This document shows positions 1 to 64,000 of a stretch of 64,000 nucleotides of DNA, piece by piece. How positions within the stretch are numbered: position 1 is the first letter of the stretch; each line of letters begins with the position of its first letter. This stretch comes from Actinomycetota bacterium. GTDB lineage: Bacteria > Actinomycetota > Thermoleophilia > Solirubrobacterales > 70-9. The stretch lies in NCBI GenBank assembly GCA_018268675.1, contig JAFDWB010000089.1, positions 1-64,000 of the forward strand. Reading direction: 5' to 3'. The position numbers and the translations under genes were made by a program. The notes under the pieces were generated by a model. The model saw only the letters and a list, made by a program, of their open reading frames with translations, was not told the origin of the DNA and made no database searches.

Positions 1-124
1 CGGTGGGGACGACGACCTGCCGCACGTTGCGGTTCTGGCTCATCGTCTGGACCCGGTGCTCAAGGTTGTGCTTGACCTTGTTCTCGTGCCCGGAATAGGT
101 GTTGATCACGTACCAGCGAAACAT
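1..124 (-). CDS. nusG: Transcription termination/antitermination factor NusG (5' end only)
   Basis: The first 41 codons of NusG lie here and the gene runs off the left edge. The N-terminus MFRWYVINTYSGHENKVK is the conserved opening of the NGN domain, which binds RNA polymerase and modulates pausing, Rho termination and transcription-translation coupling. The start is ATG, 25 bases after the secE stop on the same strand, the normal secE-nusG order in bacteria. The rest of the NGN domain and the KOW domain are outside the window. Confidence 0.95.
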   Translation of the reverse strand, partial: MFRWYVINTYSGHENKVKHNLEHRVQTMSQNRNVRQVVVPT

Positions 125-149
125 CAGATTGGGAGGCCTTCTTGGTTGG

Positions 150-686
150 TTAGAGGATCTGCTTGATGAGCCAGTTGAACAACGCGTCGAGAGCGCCGAG
201 ATAGGCCGCTGCGACGGCGACGAAGATGATCGTGACGGCGGTGGCCTGGACCAGCGTCTCGCGATCGGGCCACTGGACTTTCTTCAGCTCGGCCCAGCAG
301 GAAAGCAGGAAGCCGATGACGCCGCCGCGCGCCCGGCTCTGCCGTTCGACGGTGGCTTTTTTCTGTTGCCGGGCGAGTTGCTCGCTCTCCCGTCGCTTCT
401 GGTCGTCACGTTTCTTGCGCTCCGCCTGTTTGGCGGCTTTCGCCTCGGCGCGCCGTTCCGACCGCGAAGGTTGGTGCGGCGCGTCGGGGGTCTCCAGGTC
501 GGCCTCGTCGGCGCCCGCCGCGATCCCGGCCTCGATGGCCTCGATCTCGGCGACGTCGCCGGAGATGCCGATCTGGGTGTCGTGCTGCGCCCGCGACTCA
601 GCGCTGCGCTCGGCGCCAGAGCGTTTCTGCTCTTCGGCTTCCCGAGCGCGGCGCTCGGCCTTGCGCTGTGCGCGGGTTTTCGCCAC
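150..686 (-). CDS. secE: Preprotein translocase subunit SecE
   Basis: SecE is the small membrane subunit of the SecYEG channel. The last 60 or so of 178 residues hold the family core: an amphipathic stretch with ELKKVQWPDRETL, then one transmembrane helix rich in Val, Ala and Ile, ending NWLIKQIL. The first 115 residues are a charged, Arg/Glu/Ala-rich cytoplasmic extension, much longer than in minimal SecE proteins but of a kind common in actinobacteria. The GTG start at 686 is chosen because AGAGG lies just upstream, overlapping the end of rpmG, and because the extension beyond it is the rpmG gene in another frame. It sits between rpmG and nusG. Confidence 0.93.
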   Translation of the reverse strand: MAKTRAQRKAERRAREAEEQKRSGAERSAESRAQHDTQIGISGDVAEIEAIEAGIAAGADEADLETPDAPHQPSRSERRAEAKAAKQAERKKRDDQKRRESEQLARQQKKATVERQSRARGGVIGFLLSCWAELKKVQWPDRETLVQATAVTIIFVAVAAAYLGALDALFNWLIKQIL

Positions 687-693
687 TGGACCT

Positions 694-858
694 CTACCGG
701 GTCTCTTTGTGCGGGGTGTGATGCCCGCACCAGCGACAGAACTTGCGCAGCTCGACACGGTCGGGCGTGTTACGCCGCGACTTGTTGGTCTGATAATTCC
801 GCCGCTTGCAGTCTTCACAAGCCAGCGTCACCGCGATGCGGACATCTCCGCGAGCCAT
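694..858 (-). CDS. rpmG: 50S ribosomal protein L33
   Basis: A 54-residue protein, [20 protein letters not shown] onward, matching L33 of the large ribosomal subunit in length and sequence. It has both zinc-ribbon cysteine pairs (CEDC and CRWC), so it is the zinc-binding C+ form rather than a cysteine-free paralogue. ATG 858 is preceded by GAGGGG five bases upstream. It is the first gene of the rpmG-secE-nusG operon, read leftward. Confidence 0.96.
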
Positions 859-908
859 CTGTCCCCTCAACAAGTTCCGTGCCCGGAGGCACTCGTTACA
901 AAGGAAAA

Positions 909-921
909 CCTCGGGCCGAGG
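909..921 (-). terminator. Hairpin followed by T-rich run upstream of rpmG
   Basis: On the minus strand a short GC-rich inverted repeat (CCTCG, three-base centre, CGAGG) is followed directly by TTTTCCTTTG, the form of an intrinsic terminator. It lies about 50 bases upstream of rpmG, so it may end transcripts from the ABC permease gene or act as an attenuator in the rpmG leader. No tRNA was found in the flanking 858-990 stretch. Confidence 0.35.
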
Positions 922-990
922 CGCGAGGCTCCGACAAGAATAGCGGGCGCGCGGCACTTGGGTGGGAAGCCCCTGAGCGGCGGCCGTCCC

Positions 991-1770
991 TCACCCGACG
1001 TCGCGGCGGGTGATCCGCCAGAGTCCGATCGCCAGCGGCACGACCATCCAGACCGCCAGCGTCACCAGCACCTGGGCCCAGTCGTGGCCGCTCAGCACCC
1101 GTTCGGTCAGCGGGCCGGCGGATTCGCCGATGTTGATCCATTCGATCGTCCCGTGGAGGGAGTTGATCGAGCCGAGCGCGGAGAGGGCGGTCGGCACGGC
1201 GAAGTAGAAGACGATCGCCGGCGCCGAGGCGAGGAGGGCGGCGCCGAAGCCGATCCCGATCAGCATCGAGCTGACCACGTAGACGATGTCCTGGAGGAGG
1301 AGGCCGAGTGGCAGCGACCACTGGTGCGGCGCGCTGGTCGAGGCGATCGCCGTGCCGACGACCGCGACCACCAGCGCCACGGCCGTCGCGGCGAGCGCGA
1401 GGAGGACTCCGGCCAGCACCTTGGCGCCGATCAGGCGCGAGCGGCCGGGGACGAGGGCGAAGCTGACCAGGGCGGTCCGCTGCGACCACTCCGAGCTGAC
1501 CAGGAGGATGCCGACCACGGGGAGCAGGATCCCGGCGGGCTGCAGCGCGTTGGAGAGGATGTGGCTGAAGGTCTTTTGGTCTTCGTGCGCTGCCAGGGCG
1601 GTGATCACCACCGAGAGAAGGGTCAGCCCGACCACCGCCAGCAGGAGCCAGAAGCCGCTGCGCGTGTCGACCATCTTGCGCAGCTCGACCTTGGTCAGCC
1701 GGCCCAACCCGGGCCGCGTGTCGCGCCCCGCGGGCGCCGCCTTCAGCTCGATCGCGTGGGCGCTCATCAC
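991..1770 (-). CDS. ABC-2 type transporter permease
   Basis: A 259-residue integral membrane protein with about six hydrophobic segments: GFWLLLAVVGLTLLSVVITA near residue 40, then segments near 75, 110, 160, 200 and 235, on a cytoplasmic N-terminus. This is the layout of ABC-2 family exporter permeases. It overlaps the 3' end of the ATPase gene upstream by four bases (ATGA), so the two are translationally coupled and probably form one exporter, for example for a lipid, peptide or drug. The substrate is not visible. The divergent histidine kinase and response regulator suggest it is induced by a cell-envelope or drug signal. Confidence 0.85.
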   Translation of the reverse strand: MMSAHAIELKAAPAGRDTRPGLGRLTKVELRKMVDTRSGFWLLLAVVGLTLLSVVITALAAHEDQKTFSHILSNALQPAGILLPVVGILLVSSEWSQRTALVSFALVPGRSRLIGAKVLAGVLLALAATAVALVVAVVGTAIASTSAPHQWSLPLGLLLQDIVYVVSSMLIGIGFGAALLASAPAIVFYFAVPTALSALGSINSLHGTIEWINIGESAGPLTERVLSGHDWAQVLVTLAVWMVVPLAIGLWRITRRDVG

Positions 1771-2660
1771 TCCCCCTCCTCGCCGTTGTCGGTGGTCAGA
1801 TCGAAGAACAGCTGCTCGAGCCCGGCGTCGCCGGCGGGCGCCAGGTGGACCAGGGCGACCCCTCCCCCCTGCGCCGCGGCGCCGACCGCGCGCGGCTCCG
1901 CGTCGACCAGGAAGCCACCGCCTTCCGCCTCGCGCGCCTCCAGGCCGGCCACTGTGAGCGCCTGCCCGAGCGCCGCCGCGTCGTCGGCGCGGACGAGGGT
2001 CCCGGCGTCGGAGAGCAGTTCTTCTTTGCTCCCCTGGGCGACGATCTTGCCGCTGCCGATGATCACGAGGCGGTCGGCGATCGCGTCGACCTCGTGCAAC
2101 AGGTGGGAGGAGAGCAACACGGTCCCGCCGCGCTCGGCGAAGCCGCGGAGGAGACCGCGCATCCAGCGCATCCCCTCGGGGTCGAGGCCGTTGGCCGGCT
2201 CGTCGAGGATCAGGACCTCCGGTTCGCCGATCAGCGCGTTCGCGATCCCGAGGCGTTGGCGCATCCCCAGCGAGTACTGGCGCACCCGCTTGCGCGCCGC
2301 CGGGCGGTCGAGACCGACCAGGGCGAGAAGCTCGTCGACGCGCCCCTCCTCCACCCCCATCGTGAGGGCGGAGAGCGCCAGCGCCTCGCGACCGCGGCGG
2401 CCGCCGTGCTGGGCGGAGGCGTCGAGCAGGACCCCGACCCGGCGGCCCGGATTGGGCAGCTCACGGTAAGAGCCCCCGAGCACCCCGGCGCGGCCCGAGT
2501 CCGGGTGCGAGAACCCGCAGATCATCCGCATCGTGGTCGTCTTCCCCGCCCCGTTGGGTCCGAGGAAACCGGTCACGGTGCCCGGCTCGCAGCGGAAGCT
2601 GACGTCGTCGACGACCGCCCTCCCGCCGAATCTCTTGGTCAGCTTCTCGGCTTCGATCAT
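1767..2660 (-). CDS. ABC transporter ATP-binding protein (ABC-2 exporter type)
   Basis: A 297-residue ATPase with Walker A GPNGAGKTT near residue 38, Q-loop region, signature YSLGMRQRLGIA (a common variant of LSGGQ in this subfamily), Walker B VLILDEPANGLDP and H-switch SSHLLHEVDAIADR. The domain order and the 80-residue tail are those of the CcmA/DrrA-like subunits that pair with ABC-2 permeases. ATG 2660 starts the conserved MIEAEKLTKRFGG; GAAGG lies upstream. It is coupled by ATGA to the permease gene and is divergent from the two-component genes. Confidence 0.9.
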   Translation of the reverse strand: MIEAEKLTKRFGGRAVVDDVSFRCEPGTVTGFLGPNGAGKTTTMRMICGFSHPDSGRAGVLGGSYRELPNPGRRVGVLLDASAQHGGRRGREALALSALTMGVEEGRVDELLALVGLDRPAARKRVRQYSLGMRQRLGIANALIGEPEVLILDEPANGLDPEGMRWMRGLLRGFAERGGTVLLSSHLLHEVDAIADRLVIIGSGKIVAQGSKEELLSDAGTLVRADDAAALGQALTVAGLEAREAEGGGFLVDAEPRAVGAAAQGGGVALVHLAPAGDAGLEQLFFDLTTDNGEEGE

Positions 2661-2726
2661 GGCCCCAGCCTTCCCGGTCCGCGCGCCGACCACATCGGCC
2701 GCAGGTCGCCTCTTGCCCCGCCGAAA

Positions 2727-2754
2727 GTCGGCGGCCGACCCCTACTTTGGTAGG
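2727..2754. promoter_or_regulatory. Two adjacent palindromes in the divergent ABC/two-component promoter region
   Basis: GTCGGC-G-GCCGAC at 2727-2739 is a perfect inverted repeat, and CCTAC-TTTG-GTAGG at 2741-2754 is a second one starting one base later. Both lie between the divergently read exporter ATPase and the histidine kinase. Their position makes them candidate binding sites for the neighbouring NarL-type response regulator. Binding is inference. Confidence 0.45.
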
Positions 2755-2777
2755 CGCATCGGACTCCACGCTCGCCC

Positions 2778-2783
2778 TACGCT
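2778..2783 (+). promoter_or_regulatory. -10 element TACGCT of a leaderless promoter
   Basis: TACGCT fits the TAnnnT form of an actinobacterial -10 box and ends six bases before the GTG at 2790, so the start codon would coincide with the transcription start. No clear -35 hexamer is present. Confidence 0.4.
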
Positions 2784-2789
2784 GTGGCG

Positions 2790-4028
2790 GTGGGATCGGT
2801 CGCGGTGAAAGAAGGAGTCGATCCGGCGCGCTGGCAGCGACGGTTGCTCCCCGGCTCGATGGTCGACGGGCCCGACGCCCGGCGCAGCCTCCGCGACTGG
2901 GGCGTCGACGCGCTGGTCACCGTCGTCGCGCTGGGCCTCGGGGTGATCGCCCTCCACGACACCTGGGGCGCGCACGGGACCGCCGCCTGGGTCATCGACA
3001 TCGCCCTCGGGGTCGCCTCGCTCGTCGCGCTCTGGGAGCGTCGCCGCCACCCGGTCGGCGTGGCCGCGTTCGTGATCCCGGCCTCGGCCGTCTCGGCGCT
3101 CGCGGGCGGCGCCGGGCTCGCCGTCCTCTTCAACGCCGCGATCCGCTGCGACCGCCGGTCCCTGGCCTGGATCACCCTCGCCTCCGTCGGCGCCTCGATC
3201 GCCTACGGCCTGCTCTACGCGAGCAGCGGGGCCAACGCCCGCGACAACATCTTGGCCGGCCTGCTGCTGTTCGGGATCGCGATCGGCTGGGGGCTCTTCG
3301 TGCGGGTGCGGCGCGACCTCGTCGACTCGCTGCGCGAGCGGGCGGAGCGGCTCGAGGAGGAGGGCCGGCTGCGGGCGGACCAGGCCCGGGCGGCGGAGCG
3401 GGAGCGGATCGCGCGGGAGATGCACGACGTGCTCGCCCACCGGCTCTCGCTGCTCAGCCTGCACGCGGGGGCGCTCGAATTCCGGCCCGGCGCGCCGCCC
3501 GCCGAGGTGGCCGCCACCGCCGCCGTCGTCCGCGAGGCGGCGGCCGCGGCGCTCGAGGAGCTCCGCGACGTCGTCGGGGTGCTGCGCGAGGGGACCGACG
3601 CCGACACCCGCCGGCCGCAGCCGACCCTGGCCGACCTGCCGACGCTGATCGAGGAGTCGCGGGCGGCGGGGATGCGGATCGAGGCCGAGCTCGACCTGCC
3701 GACGGAGGGAGAGGACGCGGGCGCGGCGGCGGTCGGGCGGACCGCGTTCCGGGTCGTCCAGGAGGGCCTCACCAACGCGCGCAAGCACGCCCCCGGGACG
3801 CTGGTGCGCGTGCGGGTCGCGGCATCAGCGGACGGGCTGACGGTCGCGGTCCACAACCGGGCGCCGGTGGCGCCGGCCCCCGCGCCCGCGCTGCCGGGGG
3901 CGGGCAGCGGGCTGATCGGCCTCGGCGAGCGGGTCGAGCTGGTGGGCGGGGAGCTCCGCCACGAGGTCGCCGCCGACGGTGACTTCCTGCTCGTGGCGAC
4001 GCTGCCCTGGGAGCGACGCGGGCGATGA
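2790..4028 (+). CDS. Sensor histidine kinase, NarL/DesK-type partner
   Basis: A roughly 412-residue membrane kinase. Residues 25-175 carry five or six hydrophobic helices, followed by a coiled coil (LRERAERLEEEGRLRAD) and a HisKA_3 dimerisation domain, where EMHDVLAHRLS contains the phosphoacceptor His. The HATPase domain follows, with VVQEGLTNARKHAP (N box) and GLIGLGERVELVGG (G box). GTG codons at 2784, 2790 and 2802 are all possible starts; 2790 is preferred because a TACGCT box ends six bases before it. It overlaps the response regulator by ATGA. The divergent exporter genes are the probable target. Confidence 0.88.
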   Translation: MGSVAVKEGVDPARWQRRLLPGSMVDGPDARRSLRDWGVDALVTVVALGLGVIALHDTWGAHGTAAWVIDIALGVASLVALWERRRHPVGVAAFVIPASAVSALAGGAGLAVLFNAAIRCDRRSLAWITLASVGASIAYGLLYASSGANARDNILAGLLLFGIAIGWGLFVRVRRDLVDSLRERAERLEEEGRLRADQARAAERERIAREMHDVLAHRLSLLSLHAGALEFRPGAPPAEVAATAAVVREAAAAALEELRDVVGVLREGTDADTRRPQPTLADLPTLIEESRAAGMRIEAELDLPTEGEDAGAAAVGRTAFRVVQEGLTNARKHAPGTLVRVRVAASADGLTVAVHNRAPVAPAPAPALPGAGSGLIGLGERVELVGGELRHEVAADGDFLLVATLPWERRGR

Positions 4029-4759
4029 GCGAGGCGGGCGGCGGGGCGGCGCGGGCGATCCGCGTGATGCTCGTGGACGACGACCCGCTGGTCCGCTCGG
4101 GCCTGCGCATGCTGCTCGGCGGCACCGAGTCGATCGAGGTCGTGGCCGAGGTCGACGACGGCGATCGCGTGCTTGCCGCGGTGGACCGCCACCGCCCCGA
4201 CGTGGTCCTGATGGACATCCGCATGCCGACCCTCGACGGCGTCTCCGCCGCCGGCCTCCTCGCCGCCCAGCCCGCGCCGCCCGCGGTCTTGATGCTGACC
4301 ACCTTCGACGCCGACGAGCTCGTCCTGCGCGCCCTCCGCGCGGGCGCCGCGGGCTTCCTCCTCAAGGACACGCCACCGGCCGAGATCGTCCGCGCGATCC
4401 AGCTGGTCGACGCGGGCGACTCGATGCTCTCGCCGGCAGTGACCCGTCGCCTGATCGACCTGGTCGCGCGCGAGGGCGAGCCCGGGAACCCGCGCGCCGA
4501 CGCCGACCGCCTCCTCGCCGACCTCTCGCCGCGCGAGCTCGAGGTCGCCCGGGCGGTCGGCCGCGGCCTTACCAACGCCGACATCTCCGCCGAGCTCCAC
4601 CTCAGCGTCGCCACTGTCAAGTCCCACGTCTCCCGCCTCCTGGAAAAGCTCGGCGTCGACAACCGCGTCCAGATCGCCCTCCTGGTCCGCGACGCCTCGC
4701 CACCCGGCCTGCCGCCGCCGACCCCTACGGACTCTTCGGCTGGAGCCCGAACACGGTGA
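4025..4759 (+). CDS. LuxR/NarL-family response regulator
   Basis: A 244-residue protein with a receiver domain (acidic DDD near residue 18, phosphoacceptor D64 in VVLMDIRMP, Thr of MLTTFDADE, Lys of FLLKDTPPAE) and a C-terminal LuxR helix-turn-helix (LSPRELEVARAVGRGLTNAD through VATVKSHVSRLLEKL). It starts inside the stop of the kinase gene (ATGA), so the pair is a two-component system. It probably controls the divergent ABC exporter through the palindromes at 2727-2754. Its last 35 bases overlap the convergent PQQ-repeat lipoprotein gene. Confidence 0.93.
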   Translation: MSEAGGGAARAIRVMLVDDDPLVRSGLRMLLGGTESIEVVAEVDDGDRVLAAVDRHRPDVVLMDIRMPTLDGVSAAGLLAAQPAPPAVLMLTTFDADELVLRALRAGAAGFLLKDTPPAEIVRAIQLVDAGDSMLSPAVTRRLIDLVAREGEPGNPRADADRLLADLSPRELEVARAVGRGLTNADISAELHLSVATVKSHVSRLLEKLGVDNRVQIALLVRDASPPGLPPPTPTDSSAGARTR

Positions 4760-5984
4760 AGTAGCCGACCAGGATCAGGCGTCTGCCGTCGGAGATCATC
4801 GGGGTGTAGCCGGCCTGGTCGATCTGGAAGTTCTTCTTGTGGGTGAGGACGTCGATGCCGATCGTCTTGCCCGTGGCGAAGCTCGAGACGTAGACGGTGT
4901 GGCCGATCACGGTGGCGGTCCCCGGCACCGGGCCGCCGACGTCGTAGGTCCAGCGGACCTTGCCGGTGCGCGCGTCGAGCGCGTAGAAGCGGCCGTTTTC
5001 GGAGCCGATGTAGACGGTCGGCGGCGTGCCCGGCACGCGGGCGACCGCGGGCGAGCCGTACACGGCGCCGCCGGTTTCGAAGGTCCAGCGGACCTTGCCG
5101 GTGCGCTCGTCGAAGGCGTAGACGATCCCGTCGTCGCGCGCCGCGTACACGTCGCCGAAGGCGATCGCGGGCGAGGAGAAGAAGCCGCCCTCCCCGTACG
5201 GCGGCACCGTGCTGGTGTTGGTGCGCCAGACCACCTTGCCGGTGTTCTCCCGCAGCGCGTACATCGAGCTCTCGTAGTCGGCGACGAAGATGTCACCGTC
5301 GTCGTAGCTCGGGCTCGCTTTGATCGCCCCCGGTGCCTTGAAGCGCCACAGCGGGTGGCCGTCCCGCGCGTCGAAGGCGAGGACTTCGGCCGTGTCGGTG
5401 CCGAGGAAGACCTTGCCGTCGACCGGCAGCGGCGAGGATTCGAGGTGGGCGTGAAGGTGGCGCTTCCAGACGACCTGCCCCGTCCTCCCGTTGCCGGCCG
5501 CGAGCGTTCCGTCGAGGAAGGCGCCGTAGACCAGCCCGCGGTAGAACGCGGGCCCGGTGACGATCGCCTGCTTTCCGTGGTTTCGCCGGTCGAGGACGAG
5601 TTCGCCGACCACCTTGCGGTCCCTGAGGCGGACCGCCTTGCCGTTGCCGTACTTGTTGATCGCGTAGGCGATGCCGTCGCCGATCGCGGGCGGGAACTCG
5701 ATCAGCCCGTGGGTGCTGACCGACCACGCCTGCTTCAGCGGCGGGTCGAGCGGCCGATCGACGATGCCGTCGCCGGCGGGTAGGTAGTGGGTGCGCTGCG
5801 GGGTGCGGCCGAAGAACGGCCAGTCGATGTAACGAGGTTCGAGGGCCTTCGCGGGCACCGTCGCCGCGCCGGCGCCGCCCGCGGAGCCCGAGGGCTCACC
5901 TCCGCCGCAGCCGGCCACGAGCGCGGCGAGCGTCGCCAGCAGTGCGAGCAGGCCCGCGGTTCTCGGCTTCGGTTCAGTTCCCAT
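4725..5984 (-). CDS. PQQ-repeat beta-propeller lipoprotein
   Basis: A 419-residue exported protein. It opens with a lipoprotein signal peptide (GLLALLATLAALVAGC, lipobox LVAGC with Cys about 25) followed by a Gly/Ser-rich linker. The rest is a series of PQQ/YVTN-type blades, seen as repeated GKVRWTFETGG, GKVRWTYDVGG, GKVVWRTNT and GQVVWKRHL motifs each about 40 residues apart, as in BamB-like or dehydrogenase propellers. No quinoprotein catalytic residues are evident, so a scaffold or binding role is more likely. ATG 5984 is chosen for the signal peptide. It is read toward, and overlaps, the response regulator. Confidence 0.8.
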   Translation of the reverse strand: MGTEPKPRTAGLLALLATLAALVAGCGGGEPSGSAGGAGAATVPAKALEPRYIDWPFFGRTPQRTHYLPAGDGIVDRPLDPPLKQAWSVSTHGLIEFPPAIGDGIAYAINKYGNGKAVRLRDRKVVGELVLDRRNHGKQAIVTGPAFYRGLVYGAFLDGTLAAGNGRTGQVVWKRHLHAHLESSPLPVDGKVFLGTDTAEVLAFDARDGHPLWRFKAPGAIKASPSYDDGDIFVADYESSMYALRENTGKVVWRTNTSTVPPYGEGGFFSSPAIAFGDVYAARDDGIVYAFDERTGKVRWTFETGGAVYGSPAVARVPGTPPTVYIGSENGRFYALDARTGKVRWTYDVGGPVPGTATVIGHTVYVSSFATGKTIGIDVLTHKKNFQIDQAGYTPMISDGRRLILVGYFTVFGLQPKSP

Positions 5985-6020
5985 CGGCGCGCTCTGTGTA
6001 TCGGCCGGAGAGCCGCGGAC

Positions 6021-6287
6021 ATGAGAGGCATCGATGTCTGGCCTCGACCTCGACGGGCGCGCGAGGCCGCACCGCACGAGCGCGCCCGGGCCTGGGCGGA
6101 GGAGACCCTCTCCGGGGCGGAGGCCGTCGGATTCGCGTGGCCCGTCCTCCTCGGCTTCGCGCGGGTCAGCACCAACCCGAGGATCTACGAGAGGCCGCTC
6201 GCGATCGAGCACGGGGCCGAGCTGTGCTCGCGCGACAACGACTTCGCCCGATTCAGCGGCGTCCGCTGGGTCGATCCGCTCGCTTGA
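6021..6287 (+). pseudogene. Broken VapC-like PIN-domain ribonuclease
   Basis: An 88-codon frame whose middle reads like the first half of a VapC toxin (ERARAWAEETLSGAEAVGF, WPVLLGFARVSTNPRIYERP) and then jumps straight to the far C-terminus (AIEHGAELCSRDNDFARF, VRWVDPL). About 45-50 residues normally between ERPL and AIEHGAEL, which hold the central acidic residue of the PIN active site, are missing. The first 20 codons also lack the usual opening Asp-Val-Asn strand. The domain cannot fold as a normal PIN nuclease. No antitoxin is present beside it. Confidence 0.7.
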
Positions 6288-6347
6288 CCATCGATACTTC
6301 GTCCATATTCGACAAATATTGGGGAGCCGCCAGGCAGTCTGGGGCAA

Positions 6348-6587
6348 ATGCGCCAGACGCGGCTCGCGCCGGAACCGAAGCTCGTTGCGACGAAGATCGG
6401 GCGGGAGCGGATGCTCGACGCCGTGCGACGGCTGTACCAGACGGTCGACATCGCCGACCCGCCGCGGATCGAGGACTACTGGATCGTCATCCCGGCCGAC
6501 CCGGCGCTCGTCTACCCGGGCCTGCAGCGGGCGGTCCCGGACTGGTTCGAGCTCTTCGTGGTGCCGCGGGAGGGTCGGCGGACATGA
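6348..6587 (+). CDS. Small hypothetical protein (79 aa)
   Basis: Not recognised. The frame encodes a soluble, mixed-charge protein with a Tyr/Trp-rich middle (RIEDYWIVIPADPALVYPGL) and no membrane segment or signal. GGGG lies just before the ATG and a TTGACC/TATTCG pair 16 bases apart lies about 35 bases further upstream. It lies in a patch of broken genes (VapC-like before it, GNAT-like after it), so it may itself be a fragment. Confidence 0.4.
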   Translation: MRQTRLAPEPKLVATKIGRERMLDAVRRLYQTVDIADPPRIEDYWIVIPADPALVYPGLQRAVPDWFELFVVPREGRRT

Positions 6588-6602
6588 GGTCGACCCCCAT
6601 CG

Positions 6603-6710
6603 TCAGGTCGTCGACGTAGGTGCCGGCAGGACCGGCCGCCGGGCGACCTCGAGCCGCCGCAGCGCCGGCTCGTCGTCCTCCCGGGCGGTGCGGACCTCGA
6701 TCGCGCTCAG
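6603..6710 (-). pseudogene. Truncated GNAT-like acetyltransferase start
   Basis: Thirty-five codons that begin at a CTG overlapping the stop of the secreted-protein gene (CTGA) and read SAIEVRTAREDDEPALRRLE, the usual first strand and helix of a GNAT N-acetyltransferase. The frame then ends at 6603 with no acetyl-CoA binding motif. The rest of the gene is absent. The assignment rests on one short stretch. Confidence 0.4.
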
Positions 6711-7189
6711 CCAAGCTTCGCCGCGTTCAGGCGGCAGTAGTTGAACCCGAAGGGCAGCACCTGGAGGTTCGCCTTGTTGACGTTCAGGGTGAGCTTGGTG
6801 AAGACGTGCTCGGCGCCCGGCTTGTCGCCCGCCTTCAGCTTCTTCCCCGCCGTGGCGAACAGTCCGGCCTCGACCTTCAGGTAGGAGAACCACTTGGCGA
6901 GCCGCGCTTCGTCGGCGGTGGGCCGCGGCAGCGCTTCGAGTTCGCGCAGCGCCCGCGCCTGCTCCCTGGACGCGGCGGCGAACTTCGCCCCGGCGGTCTT
7001 CAGCTTCCCCGCTCTCACTTCCTTGCGCACTCCGGTGAGGATCCGTTCGTTCGCCGTGGCGCTCGCGTGGCAGATCGGTTCGGCCGACGCCTTGTATTCC
7101 TCGCGGCTCACTTCCGCGGCGAATGCCGCCGCCGCCAACACCAGGGCGACCGTCAGCGACCCGCACACGATGGCAATCGTTCGTCTCAT
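6707..7189 (-). CDS. Secreted or exported protein of unknown function
   Basis: A 160-residue protein with a typical Sec signal peptide ([23 protein letters not shown], cleavage near AFA-AEV). The mature part is alpha-helical, Lys/Ala-rich and has two cysteines (ICHAS near residue 40 and NYCRLNA near the end) that could form a disulphide outside the cytoplasm. I do not recognise the family. ATG 7189 overlaps the stop of the GrpB-family gene (ATGA), so it is the second gene of that operon. Confidence 0.7.
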   Translation of the reverse strand: MRRTIAIVCGSLTVALVLAAAAFAAEVSREEYKASAEPICHASATANERILTGVRKEVRAGKLKTAGAKFAAASREQARALRELEALPRPTADEARLAKWFSYLKVEAGLFATAGKKLKAGDKPGAEHVFTKLTLNVNKANLQVLPFGFNYCRLNAAKLG

Positions 7190-7743
7190 CGAAACCCCCC
7201 TCCGCCGACGAACATAACAGCCCGCCGCTCGAGCGCGGCGACGAACTCGGCCTTGCCCTCGACGTAGGCGAGGCGATCGCCGGGCCGCGAGGCGACCAGC
7301 TCGCGCTTCAGCGCCGCGTAGCGCGCCGCCTCCTCGGGATGGGCGCGCAGGTAGTCGCGCACCGCCAGGTGGCGCATCTCGTCTGCGCCGCCCGCCAGGC
7401 AGACGTGGAGGTGGTGGGTGCGCGGGCGCGCCGCGGGCAGGCCGAAGAAGTGAAAGTCGGGCGACTCCGGGTCAGGGGCAAAGAGGTAGCCGAGCGCCTC
7501 CAGCGGCTCGGCGTAGGGCGCGGCCGGCCGGATCTCGGCGACCGCGACCTGGAGGTCGACGATCGGCTTCGCCGCAAGACCCGGCACGGCGGTCGAGCCG
7601 ACGTGCTCGATCCGCACCGCCACCCCGTCGAGCGCCGCCCCCACCCGAGCGATCTCCGCCGCCGCGAGCCGCGGCCAGGCCGGGTCGTATTCGACTATCC
7701 GCACGGCCGGGTCGAAGCGCTCCTCCAGCGACGGGTGCCGCAC
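7186..7743 (-). CDS. GrpB family protein (UPF0157, nucleotidyltransferase fold)
   Basis: A 185-residue protein with the family landmarks [37 protein letters not shown] (the nucleotidyltransferase-like GS..D core), HLHVCLAGG and [18 protein letters not shown]. This family has a nucleotidyltransferase-like fold but no settled reaction. GTG 7743 is chosen because GGAGGG lies five bases upstream; a longer start at 7797 would overlap the peptidase gene. It precedes the secreted-protein gene with an ATGA overlap. Confidence 0.88.
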
Positions 7744-7760
7744 CGCGCCCTCCGCCCGGC

Positions 7761-8333
7761 TCAGAGCCCGAGCCCGCGGACCCCGGCCTCGTCCCAACCG
7801 AGGTGGTGGGCGACCTCGTGGCGGACGGTCCGGGCGACCTGGTCGCGGAGCAGCCCGGGGTCGTGGCCGAAGTCCCGTTCCAGAGTGTCCTGGTAGATGA
7901 CGATCTGATCGTGGAAGTGGTCACGCGCGACGGTGTCGCCGATGTAGTGGCCGTAGGCGCGGAACTCGTGGCCGCGATTCGAGATCACGATCGGGACCTC
8001 GGCGAGGACCTCGCGCAGATCCTCCGGCAGCCCGTCGATCGCGGCGCGCACGTGGTCCTCGAATTCGCTCGACTCCCGCTCGGCGCTCGGCATCGCGGCC
8101 AGCTCCTCGCTGCGCGCGGCCAGCTGTCGGAACTCCTCCTCCGGCATCTCGTTGGCGCCGAGCGCGATCACGCCCCAGGCGGCGACCAGGACGATCGCGA
8201 CGACCGCCGCGAGCGCCGTGGCCACGCCCTCCAGCCGCCCCCAGGAGAACGGGTCGAGCACCGCCGTCGCCAGGGCCGCAAGCACCGCCGCCCGCAGCGT
8301 GCCCCGCCTCGCGCTCGCCTGCGTCAGCTTCAT
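7761..8333 (-). CDS. Membrane-anchored zincin-like metallopeptidase family protein
   Basis: A 190-residue protein with two short hydrophobic segments in the first 60 residues (around [11 protein letters not shown] and [17 protein letters not shown]), then a small metallopeptidase domain of the MMP/zincin-like family: [32 protein letters not shown] and the zinc motif [11 protein letters not shown] (HExxHxxG with a following acidic residue). The canonical proteins of this family are about 120 residues and soluble, so the membrane anchor is an addition. The ATG is preceded by TACCCT six bases upstream, implying a leaderless mRNA. It is divergent from tdh. Confidence 0.82.
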
Positions 8334-8339
8334 CGACCG

Positions 8340-8398
8340 AGGGTAGCGCCGCCCGCCGGGCGCCTGCGAAGGGTCCCGCGAGGGCGCCTCTCTATAAC
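8340..8398. promoter_or_regulatory. Divergent leaderless promoters for the peptidase gene and tdh
   Basis: On the minus strand TACCCT (8345-8340) ends six bases before the peptidase ATG. On the plus strand TATAAC (8393-8398) ends seven bases before the tdh ATG at 8406. Both place the transcription start at the start codon. No strong -35 boxes are seen. Confidence 0.5.
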
Positions 8399-8405
8399 TG
8401 GGTGG

Positions 8406-9431
8406 ATGAAGGCATTGGTGAAGACCGCGGCGGCGCCGGGACTCTCCCTGCGCGACGTCGCCGAGCCGGAGATCGGCCTGAACGACGTCCTGATCCGGGT
8501 GATGAAGACGGGGATCTGCGGGACCGACGTCCATATCTACGACTGGGACGCCTGGGCGGCGGCGACCGTGCCGGTGCCGCTGGTGATCGGGCACGAGCTG
8601 GTCGGCGAGGTGGTCGCGGTCGGCGACAACGTCACCGGCTTCCGGCCCGGCGACCTGGTCAGCGGCGAGGGCCACGTGGTCTGCGGGCGCTGCCGCAACT
8701 GCATGGCCGGGCGGCGCCACCTCTGCGCCCACACCAGTGGGGTCGGGGTGAACCGGCCCGGGGCGTTCGCCGAGTACATCGCGCTGCCGATGACCAACGT
8801 CTGGCACCACCGCGACGGGGTCGACCCGGAGGTGGCGGCGATCTTCGACCCGCTCGGCAACGCGGTCCACACCGCGCTCACCTTCAGGACCCTCGGCGAG
8901 GACGTGCTGATCACCGGCGCCGGGCCGATCGGGCTGATGGCGACCGCGGTGGTGCGCCACGCCGGGGCGCGGCACGTCGTCGTCAGCGACCCGAACCCCT
9001 ACCGGCTCGAGCTGGCGCGGACGATGGGCGCCACCGTCGCCACCGACCCGCTGGCGACCGACCTCGCCGACGTGCAGCGCGAACTGGGGATGGAGGAGGG
9101 CTTCGACGTCGGCCTCGAGATGTCGGGGCAGCCGGCGGCGCTGCGGGCCATGCTCGCCAACATGGCGCACGGCGGGCGCATCGCGATGCTCGGCATCCCC
9201 AGCGAGGAGATCGCGATCGACTGGAACCAGGTCGTCTTCAACATGCTCACGGTGAAGGGCGTGTACGGCCGCGAGATGTATGAGACCTGGTACATGATGA
9301 GCGTGATGCTCCAGTCCGGCCTCGACATCACCCCGGTCCTCACCCACCGCTTCCACTACACCGAGTACGAGGCGGCCTTCGACGCGGCGAAGGGCGAGCA
9401 CGCGGCGAAGGTGCTGCTGGACTGGAGCTGA
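8406..9431 (+). CDS. tdh: L-threonine 3-dehydrogenase
   Basis: A 341-residue zinc alcohol dehydrogenase, the same length as the Escherichia coli enzyme, which oxidises L-threonine to 2-amino-3-oxobutyrate with NAD+. Visible sites are the catalytic zinc ligands in [13 protein letters not shown] and GHELVGEV, the structural zinc cysteines in [17 protein letters not shown], the Rossmann motif [11 protein letters not shown] and the Tdh-typical C-terminus [16 protein letters not shown]. The next gene, two bases after the stop, is kbl, which cleaves the product, so the pair is the threonine-to-glycine operon. Confidence 0.96.
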
Positions 9432-9433
9432 CG

Positions 9434-10600
9434 GTGCTGGGGGACGTGCGCGAGCAGCTGGCGGGGGAGCTGGAGGAGATCCGCGCCGCCGGCCTGCACA
9501 AGGCCGAGCGCCCGCTGGCCTCGCCGCAGCGGGGCGAGGTCGAGGTCGGCGCCGGCGAGCTGATCAACCTCTGCGCCAACAACTACCTGGGGCTGGCCGA
9601 CCACCCGGAGGTGATCGCCGCCGCCCACGAGGCACTCGACCGCTGGGGCTACGGGATGGCCTCGGTGCGCTTCATCTGCGGGACCCAGGAGATCCACCTC
9701 GAGCTGGAGGCGCGGCTCAGCCAGTTCCTCGGCACCGAGAAGACGATCCTCTACAGCTCCTGCTTCGACGCCAACGGCGGTGTCTTCGAGACGCTGCTCG
9801 GCGAGGAGGACGCGGTGATCTCCGACGCCCTCAACCACGCCTCGATCATCGACGGCATCCGGCTCAGCAAGGCGCGGCGGCTGCGTTACGCCAACGGCGA
9901 CATGGAGGAGCTCGAGGCGCGGCTCCTCGAGGCCGCGGACGCCCGGCGCAGGCTGGTCGTCACCGACGGCGTCTTCTCGATGGACGGCTACCTGGCCCGA
10001 CTCGACCGCATCTGCGACCTGGCCGAGCGCCACGGCGCGATGGTGATGGTCGACGACTCGCACGCGGTCGGGTTCATGGGCCCGACCGGGCGCGGCACGC
10101 CGGAGCTCTTCGGCGTCGCCGACCGGGTCGACCTCGTCACCGGCACGCTCGGCAAGGCGCTCGGCGGCGCCAGCGGCGGCTACGTCAGCGGCCGCGGGGA
10201 GATCGTCGACCTGCTGCGCCAGCGCTCCCGCCCCTACCTCTTCTCCAACGCCCTGGCGCCGCCGATCGTCGCCGCCTCGCTGCGGGTGCTGGACCTGATC
10301 GAAGCGGGCGAGGCGCCGCTCGAGCGGCTGCGGGGGAACACCACCCTCTTCCGCCGCGAGATCGCCGCCCTGGGCTACGAGGTGCTCCCGGGCGAGCACC
10401 CGATCGTGCCGATCATGTTCGGCGACGCGAACCGGGCCGGCGAGGTCGCCGAGCGCCTGCTCGCCGAGGGCGTCTACGCCGTCGCCTTCTCCTACCCGGT
10501 GGTGCCGATGGGCCAGGCCCGCATCCGCACCCAGATGTCGGCGGCGCACGAGGACGAGGACCTGCGCCAGGCGATCGAGGCGTTCGCCCGCGTCCGCTGA
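9434..10600 (+). CDS. kbl: 2-amino-3-ketobutyrate CoA ligase (glycine C-acetyltransferase)
   Basis: A 388-residue PLP enzyme of the alpha-oxoamine synthase family that splits 2-amino-3-oxobutyrate with CoA into glycine and acetyl-CoA. Family motifs are [55 protein letters not shown] and the PLP lysine in [14 protein letters not shown]. It starts with GTG two bases after tdh and is surely cotranscribed with it. A long hairpin follows 40 bases after the stop. Confidence 0.96.
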
Positions 10601-10639
10601 GACCGCCGCGGTGGGACGCGGGCATGGGCCGAGGGACGG

Positions 10640-10691
10640 ACGCGCTGCAGTACTTGGTGTCGCCAGGACGACACCAATCACTGCAGCGCGT
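10640..10691. terminator. Long imperfect hairpin between kbl and the HAD remnant
   Basis: Arms of 23 bases pair (ACGCGCTGCAGT.. with its complement at 10669-10691) around a six-base loop CCAGGA, with only a two-base mismatch in the middle of the stem. There is no T-run on either side. It can end kbl transcripts, and it also marks the exact place where the HAD gene on the other strand stops making sense. Confidence 0.65.
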
Positions 10692-10824
10692 GGGACCGGG
10701 CGGGCGCGGCGAGGGGCGACGTCGCGGGCGCCGGCCGCGAACGCGGCGACCGCCGCGAAGGAGGCCGCGGCCGCCGCCTCCTCGACCACCAGCGTGTCGT
10801 CGAGATCGAAGAGCAGGGCGGGCG

Positions 10825-10828
<4 letters not shown>
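10692..10828 (-). pseudogene. Truncated HAD-superfamily hydrolase
   Basis: The first 45 codons read MTPALLFDLDDTLVVEEAAA and onward: motif I of HAD phosphatases (DLDDTLV with the nucleophile Asp and acid Asp) plus the first cap helix. Homology ends where the hairpin at 10640-10691 begins, so motifs II-IV are gone. The start overlaps the aspA stop by ATGA, so it was once the last gene of the aspA operon. Confidence 0.65.
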
Positions 10829-12240
<1,412 letters not shown>

Positions 12241-12264
12241 CGCGGCTCGGGGCGCCGCCGTCTC

Positions 12265-12375
12265 CTACCTCCCGCAGTCGTCGGGAATCTGAGGCACGTC
12301 GAGGGCCGGGTTCTGGTCGAAGAAGCCGTCGGGACGCAAGGAAGATCCAGCGTACTCGACCGCGGTCTGGAGGCT
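12265..12375 (-). pseudogene. C-terminal remnant of an unidentified coding sequence
   Basis: A short open stretch ends in RPDGFFDQNPALDVPQIPDD before a TAG stop. It has coding-like composition but no start codon or upstream body; the frame runs into the acyl-CoA dehydrogenase remnant. I do not recognise the parent protein. Confidence 0.25.
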
Positions 12376-12533
12376 AGGCCAGATGGCCGCCGACCCGGCG
12401 GCGGCCGCTGAGGAGGTTGCGGGCGATCGCGCGGCGCTGGATCTCGTCGGTGCCCTCGTAGATGCGCCAGAGGCGGGCCTCGCGGTACCAGCGCTCGATC
12501 GGCAGCTCGCGGGTGTAGCCGATGCCGTGGCCG
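12374..12533 (-). pseudogene. C-terminal remnant of an acyl-CoA dehydrogenase
   Basis: About 50 codons matching only the last helix of acyl-CoA dehydrogenases: [40 protein letters not shown] and a stop. YEGTDEIQ is the family C-terminal signature that contributes to FAD binding. The other roughly 330 residues are absent. The matching stretch starts right at the edge of the hairpin at 12534-12578, so the hairpin marks the deletion or rearrangement point. Confidence 0.7.
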
Positions 12534-12578
12534 GCCCCTCGACGCTTGTAACCCATAGGGCGACAAGCGTCGAGGGGC
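12534..12578. terminator. Perfect 16-bp-arm hairpin directly after the CoA-transferase stop
   Basis: Arms GCCCCTCGACGCTTGT (12534-12549) and its exact complement (12563-12578) surround a 13-base loop. It begins one base after the stop codon of the CoA-transferase gene on the minus strand. No T-tract follows. It is a likely transcript end and abuts the acyl-CoA dehydrogenase remnant. Confidence 0.65.
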
Positions 12579-13694
12579 TTACTCGGATGGCTCTTCGGGG
12601 AGGCGGGGTGGGGCGGTGCGGTAGGTCGGGGGGGTGGCGGAGAGGCGGATCGGGTTGCGGGTGAGGGAGACGGTGCCGCCGTCCTCGCGGGGGACGGCCA
12701 CGGTCGGGGCGAGGCCGATCTGCTCGGCGAAGGCGAAGGCGGCGCCGAGGTCGTTGACGGTGCCGGCGGGGACGCGGCGGGCGAGGAGGGTCGATGCCCA
12801 GTCGGTGGCGGGGCGGGCGGCGAGGAGGCGGTTCAGCTCGGCGCCGAGGGCGTCGCGGTTGGCGACCCGGTCGGGGTTGGTGGCGAAGCGGGGGTCGCTG
12901 GCGAGGGCGGGCTCGCCGAGCTCCTCGCAGAGGGTCGCGAACTGGCGGTCGTTGCCGACCGCGAGGACCAGCTCGCCGGCGGCGGTCGGGTAGACCTCGT
13001 AGGGGGAGATGCTGGGGTGGCGGTTGCCGAGGCGCTTCGGGACGACGCCGGCGATGGTGTAGGCGGAGCCCTGGTTCACCATCGAGGCGAGCAGGGCCGA
13101 GAAGAGGTCGACCTCGACCAGCTGGCCCTCGCCGCTCGATTCGCGGTGGCGGAGCGCGGCGAGGATGCCGACCGTGGCGAAGAGGCCCGCCAACACGTCG
13201 ACCAGGGCGACGCCGACCTTCATCGGCTCCCCCCCGGCCTCGCCGGTGACGCTCATCAGGCCGCCGAGCGCCTGGATCAGAAGGTCGTACCCGGGCAGCT
13301 CGGCGCCGCCCGACCCGCTGCCGAAGCCGGTGACCGAGCAGTAGACGAGCCGCGGGTTGTCGGCGCGCAGGGTCTCGTAGTCGAGGCCCTTGGCCGCCAT
13401 CAGCCCGGGGCGGAAGTTCTCCACCACCACGTCGGCCTCGCGGGCGCGCCGGCGCAGGTCGGCGACGCCCTCCTCGGTCCCCAGGTCGACGACGATGCTC
13501 GACTTGTTGCGGTTCACCGACTGGAAGTAGGTCGCCTCGCCGCGATCGTCATAAGGGGGGCCCCAGGCGCGGGTCTCGTCGCCTCCCCCGGGCCGCTCGA
13601 CCTTGGTCACCTCGGCGCCGAGGTCGGCGAGCATCATCGTCGCGAAAGGCCCGGCGAGGACGCGCGAGAAGTCAAGAATCTTGAGCGGACCCAG
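12579..13694 (-). CDS. CaiB/BaiF class III CoA-transferase, probably glutarate CoA-transferase
   Basis: A roughly 371-residue class III CoA-transferase. Motifs are [73 protein letters not shown] and [20 protein letters not shown], whose Asp is the nucleophile that forms the acyl anhydride. Divergent transcription from a glutaryl-CoA dehydrogenase gene suggests a SUGCT-like role, making glutaryl-CoA from glutarate. The start is uncertain: the conserved N-terminus begins at CTG 13694, and no ATG, GTG or TTG lies in frame between it and an upstream T-rich stretch. Confidence 0.85.
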
Positions 13695-13721
13695 GGCCGA
13701 TCTGTATGTTTCTGAAGTCTC

Positions 13722-13735
13722 GATTTTCGAAAATC
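13722..13735. promoter_or_regulatory. Perfect AT-rich palindrome GATTTTCGAAAATC
   Basis: This 14-base perfect palindrome is strikingly AT-rich for the region and lies in the 60-base gap between the divergent CoA-transferase and glutaryl-CoA dehydrogenase genes, just upstream of the AAAAGG Shine-Dalgarno of the latter. It is a good candidate operator for the GntR regulator encoded at the end of the operon. Confidence 0.5.
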
Positions 13736-13754
13736 TACAAAAAAGGCTGAATTG

Positions 13755-14951
13755 ATGACCGCAAGCACCTCCGCCGCCTCCCCCCCGGCCCTCCGTCCCG
13801 ACGACTTCCTCGCCATCGACCGGATGCTTTCCGACGAGGAGCGCGACATCCGTGACACGGTGCGCGCCTTCGTCCGCGACAAGGTCACCCCCCAGGTCGG
13901 CGACTGGTTCGAGGCGGGCGAGGTCCCGGCGCGGGAGCTGGCAAAGGAACTCGGGGCGCTCGGCGTGCTCGGCATGCACCTCACCGGCTACGGCTGCGCC
14001 GGGGCCTCCGCCACCGCCTACGGGCTCGCCTGCCTGGAGCTCGAGGCCGGGGACTCCGGCATCCGCTCGCTGGTCTCCGTGCAGGGCTCGCTGGCGATGT
14101 TCGCGATCTGGCGCTGGGGCTCGGAGGAGCAGAAACAGGAGTGGCTGCCGCGGATGGCCGCCGGCGAGGCGATCGGCTGCTTCGGCCTGACCGAGCCCGA
14201 CGCGGGCTCCGACCCCGGCTCGATGCGCACCCGCGCCCGCCGCGACGGCTCCGACTGGGTCATCTCCGGGCAGAAGATGTGGATCACGAACGGGTCGGTG
14301 GCCGACGTGGCGGTGGTCTGGGCGCAGACCGACGAGGGCGTGACCGGCTTCCTCGTCCCCCAGGGCACGCCCGGCTTCACCACCCAGGACATCCACAAGA
14401 AGCTCTCGCTGCGCGCCTCGGTGACCTCGGAGCTGCTGCTCGACGAGGTCCGCCTCCCCGACTCCGCCCGCCTGCCCGGGGTGAGCTCGCTGAAAGGCCC
14501 GCTGTCCTGCCTGAACGAGGCCCGCTACGGGATCGTCTGGGGGGCGATCGGGGCGGCGCGTGCGTGCCTCGAGGCGGCACTCTCCTACGCCAAGGAGCGG
14601 ACCCAGTTCGACAAGCCGATCGCGAGCTTCCAGATCCAGCAGCTGAAGCTGGCGCGGATGGCGACCGAGGTGAACCGGGGGACGCTGCTGGCGCTTCACC
14701 TCGGGCGGCTGAAGGACTCCGGCGCGCTGCGGCCCGAGCACGTCTCGATGGGCAAGCTCGCCAACGTCGACGCGGCGCTCGACGTCTGCCGCACCGCGCG
14801 GCAGGTGCTCGGTGCCAACGGGATCACGCTCGAGTATCCGGTGATCCGGCACATGAACAACCTGGAGAGCGTGGTCACCTACGAGGGGACCGCCGACGTG
14901 CACGCGCTGGTGCTGGGCGAGGCGCTGACCGGGATCGGGGCGTTCCGTTGA
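13755..14951 (+). CDS. gcdH: Glutaryl-CoA dehydrogenase-type acyl-CoA dehydrogenase
   Basis: A 398-residue FAD enzyme. GcdH oxidises and decarboxylates glutaryl-CoA to crotonyl-CoA in lysine, tryptophan and glutarate breakdown. GcdH-like landmarks are GMHLTGYGCAGASATAYGLA, LVSVQGSLAMFAIWRWGSEE, CFGLTEPDAGSDPGSMRT, MWITNGSVADVAVVWAQT and LNEARYGIVWGAIGAAR. The catalytic glutamate is in VTYEGTADVHALVLG. ATG 13755 follows AAAAGG at suitable spacing. The next gene, overlapping by TTGA, encodes a 3-hydroxyacyl-CoA dehydrogenase that can act two steps later. Confidence 0.9.
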   Translation: MTASTSAASPPALRPDDFLAIDRMLSDEERDIRDTVRAFVRDKVTPQVGDWFEAGEVPARELAKELGALGVLGMHLTGYGCAGASATAYGLACLELEAGDSGIRSLVSVQGSLAMFAIWRWGSEEQKQEWLPRMAAGEAIGCFGLTEPDAGSDPGSMRTRARRDGSDWVISGQKMWITNGSVADVAVVWAQTDEGVTGFLVPQGTPGFTTQDIHKKLSLRASVTSELLLDEVRLPDSARLPGVSSLKGPLSCLNEARYGIVWGAIGAARACLEAALSYAKERTQFDKPIASFQIQQLKLARMATEVNRGTLLALHLGRLKDSGALRPEHVSMGKLANVDAALDVCRTARQVLGANGITLEYPVIRHMNNLESVVTYEGTADVHALVLGEALTGIGAFR

Positions 14952-15814
14952 GCGGCGGGATCGAGAGGGTCGGCGTCGTCGGCGGCGGCATCATGGGGAC
15001 CGGCATCGCCGAGGTCTGCGCCCGCGCGGGCCTGCCGGTGACGCTGGTCGAGGTGACGCCGGAGCGGGCCGAGGGGGCACGCGCGGCGGTCGAGGCCTCG
15101 GTCGGCAAAGCGGTGCGGCGCGGGCTGCTGGAGGAGGCCGACGCGGCCGACGCGCTCGAGCGCCTCGCCTACGCCGACGATCTCGCCGCGCTCGCCGACG
15201 CCTCGCTCGTGGTCGAGGCGGTGGTCGAGGACCACGACACCAAGCGCGACATCTTCGTCCGCCTCTGCGAGGTGGTCTCCGATCCCGACGCGATCCTCGC
15301 CTCGAACACGTCCTCGATCCCGATCGTCGACCTCGCCGCGGCGTCCGGCAAGCGCGGCGACCACGTCCTCGGCCTGCACTTCTTCAACCCGGTGCCGGTG
15401 CTCTCGCTGGTCGAGATCATCCCTTCGCTCTTGACCGGCGAGGAGGTGGTCGACCGCGCCCGCGAGTTCGTCACCGGGACGCTCGGCAAGGACCCGATCG
15501 TCGCCCCGGACCGCGCCGGCTTCACCGTCAACGCGCTGCTGATCCCCTACCTGCTGGCGGCGATCCGGATGTTCGAACAGGGGCTCGCCTCGGCCGAGGA
15601 CATCGACGAGGGGATGGTCAAGGGCTGCGCCCACCCGATGGGGCCGCTGGCGCTGGCCGACCTGATCGGGCTCGACACGGTGAGCGCGGTCGCCGAGACG
15701 CTTTATGCGGAGCACCGCGAGCAGCTCTTCGCGCCGCCGCCGCTGCTGCAGCGGCTGATCTCGGCGGGGATGTTGGGGCGCAAGAGCGGCCGGGGGCTCT
15801 ACAGCTATGGCTAG
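14948..15814 (+). CDS. 3-hydroxybutyryl-CoA dehydrogenase
   Basis: A 288-residue NAD-dependent dehydrogenase of the short HBD type. The N-terminal Rossmann motif is VGVVGGGIMGTGIAEVCARA; then come VEAVVEDHDTKRDIF, ASNTSSIPIVDLA, LGLHFFNPVPVLSLVEII (catalytic His) and the C-terminal GCAHPMGPLALADLIGLD. It oxidises (S)-3-hydroxybutyryl-CoA to acetoacetyl-CoA, the step after crotonase in glutaryl-CoA breakdown; the crotonase itself is not in the window. The start is TTG 14948, overlapping the gcdH stop as TTGA. Confidence 0.9.
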   Translation: MSGGIERVGVVGGGIMGTGIAEVCARAGLPVTLVEVTPERAEGARAAVEASVGKAVRRGLLEEADAADALERLAYADDLAALADASLVVEAVVEDHDTKRDIFVRLCEVVSDPDAILASNTSSIPIVDLAAASGKRGDHVLGLHFFNPVPVLSLVEIIPSLLTGEEVVDRAREFVTGTLGKDPIVAPDRAGFTVNALLIPYLLAAIRMFEQGLASAEDIDEGMVKGCAHPMGPLALADLIGLDTVSAVAETLYAEHREQLFAPPPLLQRLISAGMLGRKSGRGLYSYG

Positions 15815-16493
15815 CGGCGGGGTCGTTCTCCAGGCGCGGGCGCGACCCGGGACCACCGCCCAGCACGCCGTCGACGAACTGCGGCGGGCGCTGATCGAGG
15901 GGCGGCTGGCGCCCGGTGAGCGGGTGCGCCAGGAGGAGATCGCCGCCTCGCTCGGGATCAGCGTCGCGCCGGTGCGCGAGGCGCTCGCGATCCTCGAGCA
16001 GGAGGGCCAGGTCACCTACCGGGCGCGGCGCGGGTACTTCGTCACCGAGCTCGACGTTGCCGACCTGCGCGAGATCTACGAGCTGCGCGCGATCCTCGAG
16101 GAGCGGGCGGCGCGCCACGCCCTGCCGCTGGTGGACGAGGAGGCGATGGACCGCATCCTGCTCGCCGCCAAGGACTGCGCCGACGCGGTCGAGAACGAAG
16201 ACGTGGCCGCCGAGCTGGAGGCGAACCGCCGCTTCCACCTCGCCCTCCTCGATTCCCCCTCCCAGACCCACGCCCTGCGCCTCGTGCGCCTCCTCTGGGA
16301 CTCGACCGAAACGTACCGGGCGATGTACTACAACGCCGCCGACGCCCGCCGGGCCGCGGTCGACGCCCACGACCGCATCGTCGCCGCCGTCCGCGCCGCC
16401 GATCCCGACCTCCTGGTCAAGGAACTGGACCGCCATCGGGGCGAAGCGCTGACGCGGCTCGAAGCGGTGCTGTCGGGGTCGGGGGCGGAGTAG
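15807..16493 (+). CDS. GntR-family transcriptional regulator (FCD/FadR subfamily)
   Basis: A 228-residue regulator with an N-terminal winged helix (AVDELRRALIEGRLAPGERV, QEEIAASLGISVAPVREALA, then the wing VTYRARRGYFV) and an all-helical FCD ligand domain (LREIYELRAILEERAARHAL, NRRFHLALLDSPSQTHAL, AVDAHDRIVAAVRAAD) with the His/Asp pattern of metal-binding FCD proteins. It overlaps the 3-hydroxyacyl-CoA dehydrogenase gene by eight bases and so is the last gene of the gcdH operon. It probably represses that operon in response to an acid or acyl-CoA; the palindrome at 13722 is its candidate site. Confidence 0.92.
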   Translation: MASGGVVLQARARPGTTAQHAVDELRRALIEGRLAPGERVRQEEIAASLGISVAPVREALAILEQEGQVTYRARRGYFVTELDVADLREIYELRAILEERAARHALPLVDEEAMDRILLAAKDCADAVENEDVAAELEANRRFHLALLDSPSQTHALRLVRLLWDSTETYRAMYYNAADARRAAVDAHDRIVAAVRAADPDLLVKELDRHRGEALTRLEAVLSGSGAE

Positions 16494-16543
16494 GGACGGG
16501 GGCCCGCCGGCCTGCGCGGGCTGCGCCGTCCGGGCACGGGTGC

Positions 16544-16582
16544 GTTCGCAGTTCTCGTCGCCATCCGACGATTACTGCGAAC
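16544..16582. other. Imperfect hairpin 1 of 3 in a convergent intergenic region
   Basis: Arms of 17 bases (GTTCGCAGT.. at 16544-16560 and its complement at 16566-16582) pair around the loop CCATC with a two-base mismatch in mid-stem. It lies between the convergent GntR and DUF1254 genes. No T-tract; likely a terminator-like structure. Confidence 0.6.
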
Positions 16583-16604
16583 TCACCGGGGGGTCGACCC
16601 CTGC

Positions 16605-16643
16605 GGTGTTCCTTACTTGCCACATGCGCAAGTAAGGAACACC
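16605..16643. other. Perfect hairpin 2 of 3 in the same gap
   Basis: Arms GGTGTTCCTTACTTGC (16605-16620) and its exact complement (16628-16643) surround a seven-base loop. The stem is AT-richer than the surrounding DNA, so the pairing is not a by-product of GC content. Confidence 0.6.
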
Positions 16644-16653
16644 GGAAGGCCGA

Positions 16654-16707
16654 GGCGCGCCCGTCGCCCTCATAACCAACCGAAGCATGAGGGGGAACGG
16701 GCGCGCC
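16654..16707. other. Imperfect hairpin 3 of 3 in the same gap
   Basis: Arms at 16654-16673 and 16687-16707 pair as GGCGCGCCCGT plus CCCTCAT with an asymmetric two-against-three base bulge between the two helices, around a 13-base loop. Together with the two preceding hairpins it fills most of the 257-base gap 16494-16750, in which no gene is seen. Confidence 0.55.
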
Positions 16708-16750
16708 GTCGGGCGGCAGCCGGCAGCGCCGCGACGGCTGAGACAGGCGC

Positions 16751-18073
16751 TCAGGCCTTGCGGACCGCCGGGGGGCGCCAGTCGCCGTCGAGGGCGGGGA
16801 CGTCGGGCTCGTAGAGGCGCAGGCAGAGGTTGAACGAGCCGGTCGGGGATGGGAGCCAGTTGGAGGATCCCTCGGCCGGTTCGGCGGCCGAGATCTGGAG
16901 GTCGAGGGAGCCGTCGGGGTTGGGCTTCAGGTCGTCGCGGTCGCCGATCGCGAAGCGGTCGATCGGGTTGGCGACCTGGAAGCCCTCCTCGTCGTACATC
17001 GTCAGCGACCAGAACGCCTTCGCGGGCGGCAGTGCGCCGGCGTCGAAGTGGAGGACGTAGGAGTTCGAGCCGTCGTAGGGCTCGCCGTCGGCGTCGAAGT
17101 AGGAGACCGGGTAGATCGCGTCCTCGGGGAGGTTGGCGCCGAGCCCGATCAGGTCGATGCAGGCGCGCCGCAGGTAGTTCGTCCCCCACGCCCCCATCGA
17201 CTCGACCAAGGAGATCCAGCCGTCGACCGGCGCCGCCAGGGTCTGCTGGCGGGCGGTGATGCGTTTGATCGCGGTCGGGACCGCCGCTTCCAGCGCCGCG
17301 CGCGCCTCGGGCGCGGCCGCGGCGAGGTCGAAGGACTGCCCGGCGACGAGCCCGAGCCGCGCCATCCGCGCGAGGACCGGGTGGTCGTTCAGGTGGGGCG
17401 CGTTCCCCTTCATCAGCTCCGCCGCCTCGGCGAAGAACGCGGCCGCGTCGAGCCCGAAGACCTGCCGCAGCGGCGGGGTGTCGTCGTCGACAGCGGCGTC
17501 GACCGTGCCCTGCGGCGTCGCCGCCGGCCCGGGCCAGGCGCCCAGCGCCGTGATCGCGAGCTGGTCCTGGAACGCGTGCACCTCGTCATACGTCGCCGGG
17601 CTCGCCTTGGCGCGGCTGATGATCCAGACCCACGGCGTCGGCGCGTCGATCCGCTCGACGCCGTCCGGCAGCGCCCCGTCCCAACCCGGCCCGCAGAGCG
17701 CGTAGTGGCCCGCCCCGGTTCCGGTCGTCCGCGGCCCCGGGCAGGCGAAGATGTCCGACCACGCGTCGTACATCGGCAGCACGTAGTAGAGATCGGTCTC
17801 CGGCACCGAGACGATCCGCGGTTCCTCGCGCAGGTCGAGCCAGGCGGGCGAGTAGAGCGTGTCGAAGTTGGGCTTGACCACGTCCTTGAAATCGGCGGGC
17901 GGGAACTCGCGGATGTGGACGAAGGCGTCGACCGGCCCACGCCCGATCCGGTCCCCCGGCGCCATCACGTTCGTCATCTGCAGCCGCGTCCGCTCCATCA
18001 GGACCAGCGGGTAGAGGTAGATGTAGGCGTCGACGGCGATCTGGTCGGCGGTCGGGCGGTCCAGCGTGGGCAT
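16751..18073 (-). CDS. DUF1254/DUF1214 domain protein
   Basis: A 440-residue soluble protein of the DUF1254-DUF1214 family. The N-terminal domain has AVDAYIYLYPLVLMERTRLQ and NFDTLYSPAWLDLREEPRIV; the C-terminal domain has FDADGEPYDGSNSYVLHFDA, FWSLTMYDEEGFQVANPIDR and SNWLPSPTGSFNLCLRLYEP. The function of the family is not established. ATG 18073 is chosen for the strong AGAAGGAG seven bases upstream and because the conserved domain starts soon after. It has no signal peptide from this start. It is the last gene before the convergent GntR regulator. Confidence 0.87.
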   Translation of the reverse strand: MPTLDRPTADQIAVDAYIYLYPLVLMERTRLQMTNVMAPGDRIGRGPVDAFVHIREFPPADFKDVVKPNFDTLYSPAWLDLREEPRIVSVPETDLYYVLPMYDAWSDIFACPGPRTTGTGAGHYALCGPGWDGALPDGVERIDAPTPWVWIISRAKASPATYDEVHAFQDQLAITALGAWPGPAATPQGTVDAAVDDDTPPLRQVFGLDAAAFFAEAAELMKGNAPHLNDHPVLARMARLGLVAGQSFDLAAAAPEARAALEAAVPTAIKRITARQQTLAAPVDGWISLVESMGAWGTNYLRRACIDLIGLGANLPEDAIYPVSYFDADGEPYDGSNSYVLHFDAGALPPAKAFWSLTMYDEEGFQVANPIDRFAIGDRDDLKPNPDGSLDLQISAAEPAEGSSNWLPSPTGSFNLCLRLYEPDVPALDGDWRPPAVRKA

Positions 18074-18120
18074 TCGTTCTCCTTCTCTGGTTGCGGGCGG
18101 GGAGCGCACGATAAGGCCCT

Positions 18121-18161
18121 GGCAGAACCGGGGGCGCGTCATACCGAAACCCGGCTCTGGC
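18121..18161 (-). terminator. Imperfect hairpin downstream of the ABC ATPase gene
   Basis: GGCAGAACCGGG at 18121-18132 pairs with 18150-18161 with two mismatches around a 17-base loop. It lies 28 bases beyond the ATPase stop on the minus strand, so it probably marks the end of the 18-28 kb operon. No T-tract. Confidence 0.45.
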
Positions 18162-18188
18162 CCGCGGGGAAAGAGGTCGATCACCGTG

Positions 18189-19265
18189 TCAGCGGAGAAT
18201 CAAGGCGTGCGCTTTTTGCCAGGCGACATCGACACGCTGGCCGATCTCCCAGCGCGTGTCACTTCGGGCCAGGTGAGAGTTGCGCGTCAGCGCCACCACC
18301 CTGCTGCCGGCGCCAAGGTCGACCAGGACCTGCGTCGTCGTCCCCAGGTAGACCTGCTCGACCACGACGCCCTGTACGCCAACCATCCCTGACTCGGTCT
18401 CGTTCAACCAGATCTTCTCCGGGCGAACCGACAGGTGGACCGCTTCACCGACCTTGCTGTCGGTTGGGACATCCGCTGCCACGAACGCCCCCGAGCTGAG
18501 CTTCACCCCACCCGCCTCGATCCTGCCCTTGATCAGGTTCGAGATTCCGATGAACCCGGCGACGAACGGCTTCACCGGCTCCTCGTATACATCCTCCGGC
18601 GTTCCGCATTGCTCGATCACACCGTGATTCATCACCGCGATTCGATCCGAGAGAGCAAGCGCCTCCTCTTGGTCGTGCGTCACGTAGACGAAGGTGATGC
18701 CGACCTCGCGCTTGATCTCCTTCAGCTCGACCTGCATCTCCCTGCGCAGCTGCAGGTCCAGCGCGCCCAGCGGCTCATCGAGCAGGAGGACGGCGGGCCG
18801 GTTGACCAAGGCACGGGCGAGCGCGACCCGTTGCCGCTGGCCGCCCGAGAGCTCGGCGGGCCTCGATCGCTCCCGGCCCGTCAGCCGCACGAGCTCCAGT
18901 GCTTCCCGAACCCTGATCGCGATTTCGGGCTTCGGCACACGCTTCCGCTTGAGCCCGAATTCGACGTTCCCTTTGACGTCGAGATGCTCGAACAGCGCGT
19001 AGCTCTGGAACACCGTGTTGACGTTCCGCTTGTAGGGCGGAACCCGCTCGACCGGTTTTCCGTCCAGGAAGATCCTTCCCGTGGTCGGGACGGTGAAGCC
19101 GGCGATCATCCTGAGCGTGGTCGTCTTCCCGCAACCCGAAGGACCGAGCAGGGAGAAGAACTCGCCTCGCCGGATATCCAGGGTGAGATCGTCGACCGCT
19201 GTCCGCTCGCCGAACTGTTTGGTCACGCCCACCAGCCCAACCGCCGACTCGCTCGACGCGGTCAC
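18189..19265 (-). CDS. ABC transporter ATPase, spermidine/putrescine (PotA) type
   Basis: A 358-residue importer ATPase: Walker [11 protein letters not shown]-loop [13 protein letters not shown], signature [15 protein letters not shown], Walker [15 protein letters not shown]-switch VTHDQEEAL, then a C-terminal TOBE domain ([18 protein letters not shown]). This domain plan is that of PotA, FbpC and related ATPases. It works with the two permeases and the binding protein upstream in the operon. It starts at GTG, overlapping the monooxygenase gene as GTGA. Being last in an operon interleaved with enzymes is unusual for a Pot system. Confidence 0.93.
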
Positions 19266-20455
19266 CTGAGACCTACCTCGGCCAAGAGGGGGAACACACG
19301 TTCACCCATCATCTTCACGCCCTCCATCGGGTCGAAGAAGTTGACGACGACGTGATCGACGCCCGCCGCACTCATGTCGCGCAGGGTCGCCGCGACCGTC
19401 TCATAGCCACCGAAGAGCTGAAAGCTCTGCATGCCGAGGCCGATGTGCATGAATTTCTCCCGCCCGACCCCGAGGTAGGGATCGTCCTCTGGCACGAGCT
19501 CGATGCCGGCCTCTTCGCGGTAGATGTTCAAGAACGCCGCGACAGCCTCGCGATCGACGTTCTCTTCCAGCCACTCCACGGTGCGGGCGGCCTCCTCGTC
19601 CGTCGCACCGACGACGGCGTAGCAGGAGACGGCCACACGGACCTTGCGGCCATATTTCGCGGCCAGCCCGCGCACCTTCTCGACGGAGTCGCGGAGGCCC
19701 GAAAGATCCCCGCTGGGAGCCGAGACGAACGCGCAGTCGACCTGCCGACAGGCGAAGTCGAGCCCGGTGTCGGACATCCCCGCATTCATCAGCAACGGCC
19801 GCGGCTTGCGGGCGGGTCGGGGGGCCAACCGCGCCGCCGTCGCGCGAAAGTACTCGCCCTCGAAGTTGACGGGGGCCTCGGAGGTCCAGAGGTACTTCAT
19901 CAGCGTCGTCGACTCGTCGGCGATGGCGTAGCGCGTCTCGGATGGGGGCATCTCGTCGACGCCGAACTGCCGATAATCGCGCGGCACCTGGCCGGCAACG
20001 ATGTTCAGCCCCAACCGACCACCTGAGATGAAGTCGATCGACGCCGCGATCTTCGCCAGGTGCAGCGGATGAAACGCGTAACCCACGTGAATGGTGGAGA
20101 ACAACCCCAGGTTCTCCGTCGCGACGGCGGACGCAGCAGCGGCGCTGGCGAAGTCGAGCGCCGCGTCGTTCCAGCCGCTGGTCCCGCCCCAGCCCGACCA
20201 GAGCCCGAACTGGACCTGCGCGTCGAACCCCTGGCGTTCGGCCTCCCTGAGCAGCTCCGCGGCGCGCGGCCAATGCCAATAGTCCCGGTAGCGGGGAAGG
20301 TCGGTCAGCACCGCGTTGTTCGCCGACAGGCCGCCTTGGGCGTTCCAACCGAAGAGGGACATCTCGAGTTGATGCCGAGCCGGCCACTCGGGTTGCCCGC
20401 CCGGGTCGAACGGCCCCCGTGTGACCTCGGCATCGACAGCGGTCGCCTTGCCCAT
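19262..20455 (-). CDS. LLM-class flavin-dependent monooxygenase (RutA/SfnG-like)
   Basis: A 397-residue bacterial-luciferase-family protein: [80 protein letters not shown] and [20 protein letters not shown]. This subgroup includes the pyrimidine oxygenase RutA and alkanesulfonate or dimethylsulfone monooxygenases, which insert oxygen using FMNH2 from a separate reductase. ATG 20455 has GAGGG upstream and starts 10 bases after the SnoaL-like gene. Its place inside an importer operon suggests it attacks the imported compound, possibly a cyclic amide. Confidence 0.88.
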
Positions 20456-20465
20456 CGTCAGGCCC

Positions 20466-20882
20466 TCAGATCCCGGCCGGCTCGGTACCGGCGGGCAGCA
20501 GGTTCCACATGTCGGCGATGTCCCGCCAGACGCCATCGGCGTCCCGACGCCACACCTCGAGCGAGCGGCCGTAGCGCGTCTCCCGCTCCTCACCCCCATC
20601 GTCGTGGATGAAGTAGCAGCCCAACGTGTAGGCCAGGTCGCCTTCGATCTCGAGCCTGGTCACCGGCCCATGCTCGGCAGTGATCCCCTCGAGCTCCTGC
20701 GGCGCGGGGACGCCTGCCCGGAACCCCTCCGGTCCGAACCGAAGTTCACCGCCGGGTGGCAGAAGGATCGAATCCTCGTCGTAATACTGTTCGGTCTGGT
20801 CGAATTCCCGACGGTTGAACCAGCCGATGTATCTGGCCCTCCACTCGAACAACTCCAGCTCCTCGTCGCTGTACTGGCTCAT
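20466..20882 (-). CDS. SnoaL-like / nuclear transport factor 2-fold protein
   Basis: A 138-residue protein with the cone-shaped alpha+beta barrel pattern of the SnoaL-like (DUF4440) family: EWRARYIGWFNRREFDQTEQ, VTRLEIEGDLAYTLGCYFIH and SLEVWRRDADGVWRDIADMW. ATG 20882 has AAAGGAG upstream. It is a clear paralogue of the 138-residue protein at 23485-23901, sharing length, the EHGPV(T/S)RL.IEG.LAYT.GCY core and the EVWRR..DG.W..(I/V)ADMW tail. These folds act as small lyases, isomerases or ligand binders; the reaction is not known here. Confidence 0.85.
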   Translation of the reverse strand: MSQYSDEELELFEWRARYIGWFNRREFDQTEQYYDEDSILLPPGGELRFGPEGFRAGVPAPQELEGITAEHGPVTRLEIEGDLAYTLGCYFIHDDGGEERETRYGRSLEVWRRDADGVWRDIADMWNLLPAGTEPAGI

Positions 20883-20908
20883 CGCCTTACTCCTTTCTTT
20901 GTTCTGAC

Positions 20909-21766
20909 TCACGACCGCCTCCCTCGTTTCCAGCCGATCAGCGACATGGCCAGAATGCTGAGAAGAATCGACACGACCATCAACGAGGTACCGAGAGCGT
21001 TGATTTCCGGGCTCACGCCGAGGCGGACCATCCCGTAGATGAGGACCGGCAGGGGCGTCACGCCGACTCCGGAGGTGAAGTACGAGGTGACGAAGTCGTC
21101 GAACGAGAGGATGAAGACGAACAGGGAGGCGCCCGCGATAGCCGGCCACAGCTGGGGAAGCAGGGCGAGCCTGATCGTGGTCAATGGCCCGGCGCCCAGG
21201 TCCAAGGCTGCCTCCTCGACTTCCTCCGACACCCCCAAGAGTCGCGTCCGGACGACGATCATCACGAAGACGCCGGAAAACGTTATGTGGCCGACCATGA
21301 CCGTGAGCAACGACAGTTCCAAGCCGAGGCCGACGGTGAAGAAGTAGAAGAGGGCGATCGCGATGGCCGTCTCCGGCGTCAGGATGCTCAGGGCCGCCAG
21401 CCTTTCCACCACCCTGGTCGCACCCAGCCTGGTTCTCACCAGGCCGAAGGCGAGCATGGTGCCGATCGTCGCACCGACCGCCGTGGCGACCGCGGAGATC
21501 TCGAGGCTCTGTCGCAGCGAGCGAAGGATGACTTCGTTCCCCCATAGCTTGGCGTACCAGTGGAAGCTGAATCCTTCGAGATGGCTGACGGACTTGATGC
21601 CGTTGAAGGAGAACAACACGACCACCAGTAGCGGCGCCAACAGGAACAGCCCCACGACCCCGGTGAATGCCCACAGCGCGAGGTGCCGGAGGTTCCGCGA
21701 CGACCGCGGGCGCGCGTCGACGTGGGTCGCCGCCGGCGACTCCGCAGACTCCACCGTCGCCGTCAT
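20909..21766 (-). CDS. ABC transporter permease, spermidine/putrescine (PotC) type
   Basis: A 285-residue inner-membrane permease with six hydrophobic segments, the first at FTGVVGLFLLAPLLVVVLFS. The cytoplasmic EAA loop is EEVEEAALDLGAGPLTTIRL, and the FVFILSFDDFVTSYFTSG segment is typical of PotC. It overlaps the PotB-type gene upstream by ATGA and is followed after 26 bases by a SnoaL-like gene. It forms the channel with the 21763-22650 product. Confidence 0.92.
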   Translation of the reverse strand: MTATVESAESPAATHVDARPRSSRNLRHLALWAFTGVVGLFLLAPLLVVVLFSFNGIKSVSHLEGFSFHWYAKLWGNEVILRSLRQSLEISAVATAVGATIGTMLAFGLVRTRLGATRVVERLAALSILTPETAIAIALFYFFTVGLGLELSLLTVMVGHITFSGVFVMIVVRTRLLGVSEEVEEAALDLGAGPLTTIRLALLPQLWPAIAGASLFVFILSFDDFVTSYFTSGVGVTPLPVLIYGMVRLGVSPEINALGTSLMVVSILLSILAMSLIGWKRGRRS

Positions 21767-22650
21767 CCGGTGCCGCCGAGAACCACGTCGCTGCCGATGC
21801 GGTGGGTGGCGCCGCGACGCCTGATCCGGGCGACCAGGGACGCCATCACCAGGACCATCACCATCGAGCCGATGATCACCACGGTCCAGGCCGCCGCCTG
21901 GGGAGCGTTGCCGACGGTCGAGAAATCGTTGACGATCAGGTTTCCGATCATCGTCTGGTTCGCACCGCCCAGGAACTGGACCGTGGCGAAATCTCCGAGC
22001 GCGGGCAGGAAGACGAGCAGCGACCCGGCGACGATCCCCTGCAAGGTGGTCGGCAGAGTCACATAGAAGAACGTGGACCACGGCCCCCCGTACAGATCCT
22101 TACCGGCCTCGATCACGCGCGGATCCATCTGATCGACCGCCACGTAGATGGTCAGGATCATGAACGGAAGGTAGGAGTAGGTGAGCCCCAGGATCACCGT
22201 GTAGGAGTGGCCGACGAAGGACAGCCCCGCCGCGTTCGTCAGGCCGAGCTGATGCAGGACGTTGTTGAGCAGGCCGTTGCCACCGAGGATCGCCAGCCAG
22301 GCGTAGATCCGAATCAGGTAGTCGACGAACCACGGCAGTGCGATCAGGAGGATGATCGCGTGCCGATGGCGCCCGCCTAGGCGCGCAACCGTGTACGCGG
22401 CCGGATAGCCGAGCAGGATGCACAGCGCCGTCGCCGCCCCGGCGTAGGCGAGGGTGCGGATGACGACCGGGACGTAGAGCGGATCGAGCAGCGCGCTGTA
22501 ATTGCTGAATTCGAGCGCGAAGATCGGCGTGCCGACCAGGTCGGTGGTCGCGAGGGAGATCGCACAGATCATCCCGAGTGGGACCAGGAAAAAGGCGACC
22601 AGCCACGATGACAGCGGCAGCAGCGAGATTCCCGCGAGCCGGTCGCGCAT
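21763..22650 (-). CDS. ABC transporter permease, spermidine/putrescine (PotB) type
   Basis: A 295-residue permease with six membrane segments, EAA-loop motif DPRVIEAGKDLYGGPWSTFF and PotB-like VGTPIFALEFSNYSALLDPL and LPALGDFATVQFLGG. ATG 22650 is preferred to an upstream in-frame ATG at 22704 because the latter overlaps the SDR gene and adds a basic, non-conserved extension. It heterodimerises with the PotC-type permease. Confidence 0.9.
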   Translation of the reverse strand: MRDRLAGISLLPLSSWLVAFFLVPLGMICAISLATTDLVGTPIFALEFSNYSALLDPLYVPVVIRTLAYAGAATALCILLGYPAAYTVARLGGRHRHAIILLIALPWFVDYLIRIYAWLAILGGNGLLNNVLHQLGLTNAAGLSFVGHSYTVILGLTYSYLPFMILTIYVAVDQMDPRVIEAGKDLYGGPWSTFFYVTLPTTLQGIVAGSLLVFLPALGDFATVQFLGGANQTMIGNLIVNDFSTVGNAPQAAAWTVVIIGSMVMVLVMASLVARIRRRGATHRIGSDVVLGGTG

Positions 22651-22654
22651 CGTC

Positions 22655-23488
22655 CTACCCGAGCCTCGCGGCACGGGGCGCGAGCGATGGATTGAGCACC
22701 GCATCCCAATCGCTGTACCGAGCGCCGGAAGTGATCCCGCCGTCGGCGCAGATCAGCGCCCCGGTCACGTAGCTCGCCCTCTCCGACAGCAGGAATGCGA
22801 CCACCTCGGCCATCTCGTTCGGATCCGCGGGCCGGTCGATCGGCACCCTCGAGCGGTACTTGCTCCAGGCCGCCGAGTCCTCGAGCGACCCCTCGGTCGC
22901 CGGCGTCCTCACCCATCCCGGCGCCAGCGCGTTCACCCTGATCCCATACGGGGCGAGATCGAGGGCGAGTGCCCGGGCCAGCTGGGTGACCGCGCCTTTG
23001 GAGGTGGTGTAGCTGACGTATCCCTCCTCGGCCACCACGGCCATGCTCGAGGTGGTACAGACGATCGATCCACTCCCTCCCCGGCTCATCACCCGGGCAG
23101 ACTCCAGCGCCAGGCAGAACATGCCGCGGACGTTGACCCCGTGGGTGAGGTCGAAGCTCTCGATCGTGGCCTCCATGATCGGCTCATGAATGGCGATCCC
23201 GGCATTGCTCGCCAGCCAGTCCAAGCCACCGAACGCAGCATCGGCCCGCGCCACGACCTCGGCGCAGGAATCGGCGTCCGCGAGGTCGCACACCTGTGTA
23301 TCGATCTTGCCACCCACCTCGGCGAGACCATCCGCGACCTCGGTCAGGGACTTCTCGTCACCGGGCCCCGCAGTGAGCATGAGGTCGGCCGAGAAATCCT
23401 CTGCCAACCTGCGCGCGATCGCCGCCCCGATGCCACTCGACGCGCCGGTGACGATCGCGCGCGGGCGCGCTTCCAGCCCGGACCTCAC
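22655..23488 (-). CDS. Short-chain dehydrogenase/reductase
   Basis: A 277-residue SDR with the cofactor motif TGASSGIGAAIARRL, the NAG motif SNAGIAIHEP, the catalytic Ser in CTTSSMAVVAEEG and the YxxxK pair in YVSYTTSKGAVTQLA, ending GALICADGGITSGARYS. It is therefore an intact NAD(P)-dependent alcohol or ketone oxidoreductase. The GTG start overlaps the SnoaL-like stop (GTGA). It is embedded in the importer operon, so it probably acts on an intermediate of the imported substrate. Confidence 0.9.
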   Translation of the reverse strand: MRSGLEARPRAIVTGASSGIGAAIARRLAEDFSADLMLTAGPGDEKSLTEVADGLAEVGGKIDTQVCDLADADSCAEVVARADAAFGGLDWLASNAGIAIHEPIMEATIESFDLTHGVNVRGMFCLALESARVMSRGGSGSIVCTTSSMAVVAEEGYVSYTTSKGAVTQLARALALDLAPYGIRVNALAPGWVRTPATEGSLEDSAAWSKYRSRVPIDRPADPNEMAEVVAFLLSERASYVTGALICADGGITSGARYSDWDAVLNPSLAPRAARLG

Positions 23489-23901
23489 AGCTCGGGCCCG
23501 GAATCAGGCACCGCGGGTTCGTCTCGCCACATGTCGGCCACGGTCAGCCACTGACCGTCCTCGCCGCGCCGCCATACCTCGATCGAGCGGCCGAAGACGG
23601 TCTGCGCGTCCTCGCCCTCGCCGATGTGGAGGTAGTAACACCCGACCGTGTACGCGAGCGATCCTTCGATCGTCAAGCGTGAGACGGGACCGTGCTCCAT
23701 CCTCACCGGCCCGCCCGCCATCGCCGCGAACATCTCGCGAGCGGCGTCACGGCCGACGACCACCTCGCTGTTCGGCGGCACCAGGACGACATCGTCCGCG
23801 AACGTGGCCACGATCCCGTCGGCGTCACCGGCGTTCAGGTAGTCGACGAAGGACGCCCGCAAATCGAACAATTCCTTCTCTTCAGGCGTGTAGTCGGTCA
23901 T
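23485..23901 (-). CDS. SnoaL-like / nuclear transport factor 2-fold protein
   Basis: A 138-residue paralogue of the 20466-20882 product: MTDYTPEEKELFDLRASFVD, AAMAGGPVRMEHGPVSRLTI, AYTVGCYYLH and SIEVWRRGEDGQWLTVADMW. ATG 23901 follows a purine-rich leader (AAAGGA, then AGAGAG). Having two members of this fold in one operon suggests two successive small steps or a heterodimer; nothing in the sequence decides which. Confidence 0.85.
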   Translation of the reverse strand: MTDYTPEEKELFDLRASFVDYLNAGDADGIVATFADDVVLVPPNSEVVVGRDAAREMFAAMAGGPVRMEHGPVSRLTIEGSLAYTVGCYYLHIGEGEDAQTVFGRSIEVWRRGEDGQWLTVADMWRDEPAVPDSGPEL

Positions 23902-23939
23902 TCTCTCTGTTCCTTTCTGGTAAACGTGGCTCGTCTCGG

Positions 23940-25115
23940 TCAGCCGACGGCTTGCACCCGAGACCACTGTTCGGTGAAGAGCTTCCGCCGTTCGGCGGTA
24001 AACGGTTTCTGCCAGCCCGCGAAGCTCGTGACGATGTCCGGCGGCACCTTCAGGAATGGAAATTCCTTGCCCAGTTCTTCATAGGCGGCCATCCCGGCCT
24101 TGGTGGGCACGCCCGCCCCGACCTGGCGGACATTGGCTTCCATGTTTTCCGGCTTGAGCATCCAGTCGATGAACAGGGCCGCGGTACCAGGGCTCTTGCC
24201 GGCAGCGTCGACGATCATCGGGTTCATGTCGACAAGCGATCCCTCCTTGCAAAACTGGAAGCCGAGCGAGCTTCGATCCTTCACCTGCAGGACCGAGAAG
24301 TACATGCTGTTCGACCACGAGGGGACCAGCCACCCCTGGCCGCTGATGATGAGTTCTTCGTCGGAGGGGTCGGAGAATCCGCCCGTGGACGGCATCAGTT
24401 CGACCAGCGCCTGGCCGGCTTCTTCGATCTGCTTCGCGTCGCCTGAGTTCAGATCGTGACCCTTGTACTCCAACGCCATGCCCATACTGGTCTGCATGTC
24501 GTTCATCACATAGGCACGGTGGCGGAGCTTCGGCGCCAGTCTCCAAAGGTCCGCCCACGATCCGGTGAGTTCGCTTTCCTTCACCCATTCGGTCGCGTAG
24601 ACGAGACCACAGCGCGCGAAGGCATAGGGGACCGAGTACTTGGCACCCGGGTCGTACGGCGGGTTCATGAACGCGGGAAGGATCTGGTCCCAGTACTTGA
24701 ACTTTTCGTGGTCGAGAGGGCGGGCGAGGCCCGACGCAATGATTTCCGGCAGTTGCGACGCGATCGGGGTGGTGAGGTCGAACGGCTGACCCGAGGCGAT
24801 CTTCGCGAGTTCTTGGCCGCCGACGAAGGCGGTGCTTTCCACCTTGACCCCGTACTCCTTTTCGAATCCTTTGACCGCCGATTCGGCGAAGAAGCCTGGA
24901 TAGGTGAGGAGATTGAGCACCTTGCCGTCGACCTTCGGTGCAACCGGCTGCATCGCCGGCGCAGAGGTGGACGAGGAGCCCCCGCAGGCGGCCAGCAGGT
25001 CACCCGCGCCGGTCGCCAACAGCGCCGCGCCGCCGATTCTGGCGCCGGTACCGAACAGCCCGCGACGAGTGATCTTCCCACCGAGTGGGTCCGGACCTGA
25101 CATATAGCTGTTCAC
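23940..25115 (-). CDS. ABC transporter substrate-binding lipoprotein, PotD-like, Tat-type signal
   Basis: A 391-residue extracellular binding protein. The N-terminus has the twin-arginine motif ITRRGLFGTGA, a hydrophobic stretch and the lipobox LLAAC, so it is probably exported folded by Tat and lipidated. The mature part has PotD-like features: LNLLTYPGFFAESAVKGFEK, GVKVESTAFVGGQELAKIAS, VPYAFARCGLVYATEWVKES and LGFQFCKEGSLVDMNPMIVD. GTG 25115 is preferred because GAAAGG precedes it; ATGs at 25103 and 25145 are alternatives. It feeds the permeases downstream. Confidence 0.9.
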   Translation of the reverse strand: MNSYMSGPDPLGGKITRRGLFGTGARIGGAALLATGAGDLLAACGGSSSTSAPAMQPVAPKVDGKVLNLLTYPGFFAESAVKGFEKEYGVKVESTAFVGGQELAKIASGQPFDLTTPIASQLPEIIASGLARPLDHEKFKYWDQILPAFMNPPYDPGAKYSVPYAFARCGLVYATEWVKESELTGSWADLWRLAPKLRHRAYVMNDMQTSMGMALEYKGHDLNSGDAKQIEEAGQALVELMPSTGGFSDPSDEELIISGQGWLVPSWSNSMYFSVLQVKDRSSLGFQFCKEGSLVDMNPMIVDAAGKSPGTAALFIDWMLKPENMEANVRQVGAGVPTKAGMAAYEELGKEFPFLKVPPDIVTSFAGWQKPFTAERRKLFTEQWSRVQAVG

Positions 25116-25137
25116 CGCGCCCTTTCGTTCTCTGGAT

Positions 25138-26049
25138 TCATCCATTTGCGCTGCCCGTGCACTTCGCGGTCCTCGCCAGTGCCGCTTCGAGCACTCGCCG
25201 GAGCTGGAAGGCGCGGTCGTACTGAGCGAAGTGGCCACACTGGTTGACCAGTTGAAGATCGAGGGCGCCTTCGCCGGATCCGAGGATCTCCGTCAGGACG
25301 GCGCCGCGGGCGACCGTCGCGGTCACGTCACCCGCGCCCCAGAAGACGGTCAGGGGGATCCCGTACCCGTGGTCGCGGCAATAGGCGTAGAGCTCGTCCT
25401 GTGAGCGAAGCTGCGCACCGAGGAGCCCCGACCTGTTCACCGGGTCGGAGAGCATCTCGACGGCCCGCAGATGTGCGGGGCCCGCCGCATGAGCCTCCAT
25501 GCATTTCAATTGCTCGACAGGGAATCGATCCGGCGAATACGCCAATCGGCGCACCGCCCATCTCAGTGAGCGGGATCCCCAGCGAGGCACGGGCGGGCTC
25601 AGCAGCGAGACGTTCTGGATGCTGTCCCCGATCGGAGCCGCGGCGTTGGGGGCGACCAGGAAGCAGGAAGCAATCGGCACCGACGAGCTCCGTGCCAGCC
25701 CCAGTGCTCCCAGCGAAGACTCCCCGTGGGCGAGGAGGTGGACCTCGTCGACCCCGCCGACCGCTCCCACCACGCGCGCGAGGAAGGCCGCCGTACCCTC
25801 CGGGCCGAGGTCCCGCGGGTCCCTGGGGATCGTCCCGCCGGCCCCCGGAAGGTCTGGCGCGAGGATTCTGTACCCGGGCAGGTCGAGGGCATCGAGCAAC
25901 TCGGCGAAGAGGTCCGCCGAACCGCAGAACGGCGAGATGCCGGGGATCCCGGTGTGGGCCATCAGGAGCAGCTTCGATCCACTGCCCTTGCTCAACGCCC
26001 GCACGTCCTGGCCCTCGACCGAGAGCGTGTCTTCGACTCGGTCAGACAT
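25138..26049 (-). CDS. Alpha/beta hydrolase-fold protein with non-canonical nucleophile elbow
   Basis: A 303-residue alpha/beta hydrolase: RILAPDLPGAGGTIPRDPRD (strand and oxyanion region), HLLAHGESSLGALGLARSSS (elbow), LTVFWGAGDVTATVARG (acid) and LVNQCGHFAQYDRAFQLRRV (catalytic His). The usual Sm-x-Nu-x-Sm elbow is not met: the residue after His is Gly, and Ser111 lies two positions later. It may use Ser111 or have lost classic esterase activity. It aligns with the 30772-31680 product. It overlaps the neighbouring hydrolase gene by eight bases. Confidence 0.8.
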   Translation of the reverse strand: MSDRVEDTLSVEGQDVRALSKGSGSKLLLMAHTGIPGISPFCGSADLFAELLDALDLPGYRILAPDLPGAGGTIPRDPRDLGPEGTAAFLARVVGAVGGVDEVHLLAHGESSLGALGLARSSSVPIASCFLVAPNAAAPIGDSIQNVSLLSPPVPRWGSRSLRWAVRRLAYSPDRFPVEQLKCMEAHAAGPAHLRAVEMLSDPVNRSGLLGAQLRSQDELYAYCRDHGYGIPLTVFWGAGDVTATVARGAVLTEILGSGEGALDLQLVNQCGHFAQYDRAFQLRRVLEAALARTAKCTGSANG

Positions 26050-26974
26050 CTGCCTCGACCTCTTCGATGAAGGTCGTGACCATGTCGTCGAACCAGCCTG
26101 GGACCTCGCGATAGGGGAAGTGGCCGCACTTGTCGGTGACGCTGAGCGTCACCCGGGTCTCGTGGCGGGCGAGGATGTCGAAGAGGTCGTAACCGAGACG
26201 CACCGGGACGGTCCGGTCCGTAAGCCCCCAAAGAATCTGGACGGGCCTCTGCAGACGGCCCTCTTCCAGCCACCGCAGGGTCTCACGCTTATCGCGTTGG
26301 AGCTGCGGGAAGAAGAATCGCTCCAGCAACCGTTCGCCTTCGATCTGCTCCATCATCGCGCGGTACTGCTCACCCTCGAGCAGGTCGACGAAGGGCTGCA
26401 TCCACTCATCGGTTACATGACCGGGGTCGTAGCTGTATCCGGAATGCAACCACTTCATCCCATCGAGGCTGAAGGGTGAGTGTGGATTTCCGGCGAGAGC
26501 CACGGCGTTCATCCCGACTCCCGGGCCGAGCGTCCCGGAGGTGACGATCGTCAGCGACTTGACCAGGTCCTGCCGCAACAGAGCAGCGCGCGTGACGATG
26601 AAACCGCCGCGAGAGTGACCGAGGAGATGCACCGGTCCAGCATCGAGCTGCTCGAGGAACCCCACCAGGTGACCGATCACGTACTCCATCGTGTAGTCCT
26701 CCGGCCGTGGCGGGACGGCGGTGTATCCGTTGCCGGGACGGTCGTAGGTGATCACCCTCAGCGACGCTGCCAACCGCTCGAAAGTGTCACTCCAGACCAT
26801 CGCGCAGTTGCCTCCTCCGAACGCAGGGGAGCCGAAGTTGCCGCCATAGACGAGCACCAGAGGCGCTCCGTCGCCCATCTCGGTCCACCAGGTCCGCAGG
26901 CCCTCGGCTGTCGTCCAGGCGCCTTCTCCCAAGCCCGGGTAGCCAGGCGCCGACGGCGGGGGCGCGGCGCTCAT
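26042..26974 (-). CDS. Alpha/beta hydrolase with GHSRGG elbow
   Basis: A 310-residue alpha/beta hydrolase with an intact elbow VHLLGHSRGGFIVTRAALL (nucleophile Ser121), acid region LWGLTDRTVPVRLG and catalytic His in DKCGHFPYREVPGWFDD. The stretch VLVYGGNFGSPAFGGGN is unusual and is shared almost exactly by the 31670-32599 product, so the two are recent paralogues. The substrate may be an ester, or a C-C or amide bond as in meta-cleavage product hydrolases and N-formylmaleamate deformylase. It overlaps the deacetylase-fold gene upstream by ATGA. Confidence 0.87.
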   Translation of the reverse strand: MSAAPPPSAPGYPGLGEGAWTTAEGLRTWWTEMGDGAPLVLVYGGNFGSPAFGGGNCAMVWSDTFERLAASLRVITYDRPGNGYTAVPPRPEDYTMEYVIGHLVGFLEQLDAGPVHLLGHSRGGFIVTRAALLRQDLVKSLTIVTSGTLGPGVGMNAVALAGNPHSPFSLDGMKWLHSGYSYDPGHVTDEWMQPFVDLLEGEQYRAMMEQIEGERLLERFFFPQLQRDKRETLRWLEEGRLQRPVQILWGLTDRTVPVRLGYDLFDILARHETRVTLSVTDKCGHFPYREVPGWFDDMVTTFIEEVEADV

Positions 26975-27849
26975 CGACGCAGGTCCTCGGCGAGCGCCCA
27001 GTCCGCGATTTCGTCACCGCGGGCGAACCAGACACCCGCGTGCCGTTTGCAGTAGCGAATCAAGTCCCGGACCAACGGCGTCAGGGTCGGCCGACCGGCC
27101 CCGTGGCAGTGGAGAACCAGCCCGACCGATCCCGGGCGCCCTTCCAGCGCCTCTTGATAGACGGCGTCGAAGGTCGTCTTGAACCCATCGGCGATCACCA
27201 TCGGGCCCTGGCCCGTCAACACCCAGTGGAGGAGATCGTTGGAGGCCAGGTCGACCGTGGGGACGACGGCCAGGGATCGACCGTCGACATCGACCACGAA
27301 AGGCAGGTCGTCGCTGGCATCGTCGCCGGTGTAGCGAATGCCTTCGTCGAGCAGAAGCCTCTCGGAGTCGATCGAACCCATCTTTCCAGGGCTGACCCAG
27401 CCGACCGGCCGCACACCGCCTCCCTGCTCGATCGCGTCAAGGGTTTTCACGATCACCTCGCGCTCGGCCTCTCCACCCGGCATGAGGACGTCATTCACCC
27501 AACCGTGGCCCACCAACTCGTGCCCACGCTCGGCCATCGCCCGGACCGCGGCGGGGTGGCGCTCGGCGGCCAGACCGTTGATCGCCACACTGCTCACCAC
27601 ACCCTCGTCCTCCATCAGCTGCAGCAGCCGCCAGATGCCCGCGCGCGCGCCGTACTCACCATAGGAAAGGGAAAATGGATTGACCCCTGACGAGGCCTCC
27701 GTGGTGAATTGCGAATGCTCGTCAAACGCCTCGAAGGCGACCAGGAGCTGGACTGCAACCAGGGCCTCGTTCGGCCACTCGATCGAACGCCAGGACGGGA
27801 ACCGGGCCAGAGTGTCTTGACGGTCGACGGGCGGCTTGATCGTTGACAA
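26971..27849 (-). CDS. Polysaccharide-deacetylase-fold hydrolase, PuuE/imidase-like
   Basis: A 292-residue NodB-fold protein of the PuuE (allantoinase-like) branch: SIEWPNEALVAVQLLVAFEA, SYGEYGARAGIWRLLQLMED, GHELVGHGWVNDVLMPGGEA, VGWVSPGKMGS and GLVLHCHGAGRPTL. The second metal-ligand His of classic deacetylases is Asn here (HGWVN), as expected for the PuuE-type branch, whose members open cyclic amides and are reported to be metal-independent. The TTG start follows GGAAGGGA. It is the first gene of the importer operon and follows a 208-base gap with no gene, where the operon promoter must lie. Confidence 0.85.
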   Translation of the reverse strand: MSTIKPPVDRQDTLARFPSWRSIEWPNEALVAVQLLVAFEAFDEHSQFTTEASSGVNPFSLSYGEYGARAGIWRLLQLMEDEGVVSSVAINGLAAERHPAAVRAMAERGHELVGHGWVNDVLMPGGEAEREVIVKTLDAIEQGGGVRPVGWVSPGKMGSIDSERLLLDEGIRYTGDDASDDLPFVVDVDGRSLAVVPTVDLASNDLLHWVLTGQGPMVIADGFKTTFDAVYQEALEGRPGSVGLVLHCHGAGRPTLTPLVRDLIRYCKRHAGVWFARGDEIADWALAEDLRR

Positions 27850-28057
27850 AGGTCAGTCCCTTCCGGAAAGGCGGAGATCGCCAGGTGAGGATCAGGCGAG
27901 TCTCACAGCACTTCTGGATTTGGCTAGAGGTCAAGCTGACACCAATTGAGGCATCGAGGTAGACACTCAGAAAGGCCCTACCGATCCGCCGGAGTTGCAC
28001 ATGAGCACGCCGACCCAGGCGTCTGCACAGCGCCTCCAATCCGCGTCGCCGGCAGCC

Positions 28058-29866
28058 TCAGATCGAAAACGCCGGGCGAAGCCGGGCGTGATCTGGGAAC
28101 GGCGCCCAGTGACGATCCTCTACCGTGGCCCGCTGGGAGAGGTCACGGCCACTCGCACGCGTCCCGGCGTCCCTCATCCGGTGGATCCTGAGGGCCACAT
28201 CGATCGCGCAGAGAACCTCAGGGTCGGAGAGATCTGCATCGATGATCTCCTCGATCCGCGCCAATCGCTTGTACATCGTCTGCCGCTCGATGAACAGCTC
28301 CCGCGCCGCCTCGGTCTTGCGACCGCCGTGACGACAGAGTGCCTCCAGGGTGGGCGTCAACGGGACCTTGCGATCACGGTCATAGTGCACCAGCCTTCCC
28401 ACGGTCCCCTCGCGAAACGCGATCAGCTCGGGACGCGAGCGGAGCGACCAGAGCAGGCCGTCGAGGCTCGGGCGAGTGGCGTCATACCAGGCCTGGTCGA
28501 TCGTCACCAGGCCGGGGTGAAAGCCGTCGGCGGCAAGGCCGAGCGCCTCCCGCAGGCCGATCCAGCCGGGCGCCGACGGACCGACGCAGATCGCCGCACG
28601 AACCGCCGGCATCAACCGACCGATGCGCTCCGAGACGGATGCGGCAAAACTTCGCGCCGCGCCCTCGCGCTCACCCCCCGGAGGCAGGCCCACGACCGCC
28701 AGGAAGCGATCGCCGAATCCGTGGCGGGAGACCATCACCGGATTCCGCGCTCCACAGCTCGCCCGGACACCGGCCCAGATCAGGTCCCACTTCGCCTGGT
28801 CGATGTCGACCGCCGAGGCATCGTCGGTCGAAGCCGGCACGACCACGATCGGCAGCAACGACTCCACCTCTGGGCCAAACCCATAAGCCTCCGCCTGGCC
28901 GGCAACCTCCTCAGGCCCCAACAGGCCGTCCATGAAAGCAGCAAGAAGATGCTGGCGGCGACGCTTTTCCGCCGTGGGCAGTGCCCCGCGGGCCATCTCG
29001 AGGGCGATCATCCGGCCAACCCTCTCGACCGCGGCGCGGACGAACGGCGATCGGCCCGGGTCGACCCCGATGGCCAGCAGCCGAGCGCACTCGCCGGCGC
29101 CTTTCGGCGAGAGCCCGCTGTCCACGACCGCGGAGCCCGGAACCTCACCCCGCTCGAATGCGATCCACGCCTCGCGCCCGGACCCACCGGGACGGGCCGC
29201 GTCGGCCGAGGCGACGATGCTCCCGTCGGTGGCCTGCAGCACGATCGGGGTGTCGAGCCGATCCGCCAACACCGCCATCGCATCGACCATGTCCCCACCG
29301 GTCAGCAGCAGGTCTGTGAGCTCCCGCTCGAGCGCTTCGGTGAAGCGGACGACCTCCATGTCCGCATTGAGAATCTCCCGATTCGCCTGCTCTGCGACCA
29401 CCACGAACGAGATCGACTGCTCGAATGCCACCACCGGAAACAGGCGCCGTCGAGCCGCTGCCACCAGGGCGGTCTGGCCACTGCAGAATCGGCTGCCGAG
29501 CCCGATTATCAACCCACTGGCGTTGGCGTCGACCAGGCTGCTGACGAGCCGCTCTTCGTCTCGCTTGGTCTCGCCGATGGATCTCGCTTCGACCATCACC
29601 ACCTCGCCACCGTGGAGTGGTGAGCCGCTGATCGGCGCCTCGGCGACGTGAACCCAGCGGACCGTTCGATCGAGCTTCCCCTCGGCGGCGAGCACTCGCG
29701 GCATCGCCCTCTGGACACACGGGAGAGCCAGGAAGTCGTGCAGAGTCACCTCCACACCCGACCGCACCGCGGGGATCGCCGGTCGATACTGCGGCGGCCC
29801 GAGGCGTGACTGGGCACCGATCGCCGCCACGAGCGGGAAGGTCGATTCGGTCGGATTAACGGGCAC
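28058..29866 (-). CDS. PucR-family transcriptional regulator
   Basis: A regulator of up to 602 residues. An N-terminal PucR sensory domain begins near residue 38 (EVTLHDFLALPCVQRAMPRV, GEVVMVEARSIGETKRDEER), followed by a GAF-like middle and a C-terminal PucR helix-turn-helix (VPLTPTLEALCRHGGRKTEA, LFIERQTMYKRLARIEEIID). PucR regulators commonly control purine, allantoin or amino-acid catabolism. The GTG at 29866 gives the longest frame, but conservation begins about 35 codons later, where further GTG codons preceded by purines also occur. It lies between the two hydrolase modules and is a likely controller of one or both. Confidence 0.9.
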   Translation of the reverse strand: MPVNPTESTFPLVAAIGAQSRLGPPQYRPAIPAVRSGVEVTLHDFLALPCVQRAMPRVLAAEGKLDRTVRWVHVAEAPISGSPLHGGEVVMVEARSIGETKRDEERLVSSLVDANASGLIIGLGSRFCSGQTALVAAARRRLFPVVAFEQSISFVVVAEQANREILNADMEVVRFTEALERELTDLLLTGGDMVDAMAVLADRLDTPIVLQATDGSIVASADAARPGGSGREAWIAFERGEVPGSAVVDSGLSPKGAGECARLLAIGVDPGRSPFVRAAVERVGRMIALEMARGALPTAEKRRRQHLLAAFMDGLLGPEEVAGQAEAYGFGPEVESLLPIVVVPASTDDASAVDIDQAKWDLIWAGVRASCGARNPVMVSRHGFGDRFLAVVGLPPGGEREGAARSFAASVSERIGRLMPAVRAAICVGPSAPGWIGLREALGLAADGFHPGLVTIDQAWYDATRPSLDGLLWSLRSRPELIAFREGTVGRLVHYDRDRKVPLTPTLEALCRHGGRKTEAARELFIERQTMYKRLARIEEIIDADLSDPEVLCAIDVALRIHRMRDAGTRASGRDLSQRATVEDRHWAPFPDHARLRPAFSI

Positions 29867-29890
29867 GCTCGAGTTCGACCCTCTTTTTCG

Positions 29891-30775
29891 TCATCCCGAC
29901 CCTCGCAGCGGAGCATGGATGGAGCCGCGGCGTCGGTACTCCGCCAACGGGTTGGCGGCTCGCCAGCGCTCCTGGTAGGCGCCCAGAGACTCGAATACGA
30001 CACCCTGATGCGATGCCATGTACTGGATCAGCTCGTCGAGCATCGTCAGCCGCGATCCGCGGCCGATGACCTGCGGGTGCATGATGATCGTGACCGCGCC
30101 CCCCGCCTCGTTCTCGTAGGCCCAGTCGAACTCTTTCTGCCAGATCTCGCGCACGTGCGAGGGCGGATGCTGCGAGTAGGACCACCCCACCTCGAACTCG
30201 AAGAGGGGGAAATCGTCGAGCATCCACGAGATCGGCATCTCGACCAACTCGCACGGCTCGCCGAACTCGTAGGCCTCCGTTTTCGAGACCTTGTCGCCTC
30301 GACGCACGTAGTACGGGTGAAAGTCCGAGCCCGAGAAGGTGGAGTCATACCGAAACCCGTGCTCGAGCAGGATCTCGATGGTGTTCTCACTGTAGTCGCC
30401 GGCGGGCGACCGGAACCCTGTCGGTGTGACCCCGGCGACCTCCGCGAGTGCGCCGAGGCCGCGGCGGAACACCTCGGTCTCGGCCCGGCGGTCCAGCTCG
30501 GCCGGATTCTCGTGAACCCAGCCGTGATGTCCGATCTCGTGGCCAGACGCATCGATGGCGCGAACGAGATCCGGATAGGCGAGGGCCGTATGCCCCGGAA
30601 TGAAGAAGGTGGCAAGAGCTTCGCGCCGACGCAGCAGGTCGAGCAGGCGTGGGACCGCAACCGCGCCGAACTCACCACGCGAGATCATCGCCAGGTTGTC
30701 GGTGCTGGATATCCACACCGAGGTCGCGTCGAAGTCGAAGCTGAGGCAGACCGAGAGTCGGCGGTCGTCGGTCAC
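29891..30775 (-). CDS. Polysaccharide-deacetylase-family hydrolase with metal-ligand motif
   Basis: A 294-residue NodB-fold protein: SVCLSFDFDATSVWISSTDN (general base and metal Asp), ATFFIPGHTALAYPDLVRAI, GHEIGHHGWVHENPAELDRR (the His-x3-His pair is intact), TPTGFRSPAGDYSENTIEIL and GAVTIIMHPQVIGRG. Family relatives include peptidoglycan deacetylases and cyclic imidases; the absence of a signal peptide and the catabolic context favour a cytoplasmic imidase or amidase. The GTG start overlaps the hydrolase stop (GTGA). Confidence 0.87.
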   Translation of the reverse strand: MTDDRRLSVCLSFDFDATSVWISSTDNLAMISRGEFGAVAVPRLLDLLRRREALATFFIPGHTALAYPDLVRAIDASGHEIGHHGWVHENPAELDRRAETEVFRRGLGALAEVAGVTPTGFRSPAGDYSENTIEILLEHGFRYDSTFSGSDFHPYYVRRGDKVSKTEAYEFGEPCELVEMPISWMLDDFPLFEFEVGWSYSQHPPSHVREIWQKEFDWAYENEAGGAVTIIMHPQVIGRGSRLTMLDELIQYMASHQGVVFESLGAYQERWRAANPLAEYRRRGSIHAPLRGSG

Positions 30776-31680
30776 GCGAGCGCCTCGCCCACGACATGAG
30801 AGGGAGAGGGGACTCCGGCACGGACCTGGCCGCGGATGATCGCCGCGCATGCAGCCGGGGCCTCGAGGTGCGGCAGGTGGCCACAGCGAGCCATGGCATG
30901 GATCGACGGCGGACACGCCCCACCGGAGAGAAGCGTGTGGAGGAGCATCGCCCGCTCGAAGCTCGAAAGTGGATCGCGGACACCCCAGATGATCGCCACC
31001 GGCACCGTGACCCCCTCGTCGCGCACGCGTGCATAGAGGGCGGTCAAGGCCCGCGCCTCGGTCAGTTCGATCTGCGCGCGGGCGCCTGCGCGCATCTCCA
31101 TCACCACCCGCGAGTGAGGTGAATTCGCCTCCCGCTCGAGCAGGTCGAACAGGTCGGCGTCGAGACACAGCTCGTCGCCGACGAGGCGGCGAGCCGTCCA
31201 GACGAGCGAGCGTCGAGCCAGGTGCGGTTTCGGCCGATTGATCAGCGCCAGGTTCATCTGCCGATCGCCGGCGGGGATGATCGCCGCGGGGGCGATCAAC
31301 GTGCAGGAGACGATCCGGGGATCGCTTCGCGTCGCCTCCAGCGCGGCCAGACCGGCCTCGTCGTGGGCGACGAGGTGGGCGTCTCCGAGGCCCAACTTCG
31401 TCAACACCTCCCCGACCGCCTCGATGGCGCCCGCCGAGGAAAGCCTCCGGGGCTCGTCCGCCGCACTCCCACCGACGCCCGGCAGGTCGAGCGCCACGAC
31501 CCGATGCTCGCCCGACAGTCGACCGGCGAGCGGCCTCCACAGGTCGGCGGGGCCGGGCAAAGGTCCGCCGCGCGTTCCGCTCCCGTGAAGGAGGACCACG
31601 GCCGGGCCGTCGCCGGCCTCGAGCGCCCGAAGCCCGCCGGCGGCGGTCTCGACCCAGGTCTCGCGGAGCTCAGCCGCCAT
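30772..31680 (-). CDS. Alpha/beta hydrolase with Asp at the nucleophile position
   Basis: A 302-residue alpha/beta hydrolase: VVLLHGSGTRGGPLPGPADL (oxyanion loop), VVALDLPGVGGSAADEP, LVAHDEAGLAALEATRSDPR (elbow), VAIIWGVRDPLSSFERAMLL (acid) and ARCGHLPHLEAP (catalytic His). The elbow reads AHDEAG, so Asp107 replaces Ser, as in epoxide hydrolases and haloalkane dehalogenases, which form an aspartyl-ester intermediate. It overlaps both neighbours (10-11 bases and GTGA). It corresponds in position and sequence to the 25138-26049 product in the second module. Confidence 0.83.
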   Translation of the reverse strand: MAAELRETWVETAAGGLRALEAGDGPAVVLLHGSGTRGGPLPGPADLWRPLAGRLSGEHRVVALDLPGVGGSAADEPRRLSSAGAIEAVGEVLTKLGLGDAHLVAHDEAGLAALEATRSDPRIVSCTLIAPAAIIPAGDRQMNLALINRPKPHLARRSLVWTARRLVGDELCLDADLFDLLEREANSPHSRVVMEMRAGARAQIELTEARALTALYARVRDEGVTVPVAIIWGVRDPLSSFERAMLLHTLLSGGACPPSIHAMARCGHLPHLEAPAACAAIIRGQVRAGVPSPSHVVGEALA

Positions 31681-32599
31681 CCCGCGCGACCTCCTCGAGA
31701 AAGCTCGTCAGGCAGGAGACGAACCATTCAGGGTGCTCGCGATAGGGGAAATGGCCGCAGGCATCGATCACGTCGAACCTGGTGCGCGGTTCGTGACCGG
31801 CGAGACCTTCGAAAAGCTCCCGACCTAGCCCCACCGGGGCGGTTCGGTCGTCCCGTCCCCAGACGATCTGGGTCGGACGCTGGAGGCGTCCCTCGGCCAG
31901 CCAGGTCAAGGTCTCACGCTTGTCCCGCGCGAGCTCGGGGTAGAACCGGTCCAGCAGCAGGTTGCCCGCTTCGATCCGTTCCACCGCCTCGAGATGTCCG
32001 GGCGCGTCGAGGAGCACGATGTTGGTGTCCACCCAGCTCGTGTCCACACTGGTCGGTGAGTACACGTAAGTCTCGAGGGACCACCTGATCGCCGCCCGCT
32101 GGTCGCCTTGATGCGCGACGTCGGCAAGTGCAACAGCGTTGGTCCCCACCCCAGGGCTGAGGGTTCCAGAGTTGATCACGGTCAGCGATCGCACCAGGTC
32201 CTGCCGGAGCAGGGTCGCCCGGGTCGCGATGTATCCGCCGCGCGAGTGACCTACAAGTCCGACCGGACCGCAGTCCAACGCCTCCAGCAGCGATATGAGG
32301 TGGGAGACGACGAAGGCCATCGAGTAGTCCGCGTCACGCTTCGGCGCCTCGGTCCAACCCATACCAGGCTTGTCGTAGACGATGACTCGACTCGAGGCGG
32401 ACAGCAACTCGAAGCAACTGTCCCACTGATTCGCCCCGTCGCCGCCGCCGAACTCGGGCGGGCCGAAGTTACCGCCATAGACGAGGACCACGGGATCACC
32501 TTCACCGGCTTCTGCGTACCACGTGCGCAGCCCCGCCGCCTCGAGCCAAGAGCCTTCGGGCAGTCGCGGATAGCCTGGATTTCGAGTTTCTGCGATCAC
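31670..32599 (-). CDS. Alpha/beta hydrolase with GHSRGG elbow, TetR-controlled
   Basis: A 309-residue paralogue of the 26042-26974 product: VVLVYGGNFGPPEFGGGD, VGLVGHSRGGYIATRATLLR (nucleophile Ser119), RDKRETLTWLAEGRLQRPTQ, IVWGRDDRTAPVGLG (acid) and DACGHFPYREHPEW (His). The GTG at 32599 begins the conserved region; no Shine-Dalgarno is present. A near-consensus promoter and a 13-base palindrome sit just upstream, next to a TetR gene, so this is the first gene of a repressor-controlled operon. Confidence 0.87.
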   Translation of the reverse strand: MIAETRNPGYPRLPEGSWLEAAGLRTWYAEAGEGDPVVLVYGGNFGPPEFGGGDGANQWDSCFELLSASSRVIVYDKPGMGWTEAPKRDADYSMAFVVSHLISLLEALDCGPVGLVGHSRGGYIATRATLLRQDLVRSLTVINSGTLSPGVGTNAVALADVAHQGDQRAAIRWSLETYVYSPTSVDTSWVDTNIVLLDAPGHLEAVERIEAGNLLLDRFYPELARDKRETLTWLAEGRLQRPTQIVWGRDDRTAPVGLGRELFEGLAGHEPRTRFDVIDACGHFPYREHPEWFVSCLTSFLEEVARDGG

Positions 32600-32604
32600 G
32601 TTAT

Positions 32605-32653
32605 ACAACAGCGTTGTTTTACGTACCGTAGCGAGTCGCTCGACAGGTGTCAA
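32605..32653 (-). promoter_or_regulatory. Sigma70-type promoter with operator-like palindrome
   Basis: On the minus strand TTGACA (32653-32648) and TACGGT (32630-32625) are exactly 17 bases apart, the best -35/-10 pair in this part of the window. The palindrome ACAAC-AGC-GTTGT (32605-32617) lies just after the expected transcription start, before the hydrolase GTG. This is a typical place for TetR-type repression. Confidence 0.7.
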
Positions 32654-32688
32654 GTAGGTGAACTGACGGTGAGAAGAGGTCGCGCCGC

Positions 32689-33270
32689 TTACCGCCGGGG
32701 CGGTGCGAGAAGCGCCTCGGCAACTGCCGTGAAAGCGTGCAGACCCCGTTCCGGATTCCACTCCTCGGGGTCTTCGGTCGCGGACAGCCAGAAACCGCGC
32801 AACACCAACATGAGGGCGTCCACCACGATGGCGTCGACGGCGACGCCGGCGGCACCGAGGACCTCGCTGACCCGGCCTCGATCCTCGGCGGAGATCTGGG
32901 CGATCAGCTCGGCGAACTCGGCATCCTCGCTCGCGGTGAGGAGAATCTCCAGCCAGAGGTGGCGTAGGGCCCCGTCCAGCGGTTCCGTTGACGCCCACCA
33001 CTCAAGCGTGCGCCGCAGCCGATCGGGACCGCTCAGCCCCGCCACCGCGGCATCGAGCTCGCGCTCCCATTCGCGCCGCCCGTGGCGAAAGGCGTTCAGG
33101 ACCAGCGCGGCCCGCGAAGGCAGATAGTTCGTCACGACCGTCGTCGACCGACCTACCTCCTGGGCGACGGCGCGGATCGTCAACGCCGCCAGTCCGTCCC
33201 GCTGGACCACCTTCAAGGTCTCGACCGCCAATTCGTCCAGACGCTCGTCCACGTCGACTTCGATCGGCAC
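32689..33270 (-). CDS. TetR-family transcriptional regulator
   Basis: A 193-residue repressor with an N-terminal TetR helix-turn-helix (AVETLKVVQRDGLAALTIRA, VAQEVGRSTTVVTNYLPSRA) and an all-helical ligand domain containing WASTEPLDGALRHLWLEILL. The GTG start has TATACT six bases upstream on the minus strand, indicating a leaderless mRNA. It lies immediately upstream of, and is read toward, the hydrolase operon with the operator-like palindrome at 32605-32617, its probable target. The ligand is likely the substrate or an intermediate of that pathway. Confidence 0.9.
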   Translation of the reverse strand: MPIEVDVDERLDELAVETLKVVQRDGLAALTIRAVAQEVGRSTTVVTNYLPSRAALVLNAFRHGRREWERELDAAVAGLSGPDRLRRTLEWWASTEPLDGALRHLWLEILLTASEDAEFAELIAQISAEDRGRVSEVLGAAGVAVDAIVVDALMLVLRGFWLSATEDPEEWNPERGLHAFTAVAEALLAPPRR

Positions 33271-33276
33271 ACGGTG

Positions 33277-33329
33277 AGTATATGAGCACGGTGTGGCGAG
33301 CCCGCGTCGTTGTCACACGGGTGCTCATA
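33277..33329 (-). promoter_or_regulatory. TetR-gene -10 box overlapping a long inverted repeat
   Basis: TATACT (33282-33277) ends six bases before the TetR GTG. It overlaps an inverted repeat with arms TATGAGCAC.GTGTG at 33281-33295 and 33314-33329, differing only by a one-against-two base bulge, around an 18-base loop. The right arm overlaps the stop codon of the upstream operon, so the structure could be that operon's terminator, the TetR autoregulatory site, or both. Confidence 0.5.
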
Positions 33330-34296
33330 CCGCCACCGGCGCGACGGCGAGCGGGAAGAGATCCTCCACCGCGAGCCCTGGATCGGCGACCCCCTGGTCG
33401 CGCGCGTGGCGGAGGAAGGTCTCCAGGGTGGTGCGGTTGGGCTCGATCCCGTAGGGCCAGAGCTCGCCGCCGAAGCGGGTGCGGGACTCGGCGGCGAGGT
33501 CGGCGACCCAGGGCAGGGGGACGTGGCTGGCGGTCGGGTCGAGGAGGCGCCGGGCGGAGCGGGCGCGGGCCTCGTCGAGGGCGGCGTGGAGGCTTGCGGC
33601 CGCCCACGGAGCGGCGGCGAGGAAGTCGGCCCGCAGGACGACCAGGTGCATGATCGGGAAGACGCCGGTCTCCGCCCAGTAGGCCTTCTCGGCGGCGCGG
33701 GGGTCGGCGAGGAGGCGACGCAGCGCGCCGCTCTCGACCCCGGCGGGCGGCCGCGCCGAGATGACCGCGTCGAGCTCGCCGGCGCGCAGGAGTCGATCGA
33801 GGGAGCGCTCGCGCTCGACCGCGAGCTCGATCCCCGCGGGCAGCTCCGGCCTTCCCTTCTCGCGCCGCCCGGGGTCGTTCACGCCGCCCTGCACCCAGCG
33901 GATCGAGGCGAGGTCGACGCCGTGGCGCTCGGCGAGGATGCCGCGCGCCCAGACGCCCGCCGTCTGCGCCCACTCCGGGATGCCGACGCGGGCGCCCGCG
34001 AGCTCCTCCAGCGCGGTCGGGCCGTCGGCACGGGCGTAGAAGGACCCGTGGCGGAAGACCCGCGAGGGGAAGGCCGGGATCGCGAGCAGCGAGCGGTCGC
34101 CGCGGCCGACCCGGTTGACGTAGAGCGCCAGGGAGAACTCCGCCGCCTCCCAGTCGGGCCGCTCGACCGTGCGGGCGAAGATCTCCTCCGGCGCCAGCCG
34201 CAGGCAGGTCAGGTCGAGGCCCTCGGGCCGCACCCGACCCTCGACCAGGTCACGAACGTGGTCGTAGTCGCCGATCGCCAGGGCCATCGATCGCAT
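33325..34296 (-). CDS. 4,5-dihydroxyphthalate decarboxylase-like protein
   Basis: A 323-residue protein of the family annotated as 4,5-dihydroxyphthalate decarboxylase, related in fold to periplasmic binding proteins: LAIGDYDHVRDLVEGRVRPE, LDLTCLRLAPEEIFART, AAEFSLALYVNRVGRGD, FPSRVFRHGSFYARADG, VGIPEWAQTAGVWARGIL and TLETFLRHARDQGV. No signal peptide is present, so a cytoplasmic enzyme is favoured. ATG 34296 or 34287 could be the start. It is the last gene of the 33.3-40 kb operon, 15 bases after ribA. Confidence 0.82.
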   Translation of the reverse strand: MRSMALAIGDYDHVRDLVEGRVRPEGLDLTCLRLAPEEIFARTVERPDWEAAEFSLALYVNRVGRGDRSLLAIPAFPSRVFRHGSFYARADGPTALEELAGARVGIPEWAQTAGVWARGILAERHGVDLASIRWVQGGVNDPGRREKGRPELPAGIELAVERERSLDRLLRAGELDAVISARPPAGVESGALRRLLADPRAAEKAYWAETGVFPIMHLVVLRADFLAAAPWAAASLHAALDEARARSARRLLDPTASHVPLPWVADLAAESRTRFGGELWPYGIEPNRTTLETFLRHARDQGVADPGLAVEDLFPLAVAPVAV

Positions 34297-34311
34297 CGCC
34301 GCGCGCCGCCT

Positions 34312-34938
34312 TCAGGAACCCCGGGTCAGGCCGACCTCGGGCAGGTCGTGGCCGAGGCGGCGCCGCTTCGTCTCCAGGTAGGCGACGTTCGCGGGCGTCA
34401 GGCGCGGCGCCAGCGGCACCCGCTCGACGATCTCCAGGCCGAACCCGTCGAGGCCGTCGAACTTGGCCGGGTTGTTGGTCATCAGGCGCATCTCGAGCAC
34501 CCCGAGCTCGCGGAGGATCGCGGCGCCGACCCCGTACTCGCGGGCGTCCACCGGCAGGCCGAGGTCGAGGTTGGCGTCGACCGTGTCGCGGCCGCGGTCC
34601 TGCAGGTCGTAGGCGGCGATCTTGTCGGCGATGCCGATCCCCCGGCCCTCATGCCCGCGCAGGTAGACGACGACGCCGCGCCCCGCCGCCGCGATCATCC
34701 GCATCGCGTCGTCGAGCTGGCCGCCGCAGTCGCAGCGCTGCGACCCGAAGACGTCGCCGGTGAGGCACTCGCTGTGGACGCGGACCAAGACCGGCCCCGG
34801 CGCCGCCGGGTCACCGCGGACGAGGGAGAGATGGTCGGCGCCGTCGGCGAGCGAGCGCCAGACGCCGCACTCGAACTCGCCGTGGGCGGTCGGCACGCGC
34901 GCCCGGGAGAGGTGGCGGACGAGCCGCTCGCCGCTCAT
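34312..34938 (-). CDS. GTP cyclohydrolase II-type protein (RibA-like)
   Basis: A 208-residue stand-alone RibA domain: zinc ligands in [20 protein letters not shown] (Cys, CxC), [20 protein letters not shown], the arginine/tyrosine catalytic region [19 protein letters not shown] and [20 protein letters not shown]. RibA converts GTP to the first riboflavin precursor. The key residues look intact, yet no other riboflavin gene is near; it is coupled by ATGA to an aldehyde dehydrogenase in a catabolic operon. It may boost flavin supply for local monooxygenases, or a family member may have a catabolic reaction as proposed for URC1-type proteins. Confidence 0.88.
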
Positions 34939-36389
34939 CCGAACAGCACGTTCACGTTCTTCGGCTCGGCGTATGACTGGAGCTCCTCGATCCCCTCCTC
35001 GCGGCCGACGCCGGAGTTCTTCACGCCGCCGTAGGGGGCGCCGAGGAAGTGGCGGGAGGAGTCGTTGACCCAGACGTAGCCGGCCTCGACGTCGCGGGCG
35101 AAGGAGTGCGCGATCCGCAGGTCGCCGGTGAAGACGGCGGCGGTCAGCCCGTAGGAGACCGAGTTGGCGATCGCCACCGCCTCCTCGTAGTCGCGGAACT
35201 TGATCGCGGTCAGGACCGGGCCGAAGATCTCCTCCTGGGCGAGGCGCGAGTCGGGCTCGACGCCGGCGAAGAGGGTCGGCCGGACGAAGCGCTCGGCCAT
35301 CCCCTCGACCGCGACCGGGCCGCCCCCGGCGCGCACCTCGGCGCCCTCCGCCCGCCCCAGCTCGAGGTAGGAGAGGACCTTTTCGTACTGGCCCTGGTGG
35401 ACGATCGCACCGGTGTCGGTGCTCTCGTCCGCGGGCGGCCCGGAGCGCATCCCCTCGAGCCGCGCGGCGAGGCGCTCGACGAACTCGTCGTGCAGGGACT
35501 CGTGGACCAGGAGGCGGGAGGTCGAGCCGCACGACTGGCCCTGCCAGGTGAAGTTCATCCCCCGCACGGCGCCGTCGACGGCGCGCTCGAGGTCGGCGTC
35601 GGGGAACACCGCGATCGGGTTTTTGCCGCCCAGCTCGAGCGTCACCGACTTGACCACCCGCTCCGCCGCGCGGCGCTGGATCGAGAGGCCGATCGCGACC
35701 GAGCCGATGAAGGCGAGCCGGCGCACGCCGGGGTGGGCGACGAGCGCGTCGCCGGCCTCCGCGCCGAGCCCGGTGACGACGTTCAGCACGCCCGCCGGGA
35801 AGGTCTCGGCGATCATCTCCGCCAGCCGCAGGGCCGAGAGCGAGGTGTGCTCGGAGGGCTTCAGGACGACGGTGTTGCCGGCGATCAGCGGCGCCGCGAT
35901 CTTCGAGGCGGCGAACATCAGGGGGTGGTTGAAGGGGATGATCCGGCCGACCACGCCGAACGGCTCGCGCAGCGTGTAGTTGACCCGGTCGCTGGTGGTC
36001 GGGATCGTCTCGCCGCGCAGCTGCAACGCCAGGCCGGCGAAGTACCGCATCTGGGCGACCGCGATGTGCGCGTCGTTGCGCATCTCCTTGATCGGGCTGC
36101 CGTTGTCGGCGACGTCGAGCGCCGCCAGCTCCTCGGCGCCCTCCTCGACCCGGTCGGCGAGCGCCTCCAGGCAGGCGGCCCGCCCGGTCGCCGCCATCGC
36201 CCGCCAGGCCGGGAAGGCCGCGGTCGCCGCGGCGACGGCGCGGTCGACATCCTCGGCGCGCCCGCGGGGGAACCGCCCGAGCAGCTCGCCGGTCGCCGGG
36301 TTGTGCGCGGGCAGCGTCTCGCCGGCGGCCGCGGCGCACCGCTCGCCGCCGATCAGCATCGCGCCCTCGTGGACCTCGGTGGCGCTCAC
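34935..36389 (-). CDS. Aldehyde dehydrogenase (NAD(P)+)
   Basis: A 484-residue aldehyde dehydrogenase: [20 protein letters not shown] (cofactor cleft), [38 protein letters not shown], catalytic Glu in [20 protein letters not shown], catalytic Cys in [17 protein letters not shown] and [18 protein letters not shown]. The GTG start at 36389 overlaps the stop of the upstream DapA-family gene (GTGA). It probably oxidises the aldehyde released by the lyase encoded just upstream. Confidence 0.93.
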
Positions 36390-37291
36390 CCGGCCCTCCC
36401 CGCGCCGACGACAGTGCACGTCTCGAGTGCCGCCATCACCCGCGCCCGCGTCTCCTCGTCGAGCGGCGCCAGCGGCGGGCGCACCTCCTCGGAGCCGAGC
36501 CCGGACGCGGCCAGCATCGCCTTCAGCGGCCCCGGGTTGGTGTCGTAGAAGACCGCCTGGTTGACCCGGAAGAGCTCCCGATGCAGGCCGAGCGCCCGCG
36601 CGTGGTCGCCCTCCGCCACCGCCGCGCAGAGGTCGGCGACCTGCTCCGGCACGAGGTTCCCGACCGCGCTCATCAGCCCCGCCCCGCCGACCGCGAGGAA
36701 CGGGTAGGAGAAGCTCTCCAGGCCGCAGAACATGCGGAAATCATCGCCGAGGCGGAGCAGCAGGTCGGTGACCAGGTCGAGGTCCGGCGAGGCGTGCTTC
36801 AGGCCGACCAGGTTGGGCGCTCCCTCGGCGATCCGGGCGACGGTCTCCGCCGTCACCCACACCCCGGCGCGGCCGGGGATGTTGTAGATCAGGAACGGCC
36901 GCTCGGTCGTCGCGGCGACGGCGACGAAGTGGCGGCGCAGCCCCTCCTGGGAGGGTTTGACGAAGGCCGGGCAGACGACCAGCACCGCGTCGGCGCCCGC
37001 CGCGTCGGCGGCCTCGGTGAGGGCGATCGTCTCCGCCTGGTTCGGCGAGCCGGTCGCGGCGACGACCGGGAAGCGCCCCGCCGCCACCGCGACCGCGCGG
37101 CGGAAGAGCTCCTCCCGCTCGGCGGCCGAGAGCGAGGTCGGCTCGCCGCTGGTGCCGGTGACGACGACGCCGTCGGAGGCGGTGCCGACGCGCTCGACCG
37201 CGGCCTCGAAGGCGTCGAAGTCGACCGCGCCGCCCGCGAACGGGGTGACCAGCGGGACCAGCGACCCCCGCAGGTTGGCCGGTGCCGCCAT
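36386..37291 (-). CDS. Dihydrodipicolinate synthase-family aldolase/lyase
   Basis: A 301-residue class I TIM-barrel lyase: [40 protein letters not shown], Tyr in [16 protein letters not shown] and Schiff-base Lys in [14 protein letters not shown]. DapA-family members in catabolic operons are pyruvate-forming aldolases, hydratases or hydratase-aldolases rather than lysine enzymes. Its placement between a bicupin dioxygenase-like gene and an aldehyde dehydrogenase fits cleavage of a ring-opened product to an aldehyde plus a keto acid. ATG 37291 shares one base with the bicupin stop. Confidence 0.9.
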
Positions 37292-38403
37292 CAGGACCCC
37301 GACCCGACCAGGTTGTCGCGGTTGGTCTCGAAGCCCTCGGTCCGCCCCAGCGCCTCGGTGCGGTCGTCGCGCAGGTTCTCGACCCACAGCAGGCTGCCGA
37401 TCGCGATCTGGAGCGGCGAGTCCTGGATCGTCAGCTCGTAGACGTCGTCGCCCTCGAAGGTGGCGTGGCCGTGGTTCATCCAGCCCGGCGCGGTCAGCAT
37501 CAGGTCGCCGGCGCCCCATTCGTATTTCTGCCCGCCGACGATGCTCCAGCCGCGGCCGCTGAAGATGTAGTTGACCGCCGCCGAGGTGTGGCGGTGGGGC
37601 TCGTCGACGATCCCCGCCGGGCGCATCGTGATCGTCGCGAAGAAGGTCGAGGTGGTGCCCTGGGTGCGGCCGGTCGAGCGGTCGTACATCAGGTAGAGCC
37701 GCCGGCCCTTGTACTCCTGGCCGAGCGAGCGCAGGTGCTGGAGCCGGTCGTGGATCTCCTGATAAGGCCAGTACATCGGGGTCTGGTAGGGCGGCTCGGG
37801 GGAGATCAGCTGCTCGTAGGTGAGGAGCGCCTCGCCGTGCTCGCCGATCACCTCGCCGCGGGCGCTCATCTCGCGCTCCGCCTCGGGGTCGCCGAGCGGC
37901 TGGTTGGGGTCGAGGTCTTCGGCGTCCTCGAAGACGTGGACGCCGAGCAGGTTCAGCAGGCCGCTGTTGGAGTAGCTGAGGCGGACCGAGATCTCATCGG
38001 TGTCGTTGATGTGCTGGTGGACGGTCCAGGGCGGCGTGTTGAAGGTGTCGTATTTGCCCCACTCGATCGTGCGGCCGCCGACGATCGACTTGCCCGACCC
38101 CTGGATGCCGAAGTTGACCACCGAGGAGTTGTGGCGGTGCGGGCGGGTGCGCTCGCCGGGGAGCAGGACGTTGACCGAGACGCTGACCGCCGGGTAGAGG
38201 CTGCCGCTGCCGAGCAGCGCAGGGTTGACGATCTCACTGCGCCGCGAGCCGAGGAACTCGCCTTCGGCGAGGCGGGCGATCTCCGCGTCGATCTCCGCTT
38301 TCGGGATCAGCATCGGCTTCAGCGGCCGGTACTGGTTCGGGGTGCGGCCCGACTTGTCGACAAACACCGCCTTGACCGGTTCGTCCTGGTTCCCGTAGGT
38401 CAT
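37291..38403 (-). CDS. Bicupin dioxygenase-like protein (gentisate/1-hydroxy-2-naphthoate type)
   Basis: A 370-residue protein with two cupin domains. The first, LLPGERTRPHRHNSSVVNFG with IQGSGKSIVGGRTIEWGKYD, and the second, GIVDEPHRHTSAAVNYIFSG with SIVGGQKYEWGAGDLMLT, both have the His-x-His metal motif. This is the plan of gentisate 1,2-dioxygenase and related Fe(II) ring-cleaving enzymes. AAGGAG precedes the ATG. Its operon partners could process a ring-cleavage product, but the partner set is not that of a textbook gentisate pathway (no fumarylpyruvate hydrolase). Confidence 0.85.
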   Translation of the reverse strand: MTYGNQDEPVKAVFVDKSGRTPNQYRPLKPMLIPKAEIDAEIARLAEGEFLGSRRSEIVNPALLGSGSLYPAVSVSVNVLLPGERTRPHRHNSSVVNFGIQGSGKSIVGGRTIEWGKYDTFNTPPWTVHQHINDTDEISVRLSYSNSGLLNLLGVHVFEDAEDLDPNQPLGDPEAEREMSARGEVIGEHGEALLTYEQLISPEPPYQTPMYWPYQEIHDRLQHLRSLGQEYKGRRLYLMYDRSTGRTQGTTSTFFATITMRPAGIVDEPHRHTSAAVNYIFSGRGWSIVGGQKYEWGAGDLMLTAPGWMNHGHATFEGDDVYELTIQDSPLQIAIGSLLWVENLRDDRTEALGRTEGFETNRDNLVGSGS

Positions 38404-38428
38404 CGCTTTCTCCTTGCTCTGGTTTCTC

Positions 38429-39412
38429 TCAGTGGGTGATCTCGCGGGCGGGCAGCGGCACGCCGACGCCTTCGGCCCGGGCCCGTCGCAGGACCTCGGC
38501 GCCGAGGGCGACGTCGGCGATCCCGACCCCCATCGCCTTGAAGAAGGTGCGCTCGCCGGCGCCGCCGCGGCCGGGGGCGGCGCCGGTCAGGACCTGGCCG
38601 AGCTCCGCGACCTCGTCCCAGTCGAGGCGGCCCGCGGCGACCGCGGCGTTCAGCTCGCCGGAGGCCGAGCGCGCCTGCGGCAGCGAGTCGACCGCGATCA
38701 GGTCGAAGCCGGCGACCGCCTCGACCGCCAGCTCGCGGCGGTCGGGGAGGATCGCGCCGACCCCGTTGACGTGGGTGCCGGGGGCGATCATCGCCGCCTC
38801 GACGAAGGGCTCGGCGGCGCGGGTGACGAGGGTGACGATGTCGGCGTGGACGAGCGCCGCCTCCAGCGAGGGCTCCTCGCGGACGTAGGCCTCGACCCGG
38901 TCCTGGAGGCGGGCGACGCAGGCGGCGCGGCGCCCCGGGTCGCGGCCGTAGACCGAGATCGCGGTCAGCGGCCGCACCGCGGCGACCGCCTCGGCCTGGG
39001 CGACGGCCTGCTTGCCGGTGCCGACCAGGGCCATCGTCGCCGCGTCCTCGCGGGCCAACTCGCGCGTCGCCAACGCCGAGGTCGCCGAGGTGCGGCGCTG
39101 CCCGAGCGCGAAGGCTTCGATCACCGCCCGCACCCGCCCGTCCTCCGGCGAGATCAGGATCAGCAGCGGCTGGGCGCCGCCCGGCGTGTGCATCCAGGTC
39201 TTCGTCCCGGCGATCTCCTGGCCGGCGATGATCGCGCCGACCGCGTGCAGGTTCGAGGGCCCCGACTGGGCCTGGGTCTTGACCATGTTCGCCGCCTCGC
39301 CCTCGGCGTAGAGCCGGTGCGCGCCGGCCAACGCCTCGATCGCGTCCTCGATGGAGAGCAGCGCCGCGGCGTCGGCCTCGGCGATCCAGATTGGCTCGTC
39401 GCGCTCAGACAT
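38429..39412 (-). CDS. Ornithine cyclodeaminase/mu-crystallin-family protein
   Basis: A 327-residue NAD(P)-binding protein: LLSIEDAIEALAGAHRLYAE, AGTKTWMHTPGGAQPLLILI, TMALVGTGKQAVAQAEAVAA (Rossmann GxGxxA) and LVTRAAEPFVEAAMIAPGTH. Members act as ornithine cyclodeaminases, alanine dehydrogenases or ketimine reductases, all via imine chemistry. In this context an imine or amino-acid intermediate from a nitrogen-containing substrate is plausible. ATG 39412 overlaps the end of the upstream gene by eight bases. Confidence 0.88.
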   Translation of the reverse strand: MSERDEPIWIAEADAAALLSIEDAIEALAGAHRLYAEGEAANMVKTQAQSGPSNLHAVGAIIAGQEIAGTKTWMHTPGGAQPLLILISPEDGRVRAVIEAFALGQRRTSATSALATRELAREDAATMALVGTGKQAVAQAEAVAAVRPLTAISVYGRDPGRRAACVARLQDRVEAYVREEPSLEAALVHADIVTLVTRAAEPFVEAAMIAPGTHVNGVGAILPDRRELAVEAVAGFDLIAVDSLPQARSASGELNAAVAAGRLDWDEVAELGQVLTGAAPGRGGAGERTFFKAMGVGIADVALGAEVLRRARAEGVGVPLPAREITH

Positions 39413-39953
39413 TCGCCGCTCCCTCCTCCAGCGGCGACTCGACCGGCGCCTCGAGCCCCCAGGTGTTCGACATCGTCGCATGCGCGAGGTAGCGGCCCGC
39501 GATCATCAGGCACCCGACCGCGACCTCGGCCCCGACCAGATCCTGCAGCCGCCGGTAGGAGGCCTCGCAGCTGCCGCCCCGGGCGTCGACCACTTCCGCG
39601 GCGAGCTCGGCGGCGGCGCGCGGCGCGCCCTCGAGACGGTCGAGCTCGCCGGCGACCAGCGCCCGCACCGTCGCCTCCTCGATCCCGAGCGCCAGCGCGA
39701 GCCGCTCGTGCTGGACCCGCTCGTAGGCGTTGCCGGTGCGGGCGGCGACGGTGAGCGCGATCGCCTCCGTCAGCGGCGCGGGCACCGCCTCCTTGAGCGC
39801 TTCGGTGAAGGCGGCGAAGGCGGACAGGGCCCGCGGCTGGTGGGCGGCCACCTGGAAGAACTCGCCGAGATAGCCGAGCCGCTCCACGCGCGGGCGCAGC
39901 TGCTCGCGGAGATCCGCCGGCAGCTGCTCGAAGGGGATTCGTGGGGTGCGCAC
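39405..39953 (-). CDS. Carboxymuconolactone decarboxylase-family (AhpD-like) protein
   Basis: A 182-residue all-helical CMD-family protein: LGYLGEFFQVAAHQPRALSA, LTEAIALTVAARTGNAYERV, QHERLALALGIEEATVRALV. The redox CxxC of AhpD is replaced (the site reads GNAYERVQH), as in the gamma-carboxymuconolactone decarboxylase branch, so a decarboxylase or non-redox role is favoured. The GTG start has TAGCGT seven bases upstream, so the mRNA is probably leaderless and this is the first gene of the 33.3-40 kb operon. Confidence 0.83.
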   Translation of the reverse strand: MRTPRIPFEQLPADLREQLRPRVERLGYLGEFFQVAAHQPRALSAFAAFTEALKEAVPAPLTEAIALTVAARTGNAYERVQHERLALALGIEEATVRALVAGELDRLEGAPRAAAELAAEVVDARGGSCEASYRRLQDLVGAEVAVGCLMIAGRYLAHATMSNTWGLEAPVESPLEEGAANV

Positions 39954-39960
39954 AGGAAGG

Positions 39961-39966
39961 ACGCTA
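39961..39966 (-). promoter_or_regulatory. -10 element TAGCGT of a leaderless promoter
   Basis: On the minus strand TAGCGT ends seven bases before the GTG at 39953. The upstream DNA (39975-40010) is unusually AT-rich (CATAATTACAAATCGCATAT), consistent with an operator or UP region. Confidence 0.45.
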
Positions 39967-40023
39967 AGCCTGCGACAACATAATTACAAATCGCATATCT
40001 GGGTTGCTCGAATAGCCATTTGA

Positions 40024-41466
40024 CTATGCGCTGGAACGCGCTGGCCGACCTCTGTCGAGGTCCGCGGAAGCGTCGAATTCATGGTGGGAGGTTGCCGTCT
40101 GGAAGATCGTCGCGAGCTGCAGCAGGTCCGGGTCGCGGTGCGGGGCGCCGGCGAGCTGGGCGCCGACCGGCATCCCCGCCGAAGTGCGACCGACGGGGAG
40201 GCAGACGACGGGTGAGCCGGCGAGGTTCCACATCGAGCGGATCGTCGGCTCGCCGAAGCGGTCGAGGTCGCCGCCCTCGCGGACCGCGGTGAGCGGCGGA
40301 GTCTCGGCGAGCTGGCCGGGGGCGATCACGGCGTCGAGCCCCTGCTCGACGAAGATCCGCGCCCAGGCCCGCCGGTATCGCCGCGCCGCCGCCGCGTCGC
40401 GGCGGCGGTCGGCGAGGCCGTCCCGTTCGGCCCGCTCCAGCAGCTCGGCGCCGAAGCGGCGGGTGAAGGCGGTGAAGCCCTCGCCCCGCGCCGCCAGGTT
40501 GGCGCGGAAGAAGGCGACGTGCTCGGGCCGCGGCCGCCGGTCGAAGCGGGGGTAGGCGGGCGGCGCCACCGCGACGAGCTCGGCCCCGAGGCCGACGAGC
40601 TCGCCTTCGAAGCGGGAGAGGGCCCCCGCCACCGCGGCCGCCGGCGCCTGGTGCCGGGTCAGCTCCAGACGGCCGAGACGAACGCCGCCGAGCGGGCCGG
40701 CGGGGGGGCGATCGGACGCCGCGGCCGGGGCGGCGAGGCGGGTGAAGGGCGCCGCGATCGCCGCCGCCAGCAGGGCGCAGTCGACCGCGTCGCGGGCGAG
40801 CGGCCCGACCCGTTCACTGCCGAGGTCGAAGCTGTGGACGCCGGACAGCGGCACCGTCCCGGCGGTGGCGATGAAGGAGGTGAGGCCGCACGCCGAAGCG
40901 GGACGGCGGAGGCTGCCGCCGACGTCGGTCCCGAGCGCCGCGGGGGCGGTCCCGGCGGCGACCGCGGCGGCGCCGCCGTTGCTGGTGCCGCCAGGGCTGC
41001 GGCCGAGGTCCCAAGGGTTGGCGACGAGCTGCGGCGCGTTGCCGAGCGCCAGCTCCTGGGTCGTCTGGTGCCCGAGCAGCACGACGCCGTCGTCGCGCAG
41101 GCGCGCCCAGGCGCCGGCGTCGGTGGCGGCGACCTCGCCGGCGAACGCCTCGCTGCCGAGGCTGCGGGGCAGACCGGCCACCGCGATCACGTCCTTGATC
41201 CCGATCGGGATGCCGTCCAGCCCGCCGAGCCCGCCCGTGGCGGCGGCGCGGCGGCGGTCCGACTCTCGTGCCGCCGCCAGCGCCCGCTCCGGGTAGGTGC
41301 GCGCCCAGGCGCCGAGCGCGCCGTCGAGCGCCGCGATCCGCTCGAGGTAGGCCGCGGTCAGCTCGACGCTCGAGACCTGGCGCGAGCGCAGCAGGTCCGC
41401 GGCGGCCGCCAGCCGCAGGTTGGCGACCCCGGCCGCGGCACCGATCGCCGCCGCACCCTCAGGCAT
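40024..41466 (-). CDS. Amidase signature-family protein
   Basis: A 480-residue amidase. The Ser-cisSer-Lys triad is visible: Lys in DGIPIGIKDVIAVAGLPRS, the cis-Ser in GRSPGGTSNGGAAAVAAGT and the nucleophile Ser in ALGTDVGGSLRRPASACGL. Such enzymes hydrolyse C-N amide bonds of small or aryl amides. ATG 41466 overlaps the permease gene by eight bases, so it is the last gene of the ribose-type importer operon and probably acts on the imported compound. Confidence 0.92.
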   Translation of the reverse strand: MPEGAAAIGAAAGVANLRLAAAADLLRSRQVSSVELTAAYLERIAALDGALGAWARTYPERALAAARESDRRRAAATGGLGGLDGIPIGIKDVIAVAGLPRSLGSEAFAGEVAATDAGAWARLRDDGVVLLGHQTTQELALGNAPQLVANPWDLGRSPGGTSNGGAAAVAAGTAPAALGTDVGGSLRRPASACGLTSFIATAGTVPLSGVHSFDLGSERVGPLARDAVDCALLAAAIAAPFTRLAAPAAASDRPPAGPLGGVRLGRLELTRHQAPAAAVAGALSRFEGELVGLGAELVAVAPPAYPRFDRRPRPEHVAFFRANLAARGEGFTAFTRRFGAELLERAERDGLADRRRDAAAARRYRRAWARIFVEQGLDAVIAPGQLAETPPLTAVREGGDLDRFGEPTIRSMWNLAGSPVVCLPVGRTSAGMPVGAQLAGAPHRDPDLLQLATIFQTATSHHEFDASADLDRGRPARSSA

Positions 41467-42508
41467 TCAGGCGCGGCTGCCCCTCGGCGGCGACGGCCGG
41501 CGGGCCGCCGGCGCCCGCCTCGCCTTCGTCCTCCGCGGAGCGCCGCAGTAGATCCGAGAAGTTGAAGCGGTCGCTCAACACCGCCAGCAGCAGGATCACC
41601 CCGGTGACCACGTTCTGCCAGTCGCTGGAGACGCCGGCGAGACTGAGCCCGTTCTGCAGAATCGCGATGAACAGCACCCCGACCGCGGTCCCACCGACGC
41701 CGCCCGAGCCGCCGGTCAACGCGGTGCCGCCGAGGAGGACGGCGGCGATCGCCTGCAGAGCGATCGTGGAGTCGACGGTCGGCGTCGCCGCGCCGACCCT
41801 GCCGACGGCGATCGCGCCGGCGAGCGCCGCGCAGGCACCCATCAGCCCGTAGACGATCATCAGCGTCCGCGGTACCCGGATCCCGGCGAGCCGGGCGGCG
41901 ACCGGGCTGCCGCCGATCGCGTAGACGTCGCGGCCGAAGAAGGTGAAGCGCTGGACGTAGAGGGCGGCGACGAAGACCGCGGCCATGATCCAGATCGGGA
42001 CCGGCAGGCCGAGCACGTTGTCGACGCCGATCATCGCCGCGATCGGGGCGGTCACGTAATACGATTCGCTCCCGGACCAGAGTTCCACCAGGCCGGTCAG
42101 GGCGATCATCGAGGCCAGGGTGACGACGAAGACCGAGAGGTTGAGGCGACCGATCGGGATCCCGTTCAGCAACGCCCCGACCAGCGCGCCGAACAGCACC
42201 ATCAGCGCCAGCACCACCCCGCCCGGGATCCCGAGGGCGAGCACTTTCACCATGAAGATCCCGACCAGGGCGGCGGTCGCGCCTACCGAGAGGTCGAAGC
42301 CGCCGGAGAGCAGCACGAACGTCATCCCCATCGCGATCACCCAGAGGATCGCCGAGTCGGCGAGCATGTTCTTCAGGTTCTGGTTGGTGGCGAAGGCGCC
42401 CTGGGTGATGGTGAAGAAGACGAACATCGCGACCACCAGGATCAGGATCGGGCGGAAGTTCGCCGTCGCCCTCCAGGCCCGGCCGGGGAGCGTTGCGTCG
42501 ATATTCAT
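41459..42508 (-). CDS. ABC transporter permease, ribose (RbsC) type
   Basis: A 349-residue membrane protein with about ten hydrophobic segments and the RbsC-type cytoplasmic motifs MTFVLLSGGFDLSVGATAAL and FGRDVYAIGGSPVAARLAGI. It forms the channel for the ATPase and binding protein encoded upstream. The ATG overlaps the ATPase stop (ATGA). Acidic and Gly/Ala-rich residues extend the C-terminus. Confidence 0.92.
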   Translation of the reverse strand: MNIDATLPGRAWRATANFRPILILVVAMFVFFTITQGAFATNQNLKNMLADSAILWVIAMGMTFVLLSGGFDLSVGATAALVGIFMVKVLALGIPGGVVLALMVLFGALVGALLNGIPIGRLNLSVFVVTLASMIALTGLVELWSGSESYYVTAPIAAMIGVDNVLGLPVPIWIMAAVFVAALYVQRFTFFGRDVYAIGGSPVAARLAGIRVPRTLMIVYGLMGACAALAGAIAVGRVGAATPTVDSTIALQAIAAVLLGGTALTGGSGGVGGTAVGVLFIAILQNGLSLAGVSSDWQNVVTGVILLLAVLSDRFNFSDLLRRSAEDEGEAGAGGPPAVAAEGQPRLNA

Positions 42509-44022
42509 ACGTGACCTCCTGCCGACGAGACCAGCTTCGCCTCGGTGGCTTCGTCTTGTGAGAGTGAGGCGACAATCCGCCCGCGTGACATCACCAGGAT
42601 GCGGTCGCAGAGTTCGATCAGCTCCTCGTTCTCCGAGGAACTCACCAGCATCCCCACCCCGCCCGCGGCGATCGCCTTCAGGTGGGCGTGGATCTCGGCC
42701 TTGGCGGCGACGTCGACGCCGCGGGTCGGCTCGTCGAGGAGCAGCAGCCCGGGGTCTCGCAGCAGCCATTTGGCCAGCGCGATCTTCTGCTGGTTGCCGC
42801 CGCTGAGCGAGCCGACCGGCAGCCGCGGCGAGGCCATCCGCAACTGCATCCGCTCGCAGATGCCGGCGACCCGCCGCCATTCCGCCTCCGGCCGCGGGAT
42901 CGCCGCGCGGGAGCGGCCGATCGTCTGGACCATGGTCAGGTTGGTCTGGACGCTGAGGCCCAGGACCAGACCCTGGCCCTTGCGGTCGGGAGGGAGGAAG
43001 CCGAGCCCGCGTTCGATCGAGTGGCGCGGGCTGCTCGGCCGGAACGACTCCCCGCCCACCGTCAGCGTGCCGGCGACGATCGGGCGGGCGCCGAAGATCG
43101 CTTCCAACATCTCGCTGCGGCCGGCGCCGACGAGGCCGCTGACGCCGACGATCTCGCCGCGGCCGACCTCGAGGTCGACGTCGCGGACGGCGCCGGCCAC
43201 CCGCATCCCGCGGACGGTGAGCGCGGTGCCGTCGTGGCGGGCCGGCGAGCGGGGCGCGGCCTCACGCCCGTAGGCCGAGTCCGCGCCGACCATCGCCTCC
43301 ACCAGCAAGCCCTCGTCGAAGCCGTCGATCGGGCCCGCGGCCACGGTGGCGCCGTCGCGGAGGACGGTCACCTCGTCGCCGATCGCGAACACCTCGGGCA
43401 GCCGGTGGGACACGAAGATCACCGCGACCCCCTCGCGCTTCAGCTGCCGCACGACCCGGAACAGCGCCTCGACCTCGTCGTCGGTGAGCGAGCTGGTCGG
43501 CTCGTCGAGGATCAGGATCCGCGCCTCGCTCGAGAGCGCCCGGGCGATCTCGACCATCTGCCGCTGGTCGGGCCGCAGCTCGGCGACCCGCGCCCGCGGG
43601 TCGCAGTCGAGCTCGAGCCGATCGAGCACCGCCCGCGCCCGCCGCTCGGTCCGGCCCCAGCTGAGGCCGAGCCGGCGCCGGACCAGCCCGCGGCCCAGCA
43701 GCACGTTCTCCGCCACCGAGAGTTCGGGGGCGACGGCGGTCTCCTGCGAGACCATCGCGATGCCCTGGGCGAGCGCGTCGACCGGGCTCGAGAACCTCAC
43801 CTCGCGGCCGCCGAGGGTCATCGTCCCCTGGTCGGGGCGGGTCTGGCCGGAGAGGATGCCGAGCAGCGTCGACTTCCCCGAGCCGTTCTCGCCGAGCAGG
43901 ATGTGGACGACGCCCGGGGCGGAGATCGTCAGGTCGGCCGAGCGCAGGGCATGCACACCGCCGTAGCGCTTGTGCATGCCCTGCAGCGACAGGACGGGTG
44001 AGTGTCCGGTGCCGGCCGCCAT
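42505..44022 (-). CDS. ABC transporter ATPase, ribose (RbsA) type, two-domain
   Basis: A 505-residue tandem ATPase. Domain 1 has Walker A LLGENGSGKSTLLGIL, signature RPDQRQMVEIARAL and Walker B ILILDEPTSSL. Domain 2 has the degenerate first loop GLVGAGRSEMLEAIFGA usual in RbsA, signature LSGGNQQKIALAKWLL and Walker B LLLLDEPTRGVDV. This architecture serves sugar, autoinducer-2, purine and inositol importers. It is coupled by ATGA to the permease and lies two bases after the binding-protein gene. Confidence 0.94.
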   Translation of the reverse strand: MAAGTGHSPVLSLQGMHKRYGGVHALRSADLTISAPGVVHILLGENGSGKSTLLGILSGQTRPDQGTMTLGGREVRFSSPVDALAQGIAMVSQETAVAPELSVAENVLLGRGLVRRRLGLSWGRTERRARAVLDRLELDCDPRARVAELRPDQRQMVEIARALSSEARILILDEPTSSLTDDEVEALFRVVRQLKREGVAVIFVSHRLPEVFAIGDEVTVLRDGATVAAGPIDGFDEGLLVEAMVGADSAYGREAAPRSPARHDGTALTVRGMRVAGAVRDVDLEVGRGEIVGVSGLVGAGRSEMLEAIFGARPIVAGTLTVGGESFRPSSPRHSIERGLGFLPPDRKGQGLVLGLSVQTNLTMVQTIGRSRAAIPRPEAEWRRVAGICERMQLRMASPRLPVGSLSGGNQQKIALAKWLLRDPGLLLLDEPTRGVDVAAKAEIHAHLKAIAAGGVGMLVSSSENEELIELCDRILVMSRGRIVASLSQDEATEAKLVSSAGGHV

Positions 44023-44024
44023 CG

Positions 44025-45173
44025 TTACTTGGTGGGTTCCACTTCGCCGGCGTTTTCCTTGGTGATCACGGTGCCCCGCAGCCCCACCGTTTCGGGCAGC
44101 GGCACGTGTTGTTTGGTGGCGTAGTCGTACGCCCCTTTGATCATCTCCGCCCCGGTTTCGGCCCAGGGCATCTGGTAGCTCATCGTGATCTGGCCGGCCT
44201 GGATCGCCTTCATCGCCGCTTCTTCGGTTCCCGAACCGCCGGCGATTTCGATTTCCGACTTGCCGGAGGACCGGGCGACCGTCGACGCGGTGAGGGCGAC
44301 GGCGTCGTTGTAGGTGAATATCTGTTCGATTTCCGGTGCCTTGGCGAGGAGCTCGCTCGCCGCGGGCCCGTAGGCGGTCGGCGTGTCCTGTTTGGCGTCG
44401 ACCGTGCCGACGTACTTGAGGCCGAAGTGTTCGCCCCAGTACTGCTGCCTGGCGGCGAGGTATTTGAGCGCTTCCACCGGCAGGCCGAGCCCGATGATCC
44501 CGAACTTGGCGCCGGGTTTCGATTCCGACATCACCCGCGCCATTTCGTAGGCCTCGACGTCGAGGGTCTGCTCGACGTCGGCGGTGTAGCCGGGCGGCAG
44601 CGGTTTGGTGACGTCGGGCCGGGCGTTGGTCGAGACGACCGGGATGCCGGCGGCCTTGGCCTGTTCGAGCGACGGCCCGAGTGAGCCGGCGACGACCGGA
44701 TAGACGACGATCCCTTCGACTCCCTGCGCCAGCAGCTGGTTGAACTGCGACACCTGCGTCTGCGGGTTCAGCTGCGCGTCCTTGACGATCAGCTTGACGC
44801 CGAGCTTGGCCGCCTCTTCTTCCGCCCCCCTCTGCTCGGTCGCCAGGACCGGCAGGGATCCGTAGATCTGCAGATAGCCGAATGTCATCGGCTTCCCCGA
44901 CTTCTTCGGTTCGCCGAAGGAGGCGGGCAGGCTCTTCTGCGGCCCCTTGTATTCGCCGCCGGCACCCGCGGCGGCGGGCTTGGCCTTTTCCGTGCCTTCG
45001 GCGCCACCGGTTGCGGCCGCCCCTTCCGCCGAGGACGAGGCTGCTTCGGTGGTGGTTTCGGTACTTGAGCTGCTGCCACCACCACAGGCGGCGACGGCCA
45101 GGGCGAGAAACACCAAGATTGCAACCGCCGCGCAGATACGCACTCCGGCCGCTCGATCAGATCCACGTTTCAC
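44025..45173 (-). CDS. ABC transporter substrate-binding lipoprotein, ribose/RbsB type
   Basis: A 382-residue exported protein. It has a lipoprotein signal (hydrophobic AAVAILVFLALAVAAC, lipobox AVAAC), a Ser/Thr/Ala-rich linker of about 50 residues, and a type I periplasmic-binding domain: MTFGYLQIYGSLPVLATEQR, LLAQGVEGIVVYPVVAGSLG and IPVVSTNARPDV. GTG 45173 is chosen because AGAGGAG lies eight bases upstream. The leader shares 15 bases with that of the other ribose-type binding protein at 63.5 kb. Confidence 0.92.
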   Translation of the reverse strand: MKRGSDRAAGVRICAAVAILVFLALAVAACGGGSSSSTETTTEAASSSAEGAAATGGAEGTEKAKPAAAGAGGEYKGPQKSLPASFGEPKKSGKPMTFGYLQIYGSLPVLATEQRGAEEEAAKLGVKLIVKDAQLNPQTQVSQFNQLLAQGVEGIVVYPVVAGSLGPSLEQAKAAGIPVVSTNARPDVTKPLPPGYTADVEQTLDVEAYEMARVMSESKPGAKFGIIGLGLPVEALKYLAARQQYWGEHFGLKYVGTVDAKQDTPTAYGPAASELLAKAPEIEQIFTYNDAVALTASTVARSSGKSEIEIAGGSGTEEAAMKAIQAGQITMSYQMPWAETGAEMIKGAYDYATKQHVPLPETVGLRGTVITKENAGEVEPTK

Positions 45174-45179
45174 TACGAA

Positions 45180-45194
45180 CACTCCTCTCTGAAT
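45180..45194 (-). repeat. Conserved 15-base leader with Shine-Dalgarno, copy 1
   Basis: ATTCAGAGAGGAGTG (minus strand) lies just before the binding-protein start and recurs exactly at 63574-63560 before the other ribose-type binding-protein gene. It contains AGAGGAG. Confidence 0.7.
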
Positions 45195-45245
45195 CCCGCA
45201 TCCGCGTCCCACGACACGACATGCGAGCGATCAAATTTTGGTTGC

Positions 45246-45899
45246 TCAGCCCGGCTGTCCGAGCCGCTTCAGGTACTCGACGACCTCCTGTCCATCGACT
45301 ACATCGCCGTACTTCGCATCGACGTCGAACAGGCTTGCCAGATGGGGCAGCTCCGCCCGGTCGCCGACACACTCCTCGGGAACGATGGTGTGGAAACCGT
45401 GGGAACAGGCGTCCACGGCGGTGGCGCGGACGCAGCCGCTGGTCGTGCAACCAGTGACGATCACCGTGTCGATCCCGAGCGTCACCAGTCGCGAGGAGAG
45501 GTCGGTGCCGAAGAAGCAGGACGCGTACTTCTTCACCAGCCACTGGTCCTCGTCGGCGCGATCCATGCGCGGATCGCACTCGACCCAGTCGGAACCCTCG
45601 GTCAACCACTCGTGGGTGGGGACCTTGCGGATCCAGACCCCGGCCTCGGCCAGCTGCCGGTCGTAGGCGACGGTGGTGTAGATCACCGGCGCCCCCGCCG
45701 CCCGGGCGGCGGGCAGGAGCCCGTTGATCGCCTCGATCTGGGAGGTCAGGTCGCTCGCGAGCGGCGACTCGGCCTCGGTGAAGGCGCGGATCATGTCGAT
45801 CACCAGCACCGCGGGCCTCTCGCCGAACCCGACCCGGTGGCCGAAGCCGCGTTCGGTGTAGAAGGCGAAGGTCTCCTTGTAAGCGTCCGGGACCCGCAC
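45246..45899 (-). CDS. Isochorismatase-family amidohydrolase
   Basis: A 217-residue cysteine hydrolase: PAVLVIDMIRAFTEAESPLA (Asp base), DQWLVKKYASCFFGTDL (Lys) and VIVTGCTTSGCVRATAVDAC (nucleophile Cys). This is the N-carbamoylsarcosine amidohydrolase / nicotinamidase / maleamate amidase group, which hydrolyses small amides to acid plus ammonia. The GTG start lies two bases after the stop of the PuuE-like gene, so the two proteins may act in sequence: ring opening, then amide hydrolysis. Confidence 0.9.
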   Translation of the reverse strand: MRVPDAYKETFAFYTERGFGHRVGFGERPAVLVIDMIRAFTEAESPLASDLTSQIEAINGLLPAARAAGAPVIYTTVAYDRQLAEAGVWIRKVPTHEWLTEGSDWVECDPRMDRADEDQWLVKKYASCFFGTDLSSRLVTLGIDTVIVTGCTTSGCVRATAVDACSHGFHTIVPEECVGDRAELPHLASLFDVDAKYGDVVDGQEVVEYLKRLGQPG

Positions 45900-45901
45900 C
45901 G

Positions 45902-46819
45902 CTAGGCCCCGTTCCGCTGCGCCAAGGCCGCCACGGCGCCGTCGTAGTAGTGCTCGAGGTAATGGTCGGCGATCGCGTCGCTGGTGGTGAGCCAGACGCC
46001 GTCGTGACCGGCGATGTGCTCGAGCGCCTCTTCGAGGTACCGGTGCCGCGAGGGCTGGTTGGCGATGAAGGGGTGCAGCGCGATCGTCATCACCCGACCG
46101 GTCGACTCACCGTCCTTGTAGAGCTGGTCGAACCAGTCGACGATCATCTCCCGGAACTGGGGGCCGGTGAAGCTCTTGCCGACGAACAGCGGGATGTCGT
46201 TGAGCTCGATCGAGTAGGGGACCGAGATCATCCGATCCTGTCCGAGGAGCGGATAGGGCTGGTCGTCGTTGCACCAGTCGAGGACGTAGCTGCCGCCGAG
46301 CCCGGCGAGGAATCCCGGCGTCTCGAAGGTCTCGGTCAGCGCCGGCCCCAGCCAGCCGCGCGGCCTGGTGCCGGTGGCCTGCTCGAGCTGGTCGAACATC
46401 TCGCCCAGCGCCGCCGCCTCCTCGGCGGGCGACTCGAAGCCGGTGTGCAGGCGCGAGTTGGTGTGGCCGTGGGCGAGCCAGGCCCAGTCGCGCTCGACCC
46501 CGGCGGCGACGATCTCCGGGTTCTCGACGCAGACCTCGGAGTTCAGCAGCACGCTCGCCGGCATCTCGAGGCGGTCGAGCAGCTCGATCATCCGCCAGAT
46601 CCCCACCCGCGGCCCGTAGTCGCGCCAGCCGTAGTTGAGCGGGTCCGGCTTCAGCGCCGCCGTCCCCGGGAAGATGCTGGTCGCCGGCGCGTCGACGTGG
46701 TAGTGCTCGATGTTGAGCCCCACGTAGAAGGCGACCCGCGCGTCGCCGGGCCAGCGGATCGGCTCGCGCTCGGGAAGCGGCGTGTAGGCGAACGGTGGTC
46801 TCGGGCTGCTGTCACTCAT
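45902..46819 (-). CDS. PuuE-like polysaccharide-deacetylase-fold hydrolase
   Basis: A 305-residue protein of the allantoinase (PuuE)-like branch of the NodB fold: DPLNYGWRDYGPRVGIWRMI, PASVLLNSEVCVENPEIVAA, LAHGHTNSRLHTGF, RGWLGPALTETFETPGFLAG and MTIALHPFIANQPSRHRYLE. As in the 26971-27849 protein, the second metal-ligand His is Asn (HGHTN). AAAGGAAGG precedes the ATG. It is the third deacetylase-fold enzyme in the window and lies next to an isochorismatase-family amidase. Confidence 0.88.
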   Translation of the reverse strand: MSDSSPRPPFAYTPLPEREPIRWPGDARVAFYVGLNIEHYHVDAPATSIFPGTAALKPDPLNYGWRDYGPRVGIWRMIELLDRLEMPASVLLNSEVCVENPEIVAAGVERDWAWLAHGHTNSRLHTGFESPAEEAAALGEMFDQLEQATGTRPRGWLGPALTETFETPGFLAGLGGSYVLDWCNDDQPYPLLGQDRMISVPYSIELNDIPLFVGKSFTGPQFREMIVDWFDQLYKDGESTGRVMTIALHPFIANQPSRHRYLEEALEHIAGHDGVWLTTSDAIADHYLEHYYDGAVAALAQRNGA

Positions 46820-46834
46820 GCTGACCTTCCTTTG

Positions 46835-47251
46835 CTAGGCGCTTTTCGCTGCCGCGTTGACGATCTCGACCTTGGCGACGCCTTCGGTGAGGACCTTCGA
46901 GACCGGGCACACCTGGTGGGTGCGCACGGCCAGCTCGTCGACCAGGCCCGGGTCCAGTTCGGGGGCGTCGATGGTCAGCGTCGCCTCGGTGATGGTGTAG
47001 ATGCCGTTGGCGGCCTCGATGGTCACCTGGGCGGAGTACTCCACCTCGGTGGCGTCGGTGTCGGCGGCACGGGCGGCATCGATGAACGTCATCCCGAAAC
47101 AGGCGACCCAGGCGCCGGCGATCATCTCCTCCGGCGTCACACCGTCGGCCTTCACCCCGGGGATCCGCACCTCGTGGTCATAGGAACCCGAGGTCGATCT
47201 GACGCGACCGAGCCGGCCACCGCTTCCAACTGCCTCGCTGACGTGTTTCAC
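46835..47251 (-). CDS. OsmC/Ohr-family protein
   Basis: A 138-residue OsmC-fold protein with the two redox cysteines of the family, in PEEMIAGAWVACFGMTFIDA and THQVCPVSKVLTEG. Members reduce organic or fatty-acid hydroperoxides using the Cys pair. The GTG start follows AAAGGAG; the ATG one base earlier in another frame is immediately followed by a stop. It probably protects cells from peroxides formed by flavoenzymes in the same operon. Confidence 0.88.
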   Translation of the reverse strand: MKHVSEAVGSGGRLGRVRSTSGSYDHEVRIPGVKADGVTPEEMIAGAWVACFGMTFIDAARAADTDATEVEYSAQVTIEAANGIYTITEATLTIDAPELDPGLVDELAVRTHQVCPVSKVLTEGVAKVEIVNAAAKSA

Positions 47252-47282
47252 ATTTCTCCTTTCTCTGCCCGAAATGGGGCGG

Positions 47283-48032
47283 TTACATGACGTGGCCGCC
47301 GGAGACGTTCAGAGTCGCTCCCACGAAGTAGTCACCGTTGCCGGAGGCCAGCAGGACGACCGCCGGCGCAATTTCCTCCACCGTCGCGAAGCGCTTGATC
47401 GGCAGCTCCTCGCGGATCGCGTCAAGCGTCTCGGCAGGAACCCCGAACAGGTTCTCGGTCTCGGTCGGGCCCGGCGCGATCGCGTTGACGTGGACGCCAC
47501 GCCCGATCAGCTCGACCGCGCAGGCGCGGGTGAAACCGAGCACACCCGCCTTGGCGGCGCAGTAGTGGGACATCTTCGGAGCCCCACGGAGCGCCAGCTG
47601 CGAGGCGACGTTGACGATCTTGCCGCGCCGCCGCTCCAGCTCAGGCAGGGCCGCCTGGGTCATCAGATAGACACCGGTCAGGTCGACGGCGATGGTCTCG
47701 CTCCAGAGCTCGAGCGTGAGCTCCTCGAGGGTTGAGGTGTTGGTGATGCCGGCGTTGTTGACGAGCACGTCGATGCCGCCGCAGTCGGCGACGGTCCGCT
47801 CGACGGCCGCCGTGACCTGCGCCGGCTCGCTGACGTCGCAGCCGACCGCGAGCGCCCGGCCGCCGCCCGCCTCGATCGCCGCCGCGGCCGCCGCGGCGCC
47901 GTCGCGATCGCGGTCGAGGATCGCCACCTCGGCACCCTCGGCGGCGAGGGCCTCGGCGATGGCGCGGCCGATGCCCTTGCCGGCACCGGTCACCACCGCC
48001 ACCTTCCCCGCCAACAGAGGCTCGCTCGGCAT
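47283..48032 (-). CDS. Short-chain dehydrogenase/reductase
   Basis: A 249-residue SDR: VAVVTGAGKGIGRAIAEALA, VLVNNAGITNTSTLEELTLE, catalytic Ser in VNVASQLALRGAP, YxxxK in MSHYCAAKAGVLGFT and the C-terminal VGATLNVSGGHVM. It most resembles 3-oxoacyl-ACP reductase or diol dehydrogenase types. It starts four bases after the stop of the large flavoprotein gene, so they share an mRNA and possibly a substrate. Confidence 0.92.
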   Translation of the reverse strand: MPSEPLLAGKVAVVTGAGKGIGRAIAEALAAEGAEVAILDRDRDGAAAAAAAIEAGGGRALAVGCDVSEPAQVTAAVERTVADCGGIDVLVNNAGITNTSTLEELTLELWSETIAVDLTGVYLMTQAALPELERRRGKIVNVASQLALRGAPKMSHYCAAKAGVLGFTRACAVELIGRGVHVNAIAPGPTETENLFGVPAETLDAIREELPIKRFATVEEIAPAVVLLASGNGDYFVGATLNVSGGHVM

Positions 48033-48036
48033 CGGC

Positions 48037-50070
48037 TCAGATCTCCCGGGCGGTCGTCTCGGCCTCGTAGATGACGGCCTCGATCGAGCGCGGGGCGAGG
48101 GCGTCGCCGACCAGCATCACGGCGCCGTCGCGCGCCCGCGCGAGCTCGCCGTGGAGCTGATCCCGGGGCAGCCGCGGCAGCGACAGGACCACGGTGTCGA
48201 CCTCGCGCTCGACCGGCGGCCCACCGAAGACGCCGCTGAGCGCGAGGCGGCCCGGCTCGATCGCCTCGATCGTCCGCTGCGTGGTCAGGGTCACCCCGGC
48301 GTCGAGCAGCCGCGGCCCGATCCAGAACCAGTCCTGGGTCCGGATCGCCTCTTCGCCCACCGCCGAGTGCGGGGTCACGATCTCGACCCGGGAGCCCGCC
48401 GCGGTGAGGATCTCGGCGAGGCCGAGCGGCAGATAGTGGCCCAGTTCGTCGTAGATCAGCACCCGCGGGCCGAACGCCGCGGCGTCGGCGAGGGCGCGCC
48501 GGACGGCGGTGCCGAGGTCGAGCACGTGCTCGAGTTCGCAGCCGGGGATCGCTTCGCGCTCCGGCCGGTAGGGGCTCGGGATGCCGTGCCTGGCGTAGGA
48601 GGAGCCGGTGGCGCAGACGACGAGATCGGCATCGAGCCCGGCCGCGGCATCGAGGTCGAGCTCCGAGCCGCAGTGCACCTCGACCCCGTACTTCTCCAGC
48701 GGCCGCCGCAGGTTCGCGATCGCGTCGTCCCAGCCGGCCCTGGTCGGCAGCTGCTTGACCAGGTTGAGGTGGCCGCCGAGCTCGGCGTCCGCCTCGTGCA
48801 GGGTGACCCGGTGCCCGCGCGCCGCGGCGGTGCCGGCGAACCGCATCCCGGCCGGGCCGCCGCCGACGACGACGACCGACCTCGCCTCGCCCGGATCGAC
48901 CATCCGCAGCGTGCCGTCGCCCAGCTTCGCCTCGCGGCCGGTCGCCGGATTCATCATGCAGGGCACGCGCTTCTGGTCGAACGCGTGGGCGAGGCAGATG
49001 TTGGCGCCGACGCACTTGACGATGTCCTCGGGCCGCCCCTCCTGCGCCTTCTTGACCAAGAACGGGTCGGCGAGCTGCGCCCGGGTCATCGCCGCCATGT
49101 CGGTGGCCCCGCTGCCGACCAGCCGATCGGCGGTGGCGACGTCGGCGATCCTGCCGACCAGGAAGACGACCCCGCGGTCGCCGACGATCCCTTTCACCGT
49201 CCGGCCCGCCTCCTCGAGGAACCCTTCCGGGACCTGCATCGGCGAGACCGTGCGGAAAAGGGTGTGGTACCCGCCGCAGGAGATGCTGAAGTAGTCGAAC
49301 AGGTCACAGTCGGCGAGATAGCTGACGATTTCCTGCGCTTCGTCGCCGGTGAGCCCGGCGTCGCCGATGAATTCGTCATACGACAGGCGCACGCCTACGG
49401 TCATCTCACCGCCGACCTGGGCGCGGACCGACTCGGCGATCTCGCGGACGAGGCGACAGCGATTCTCGATGCTGCCGCCGTAGGCGTCGTCGCGCTTGTT
49501 GTAGGCGGGGCTGAGGAACTGACCCAGCAGGTAGCTGTGGGCGGCGTGGATCTCGACCCCGTCGAGGCCGGCGGCCTTGACGTTCAGCGCCGATTCACCG
49601 AAGGCGCGGACGGTGCTTTCGAGCTCGCTCGGGCCCATCACCATCGGCACCTCGCGGTGGACGATCGAGGTGACGCGCGAGGCGGCCCAGAGCGGATGCC
49701 ACTCGTCGTAGACCATCGTCCCTTTGTCGTGCACGCCGGAGCCGAACAGCTGCACGAACTGCCGGCCGCCGTGCTCGTGCACCGCCTCGGCGAGCTTCGC
49801 GTATTGCGGCACGGCGCGGCGGTCGTGGGCCGTGCAGCCTGGGTAGAAGGAGCCCTTCCAGATCGGATGGCCCGCCTGCTGCTCGGTGATCATCAACCCC
49901 ACCCCACCTTTGGCGCGCTCGGCGTAGAAGGCGATATGACGATCGCTGAGGAGGTGCTCCTCACCGTAGAGGATGGTCTGCGCCGTGTACATGACACGGT
50001 TACGAACCCGGGTCGGCCCGATGTCGAGTGGCTCCCAGAGGTGGGCAAGCTGACCTTTTACGGGCGGCAT
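48037..50070 (-). CDS. 2,4-dienoyl-CoA reductase/trimethylamine dehydrogenase-type flavoprotein
   Basis: A 677-residue protein. Residues 1-330 form an old-yellow-enzyme TIM barrel (AHSYLLGQFLSPAYNKRDDA, CGGYHTLFRTV); next come the Fe-S loop KCVGANICLAHAF..KRVPC and FAD/NAD domains (VVVGGGPAGMRFAGTAAARG). FadH-type enzymes reduce enoyl bonds or oxidise amines with FMN, FAD and a 4Fe-4S cluster bound by C-x2-C-x2-C-x11-C. Here the second Cys is Ala (codon at 49003-49005), so the cluster site is altered. ATG 50070 has GAGGAG upstream. Confidence 0.88.
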   Translation of the reverse strand: MPPVKGQLAHLWEPLDIGPTRVRNRVMYTAQTILYGEEHLLSDRHIAFYAERAKGGVGLMITEQQAGHPIWKGSFYPGCTAHDRRAVPQYAKLAEAVHEHGGRQFVQLFGSGVHDKGTMVYDEWHPLWAASRVTSIVHREVPMVMGPSELESTVRAFGESALNVKAAGLDGVEIHAAHSYLLGQFLSPAYNKRDDAYGGSIENRCRLVREIAESVRAQVGGEMTVGVRLSYDEFIGDAGLTGDEAQEIVSYLADCDLFDYFSISCGGYHTLFRTVSPMQVPEGFLEEAGRTVKGIVGDRGVVFLVGRIADVATADRLVGSGATDMAAMTRAQLADPFLVKKAQEGRPEDIVKCVGANICLAHAFDQKRVPCMMNPATGREAKLGDGTLRMVDPGEARSVVVVGGGPAGMRFAGTAAARGHRVTLHEADAELGGHLNLVKQLPTRAGWDDAIANLRRPLEKYGVEVHCGSELDLDAAAGLDADLVVCATGSSYARHGIPSPYRPEREAIPGCELEHVLDLGTAVRRALADAAAFGPRVLIYDELGHYLPLGLAEILTAAGSRVEIVTPHSAVGEEAIRTQDWFWIGPRLLDAGVTLTTQRTIEAIEPGRLALSGVFGGPPVEREVDTVVLSLPRLPRDQLHGELARARDGAVMLVGDALAPRSIEAVIYEAETTAREI

Positions 50071-50148
50071 AGATGACACTCTCCTCAAGGCCGTGTGGCC
50101 CGATCTCGAAGCTAAACGGTGTGTGTGACCAACTGAGCCCGAGTATCA

Positions 50149-50167
50149 CGGTGACGGTTCATCACCG
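50149..50167 (-). terminator. Short hairpin after the iron-dehydrogenase gene
   Basis: CGGTGA and TCACCG pair around a seven-base loop, about 28 bases beyond the stop of the 50195-51295 gene and upstream of the flavoprotein promoter region. The AT-rich stretch ATACATATAG lies on the gene side. A weak terminator or operator. Confidence 0.35.
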
Positions 50168-50194
50168 CAAATACATATAGACCGAGATCAACAT

Positions 50195-51295
50195 CTAAGT
50201 TCGGCTATCGGGGGCGCCGGCGCGTCGCAACAGGTCTCGCAGGTCGGTCTCATCGGCCACCCGCGCGTTGTTCCGGCGGAACGGGTGCTCACCGGCGGCT
50301 GCGACCATCGCCTCGACCTCGGCCGGGCCGAGGTCGCCCGTGGCGAAGCTCGGCTCGAAGCCGATCGACGCGTAGAGCCCGTCGAGGCGGTCGACCAGCT
50401 CCCCATCCACCGGGTCGAGGAGGTCGCGGTTGAAGGCGGCGACGTGCGGCAGGAGGACCCCGTTCTGGTAGCCGTGCGGGAGTCGCACCGCCGAGGCCGC
50501 CGAGAGCGCGTGGGCGAGCCCGAGGCCGGCGCTGCCGCAGGCGAGGTTGGCCATCGCGCTGGCCTCGATCAGCACCTGCAGGTCGTCGTCGCGGCGCCCG
50601 TCCAGCGCGCGCGGCAGCGCCTCCAGCAGCTGCGCCGCCGCCGCGCGCGCCAAGGCGTCGGTGAAGCGGGAGCGCCCGCGCGCCCAGAGCGCCTCGAGGG
50701 CGTGGCTGAGGGCGTCGAGCCCGGCGTAGACCATCGGCCGCTCGGGAAGGCGGCGGAGCAGCCGGCCGTCCAGCAACGCCACCCGCGGCTCGTAGCCGGG
50801 CCCGCGGACGATCGCCTGGGCGGGACCGCCGCCGGCCCGCTTGAGGACGAAGGCGTTCGAGACCTCGCTGCCGGAGCCGGCGGTGGTCGGGATCGCCAGG
50901 CATGGCACGGCCGGCTCGCTCGCCACGCCGACCCCCTCGAGCTGTTCCAGCGGCTCCGGGTTGGCGAGCCCGAGCGCCACCGCCTTGGCGGCGCCGAGGC
51001 CGCTGCCGCCGCCGACCCCGAGCACCCGCTCACAGCCTGCCTCGCGCGCCTCGGCGACCAGGGCCGCGGCCGCCTCGAAGCTGGGGTCCGCGGCGACCGG
51101 CGAGCACTCGAACAGCGGCTCGCCCGCGACCGCCTCCTCCACCTCCACCAGCAGCCCGGCCGCGGCCACGCCGGCGTCGCAGACCACCGCGACCCGGCCG
51201 GCGCCCAGCCCTCCCAGCAACTCGCCCGCGCACGCCAGCGAGCCGATCCCGGCGACGATCCGGGTCGGCACCGAGAATCCGACCGCGCCGCTCAC
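50195..51295 (-). CDS. Iron-containing alcohol dehydrogenase / maleylacetate reductase family
   Basis: A 366-residue group III dehydrogenase: nucleotide loop VLGVGGGSGLGAAKAVALGL, IPTTAGSGSEVSNAFVLK, metal ligands in VYAGLDALSHALEALWARGR (Asp, His), GLGLAHALSAASAVRLPHGY (two His) and a C-terminal NNARVADETDLRDLLRRAG. Maleylacetate reductases have this compact length and act at the end of hydroxyquinol-type ring degradation; hydroxyacid-oxoacid transhydrogenases and lactaldehyde reductases are alternatives. GTG 51295 directly abuts the hyuB stop. Confidence 0.87.
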   Translation of the reverse strand: MSGAVGFSVPTRIVAGIGSLACAGELLGGLGAGRVAVVCDAGVAAAGLLVEVEEAVAGEPLFECSPVAADPSFEAAAALVAEAREAGCERVLGVGGGSGLGAAKAVALGLANPEPLEQLEGVGVASEPAVPCLAIPTTAGSGSEVSNAFVLKRAGGGPAQAIVRGPGYEPRVALLDGRLLRRLPERPMVYAGLDALSHALEALWARGRSRFTDALARAAAAQLLEALPRALDGRRDDDLQVLIEASAMANLACGSAGLGLAHALSAASAVRLPHGYQNGVLLPHVAAFNRDLLDPVDGELVDRLDGLYASIGFEPSFATGDLGPAEVEAMVAAAGEHPFRRNNARVADETDLRDLLRRAGAPDSRT

Positions 51296-53464
51296 CTACC
51301 CGGCTCGATCTTCGAGCTCGATCGTGTGCAGGTCCGGCTCCCCGACCCGCCCGACCTCGCACTCGAGCAGGGTCGCACAGGCGGGGCAGGAGAACTCGCG
51401 CAGCTCGAGCCCGGGATGCAGGCGGATGCGCCGCCCGTGCGCCTCCGGCCCGACCAGCCGCCGCGCCGCCCGCGGCTTCCAGTTCTCGGCGACGGCACCC
51501 AGGTCCTCGCCGCAGCGGCAGCGCAGCCGTCCGTCGGCGCCGCGGGCCAGGTACGGGCCTAGCGGCTCGCCCTCGGCGCCCGCGTCCACCGGGACCTCGC
51601 GGGCGGGAGCGGTCCCGAGCCGCTCGGCCCGGATCTCCGCCCGGCGGGCAGCGGTCGCGGTGGCGTCGAGCGCCCCGTCGGCGACGACGACGCCGTAGTG
51701 GTCGCGGGCGGACTCGGGGCTGACGAGGCCGTCGAGGACGTCGGCGAGGACCGCCTCGGGGTCGCGGTCGAGCGGATCGCCGAAGCCGCCGCCGCCCTGG
51801 AAGCTGTAGGCGAAGACCTGGCCGGCGGCGAGCCGGAAGTGTCCCGGCTTCGGCCCCGTCTCCTCCGTCCCCGCGATCGCCCGCAGGCCGTCGGGGTCGA
51901 GGACGCGACCGACCGTGCCCTCGCTCTCGCGCAGCAGCAGCGGGTCGTTGCAGGCCGCCTCCATGCCACCGAACAGCCCGGCGGAGTTCGGCACCTCGAC
52001 CCCGTGGCTGATCAGCATCGCCGCGAGCTCGTCGACGTCATGCGGGGTGAGCGCCAGCCCCACCGCGGCGCCGCCGCGCCGGCGGCCGGGCCCGGCGGTG
52101 TCAGGGACCAGGCGGCGGTAGAGATAGAGGATCGGGCCGCCGGCCTCGTTGCTCTCGACGTTGGCGATCGAGGGCCGCGGGACGCAGTAGTCGCCGGAGC
52201 CGCTGATCCCGTCGTGGTCGGCGTAGGCGCCGCCGCCGCCGGCGGTCGAGTCGAGCACGAAGGTCCCGTAGGGGCCGCCGTCGCGATCCTGGCCGGCCAG
52301 GGTCAGGACCATCATCGAGCCCTTGGTGATCGCCGCCGCCTCGGAGCTGGTGGCGGTCGAGCAGGCGGCCAGGCGCGAGAGCGCGGCGACGCTGACGTTG
52401 GTCGCCACCCAGACGGCCGAGACGGTCCCCGAGGAGACCGGCGCCGGCCAGGAGGCGTTGATGATCGAGGCCTCCGGGGCGCGGACCTCGACCGGGTGCA
52501 GGATCCCATGGTTCCAGCGGATGTCGGGGGCGAGGATCGGCAGGAGCGCCGTGAACACCGCCCCGACCAGGCCGGCCCGGGTGCAGTTGACGAAGCCCGG
52601 CGCCTGCGGCGAGGAACCCTCGAAGTCGAAGACCAGCTCGTCGTCGCGCTTGTGGACGGCGAGCCGGACCTCGTAGAGCAGGTCCTCGTGGCCGTCGTGC
52701 TCGAGGAAGTCGACCGCCCGGAAGACGCCGTCGGGCAGCTGCCGCAGGCGCGCCCGGAGCCGTCGCTCCGACGCCTCGATCTCGGCCTCCATCACGCCGA
52801 GCACGAGCTCGGTCCCGTAGCGCTCCATCACCTGCTCGAGGCGGCGGGCGGCGACGTTGTTGGCCGCGATCATCGCCTTCAGGTCCAGCCCGAGGACCAT
52901 CGGCAGCCGCGTCATGCCCATGATCATCTGCCAGATGTCCTCGCGGATCTCGCCCGCTTCGACGATCTTCACGCCCGGCAGCAGCATCGCCTCCTGCTGG
53001 ATCTCGTAGGCGTCGACCGCCCAGCTGCCGAAGCTCATGCCGCCGATGTCGAGCTGGTGCGCGCAGGAGCCGGCCCAGGCGATCAGCCGCTCGCCGTCGA
53101 ACAGCGGCGCCACGATCGCGACATCGGGCTGGTGGACGGCCCCGCGGTAGGGATCGTTGAGGATGAACATGTCGCCGGGGCGGATGCCCGGGTTCTCGCT
53201 GAACTGGGCGATCACATTCTCGATCACCGACGACATCGTGCCGCTGTGGAAGAGGACCTGGGGGCCCATCGTCACGGTCGAGCCGTCGGCGAGATAGATG
53301 CCGTTGTTGAAGTCGGTCGCCTCGGTCACGACCGGCGAACCGGAGACCGACTTCAGGGTGATCGCCTGCTCCTCGGCGATCGCCGAGAGCTTGTTCCGGA
53401 TCACCTCGAAGCTGATCGGGTCGAAGTCGCGCAGGTTGCGAGCGGGTTCGGCGACGGTGCTCAC
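51296..53464 (-). CDS. hyuB: Hydantoinase B/oxoprolinase-type subunit fused to an acetone-carboxylase-gamma-like zinc domain
   Basis: A 722-residue protein. Residues 15-560 are a HyuB domain: DPISFEVIRNKLSAIAEEQA, FHSGTMSSVIENVIAQFSEN, GDMFILNDPYRGAVHQPDVA, GFVNCTRAGLVGAVFTALLP and FQGGGGFGDPLDRDPEAVLA. A linker leads to a C-terminal cysteine module (LRCRCGEDLGAVAENW, then FSCPACATLLECEV) that resembles the separate gamma subunit of acetone and acetophenone carboxylases. This points to a carboxylase-like complex as much as to an N-methylhydantoinase. GTG 53464 overlaps the hyuA stop (GTGA). Confidence 0.88.
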   Translation of the reverse strand: MSTVAEPARNLRDFDPISFEVIRNKLSAIAEEQAITLKSVSGSPVVTEATDFNNGIYLADGSTVTMGPQVLFHSGTMSSVIENVIAQFSENPGIRPGDMFILNDPYRGAVHQPDVAIVAPLFDGERLIAWAGSCAHQLDIGGMSFGSWAVDAYEIQQEAMLLPGVKIVEAGEIREDIWQMIMGMTRLPMVLGLDLKAMIAANNVAARRLEQVMERYGTELVLGVMEAEIEASERRLRARLRQLPDGVFRAVDFLEHDGHEDLLYEVRLAVHKRDDELVFDFEGSSPQAPGFVNCTRAGLVGAVFTALLPILAPDIRWNHGILHPVEVRAPEASIINASWPAPVSSGTVSAVWVATNVSVAALSRLAACSTATSSEAAAITKGSMMVLTLAGQDRDGGPYGTFVLDSTAGGGGAYADHDGISGSGDYCVPRPSIANVESNEAGGPILYLYRRLVPDTAGPGRRRGGAAVGLALTPHDVDELAAMLISHGVEVPNSAGLFGGMEAACNDPLLLRESEGTVGRVLDPDGLRAIAGTEETGPKPGHFRLAAGQVFAYSFQGGGGFGDPLDRDPEAVLADVLDGLVSPESARDHYGVVVADGALDATATAARRAEIRAERLGTAPAREVPVDAGAEGEPLGPYLARGADGRLRCRCGEDLGAVAENWKPRAARRLVGPEAHGRRIRLHPGLELREFSCPACATLLECEVGRVGEPDLHTIELEDRAG

Positions 53465-55572
53465 GCGGTGCTCCTCTCCTCGATCACCAGGTTGCCGTGC
53501 CGGTCGACCGCGGCGACCTGGCCGGAGCCGACGAAGACGGTCGTGGTCGGGTGCTCCACCACCGCCGGGCCGGGCAGCTCGGCGCCGGCGCCGAGGCCGC
53601 CCCACTGGACCACGGCGGCGTCGGCGTAGCCGTCGACGGCGGTGTCGTAGACGCGGCGGCTGCCGCGTCCCTCGGCGGCCACCGGCGCCGTCGCCTGCAG
53701 GCTCGGCTTGCGACGGCGGCCGACCGCGTCGACCCTGAAGGTGGTCATCTCGATCCCCGCCTCGCGGAAGGCAGCGCCCTTGCCGTAGGTGTCCTCGTAC
53801 ATTCCCTCGAAGCGCTCGAACAGCGCCTCGAGCGCGGCCTGCTCGAGGGGGCCGGCGTCGACCGGCACGATCAGCTCGTGGGTCTGGCGGCGGTAGCGCA
53901 TGTCGACGCTGCGGCGCAGCTCGGCCTGCCCGGGCTCGATCCCGTTTCCGCGCAGGCGCTCGAGGCACTCGGCTTCGAGCGCCTGGAAGCGCTCCTCGAT
54001 CTCGTCCACCTCGATCCCGGCGGTCAGCGGCTGCGGGCCGCCGCCGGCCCGGACCAGGTGCGAGCGCTCGGCCGAGTGGTGGATGTCGGAGGCGAGCGCG
54101 CCGTAGGCGGACTGGACCATCGAGACGGCCGGGACCACGATCTTGGCGGCGCCGAGGTCGCTGCCGAAGCCGGCGCAGTGCATCGGCCCGGCACCGCCGT
54201 AGGCGTAGAGCACGAAATCGCGCGGGTCGTGGCCGCGGCCGATCGTCAGCTGCCGCAGGGTGTCGGCCATCTGCGAGTCGACGATGCGCCGGATCCCGGC
54301 CGCGGCCTTGACCACGTCCTCGCCGAGCGGCGCGGCGATCTGCTCGGCGATCGCCGCTTCCGCCGCCGCTTTGTCGAGCTTCATGCGGCCGCCGAGGAAG
54401 GTGTCGGGATCGATGACGCCGAGCACCAGGTCGGCGTCGGTCACCGTCGCCCGGGTCCCGCCGCGCTGGTAGCAGACCGGTCCCGGCATCGCCCCGGCGC
54501 TCTCCGGCCCGACCCGGACCATCCCGTCCTCGACCGTGGCGATCGAGCCGCCACCGGAGCCGATCGCGGTGATGTCGACCATCGCCGCGCTGAGGTGGTA
54601 GCCGCCGACCTGGGTGTGGGAGCTGATCGAGGGACGGCCGTCGAGGATCAGGCCGACGTCGAAGCTGGTGCCGCCCATGTCGGTGGTGATGACGTTGCCG
54701 TGGCCGAGCATCTCGGCCAGGTAACGGGAGCCGATCACGCCGCCGCTCGGGCCGCTGGCCAGCAGCAGGACCGCGTGCGCGGCGGCATCGCCGGCGCTCA
54801 TCACGCCGCCGATGCTGTTCATGACGCTGAACTGACCGCCGAAGCCGCGCTCGCGCAGACCCTGCTCGAGCCGGTCCAGGTAGGCGGCGACGACCGGGCC
54901 GAGATAGCTGTTGAGGACCGTGGTCGCGGTGCGCTCGTACTCCCCGATCACCGGGCTGACCTCGCTGGAGAGGCTGACGAAGAGCCCGTCGCCGCCCAGC
55001 TGCGAGATCAGCTCGCGCAGGCGCTGCTCGTGCCCGGGGTTCTTGAACGACCACAGCAGGCTGACCGCGAAGGCCTCGACCCCCGCCTCGAGCAGCGCCT
55101 CGATCTCGCGCCGCGCCCCGTCCTCGTCGAGCGGGACCAGCACCTGGCCCGCCTGGTCGACGCGCTCGCCGATCTCGCGGACGAGGCGGCGAGGGACGAT
55201 CGGCTCCGGCTGTCGGCGGCGGCTGTACCAGCCGAGCTCGTCGTTCGCCAGCCCGGTGGTGAACCCCATCAGGCGCTGGATGAACAGGGTGTCGCCGAAG
55301 CCGGCGGTGGTGAGCAGCGCCGTCGTCGCCCCGGTGCGCTCGATCAGCGCGTTGGTCGCCTGGGTGGTGCCGTGGCCGAAGCTCTCGACGCCGGCGAGGA
55401 ACTGCTCGAGCGAGATCCCGCGTTCGCCGGCGATCAGGGCGAGGCCGTCGAAGACGCCCCGCTCGAGTTCGCCCGGGGTGGTCGGCGCCTTGGTGGTGAC
55501 GAGACCGTGCTTGTCGTCCATCACAACGATGTCGGTGAAGGTGCCCCCGATGTCGACGCCGACGTAGTCCAT
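53461..55572 (-). CDS. hyuA: Hydantoinase A/oxoprolinase-type ATP-dependent subunit
   Basis: A 703-residue protein: DYVGVDIGGTFTDIVVMDD (ASKHA phosphate loop), GHGTTQATNALIERTGATTA, SLLWSFKNPGHEQRLRELIS, LASGPSGGVIGSRYLAEMLG, TTDMGGTSFDVGLILDGRPS and FVLYAYGGAGPMHCAGFG. HyuA couples ATP hydrolysis to ring opening of hydantoins or 5-oxoproline, or to ketone carboxylation in acetone carboxylases. The ATG is leaderless (TAGCTT six bases upstream) and lies opposite a LysR gene. The product should act with the HyuB fusion. Confidence 0.93.
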   Translation of the reverse strand: MDYVGVDIGGTFTDIVVMDDKHGLVTTKAPTTPGELERGVFDGLALIAGERGISLEQFLAGVESFGHGTTQATNALIERTGATTALLTTAGFGDTLFIQRLMGFTTGLANDELGWYSRRRQPEPIVPRRLVREIGERVDQAGQVLVPLDEDGARREIEALLEAGVEAFAVSLLWSFKNPGHEQRLRELISQLGGDGLFVSLSSEVSPVIGEYERTATTVLNSYLGPVVAAYLDRLEQGLRERGFGGQFSVMNSIGGVMSAGDAAAHAVLLLASGPSGGVIGSRYLAEMLGHGNVITTDMGGTSFDVGLILDGRPSISSHTQVGGYHLSAAMVDITAIGSGGGSIATVEDGMVRVGPESAGAMPGPVCYQRGGTRATVTDADLVLGVIDPDTFLGGRMKLDKAAAEAAIAEQIAAPLGEDVVKAAAGIRRIVDSQMADTLRQLTIGRGHDPRDFVLYAYGGAGPMHCAGFGSDLGAAKIVVPAVSMVQSAYGALASDIHHSAERSHLVRAGGGPQPLTAGIEVDEIEERFQALEAECLERLRGNGIEPGQAELRRSVDMRYRRQTHELIVPVDAGPLEQAALEALFERFEGMYEDTYGKGAAFREAGIEMTTFRVDAVGRRRKPSLQATAPVAAEGRGSRRVYDTAVDGYADAAVVQWGGLGAGAELPGPAVVEHPTTTVFVGSGQVAAVDRHGNLVIEERSTA

Positions 55573-55578
55573 CGGCCC

Positions 55579-55648
55579 AAGCTATTCCCGATCGCGGAAT
55601 AGGGCAAATAGAAGGTTTCTCCTTGCCCAATTGCCAATTGGCTATATT
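55579..55648. promoter_or_regulatory. Divergent hyuA/lysR promoter with LysR-type box
   Basis: On the minus strand TAGCTT (55584-55579) ends six bases before the hyuA ATG. On the plus strand TATATT (55643-55648) ends six bases before the lysR GTG. Between them ATTCC-N7-GGAAT (55584-55600) fits the T-N11-A dyad of LysR boxes, and GCCAATTGGC (55633-55642) is a perfect palindrome touching the lysR -10. Confidence 0.6.
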
Positions 55649-55654
55649 GCTCGG

Positions 55655-56602
55655 GTGCCGATGGACCTCCGCATCCAGCTTTCGAAGTTGGCGGTCTACT
55701 GCCGGGTGGTCGAGCTCGAAAGCGTCACCAAGACGGCGAAGGAGATGTACCTCTCGCAGCCGGTGGTCACCGCGCACGTGCGCACGCTCCAGGACCGGCT
55801 CGGCGTGCAGCTGCTCTACCGCGACGGCCACTCGATGCGGACCACCGAGGAAGGCCGGCTGATCTACGAATGGGCAAAAGACCTGCTCACCCGCAGCCAG
55901 GAGATGGCGCGGCGGATCGAGGGCCTCGCCGACGGCAGCGCCGGGGCCGCGGCGATCGCCGCCAGCATGACCGCCGGCAGCTACCTGCTCCCCGACCTGC
56001 TCGCGCGCTTCCTGGCCGAACGGCCCTCGGCCCGGATCGGCATGGACATGTTCGACCCCGAGCACGTGATCGCGACGGTGGAATCGGGGGAACACGACTT
56101 CGGCGTCATCATCGCCCGCAAACCCCCCTCCGGCAGTGCCCTCAACTTCGAGGAGATCGGCGAGGAAGAGTTCCTGCTCGTCACCGACGTCGATTCCGAG
56201 CAGCCCGAGCAGGTGTCGAAGAGCGAGGTCGCCGAGCTGCACTTCGTCGCCTCGCCGAAGAACCGGGTGCGCACCCACCTGCTCAACGAGCTGCTGCGCG
56301 AGAAAGGGATCGAACGCGGACCGCCGGCGATCGAGCTCGGCCACGCCGAGGCGATGAAGCGGGTGCTGAAGACGACCGGCGCGGTCTCCTTCCTCTTCCG
56401 CTCCTCGGTGGAGGACGAGCTGGAACGCGGCGAGCTGCGCCGGATCGAGATCGAGGGCGGCGAGCGACTACCCGCGCCGATCCTCCTCGCCTACCGCGAC
56501 AGCCGCAGCTTCTCCGCCCTCCAGCGTGACCTGGTCGAGTCGATCCGCCAGGGCATCGCCGGCGCTCAGTCGACCGACTCGCCGGCGACGGCGGGCGCGT
56601 AG
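55655..56602 (+). CDS. LysR-family transcriptional regulator
   Basis: A 315-residue LysR regulator with an N-terminal winged helix (QLSKLAVYCRVVELESVTKT, AKEMYLSQPVVTAHVRTLQD, RLGVQLLYRDGHSMRTTEEG) and a periplasmic-binding-like effector domain (AAIAASMTAGSYLLPDLLAR, ATVESGEHDFGVIIARKPPS). GTG 55655 is chosen because TATATT ends six bases upstream; ATG 55661 is an alternative. It is divergent from hyuA, the classic arrangement for a LysR activator, and is the only plus-strand gene after 16.5 kb. Its 3' end overlaps the convergent LLM gene by 37 bases. Confidence 0.92.
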   Translation: MPMDLRIQLSKLAVYCRVVELESVTKTAKEMYLSQPVVTAHVRTLQDRLGVQLLYRDGHSMRTTEEGRLIYEWAKDLLTRSQEMARRIEGLADGSAGAAAIAASMTAGSYLLPDLLARFLAERPSARIGMDMFDPEHVIATVESGEHDFGVIIARKPPSGSALNFEEIGEEEFLLVTDVDSEQPEQVSKSEVAELHFVASPKNRVRTHLLNELLREKGIERGPPAIELGHAEAMKRVLKTTGAVSFLFRSSVEDELERGELRRIEIEGGERLPAPILLAYRDSRSFSALQRDLVESIRQGIAGAQSTDSPATAGA

Positions 56603-57915
56603 CGGCTCGGCGGCCGCGGCACGCCGACGCTCTCGCGCAGGGTCGCGCCGCTGTAGTCGCGGTGGAAGACGCCGCGGCGCTGCAGCTCCGGGACGACCAG
56701 GTCGACGAAGTTCTCCAGCGAGCCGGCGGCGTCGCCGAAGGTGACGTTGAAGCCGTCGGCGGCTTCGCCCCGCACCCATTGCTCGATGTGGTCGGCGAGC
56801 TCCTCGGGGCCGAACGCGACCGCCCCGGTGCGGGCGGCGAACTGCATCAGGCCGCGGATCGAGAGGTTCTCGCGCCGCGCTTTTTCGAGGAAGAACTGCT
56901 GCCGGCCGCGCGACCCGAGCTTGGTCTCGGGCACCTCCGGCACCGGGCCGTCGAGGTCGTGGCCGGAGAAGTCGAATTCGAGGATCGACTCGAGCTGCGC
57001 CATCCCGACCTCGGGCACGACCAGCGAGTCGAGCCGCTCCATCCGCTCCTCCGCCTCGGCCTGGGTGCGGCCGACGACCGCGATCATCGCCGGCATCACC
57101 TTGACCGCGGCCGGGTCGCGGCCGGCGTCGGAGGCGAGGCCCTTGATCTCCTCGTAGAACTCGCGCCCTTTGTCGAAGTCGGCGGCCAGGGTGTAGATCG
57201 CGTCGGCGATCCGGGCGGCGAAGGCGCGGCCGACCGGCGAGGAGCCCGCCTGGGCGATCAGCGGCCGGCCTTGGATCGGCCGCGCCACGTTCAGCGGGCC
57301 GGCGACCGAGAGGAACTCGCCGCGGTGGTCGAGCTGGTGGACGGCCTCGGGGTGGAAGTACACCCCCGACTCCTTGTCGCGGAGGAAGGCGTCGTCGTCC
57401 CAGCTGTCCCAGAGGCCGGTGACGATCTCGAAGAACTCCTCGCCGCGCCGGTAGCGCAGGTCGTGGTCCATGTGCTCCTCGCGGCCGAAGTTCAGCGACT
57501 CGGCGGGCGTCCCCGAGGTGACCACGTTCCAACCCGCGCGCCCGTCGGAGAGGTGGTCGAGCGAGGCGAACTGGCGGGCGACGTGGAAGGGCTCGTTGTA
57601 GGTCGTCGACTCGGTGAGGATCAGGCCGATCCGCTCGGTCTGCGTGCTGAGCGCCGACATCAGCGTCATCGGCTCGAAGCGCACGCCCTTCGCCGTCCGG
57701 CTCAGCTCGGCGCGCCCCAGCGAGTGGCGGATCGCCAAGGTGTCGGCGAGAAAGAAGCCGTGGAACTTGCCCCGCTCCGCGGTCTGCACCATCTGCCTGA
57801 TCGTCGCGAAGTCCATCGTCGGGTCGGCCGGGGCCTCCGGGTCTCGCCAGGCGGTCATGTGCATCCCGCCCCACTCGGGGAAGAAGAAGAGCACCGCCTC
57901 TCGCTTGTCTGCCAT
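56566..57915 (-). CDS. LLM-class flavin-dependent monooxygenase (NtaA/SnaA/DszA type)
   Basis: A 449-residue monooxygenase: FFFPEWGGMHMTAWRDPEAP, FHGFFLADTLAIRHSLGRAE, ILTESTTYNEPFHVARQFAS, SDGRAGWNVVTSGTPAESLN, LIAQAGSSPVGRAFAARIAD and the C-terminal PELQRRGVFHRDYSGATLRE. This group uses FMNH2 from a partner reductase to oxidise nitrilotriacetate, EDTA, sulfones, pristinamycin and similar compounds. ATG 57915 follows AAGGAGGAAGGAA. It precedes nothing on its strand until the hyu genes, and is cotranscribed with the SDR upstream. It is paralogous to the partial gene at the right edge. Confidence 0.92.
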   Translation of the reverse strand: MADKREAVLFFFPEWGGMHMTAWRDPEAPADPTMDFATIRQMVQTAERGKFHGFFLADTLAIRHSLGRAELSRTAKGVRFEPMTLMSALSTQTERIGLILTESTTYNEPFHVARQFASLDHLSDGRAGWNVVTSGTPAESLNFGREEHMDHDLRYRRGEEFFEIVTGLWDSWDDDAFLRDKESGVYFHPEAVHQLDHRGEFLSVAGPLNVARPIQGRPLIAQAGSSPVGRAFAARIADAIYTLAADFDKGREFYEEIKGLASDAGRDPAAVKVMPAMIAVVGRTQAEAEERMERLDSLVVPEVGMAQLESILEFDFSGHDLDGPVPEVPETKLGSRGRQQFFLEKARRENLSIRGLMQFAARTGAVAFGPEELADHIEQWVRGEAADGFNVTFGDAAGSLENFVDLVVPELQRRGVFHRDYSGATLRESVGVPRPPSRYAPAVAGESVD

Positions 57916-57950
57916 TCCTTCCTTCCTCCTTCTCTCTCGGGGGCCGCCGT

Positions 57951-58751
57951 TCAGAGGCGGACGATGCCGCCGTCGACGACCAGGGTCTGCGCGGTCACCA
58001 GCCTCGCCTCTTCCGATGCCAGGAACGAGACCACGTCGGCGAGGTCGGCGGGGACGACGCCGCGCCGGATCGGCTGCTGCTCGACCATCGCCTCGAAGTC
58101 GAGCCGCCCCGCGGCCTCCTCTTCCTCGGTGATCTCGGTCCGGGTGAGGCCCGGCATCACCGCGTTCACGGTGATCCCCCACGGCCCGACCTCGCTGGCC
58201 AGGGCGCGGGTGAACCCGACCACGGCGCCTTTGCTGGTGATGTAGGCGAGGCTGCCGCCCATCACCAGACCGAGCGTGGTCGAGGCGACGTTGACGACCC
58301 TCCCCCAGCCCCGCTCGCGCATCCCCGGGACGAGGGCGCGGGTGACGAGGAAGAGCCCGTCGAGGTTGACCGCGAGCAGCCGCCGCCACTCCTCCAGCGA
58401 GGTGTCGAGGATGCCCGACCGGGTGAAGAGCGCGGCGTTGTTGACGAGGATGTCGCAGCGCCCCGCCGCGGCGCCGACCGACGCGGCCAGCGCCTCGACC
58501 TCCTCCGGCGAGCCGATGTCGCAGCCGATCTCGAACGCCTCGCGCCCCGTCGCGCGCACCTCGGCCGCCGCCTCGGCGGTGTCGAGCACGTCGACCAGCA
58601 CCACGTCGGCGCCGTCGCGGGCCAGGCGACGCGCGTAGGCGCGGCCGATCCCCCGCGCCGCCCCGGTGACCAGCGCGACCCGTCCCCGATGGCGGCCGGG
58701 GACCGCCTCCGCTTCGCCGCCCACCGGCACGCCGGCGATCTCGACGCTCAT
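57951..58751 (-). CDS. Short-chain dehydrogenase/reductase
   Basis: A 266-residue SDR: RVALVTGAARGIGRAYARRL (cofactor), ILVNNAALFTRSGILDTSLE, VNVASTTLGLVMGGS (Ser), YITSKGAVVGFTRALASEVG (YxxxK) and TAQTLVVDGGIVRL. It is intact and probably reduces or oxidises an intermediate of the flanking LLM reactions. ATG 58751 overlaps the upstream LLM gene by ATGA and 35 bases separate it from the downstream LLM gene. Confidence 0.92.
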   Translation of the reverse strand: MSVEIAGVPVGGEAEAVPGRHRGRVALVTGAARGIGRAYARRLARDGADVVLVDVLDTAEAAAEVRATGREAFEIGCDIGSPEEVEALAASVGAAAGRCDILVNNAALFTRSGILDTSLEEWRRLLAVNLDGLFLVTRALVPGMRERGWGRVVNVASTTLGLVMGGSLAYITSKGAVVGFTRALASEVGPWGITVNAVMPGLTRTEITEEEEAAGRLDFEAMVEQQPIRRGVVPADLADVVSFLASEEARLVTAQTLVVDGGIVRL

Positions 58752-59896
58752 CTCCGCAACCCCCTTTCGGCGAGCAGCGGCGACACCTCGCGGGCGAAGC
58801 GCCGGATGCCCGGCTCGTACTCGATCCATGACAACAGCAGTCCGTCCAGGCCGCAGCGCGAGAGCTCCTCCATCCGCGCCGCGATCGTCTCCGCGGTGCC
58901 GACCAAGGGGTAGCCTCCGCCGCCCTCGACGATCCGCAGCCGCAGCGCCCGCAGCACCTCGGGCGGCAGGTTCGAGGAGGTCTCGATCATCCCCTCGATG
59001 AAGGCGTCGGCGGCTTCGTAGTCACCGCACTCGGCGCCGTAGTGGGCGACGTAGGCCGCCGCCGCCTCGTCGCTGTCGGCCTGGACGACGTAGGCCGGCG
59101 TCCAGATCTGGAGCTCGCGGCCGTGGCGCTCGCGCGCCAGCGCCCGGGCCGACTCGATCGAGGCCGCCATCGCCTCGGGCTCGGAGCTCTCGAACATGAC
59201 GAAGGCGAGGTCGGAGAAGCGGGCGGCGAACTCGCGGCCGCGCTCGGAGCCGCCCGCGTTCATGATCGGCGGCGCCGGGGCCTGCGCCGGGCGCGGCTCG
59301 AAGTAGGCGCCGCGGACGTCGTAGAAGCGCCCCTCGAAGTCGAACTCCTCCTCCTCGCTCCAGGCGCGGCGGAGGATCTCGGTCCACTCGGCGGCCTGGG
59401 CGTAGCGATCGGCGTGGTCGAGCAGGTCGACCCCGAACATCCCCAGCTCGCCCGCGTACCAGCCCGCGACGACGTTCAGGCCGAAGCGCCCGCCGGAGAT
59501 CTGGTCGATCGTCGCGCCTTGCTTGGCGGCGACGATCGGGTGCATGGCGGGCACGTGGCAGGTGGCGAAGATCGCCGCGCGCTCGGTGCGGGCGGCGACC
59601 GCGGTGGCCCAGCTGAAGCACTCCATCACCTGGCTCGAGCGGTGGTGGACGTTGCCCTTCACGTAGCTCTTCCAGCGCGCGTAGGGGACGATCGCCTCGA
59701 AGCCCGCCTCGTCGGCCGCCTGCGCCGCCGCCAGCGAGCCCGCCCAACTCGGCCGGTAGGCCTCGGGGACGAGGGTCAGCGCGCAGCCGATCGAGTTCAG
59801 GCCGAAGACGCCCAGCTTGAGCCGGTTGGGGCCGAACAGCGGGTTGCGCGCGCGGATCTCCGCCGAGCGCTCGAACAGGGTCGCGGTCTCAGGCAC
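58748..59896 (-). CDS. LLM-class flavin-dependent monooxygenase (RutA/SfnG-like)
   Basis: A 382-residue luciferase-family protein: FGLNSIGCALTLVPEAYRPS, GFEAIVPYARWKSYVKGNVH, FATCHVPAMHPIVAAKQGAT, GGRFGLNVVAGWYAGELGMF and PPIMNAGGSERGREFAARF. It belongs to the same broad branch as the 19262-20455 product. It starts at GTG overlapping the permease stop and ends overlapping the SDR start, so it is part of the importer operon from 63.5 kb. The substrate is probably what that importer brings in. Confidence 0.9.
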   Translation of the reverse strand: MPETATLFERSAEIRARNPLFGPNRLKLGVFGLNSIGCALTLVPEAYRPSWAGSLAAAQAADEAGFEAIVPYARWKSYVKGNVHHRSSQVMECFSWATAVAARTERAAIFATCHVPAMHPIVAAKQGATIDQISGGRFGLNVVAGWYAGELGMFGVDLLDHADRYAQAAEWTEILRRAWSEEEEFDFEGRFYDVRGAYFEPRPAQAPAPPIMNAGGSERGREFAARFSDLAFVMFESSEPEAMAASIESARALARERHGRELQIWTPAYVVQADSDEAAAAYVAHYGAECGDYEAADAFIEGMIETSSNLPPEVLRALRLRIVEGGGGYPLVGTAETIAARMEELSRCGLDGLLLSWIEYEPGIRRFAREVSPLLAERGLRR

Positions 59897-60863
59897 GTTC
59901 GGTCTCCGCCTTCAACCGGCGGTTGCGGCGCTTGTTCCCGAAGACGGCGACCGTCACCGCGCCGACCAAGGCGACGCCGTTGAACATTTCGGTCACCCAC
60001 AGTTCGCCGCCCGCCAGCTGGAGGCCCTTGACGCCGACCGCGAGCAGGTAGATCGCGACCACCGTGCCGAGCACGTTGAAGCGGCCGACCTTGATCTGGG
60101 TGGTGCCGAGGAAGCAGGCGGCGAAGGCGGGCAACAGGTAGGGCGGACCGAGGGTGGGTGCGACCTGGCCGACCTTGGCGGCGACGAGGACGCCGGCCAG
60201 CGCCGCGACCGCGCCGCAGATCACCATCGCGAGGAAGGTGTGGCGGGCGGTGCGCACGCCCGCCAGGCGGGCGGCGTCGCGGTTGGCGCCGGTGGCGTAG
60301 GTGCGGCGCCCGATCGGCGTGTGCTCGAGCAGCCACCAGAGCACCGCGGCACCGAGCAGCGCGTAGAGGGTGACGATCGGGAAGCCCAGCGGTTCCGCGC
60401 TCGCGGCCTTCTGGAAGCCTTCCGAGAGCGGCCCGACGAATTCGTTCCGCGACACCAGCGTGGTGAAGGCCAGCAGGATCGAGCTCATCCCCAGGGTGGC
60501 GATGAAGCTGTCGACGCCGAACAGGATCAGGCCGCCGTTGGCGGCGCCGACCAGGGCGCCGCAGGCGATCGCGATCGCCGCGCACTCCGGCCAGCCGAGC
60601 CCGGTGCGGGTCTGCAGGGCGCCGCAGACGATCGCCGCCAGGCCCAGGTTCTGGGCGACCGAGAGGTCGAACTGGCCCGCCGCCAGCGGCACCAGCAGCC
60701 CGAGCGCGAGGATCAGGGTGATCGCCTGGTCGCCGAGCACCGACTTCAGCGTCGTCACCGTGAGGAACGTCGCCGGCACCCAGAGGGAGAAGATCAGGAT
60801 GAAGAGGCCGAGCACGTAGATGCCGCTGAAGCGGGCCAGGTTGTCGGCACCGAAGAGCTTCAT
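59889..60863 (-). CDS. ABC transporter permease, ribose (RbsC) type
   Basis: A 324-residue membrane protein with eight to ten hydrophobic segments and RbsC motifs LGLLVPLAAGQFDLSVAQNL, PIGRRTYATGANRDAARLAG and GTTQIKVGRFNVLGTVVAIY. The tail is basic (NKRRNRRLKAETERA). The ATG overlaps the ATPase stop (ATGA). It forms one importer with the next two genes upstream. Confidence 0.92.
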   Translation of the reverse strand: MKLFGADNLARFSGIYVLGLFILIFSLWVPATFLTVTTLKSVLGDQAITLILALGLLVPLAAGQFDLSVAQNLGLAAIVCGALQTRTGLGWPECAAIAIACGALVGAANGGLILFGVDSFIATLGMSSILLAFTTLVSRNEFVGPLSEGFQKAASAEPLGFPIVTLYALLGAAVLWWLLEHTPIGRRTYATGANRDAARLAGVRTARHTFLAMVICGAVAALAGVLVAAKVGQVAPTLGPPYLLPAFAACFLGTTQIKVGRFNVLGTVVAIYLLAVGVKGLQLAGGELWVTEMFNGVALVGAVTVAVFGNKRRNRRLKAETERA

Positions 60864-62404
60864 CGCCCCTCCCCCTCGGCCTCGCCGTTGCTGCGCAGCG
60901 TCTCCGCCACGATCCGGTCCTCGGACAGCCGCGCCCGCTCCAGCTCGACCCCGACGCGGCCGTCGCGGAGGACGAAGACGCGGTCGCAGACGGCGCAGAG
61001 CTCCTCCGGGTCCTGCGAGGTCATCAGCACCGCGGCGCCCTCCCTGGCGGCGTCGGAGAGCGCCTCGTAGATCGCCTGCTTGGAGCCCATGTCGACGCCG
61101 TTCGTCGGCTCCTCGAGCAGGAAGACGCGGGCGCGGCGCCGCAGCCAGCGGGCCAGCACGAGCTTCTGCTGGTTGCCGCCGCTGAGCGCCGAGAAGAGCT
61201 TTTCGGGCTCGGGCGGGACGACTTCGGCGCGCTCCAGCCACGCGAGCGTCTCGGCCCGCTCGCGGCGGGCGCCGATCCAGTGGGCCGGGCCGCTGCTCGG
61301 GATCGCGGGCAGGGTCAGGTTCTCGGCCAGCGTCCAGTCGAGGATCGCGCTGAGGCGCTTGCGGTCGGCGGGGGCGAAGGCAAGGCCGGCGGCGATCGAC
61401 CTCGCCGGGCCGCCGCGACCGACCGGGGCGCCGTCGACCCAGACGGCGCCGCGCCGCGGCCGGTCGGCCCCGAAGATCAGGTGGAGGAGGTCCTCGTGGC
61501 CGGAGCCGACCAGGCCGGTGACGCCGACGATCTCCCCGGCGCGGACGTCGAGCGAGACGTCGGCGACGGTGCCGCCGCCGAGCTCGCGCACCTCGAGCGC
61601 GATCGGGGCGTCGCCGACCGGCGGCGGCTCCGGGTAGAAGGCGTCGAGGGGGCGGCCGACGATCAGCTCGACCAAACGGTCGTGGTCGAGCTCGCCGGTC
61701 GGCACGGTGGCGACGCGGCGGCCGTCGCGCAGCACGGTCACCCGTTCGGCCAGCGCGAAGACCTCGCCGAGGCGGTGGGTCACCCAGAGGACGGTGCCGC
61801 CCGCGTCGCGGACCTGGCGCACGACCTCGAAGAGCCGGCGGACCTGGGCCGCCGAGAGGGCGACGGTCGGCTCGTCGAGCACCAGCAACGCCCCCTCGCC
61901 GACCCCGGCGGAGAGCGCCCGGGCGATCGCGATCATCGTCTGCTGGGCGCGCGGCAGGCCGTTGATCGGCTCCTCGACCGCGACATCGATGCCGAAGGCG
62001 TCGAGCGCCGCCCGCGCCCGCCGCCGCTCGCGCCGGCCCGACAGCCACCAGCTACCCTCGTAGCCGCCGTCGAGGGCGAGGTTGTCGACCACGTCGAGGT
62101 CGCCGACCAGGCCCAGGTCCTGGTGGATGAAGTGCGCGCCCGGGGCCCCGGCGGGCGCGCCCAGCTCGAACGGCCGGCCGTGCATCGACGCCGACCAGCC
62201 CGGCTCCGGCCGGTGGTACCCGGCGAGGATCTTGATCAGCGTCGACTTGCCCGACCCGTTCGGCCCGAGCAGGGCGTGGATCTCTCCACGCCGCAGCTCG
62301 AGGTCGACGTCGTCGAGCGCCCGCTGTCCCTGGAAGACCTTGGAGACGCCCTCCAGGGACAGCGAGACGGTTGCGCTCGGGGCGGTGGCGTCAGCCGCCC
62401 ACAT
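60860..62404 (-). CDS. ABC transporter ATPase, ribose (RbsA) type, two-domain
   Basis: A 514-residue tandem ATPase: domain 1 with Walker A LLGPNGSGKSTLIKILAGYH, NGLPRAQQTMIAIARAL and LLVLDEPTVALS; domain 2 with the degenerate loop GLVGSGHEDLLHLIFGADRP, LSGGNQQKLVLARWLRRRAR and FLLEEPTNGVDM, where the Walker B Asp is Glu (EEPT). That change would slow hydrolysis at this site. ATG 62404 overlaps the last codons of the binding-protein gene. Confidence 0.92.
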   Translation of the reverse strand: MWAADATAPSATVSLSLEGVSKVFQGQRALDDVDLELRRGEIHALLGPNGSGKSTLIKILAGYHRPEPGWSASMHGRPFELGAPAGAPGAHFIHQDLGLVGDLDVVDNLALDGGYEGSWWLSGRRERRRARAALDAFGIDVAVEEPINGLPRAQQTMIAIARALSAGVGEGALLVLDEPTVALSAAQVRRLFEVVRQVRDAGGTVLWVTHRLGEVFALAERVTVLRDGRRVATVPTGELDHDRLVELIVGRPLDAFYPEPPPVGDAPIALEVRELGGGTVADVSLDVRAGEIVGVTGLVGSGHEDLLHLIFGADRPRRGAVWVDGAPVGRGGPARSIAAGLAFAPADRKRLSAILDWTLAENLTLPAIPSSGPAHWIGARRERAETLAWLERAEVVPPEPEKLFSALSGGNQQKLVLARWLRRRARVFLLEEPTNGVDMGSKQAIYEALSDAAREGAAVLMTSQDPEELCAVCDRVFVLRDGRVGVELERARLSEDRIVAETLRSNGEAEGEGR

Positions 62405-63557
62405 GCCAGGCCTTGAGGAAGGCCGCCGGCACCCCGGGGGTGTCGGCAACGCCCTTTTCGGAGGCGTTCGACGAGTTGACGATCCGGTGCCAACCGGCGG
62501 GGTAGTCTTCGAAGGAGACCCCCTGTTCGATCCGCGCGATCGCGTCGATCGCCCGGTAGCCGCTCGCCGCCGTCTCCTCCGCGATCTGGGTCCATTCGCC
62601 CCCGGTCTGGATTTCCTTCAGGTTGGTCGGATGGGGGACGCGGGCGCCGATTTTCACGCCCTTGATGCCCGCCGCGGCGAGCGCCTGCGGCACCCCGGTG
62701 GCGAAGTCGGAGATCGCGAAGATCGCGTATTCGGTTTCCGGGTGGGCCTGCAGGTAGCTGACCACCTGGCTCGGGATCGCTTTGCCGATCTGCAAGGCCG
62801 AGACCTTCAGCACTTCGAAGGAGCCGCCGGCCGCTTCGATCTGCTTCGCGTAGCCTTCTTCGACCGGCCCCATCAGCGTCTGCGGATCCCAGACGAAGAC
62901 CGACTTGGCTTCGGCGCCGCCTTCGGCGAGCACCGCGTCACCGAGCAGTTCGCCGCTGACCTTGAGCTGCGGAGCGCCGTTGAAGACCGCCTTCAGGGCG
63001 CCGCCGGGGGCGTCCCAGGCGGCGATCGCCACCGCGGGGATCTTCTTCGCTTCGACTTCGGCGAGCTGCTTCTTGATGTTGGTGTTCGGGAAGAGGCCGG
63101 TGTAGACGATCGCTTCCGGTTCGCTCTGGAGCATGCTTTCCCAGGTCGACGCATACGATTCGGGCGTCACTTCGGCGACGTATGACTTGGTCTTCCAGCC
63201 GAGCGCGGCGGCCGCTTCTTCGGCGGCTTTGGTCGTTTCCTGGCAGGACGGGAAGCCGCAGGTGAGGACGGCGACGAATTTGCCCGCGGCGGGCTTCTTC
63301 GGCAGCGGCGCGACCTTGATCGCGGGCTGTGGTTTCGCCATCTTTTCGACTTCGGCTTTCGCCGCTTCGACCGCCGCCGCGCCGGAGGAGGCCGCGCCGC
63401 CGCCGCTTTCCGAGGCGGTGGTTTCCGACCCACTCGTCGTGGTGGTTTCGCTGCTCGACGATTCACTGCTGCCGCAGGCGCTCAGGGCGACCGCGGCGAC
63501 CAGCGCGAACAACACCGCCAACGGCACCAAGGCCCTCGTTCGACCACGCATCTCCAT
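62391..63557 (-). CDS. ABC transporter substrate-binding lipoprotein, ribose/RbsB type
   Basis: A 388-residue exported protein: lipoprotein signal (LVPLAVLFALVAAVALSAC, lipobox ALSAC), Ser/Thr/Glu linker, then a type I binding domain (GKFVAVLTCGFPSCQETTKA, LQSEPEAIVYTGLFPNTNIK, EWTQIAEETAASGYRAIDAI). ATG 63557 or 63551 is the start; AGGAG precedes both. The extra cysteines in TCGFPSC could form a disulphide. It is the first gene of the importer-monooxygenase operon and has a clear promoter. Confidence 0.92.
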   Translation of the reverse strand: MEMRGRTRALVPLAVLFALVAAVALSACGSSESSSSETTTTSGSETTASESGGGAASSGAAAVEAAKAEVEKMAKPQPAIKVAPLPKKPAAGKFVAVLTCGFPSCQETTKAAEEAAAALGWKTKSYVAEVTPESYASTWESMLQSEPEAIVYTGLFPNTNIKKQLAEVEAKKIPAVAIAAWDAPGGALKAVFNGAPQLKVSGELLGDAVLAEGGAEAKSVFVWDPQTLMGPVEEGYAKQIEAAGGSFEVLKVSALQIGKAIPSQVVSYLQAHPETEYAIFAISDFATGVPQALAAAGIKGVKIGARVPHPTNLKEIQTGGEWTQIAEETAASGYRAIDAIARIEQGVSFEDYPAGWHRIVNSSNASEKGVADTPGVPAAFLKAWHVGG

Positions 63558-63559
63558 CT

Positions 63560-63574
63560 CACTCCTCTCTGAAT
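63560..63574 (-). repeat. Conserved 15-base leader with Shine-Dalgarno, copy 2
   Basis: ATTCAGAGAGGAGTG on the minus strand, identical to 45194-45180 and in the same place relative to a ribose-type binding-protein gene. Confidence 0.7.
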
Positions 63575-63579
63575 TCTCC

Positions 63580-63667
63580 GCAGAATTCTGCAATGCAGTT
63601 CGATATTCCCGACAGCAGACACTAGACGTAGTCCCCGTCTGCGTCAAGGAACAAGATTCGATATTCC
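63580..63667 (-). promoter_or_regulatory. Promoter flanked by direct repeats TTCGATATTCC
   Basis: On the minus strand TTGACG (63647-63642) and TAGTGT (63624-63619) are 17 bases apart. Two exact copies of TTCGATATTCC (plus-strand reading) lie at 63599-63609, just after the expected start point, and at 63657-63667, just upstream of the -35. A perfect 12-base palindrome GCAGAATTCTGC lies at 63580-63591. The layout suggests a repressor contacting both sides of the promoter. Confidence 0.65.
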
Positions 63668-63678
63668 AGAATTCGCTC

Positions 63679-64000
63679 TTATGTATCGGCGAACCGGTTG
63701 CGCGGCCGCGACAGCCCCAGCGACTCGCGCAGGGTGGCGCCCTCGTACTCGCGGTGGAACAGCCCGCGCCGCTGCAGCTCCGGGATCACCCGCCCGGTGA
63801 AGAGGTCCATCGAGGTCGGCATGTCGGCGAAGGTGACGTTGAAGCCGTCCGCCGCCCCGGCGTCGAGCCAGGCTTCGATCCGGTCGGCGATCTGCGTCGG
63901 CGTTCCTGCGATCGAGCCGAACCCGAGCGCGGCCGGGATCAGACCGCCGATCGTGAGGCCCTCGCGCTCGGCCTTCTCGACGAAGAACCGCTGCACCGAG
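63679..64000 (-). CDS. LLM-class flavin-dependent monooxygenase (NtaA type), 3' end only
   Basis: The last 106 codons of an NtaA-type monooxygenase that runs off the right edge: RFFVEKAEREGLTIGGLIPA, IADRIEAWLDAGAADGFNVT, PELQRRGLFHREYEGATLRE and SLGLSRPRNRFADT. It is closely similar to the C-terminus of the 56566-57915 product (FNVTF, PELQRRG.FHR.Y.GATLRES). The stop lies 12 bases from the TTCGATATTCC repeat, so its transcript ends in or next to the following promoter. N-terminal and flavin-binding regions are outside the window. Confidence 0.92.
   Translation of the reverse strand, partial: SVQRFFVEKAEREGLTIGGLIPAALGFGSIAGTPTQIADRIEAWLDAGAADGFNVTFADMPTSMDLFTGRVIPELQRRGLFHREYEGATLRESLGLSRPRNRFADT

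What the first reader, a model, noticed from the sequence alone, without database searches (positions are those of the whole stretch)
16494..16750. Three different hairpins in tandem between convergent genes
Three unrelated stems are packed into 164 bases between the GntR and DUF1254 genes, spaced 22 and 10 bases apart. One or two would suffice for termination. Triple stacking suggests an expressed structured RNA or repeated insertion of palindromic units.
Basis: seen in the sequence. Interest (0 to 1): 0.5.

Follow-up and report, generated by a model that had tools for sequence, protein, structure and literature searches.

The report
Mosaic of dispersed palindromic repeats
The three hairpins are copies of three palindromic repeat families that are scattered through the genome of an uncultured actinobacterium and combined in different ways at the ends of genes, so this is a new lineage-specific version of a known kind of small dispersed repeat, not an RNA made for this locus.

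Summary
Observation confirmed: three unrelated stems (A 16544-16582, B 16605-16643, C 16654-16707; gaps 22 and 10 bases) fill the gap between a GntR/FCD gene and a DUF1254 gene. They are no chance: fold z is -8.0 (RNA +), -8.6 (RNA -), -9.6 (DNA).

Each stem is one copy of an interspersed family. In the window's genome A has 127 exact-arm copies of fixed length (127 of 134), B about 34, C at least 76. The families combine differently from site to site. C bounds composites: of 17 C pairs under 6 kb apart, 17 are inverted, with 102-377 bases inside. Strong hairpins sit in 15 of 38 convergent gaps against 2 of 52 divergent ones, and in 2 of 33 convergent gaps of a relative without A. A occurs in 7 of 232 genomes of the order, six of them in one genus, with site-by-site presence/absence.

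The layout is that of BIMEs/REPs, but the REP tag and the REP transposase (PF01797; 0 of 12 genus genomes) are missing: a BIME/MITE-like mosaic whose mobilising enzyme is unknown.

The parts
15807..16493 (+). flanking gene: GntR-family regulator with FCD domain
   Evidence: PF00392 3.7e-16 and PF07729 6.8e-18
16494..16534 (.). left flank; imperfect palindrome in its first 38 bases (GGACGG...CCGTCC); no left-hand C unit was found here
   Evidence: DNA fold; no C- hit left of A in the window
16539..16587 (.). palindromic unit A; fixed-length core GTTCGCA-N25-TGCGAAC at 16544-16582
   Evidence: inverted repeat; 127 copies of that exact arm spacing in the genome
16604..16644 (.). palindromic unit B (CGGTGTTCCTTACTTG ... 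CAAGTAAGGAACACCG)
   Evidence: inverted repeat; R2 match 66.2 bits
16654..16707 (+). palindromic unit C, + orientation (the right-hand end unit of composites)
   Evidence: inverted repeat; R3 match 76.1 bits
16712..16724 (+). terminal motif GGCGGCAGCCGGC that follows C and ends the homology
   Evidence: CAGCCGG within 30 bases behind C in 17 of 27 copies matched by a strict C regex; the window copy has the motif but a 1-base insertion keeps it out of that regex
16751..18184 (-). flanking gene: DUF1254/DUF1214 protein
   Evidence: PF06863 2.2e-41 and PF06742 5.6e-34

Best explanation
16535-16724 is one copy, lacking a left-hand C unit, of a composite made of dispersed palindromic units (A-B-C). 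Shown: each unit is a multi-copy family; stems are kept by paired changes (A, C); units combine in many orders; C units bound composites as inverted ends; the elements gather at gene 3' ends and are nearly absent between divergent genes; exact A copies number from 0 to 156 inside one genus. Inferred: the units spread as non-autonomous DNA (a BIME/MITE-like element moved in trans, or by recombination at hairpins), and persist where they do no harm, behind genes. At this locus the cluster is most likely a passive insertion that may incidentally block read-through from both convergent genes. The mobilising enzyme is not identified and is not the REP transposase family.
For: Own genome: 120 BLAST matches to the 257 bases at E<=10, with 40 of 286 first-look candidates scored. 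A: 127 exact-arm copies, of 134 with any spacing of 10-40; the reversed control pattern gives 0. C: 76 distinct sites, 17 pairs under 6 kb, 17 of 17 in (-,+) order, inner distance 102-377, none of gene size. B: 68 matches, about 34 sites as both strands are hit. Mosaic order: among 39 fetched loci A, B and C occur in many combinations. Paired changes: A covariation 0.232 against 0.128 in shuffles and at most 0.070 when slid; C 0.109 against 0.050. Placement, hairpins of score >=14: convergent 15 of 38 gaps, tandem 15 of 145, divergent 2 of 52 (p 2.3e-5 conv vs div). Relatives: G014 2 of 33 convergent gaps, G009 4 of 21. Presence/absence: behind gltB, G001 has an A unit filling the convergent gap; G005, G009 and G003, with a like neighbour judged by eye, have no A.
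Against: No transposase or autonomous copy was found: PF01797 gives 0 of 12 genus genomes, and no C pair has a gene-sized interior (candidates capped at 150). No target-site duplication in the 3 composites compared by eye. The window's own gene pair was not found in relatives, so there is no empty site for this very locus. B shows almost no paired change. Positions 5/45 and 13/37 of A pair no better than at random, so parts of A are not kept as a helix.
Confidence: 0.82

Rival explanations
1. A dedicated bidirectional transcription terminator block between two convergent genes, each stem being a terminator selected for this job.
For: Strong enrichment in convergent gaps (15 of 38) and near-absence from divergent ones (2 of 52); in G001 both A units sit in convergent gaps, one of them filling a 46-base gap behind gltB.
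Against: No T-tract (0 terminator-like sites in 2.5 kb, 0.4 expected). A relative without exact A copies has strong hairpins in 2 of 33 convergent gaps. The same gltB gap lacks A in G005, G009 and G003. The units come in composites whose make-up changes from site to site.
Confidence: 0.1
2. An expressed, structured non-coding RNA of its own.
For: Very stable fold on the + strand, z -8.0.
Against: Equally stable on the - strand, z -8.6, as palindromic DNA would be; no Rfam family at its cut-off; no sigma-70-like promoter in 15500-18000 (weak evidence in this lineage); unit order not kept between copies.
Confidence: 0.04
3. Integron attC sites, single or in a row.
For: Imperfect palindromes of like size with conserved GTT/AAC arms.
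Against: In A the order is GTT...AAC; attC, as I recall its consensus, has RYYYAAC...GTTRRRY, the reverse. No cassettes lie between the hairpins. No integrase search was made.
Confidence: 0.02
4. DNA uptake sequences in inverted pairs, as at Neisseria terminators (recalled).
For: Inverted pairs of a fixed half-site at gene ends.
Against: The longer arm TG[AC]GTTCGCA is mostly found paired: 9 of 14 forward copies in 464 kb have a reverse partner within 75 bases; exact copies number in the hundreds, not thousands.
Confidence: 0.02

Closest known systems
REP / BIME (repetitive extragenic palindromes, bacterial interspersed mosaic elements) of enterobacteria and pseudomonads
   Same: High-copy intergenic palindromes, several types per genome, joined in inverted and mixed arrays, predominantly between convergent and unidirectional genes (PMC3733652, abstract and passages; PMC8266576, passages). 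E. coli REPs keep stem mismatches (PMC8266576, passages); A has mismatched positions too.
   Different: No GTAG tag at the stems and hardly any CGTC, no Y1 transposase (PF01797) in any of 12 genus genomes, stems of 16-22 pairs, about ten palindrome families in one genome (families named by eye).
REPIN (two inverted REPs forming a replicating unit)
   Same: C units come as inverted pairs, 17 of 17; REPINs are inverted REP doublets (PMC3116915, abstract and passages).
   Different: The interior is 102-377 bases with other, full hairpins; each C is itself a complete palindrome; no RAYT found.
MITEs (miniature inverted-repeat transposable elements)
   Same: Short, no gene, inverted ends (C plus GGCGGCAGCCGGC).
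   Different: No target-site duplication seen in 3 compared by eye, no parent transposon found, interior variable between copies.
BOX-type modular repeats of streptococci (recalled, not read here)
   Same: Modular make-up with end modules and optional inner modules.
   Different: Other sequences and hosts; not compared here.

Membership tests
REP superfamilies (GTAG/CGTC) | many copies of a short palindrome, mostly intergenic | tested here: met
   127 A, about 34 B, at least 76 C in 4.2 Mb; placement
REP superfamilies (GTAG/CGTC) | unpaired GTAG or CGTC at one end of the stem | tested here: not met
   GTAG/CTAC within 12 nt: 0 of 66, 0 of 46, 0 of 58 stem sides for A, B, C; CGTC/GACG 1 of 66, 1 of 46, 12 of 58
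REP superfamilies (GTAG/CGTC) | associated Y1 transposase (RAYT/TnpA-REP), for GTAG REPs | tested here: not met
   PF01797: 0 of 12 genus genomes, controls ring in 6 of 14
BIME | palindromic units joined in alternating/inverted orientation with linkers into mosaics | tested here: met
   15 of 35 hairpin-bearing gaps hold two or more; 17 of 17 C pairs inverted
BIME | the units are REPs (tagged) | tested here: not met
MITE | terminal inverted repeats around a non-coding interior | tested here: met
   coding potential of the interior judged by size only
MITE | target-site duplication and a parent transposase | tested here: inconclusive
   no duplication in 3 composites by eye; no gene-sized C pair among 17
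Intrinsic terminator | G+C-rich stem followed by a T-tract | tested here: not met
   0 found in 15500-18000, 0.4 expected
Integron attC | RYYYAAC ... GTTRRRY order of the core sites (consensus recalled) | tested here: not met
   A reads GTTCGCA...TGCGAAC
Known Rfam RNA | covariance-model match over the gathering score | tested here: not met
   4 weak hits, all far below cut-off

The most novel reading that the evidence does not exclude
A palindrome-mosaic mobile system that is not of the REP/RAYT kind: an unknown enzyme of this genus recognises folded or dyad DNA of fixed size (A: 39 bp with free inner stem) and moves or reshuffles single hairpins as modules, assembling composites bounded by inverted C (or J/K) units.
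Probability: 0.2. Interest if true: 0.7.

Novelty: new variant of a known kind. Interest (0 to 1): 0.45.

Why it matters
REP and BIME biology, in the papers seen here, rests mainly on proteobacteria and on one transposase family. Here an actinobacterial lineage has a system of the same layout with about ten palindrome families and no such transposase, with 0 to 156 exact A copies within one genus. It gives a second case in which to ask how palindromic repeats spread and why they collect behind genes, and it warns that covariation in this genus is not by itself a sign of a functional RNA.

Tried and rejected
Rfam: nothing at cut-off. Y1 transposase in own and genus genomes: none. Autonomous element between C pairs: none with a gene-sized interior. 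B-like hits in G006 near contig ends suggested an insertion sequence; the fetched stretches show long composites of palindromes instead; I did not scan their reading frames against Pfam. Empty site at the window's own gene pair: DUF1254 was found in 4 of 11 other genus genomes, with another neighbour on its 3' side each time (by eye), so no direct test. DNA-uptake reading and attC reading rejected. First gene calls had shadow genes and were replaced. The motif list used to name hairpin families was made by eye from the same hairpins, so its share of classified hairpins is not independent. The G008 sample (convergent 11 of 30, tandem 13 of 116, divergent 1 of 46) was chosen partly from contigs with A hits and is not used as a test. 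Paper searches for such repeats in Solirubrobacter or Thermoleophilia and for related terms listed no paper on them; only this open library was searched.

Full report
OBSERVATION. The gap 16494-16750 between a GntR/FCD gene (+) and a DUF1254/DUF1214 gene (-) holds three unrelated stems: A 16539-16587, B 16604-16644 (arms can be drawn out to 16599-16649) and C 16654-16707. The gap folds far better than shuffles on either strand and as DNA (z -8.0, -8.6, -9.6).

THE STEMS ARE REPEATS. A search of the window's own genome (4.2 Mb, 95 contigs) gave 120 matches at E<=10, with only 40 of 286 candidates scored. In 39 loci fetched around them the units appear alone or in many combinations. With exact arms, GTTCGCA-N25-TGCGAAC occurs 127 times, against 134 times for any spacing of 10-40, and the reversed control pattern 0 times: the A core is of nearly fixed length. 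The C model finds 145 matches at 76 distinct sites, from 150 scored candidates, so the number is a lower bound; 17 pairs lie less than 6 kb apart and all 17 are oriented (-,+), 102-377 bases apart. The B model finds 68 matches, about 34 sites. Behind C the motif CAGCCGG follows within 30 bases in 17 of 27 copies that fit a strict C pattern. The window copy is A+ B+ C+ with the terminal motif at 16712-16724 and no left-hand C.

MORE FAMILIES. A hairpin census of 464 kb of this genome (the window and 200 kb each of contigs C82 and C91, long contigs that were already known to hold copies) shows further palindrome families, and a second composite type with J, E, L and K units. Of 35 gaps with a hairpin of score 13 or more, 15 hold two or more. 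Units E, J and K recur in composites of G006, and E with hairpins of the J/K loop in G008.

PLACEMENT. With my own gene calls (repeated per genome), hairpins of score >=14 lie in 15 of 38 convergent, 15 of 145 tandem and 2 of 52 divergent gaps of 30 bases or more (Fisher conv vs div p 2.3e-5, conv vs tandem 7.7e-5). The same count in G014 (same family, no exact A copies) gives 2 of 33, 2 of 123 and 1 of 60; in G009 (same genus, no exact A copies) 4 of 21, 7 of 88 and 4 of 42, with no clear lean to convergent gaps. G000 against G014, convergent gaps: p 0.0016. Twelve hairpins in G000 fell inside called genes, some of which may be miscalled.

DISTRIBUTION. Exact A cores: G011 156, G000 127, G008 115, G003 59, G006 21, G001 2, and G019 of a sister genus 3; 7 of 232 genomes of the order. 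The looser A model rings in 12 of 12 genus genomes, down to 2 matches in G009, so weak relatives may be wider. BLAST with the window's DNA matched 12 of 61 genomes at E<=0.001, own included; the six outside the genus match only the G+C-rich C end. The window's own record may be left out of that scan, as the tool says.

CONSERVATION. A (54 copies, four species): covariation 0.232, shuffles 0.128, slid at most 0.070; the outer seven pairs are invariant because the regex chose them; inner pairs change on both sides, while positions 5/45 and 13/37 pair no better than by chance. C: two pairs switch on both sides in 12 and 11 of 27 rows. B hardly varies in the stem. Paired change here is shared by DNA palindromes and is not evidence of an RNA.

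SITE POLYMORPHISM. Behind gltB (named from its sequence, recalled; found in 11 of 12 genus genomes), G001 carries an A unit that fills the 46-base gap to a convergent gene. G005 and G009, and G003, with a like neighbour (by eye), have no A there; G003 has another, weaker palindrome. DUF1254 genes in G006, G007, G008 and G011 have other 3' neighbours and no such cluster (by eye).

COMPARISON. REPs carry an unpaired GTAG or CGTC tag and lie mostly between convergent and unidirectional genes (PMC3733652: abstract and found passages); BIMEs join REPs in inverse orientation, and E. coli TnpA-REP needs the tag and a stem bulge (PMC8266576: found passages); REPINs are inverted doublets (PMC3116915: found passages); PMC1525189 (found passages) also notes the convergent placement. 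Here the layout is met, the tag and the Y1 transposase are not. So it works like a BIME and is not filed as one.

VERDICT. A lineage-specific mosaic of palindromic repeats, BIME/MITE-like, moved by an unidentified means; at this locus most likely a passive insertion behind two genes. Mobility is inferred from copy number and presence/absence, not seen.

Noticed in passing
window 10640-10691: Another long palindrome (23-nt arms, 91%) between convergent genes, with the L-type arm CGCTGCAG...GGTGTCG seen elsewhere in the genome.
   Followed up: partly
window 12534-12578: Palindrome with 21-nt arms around a 3-nt centre, carrying the I-type arm GACGCTTGT, directly behind the 3' end of the gene 12579-13637.
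   Followed up: partly
L204-L215 (centre of each); also window genome C91:30063, 51042, 104180, 120106, 120657: Family M: a conserved core GGCGGAACAACAGCGGGGAGGTTCCGGCG inside stems whose outer part differs at each site yet pairs. 12 places at up to 3 mismatches, 6 on each strand. The pairing lines were shifted by a base, so pairing was judged by eye.
   Followed up: partly
L187-L196 (G006), about 1-2 kb around position 3000: A relative carries diverged repeat blocks of 1-2 kb built of several palindromes, including one 52-base palindrome, often near contig ends.
   Followed up: partly
C82:28976-29581, 35165-35901, 69690-70524, 115073-115671 of the window's genome: A second composite type (J, K, E, L units); J and K share a loop like CACAGCCTGCCAGG on different stems, also seen in G006 and G008.
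   Followed up: partly
A units, alignment A1 columns 5/45 and 13/37: Two positions of the half-site vary (A/C and G/C) on each side independently of pairing, as if the half-sites were read as sequence rather than as a helix.
   Followed up: no
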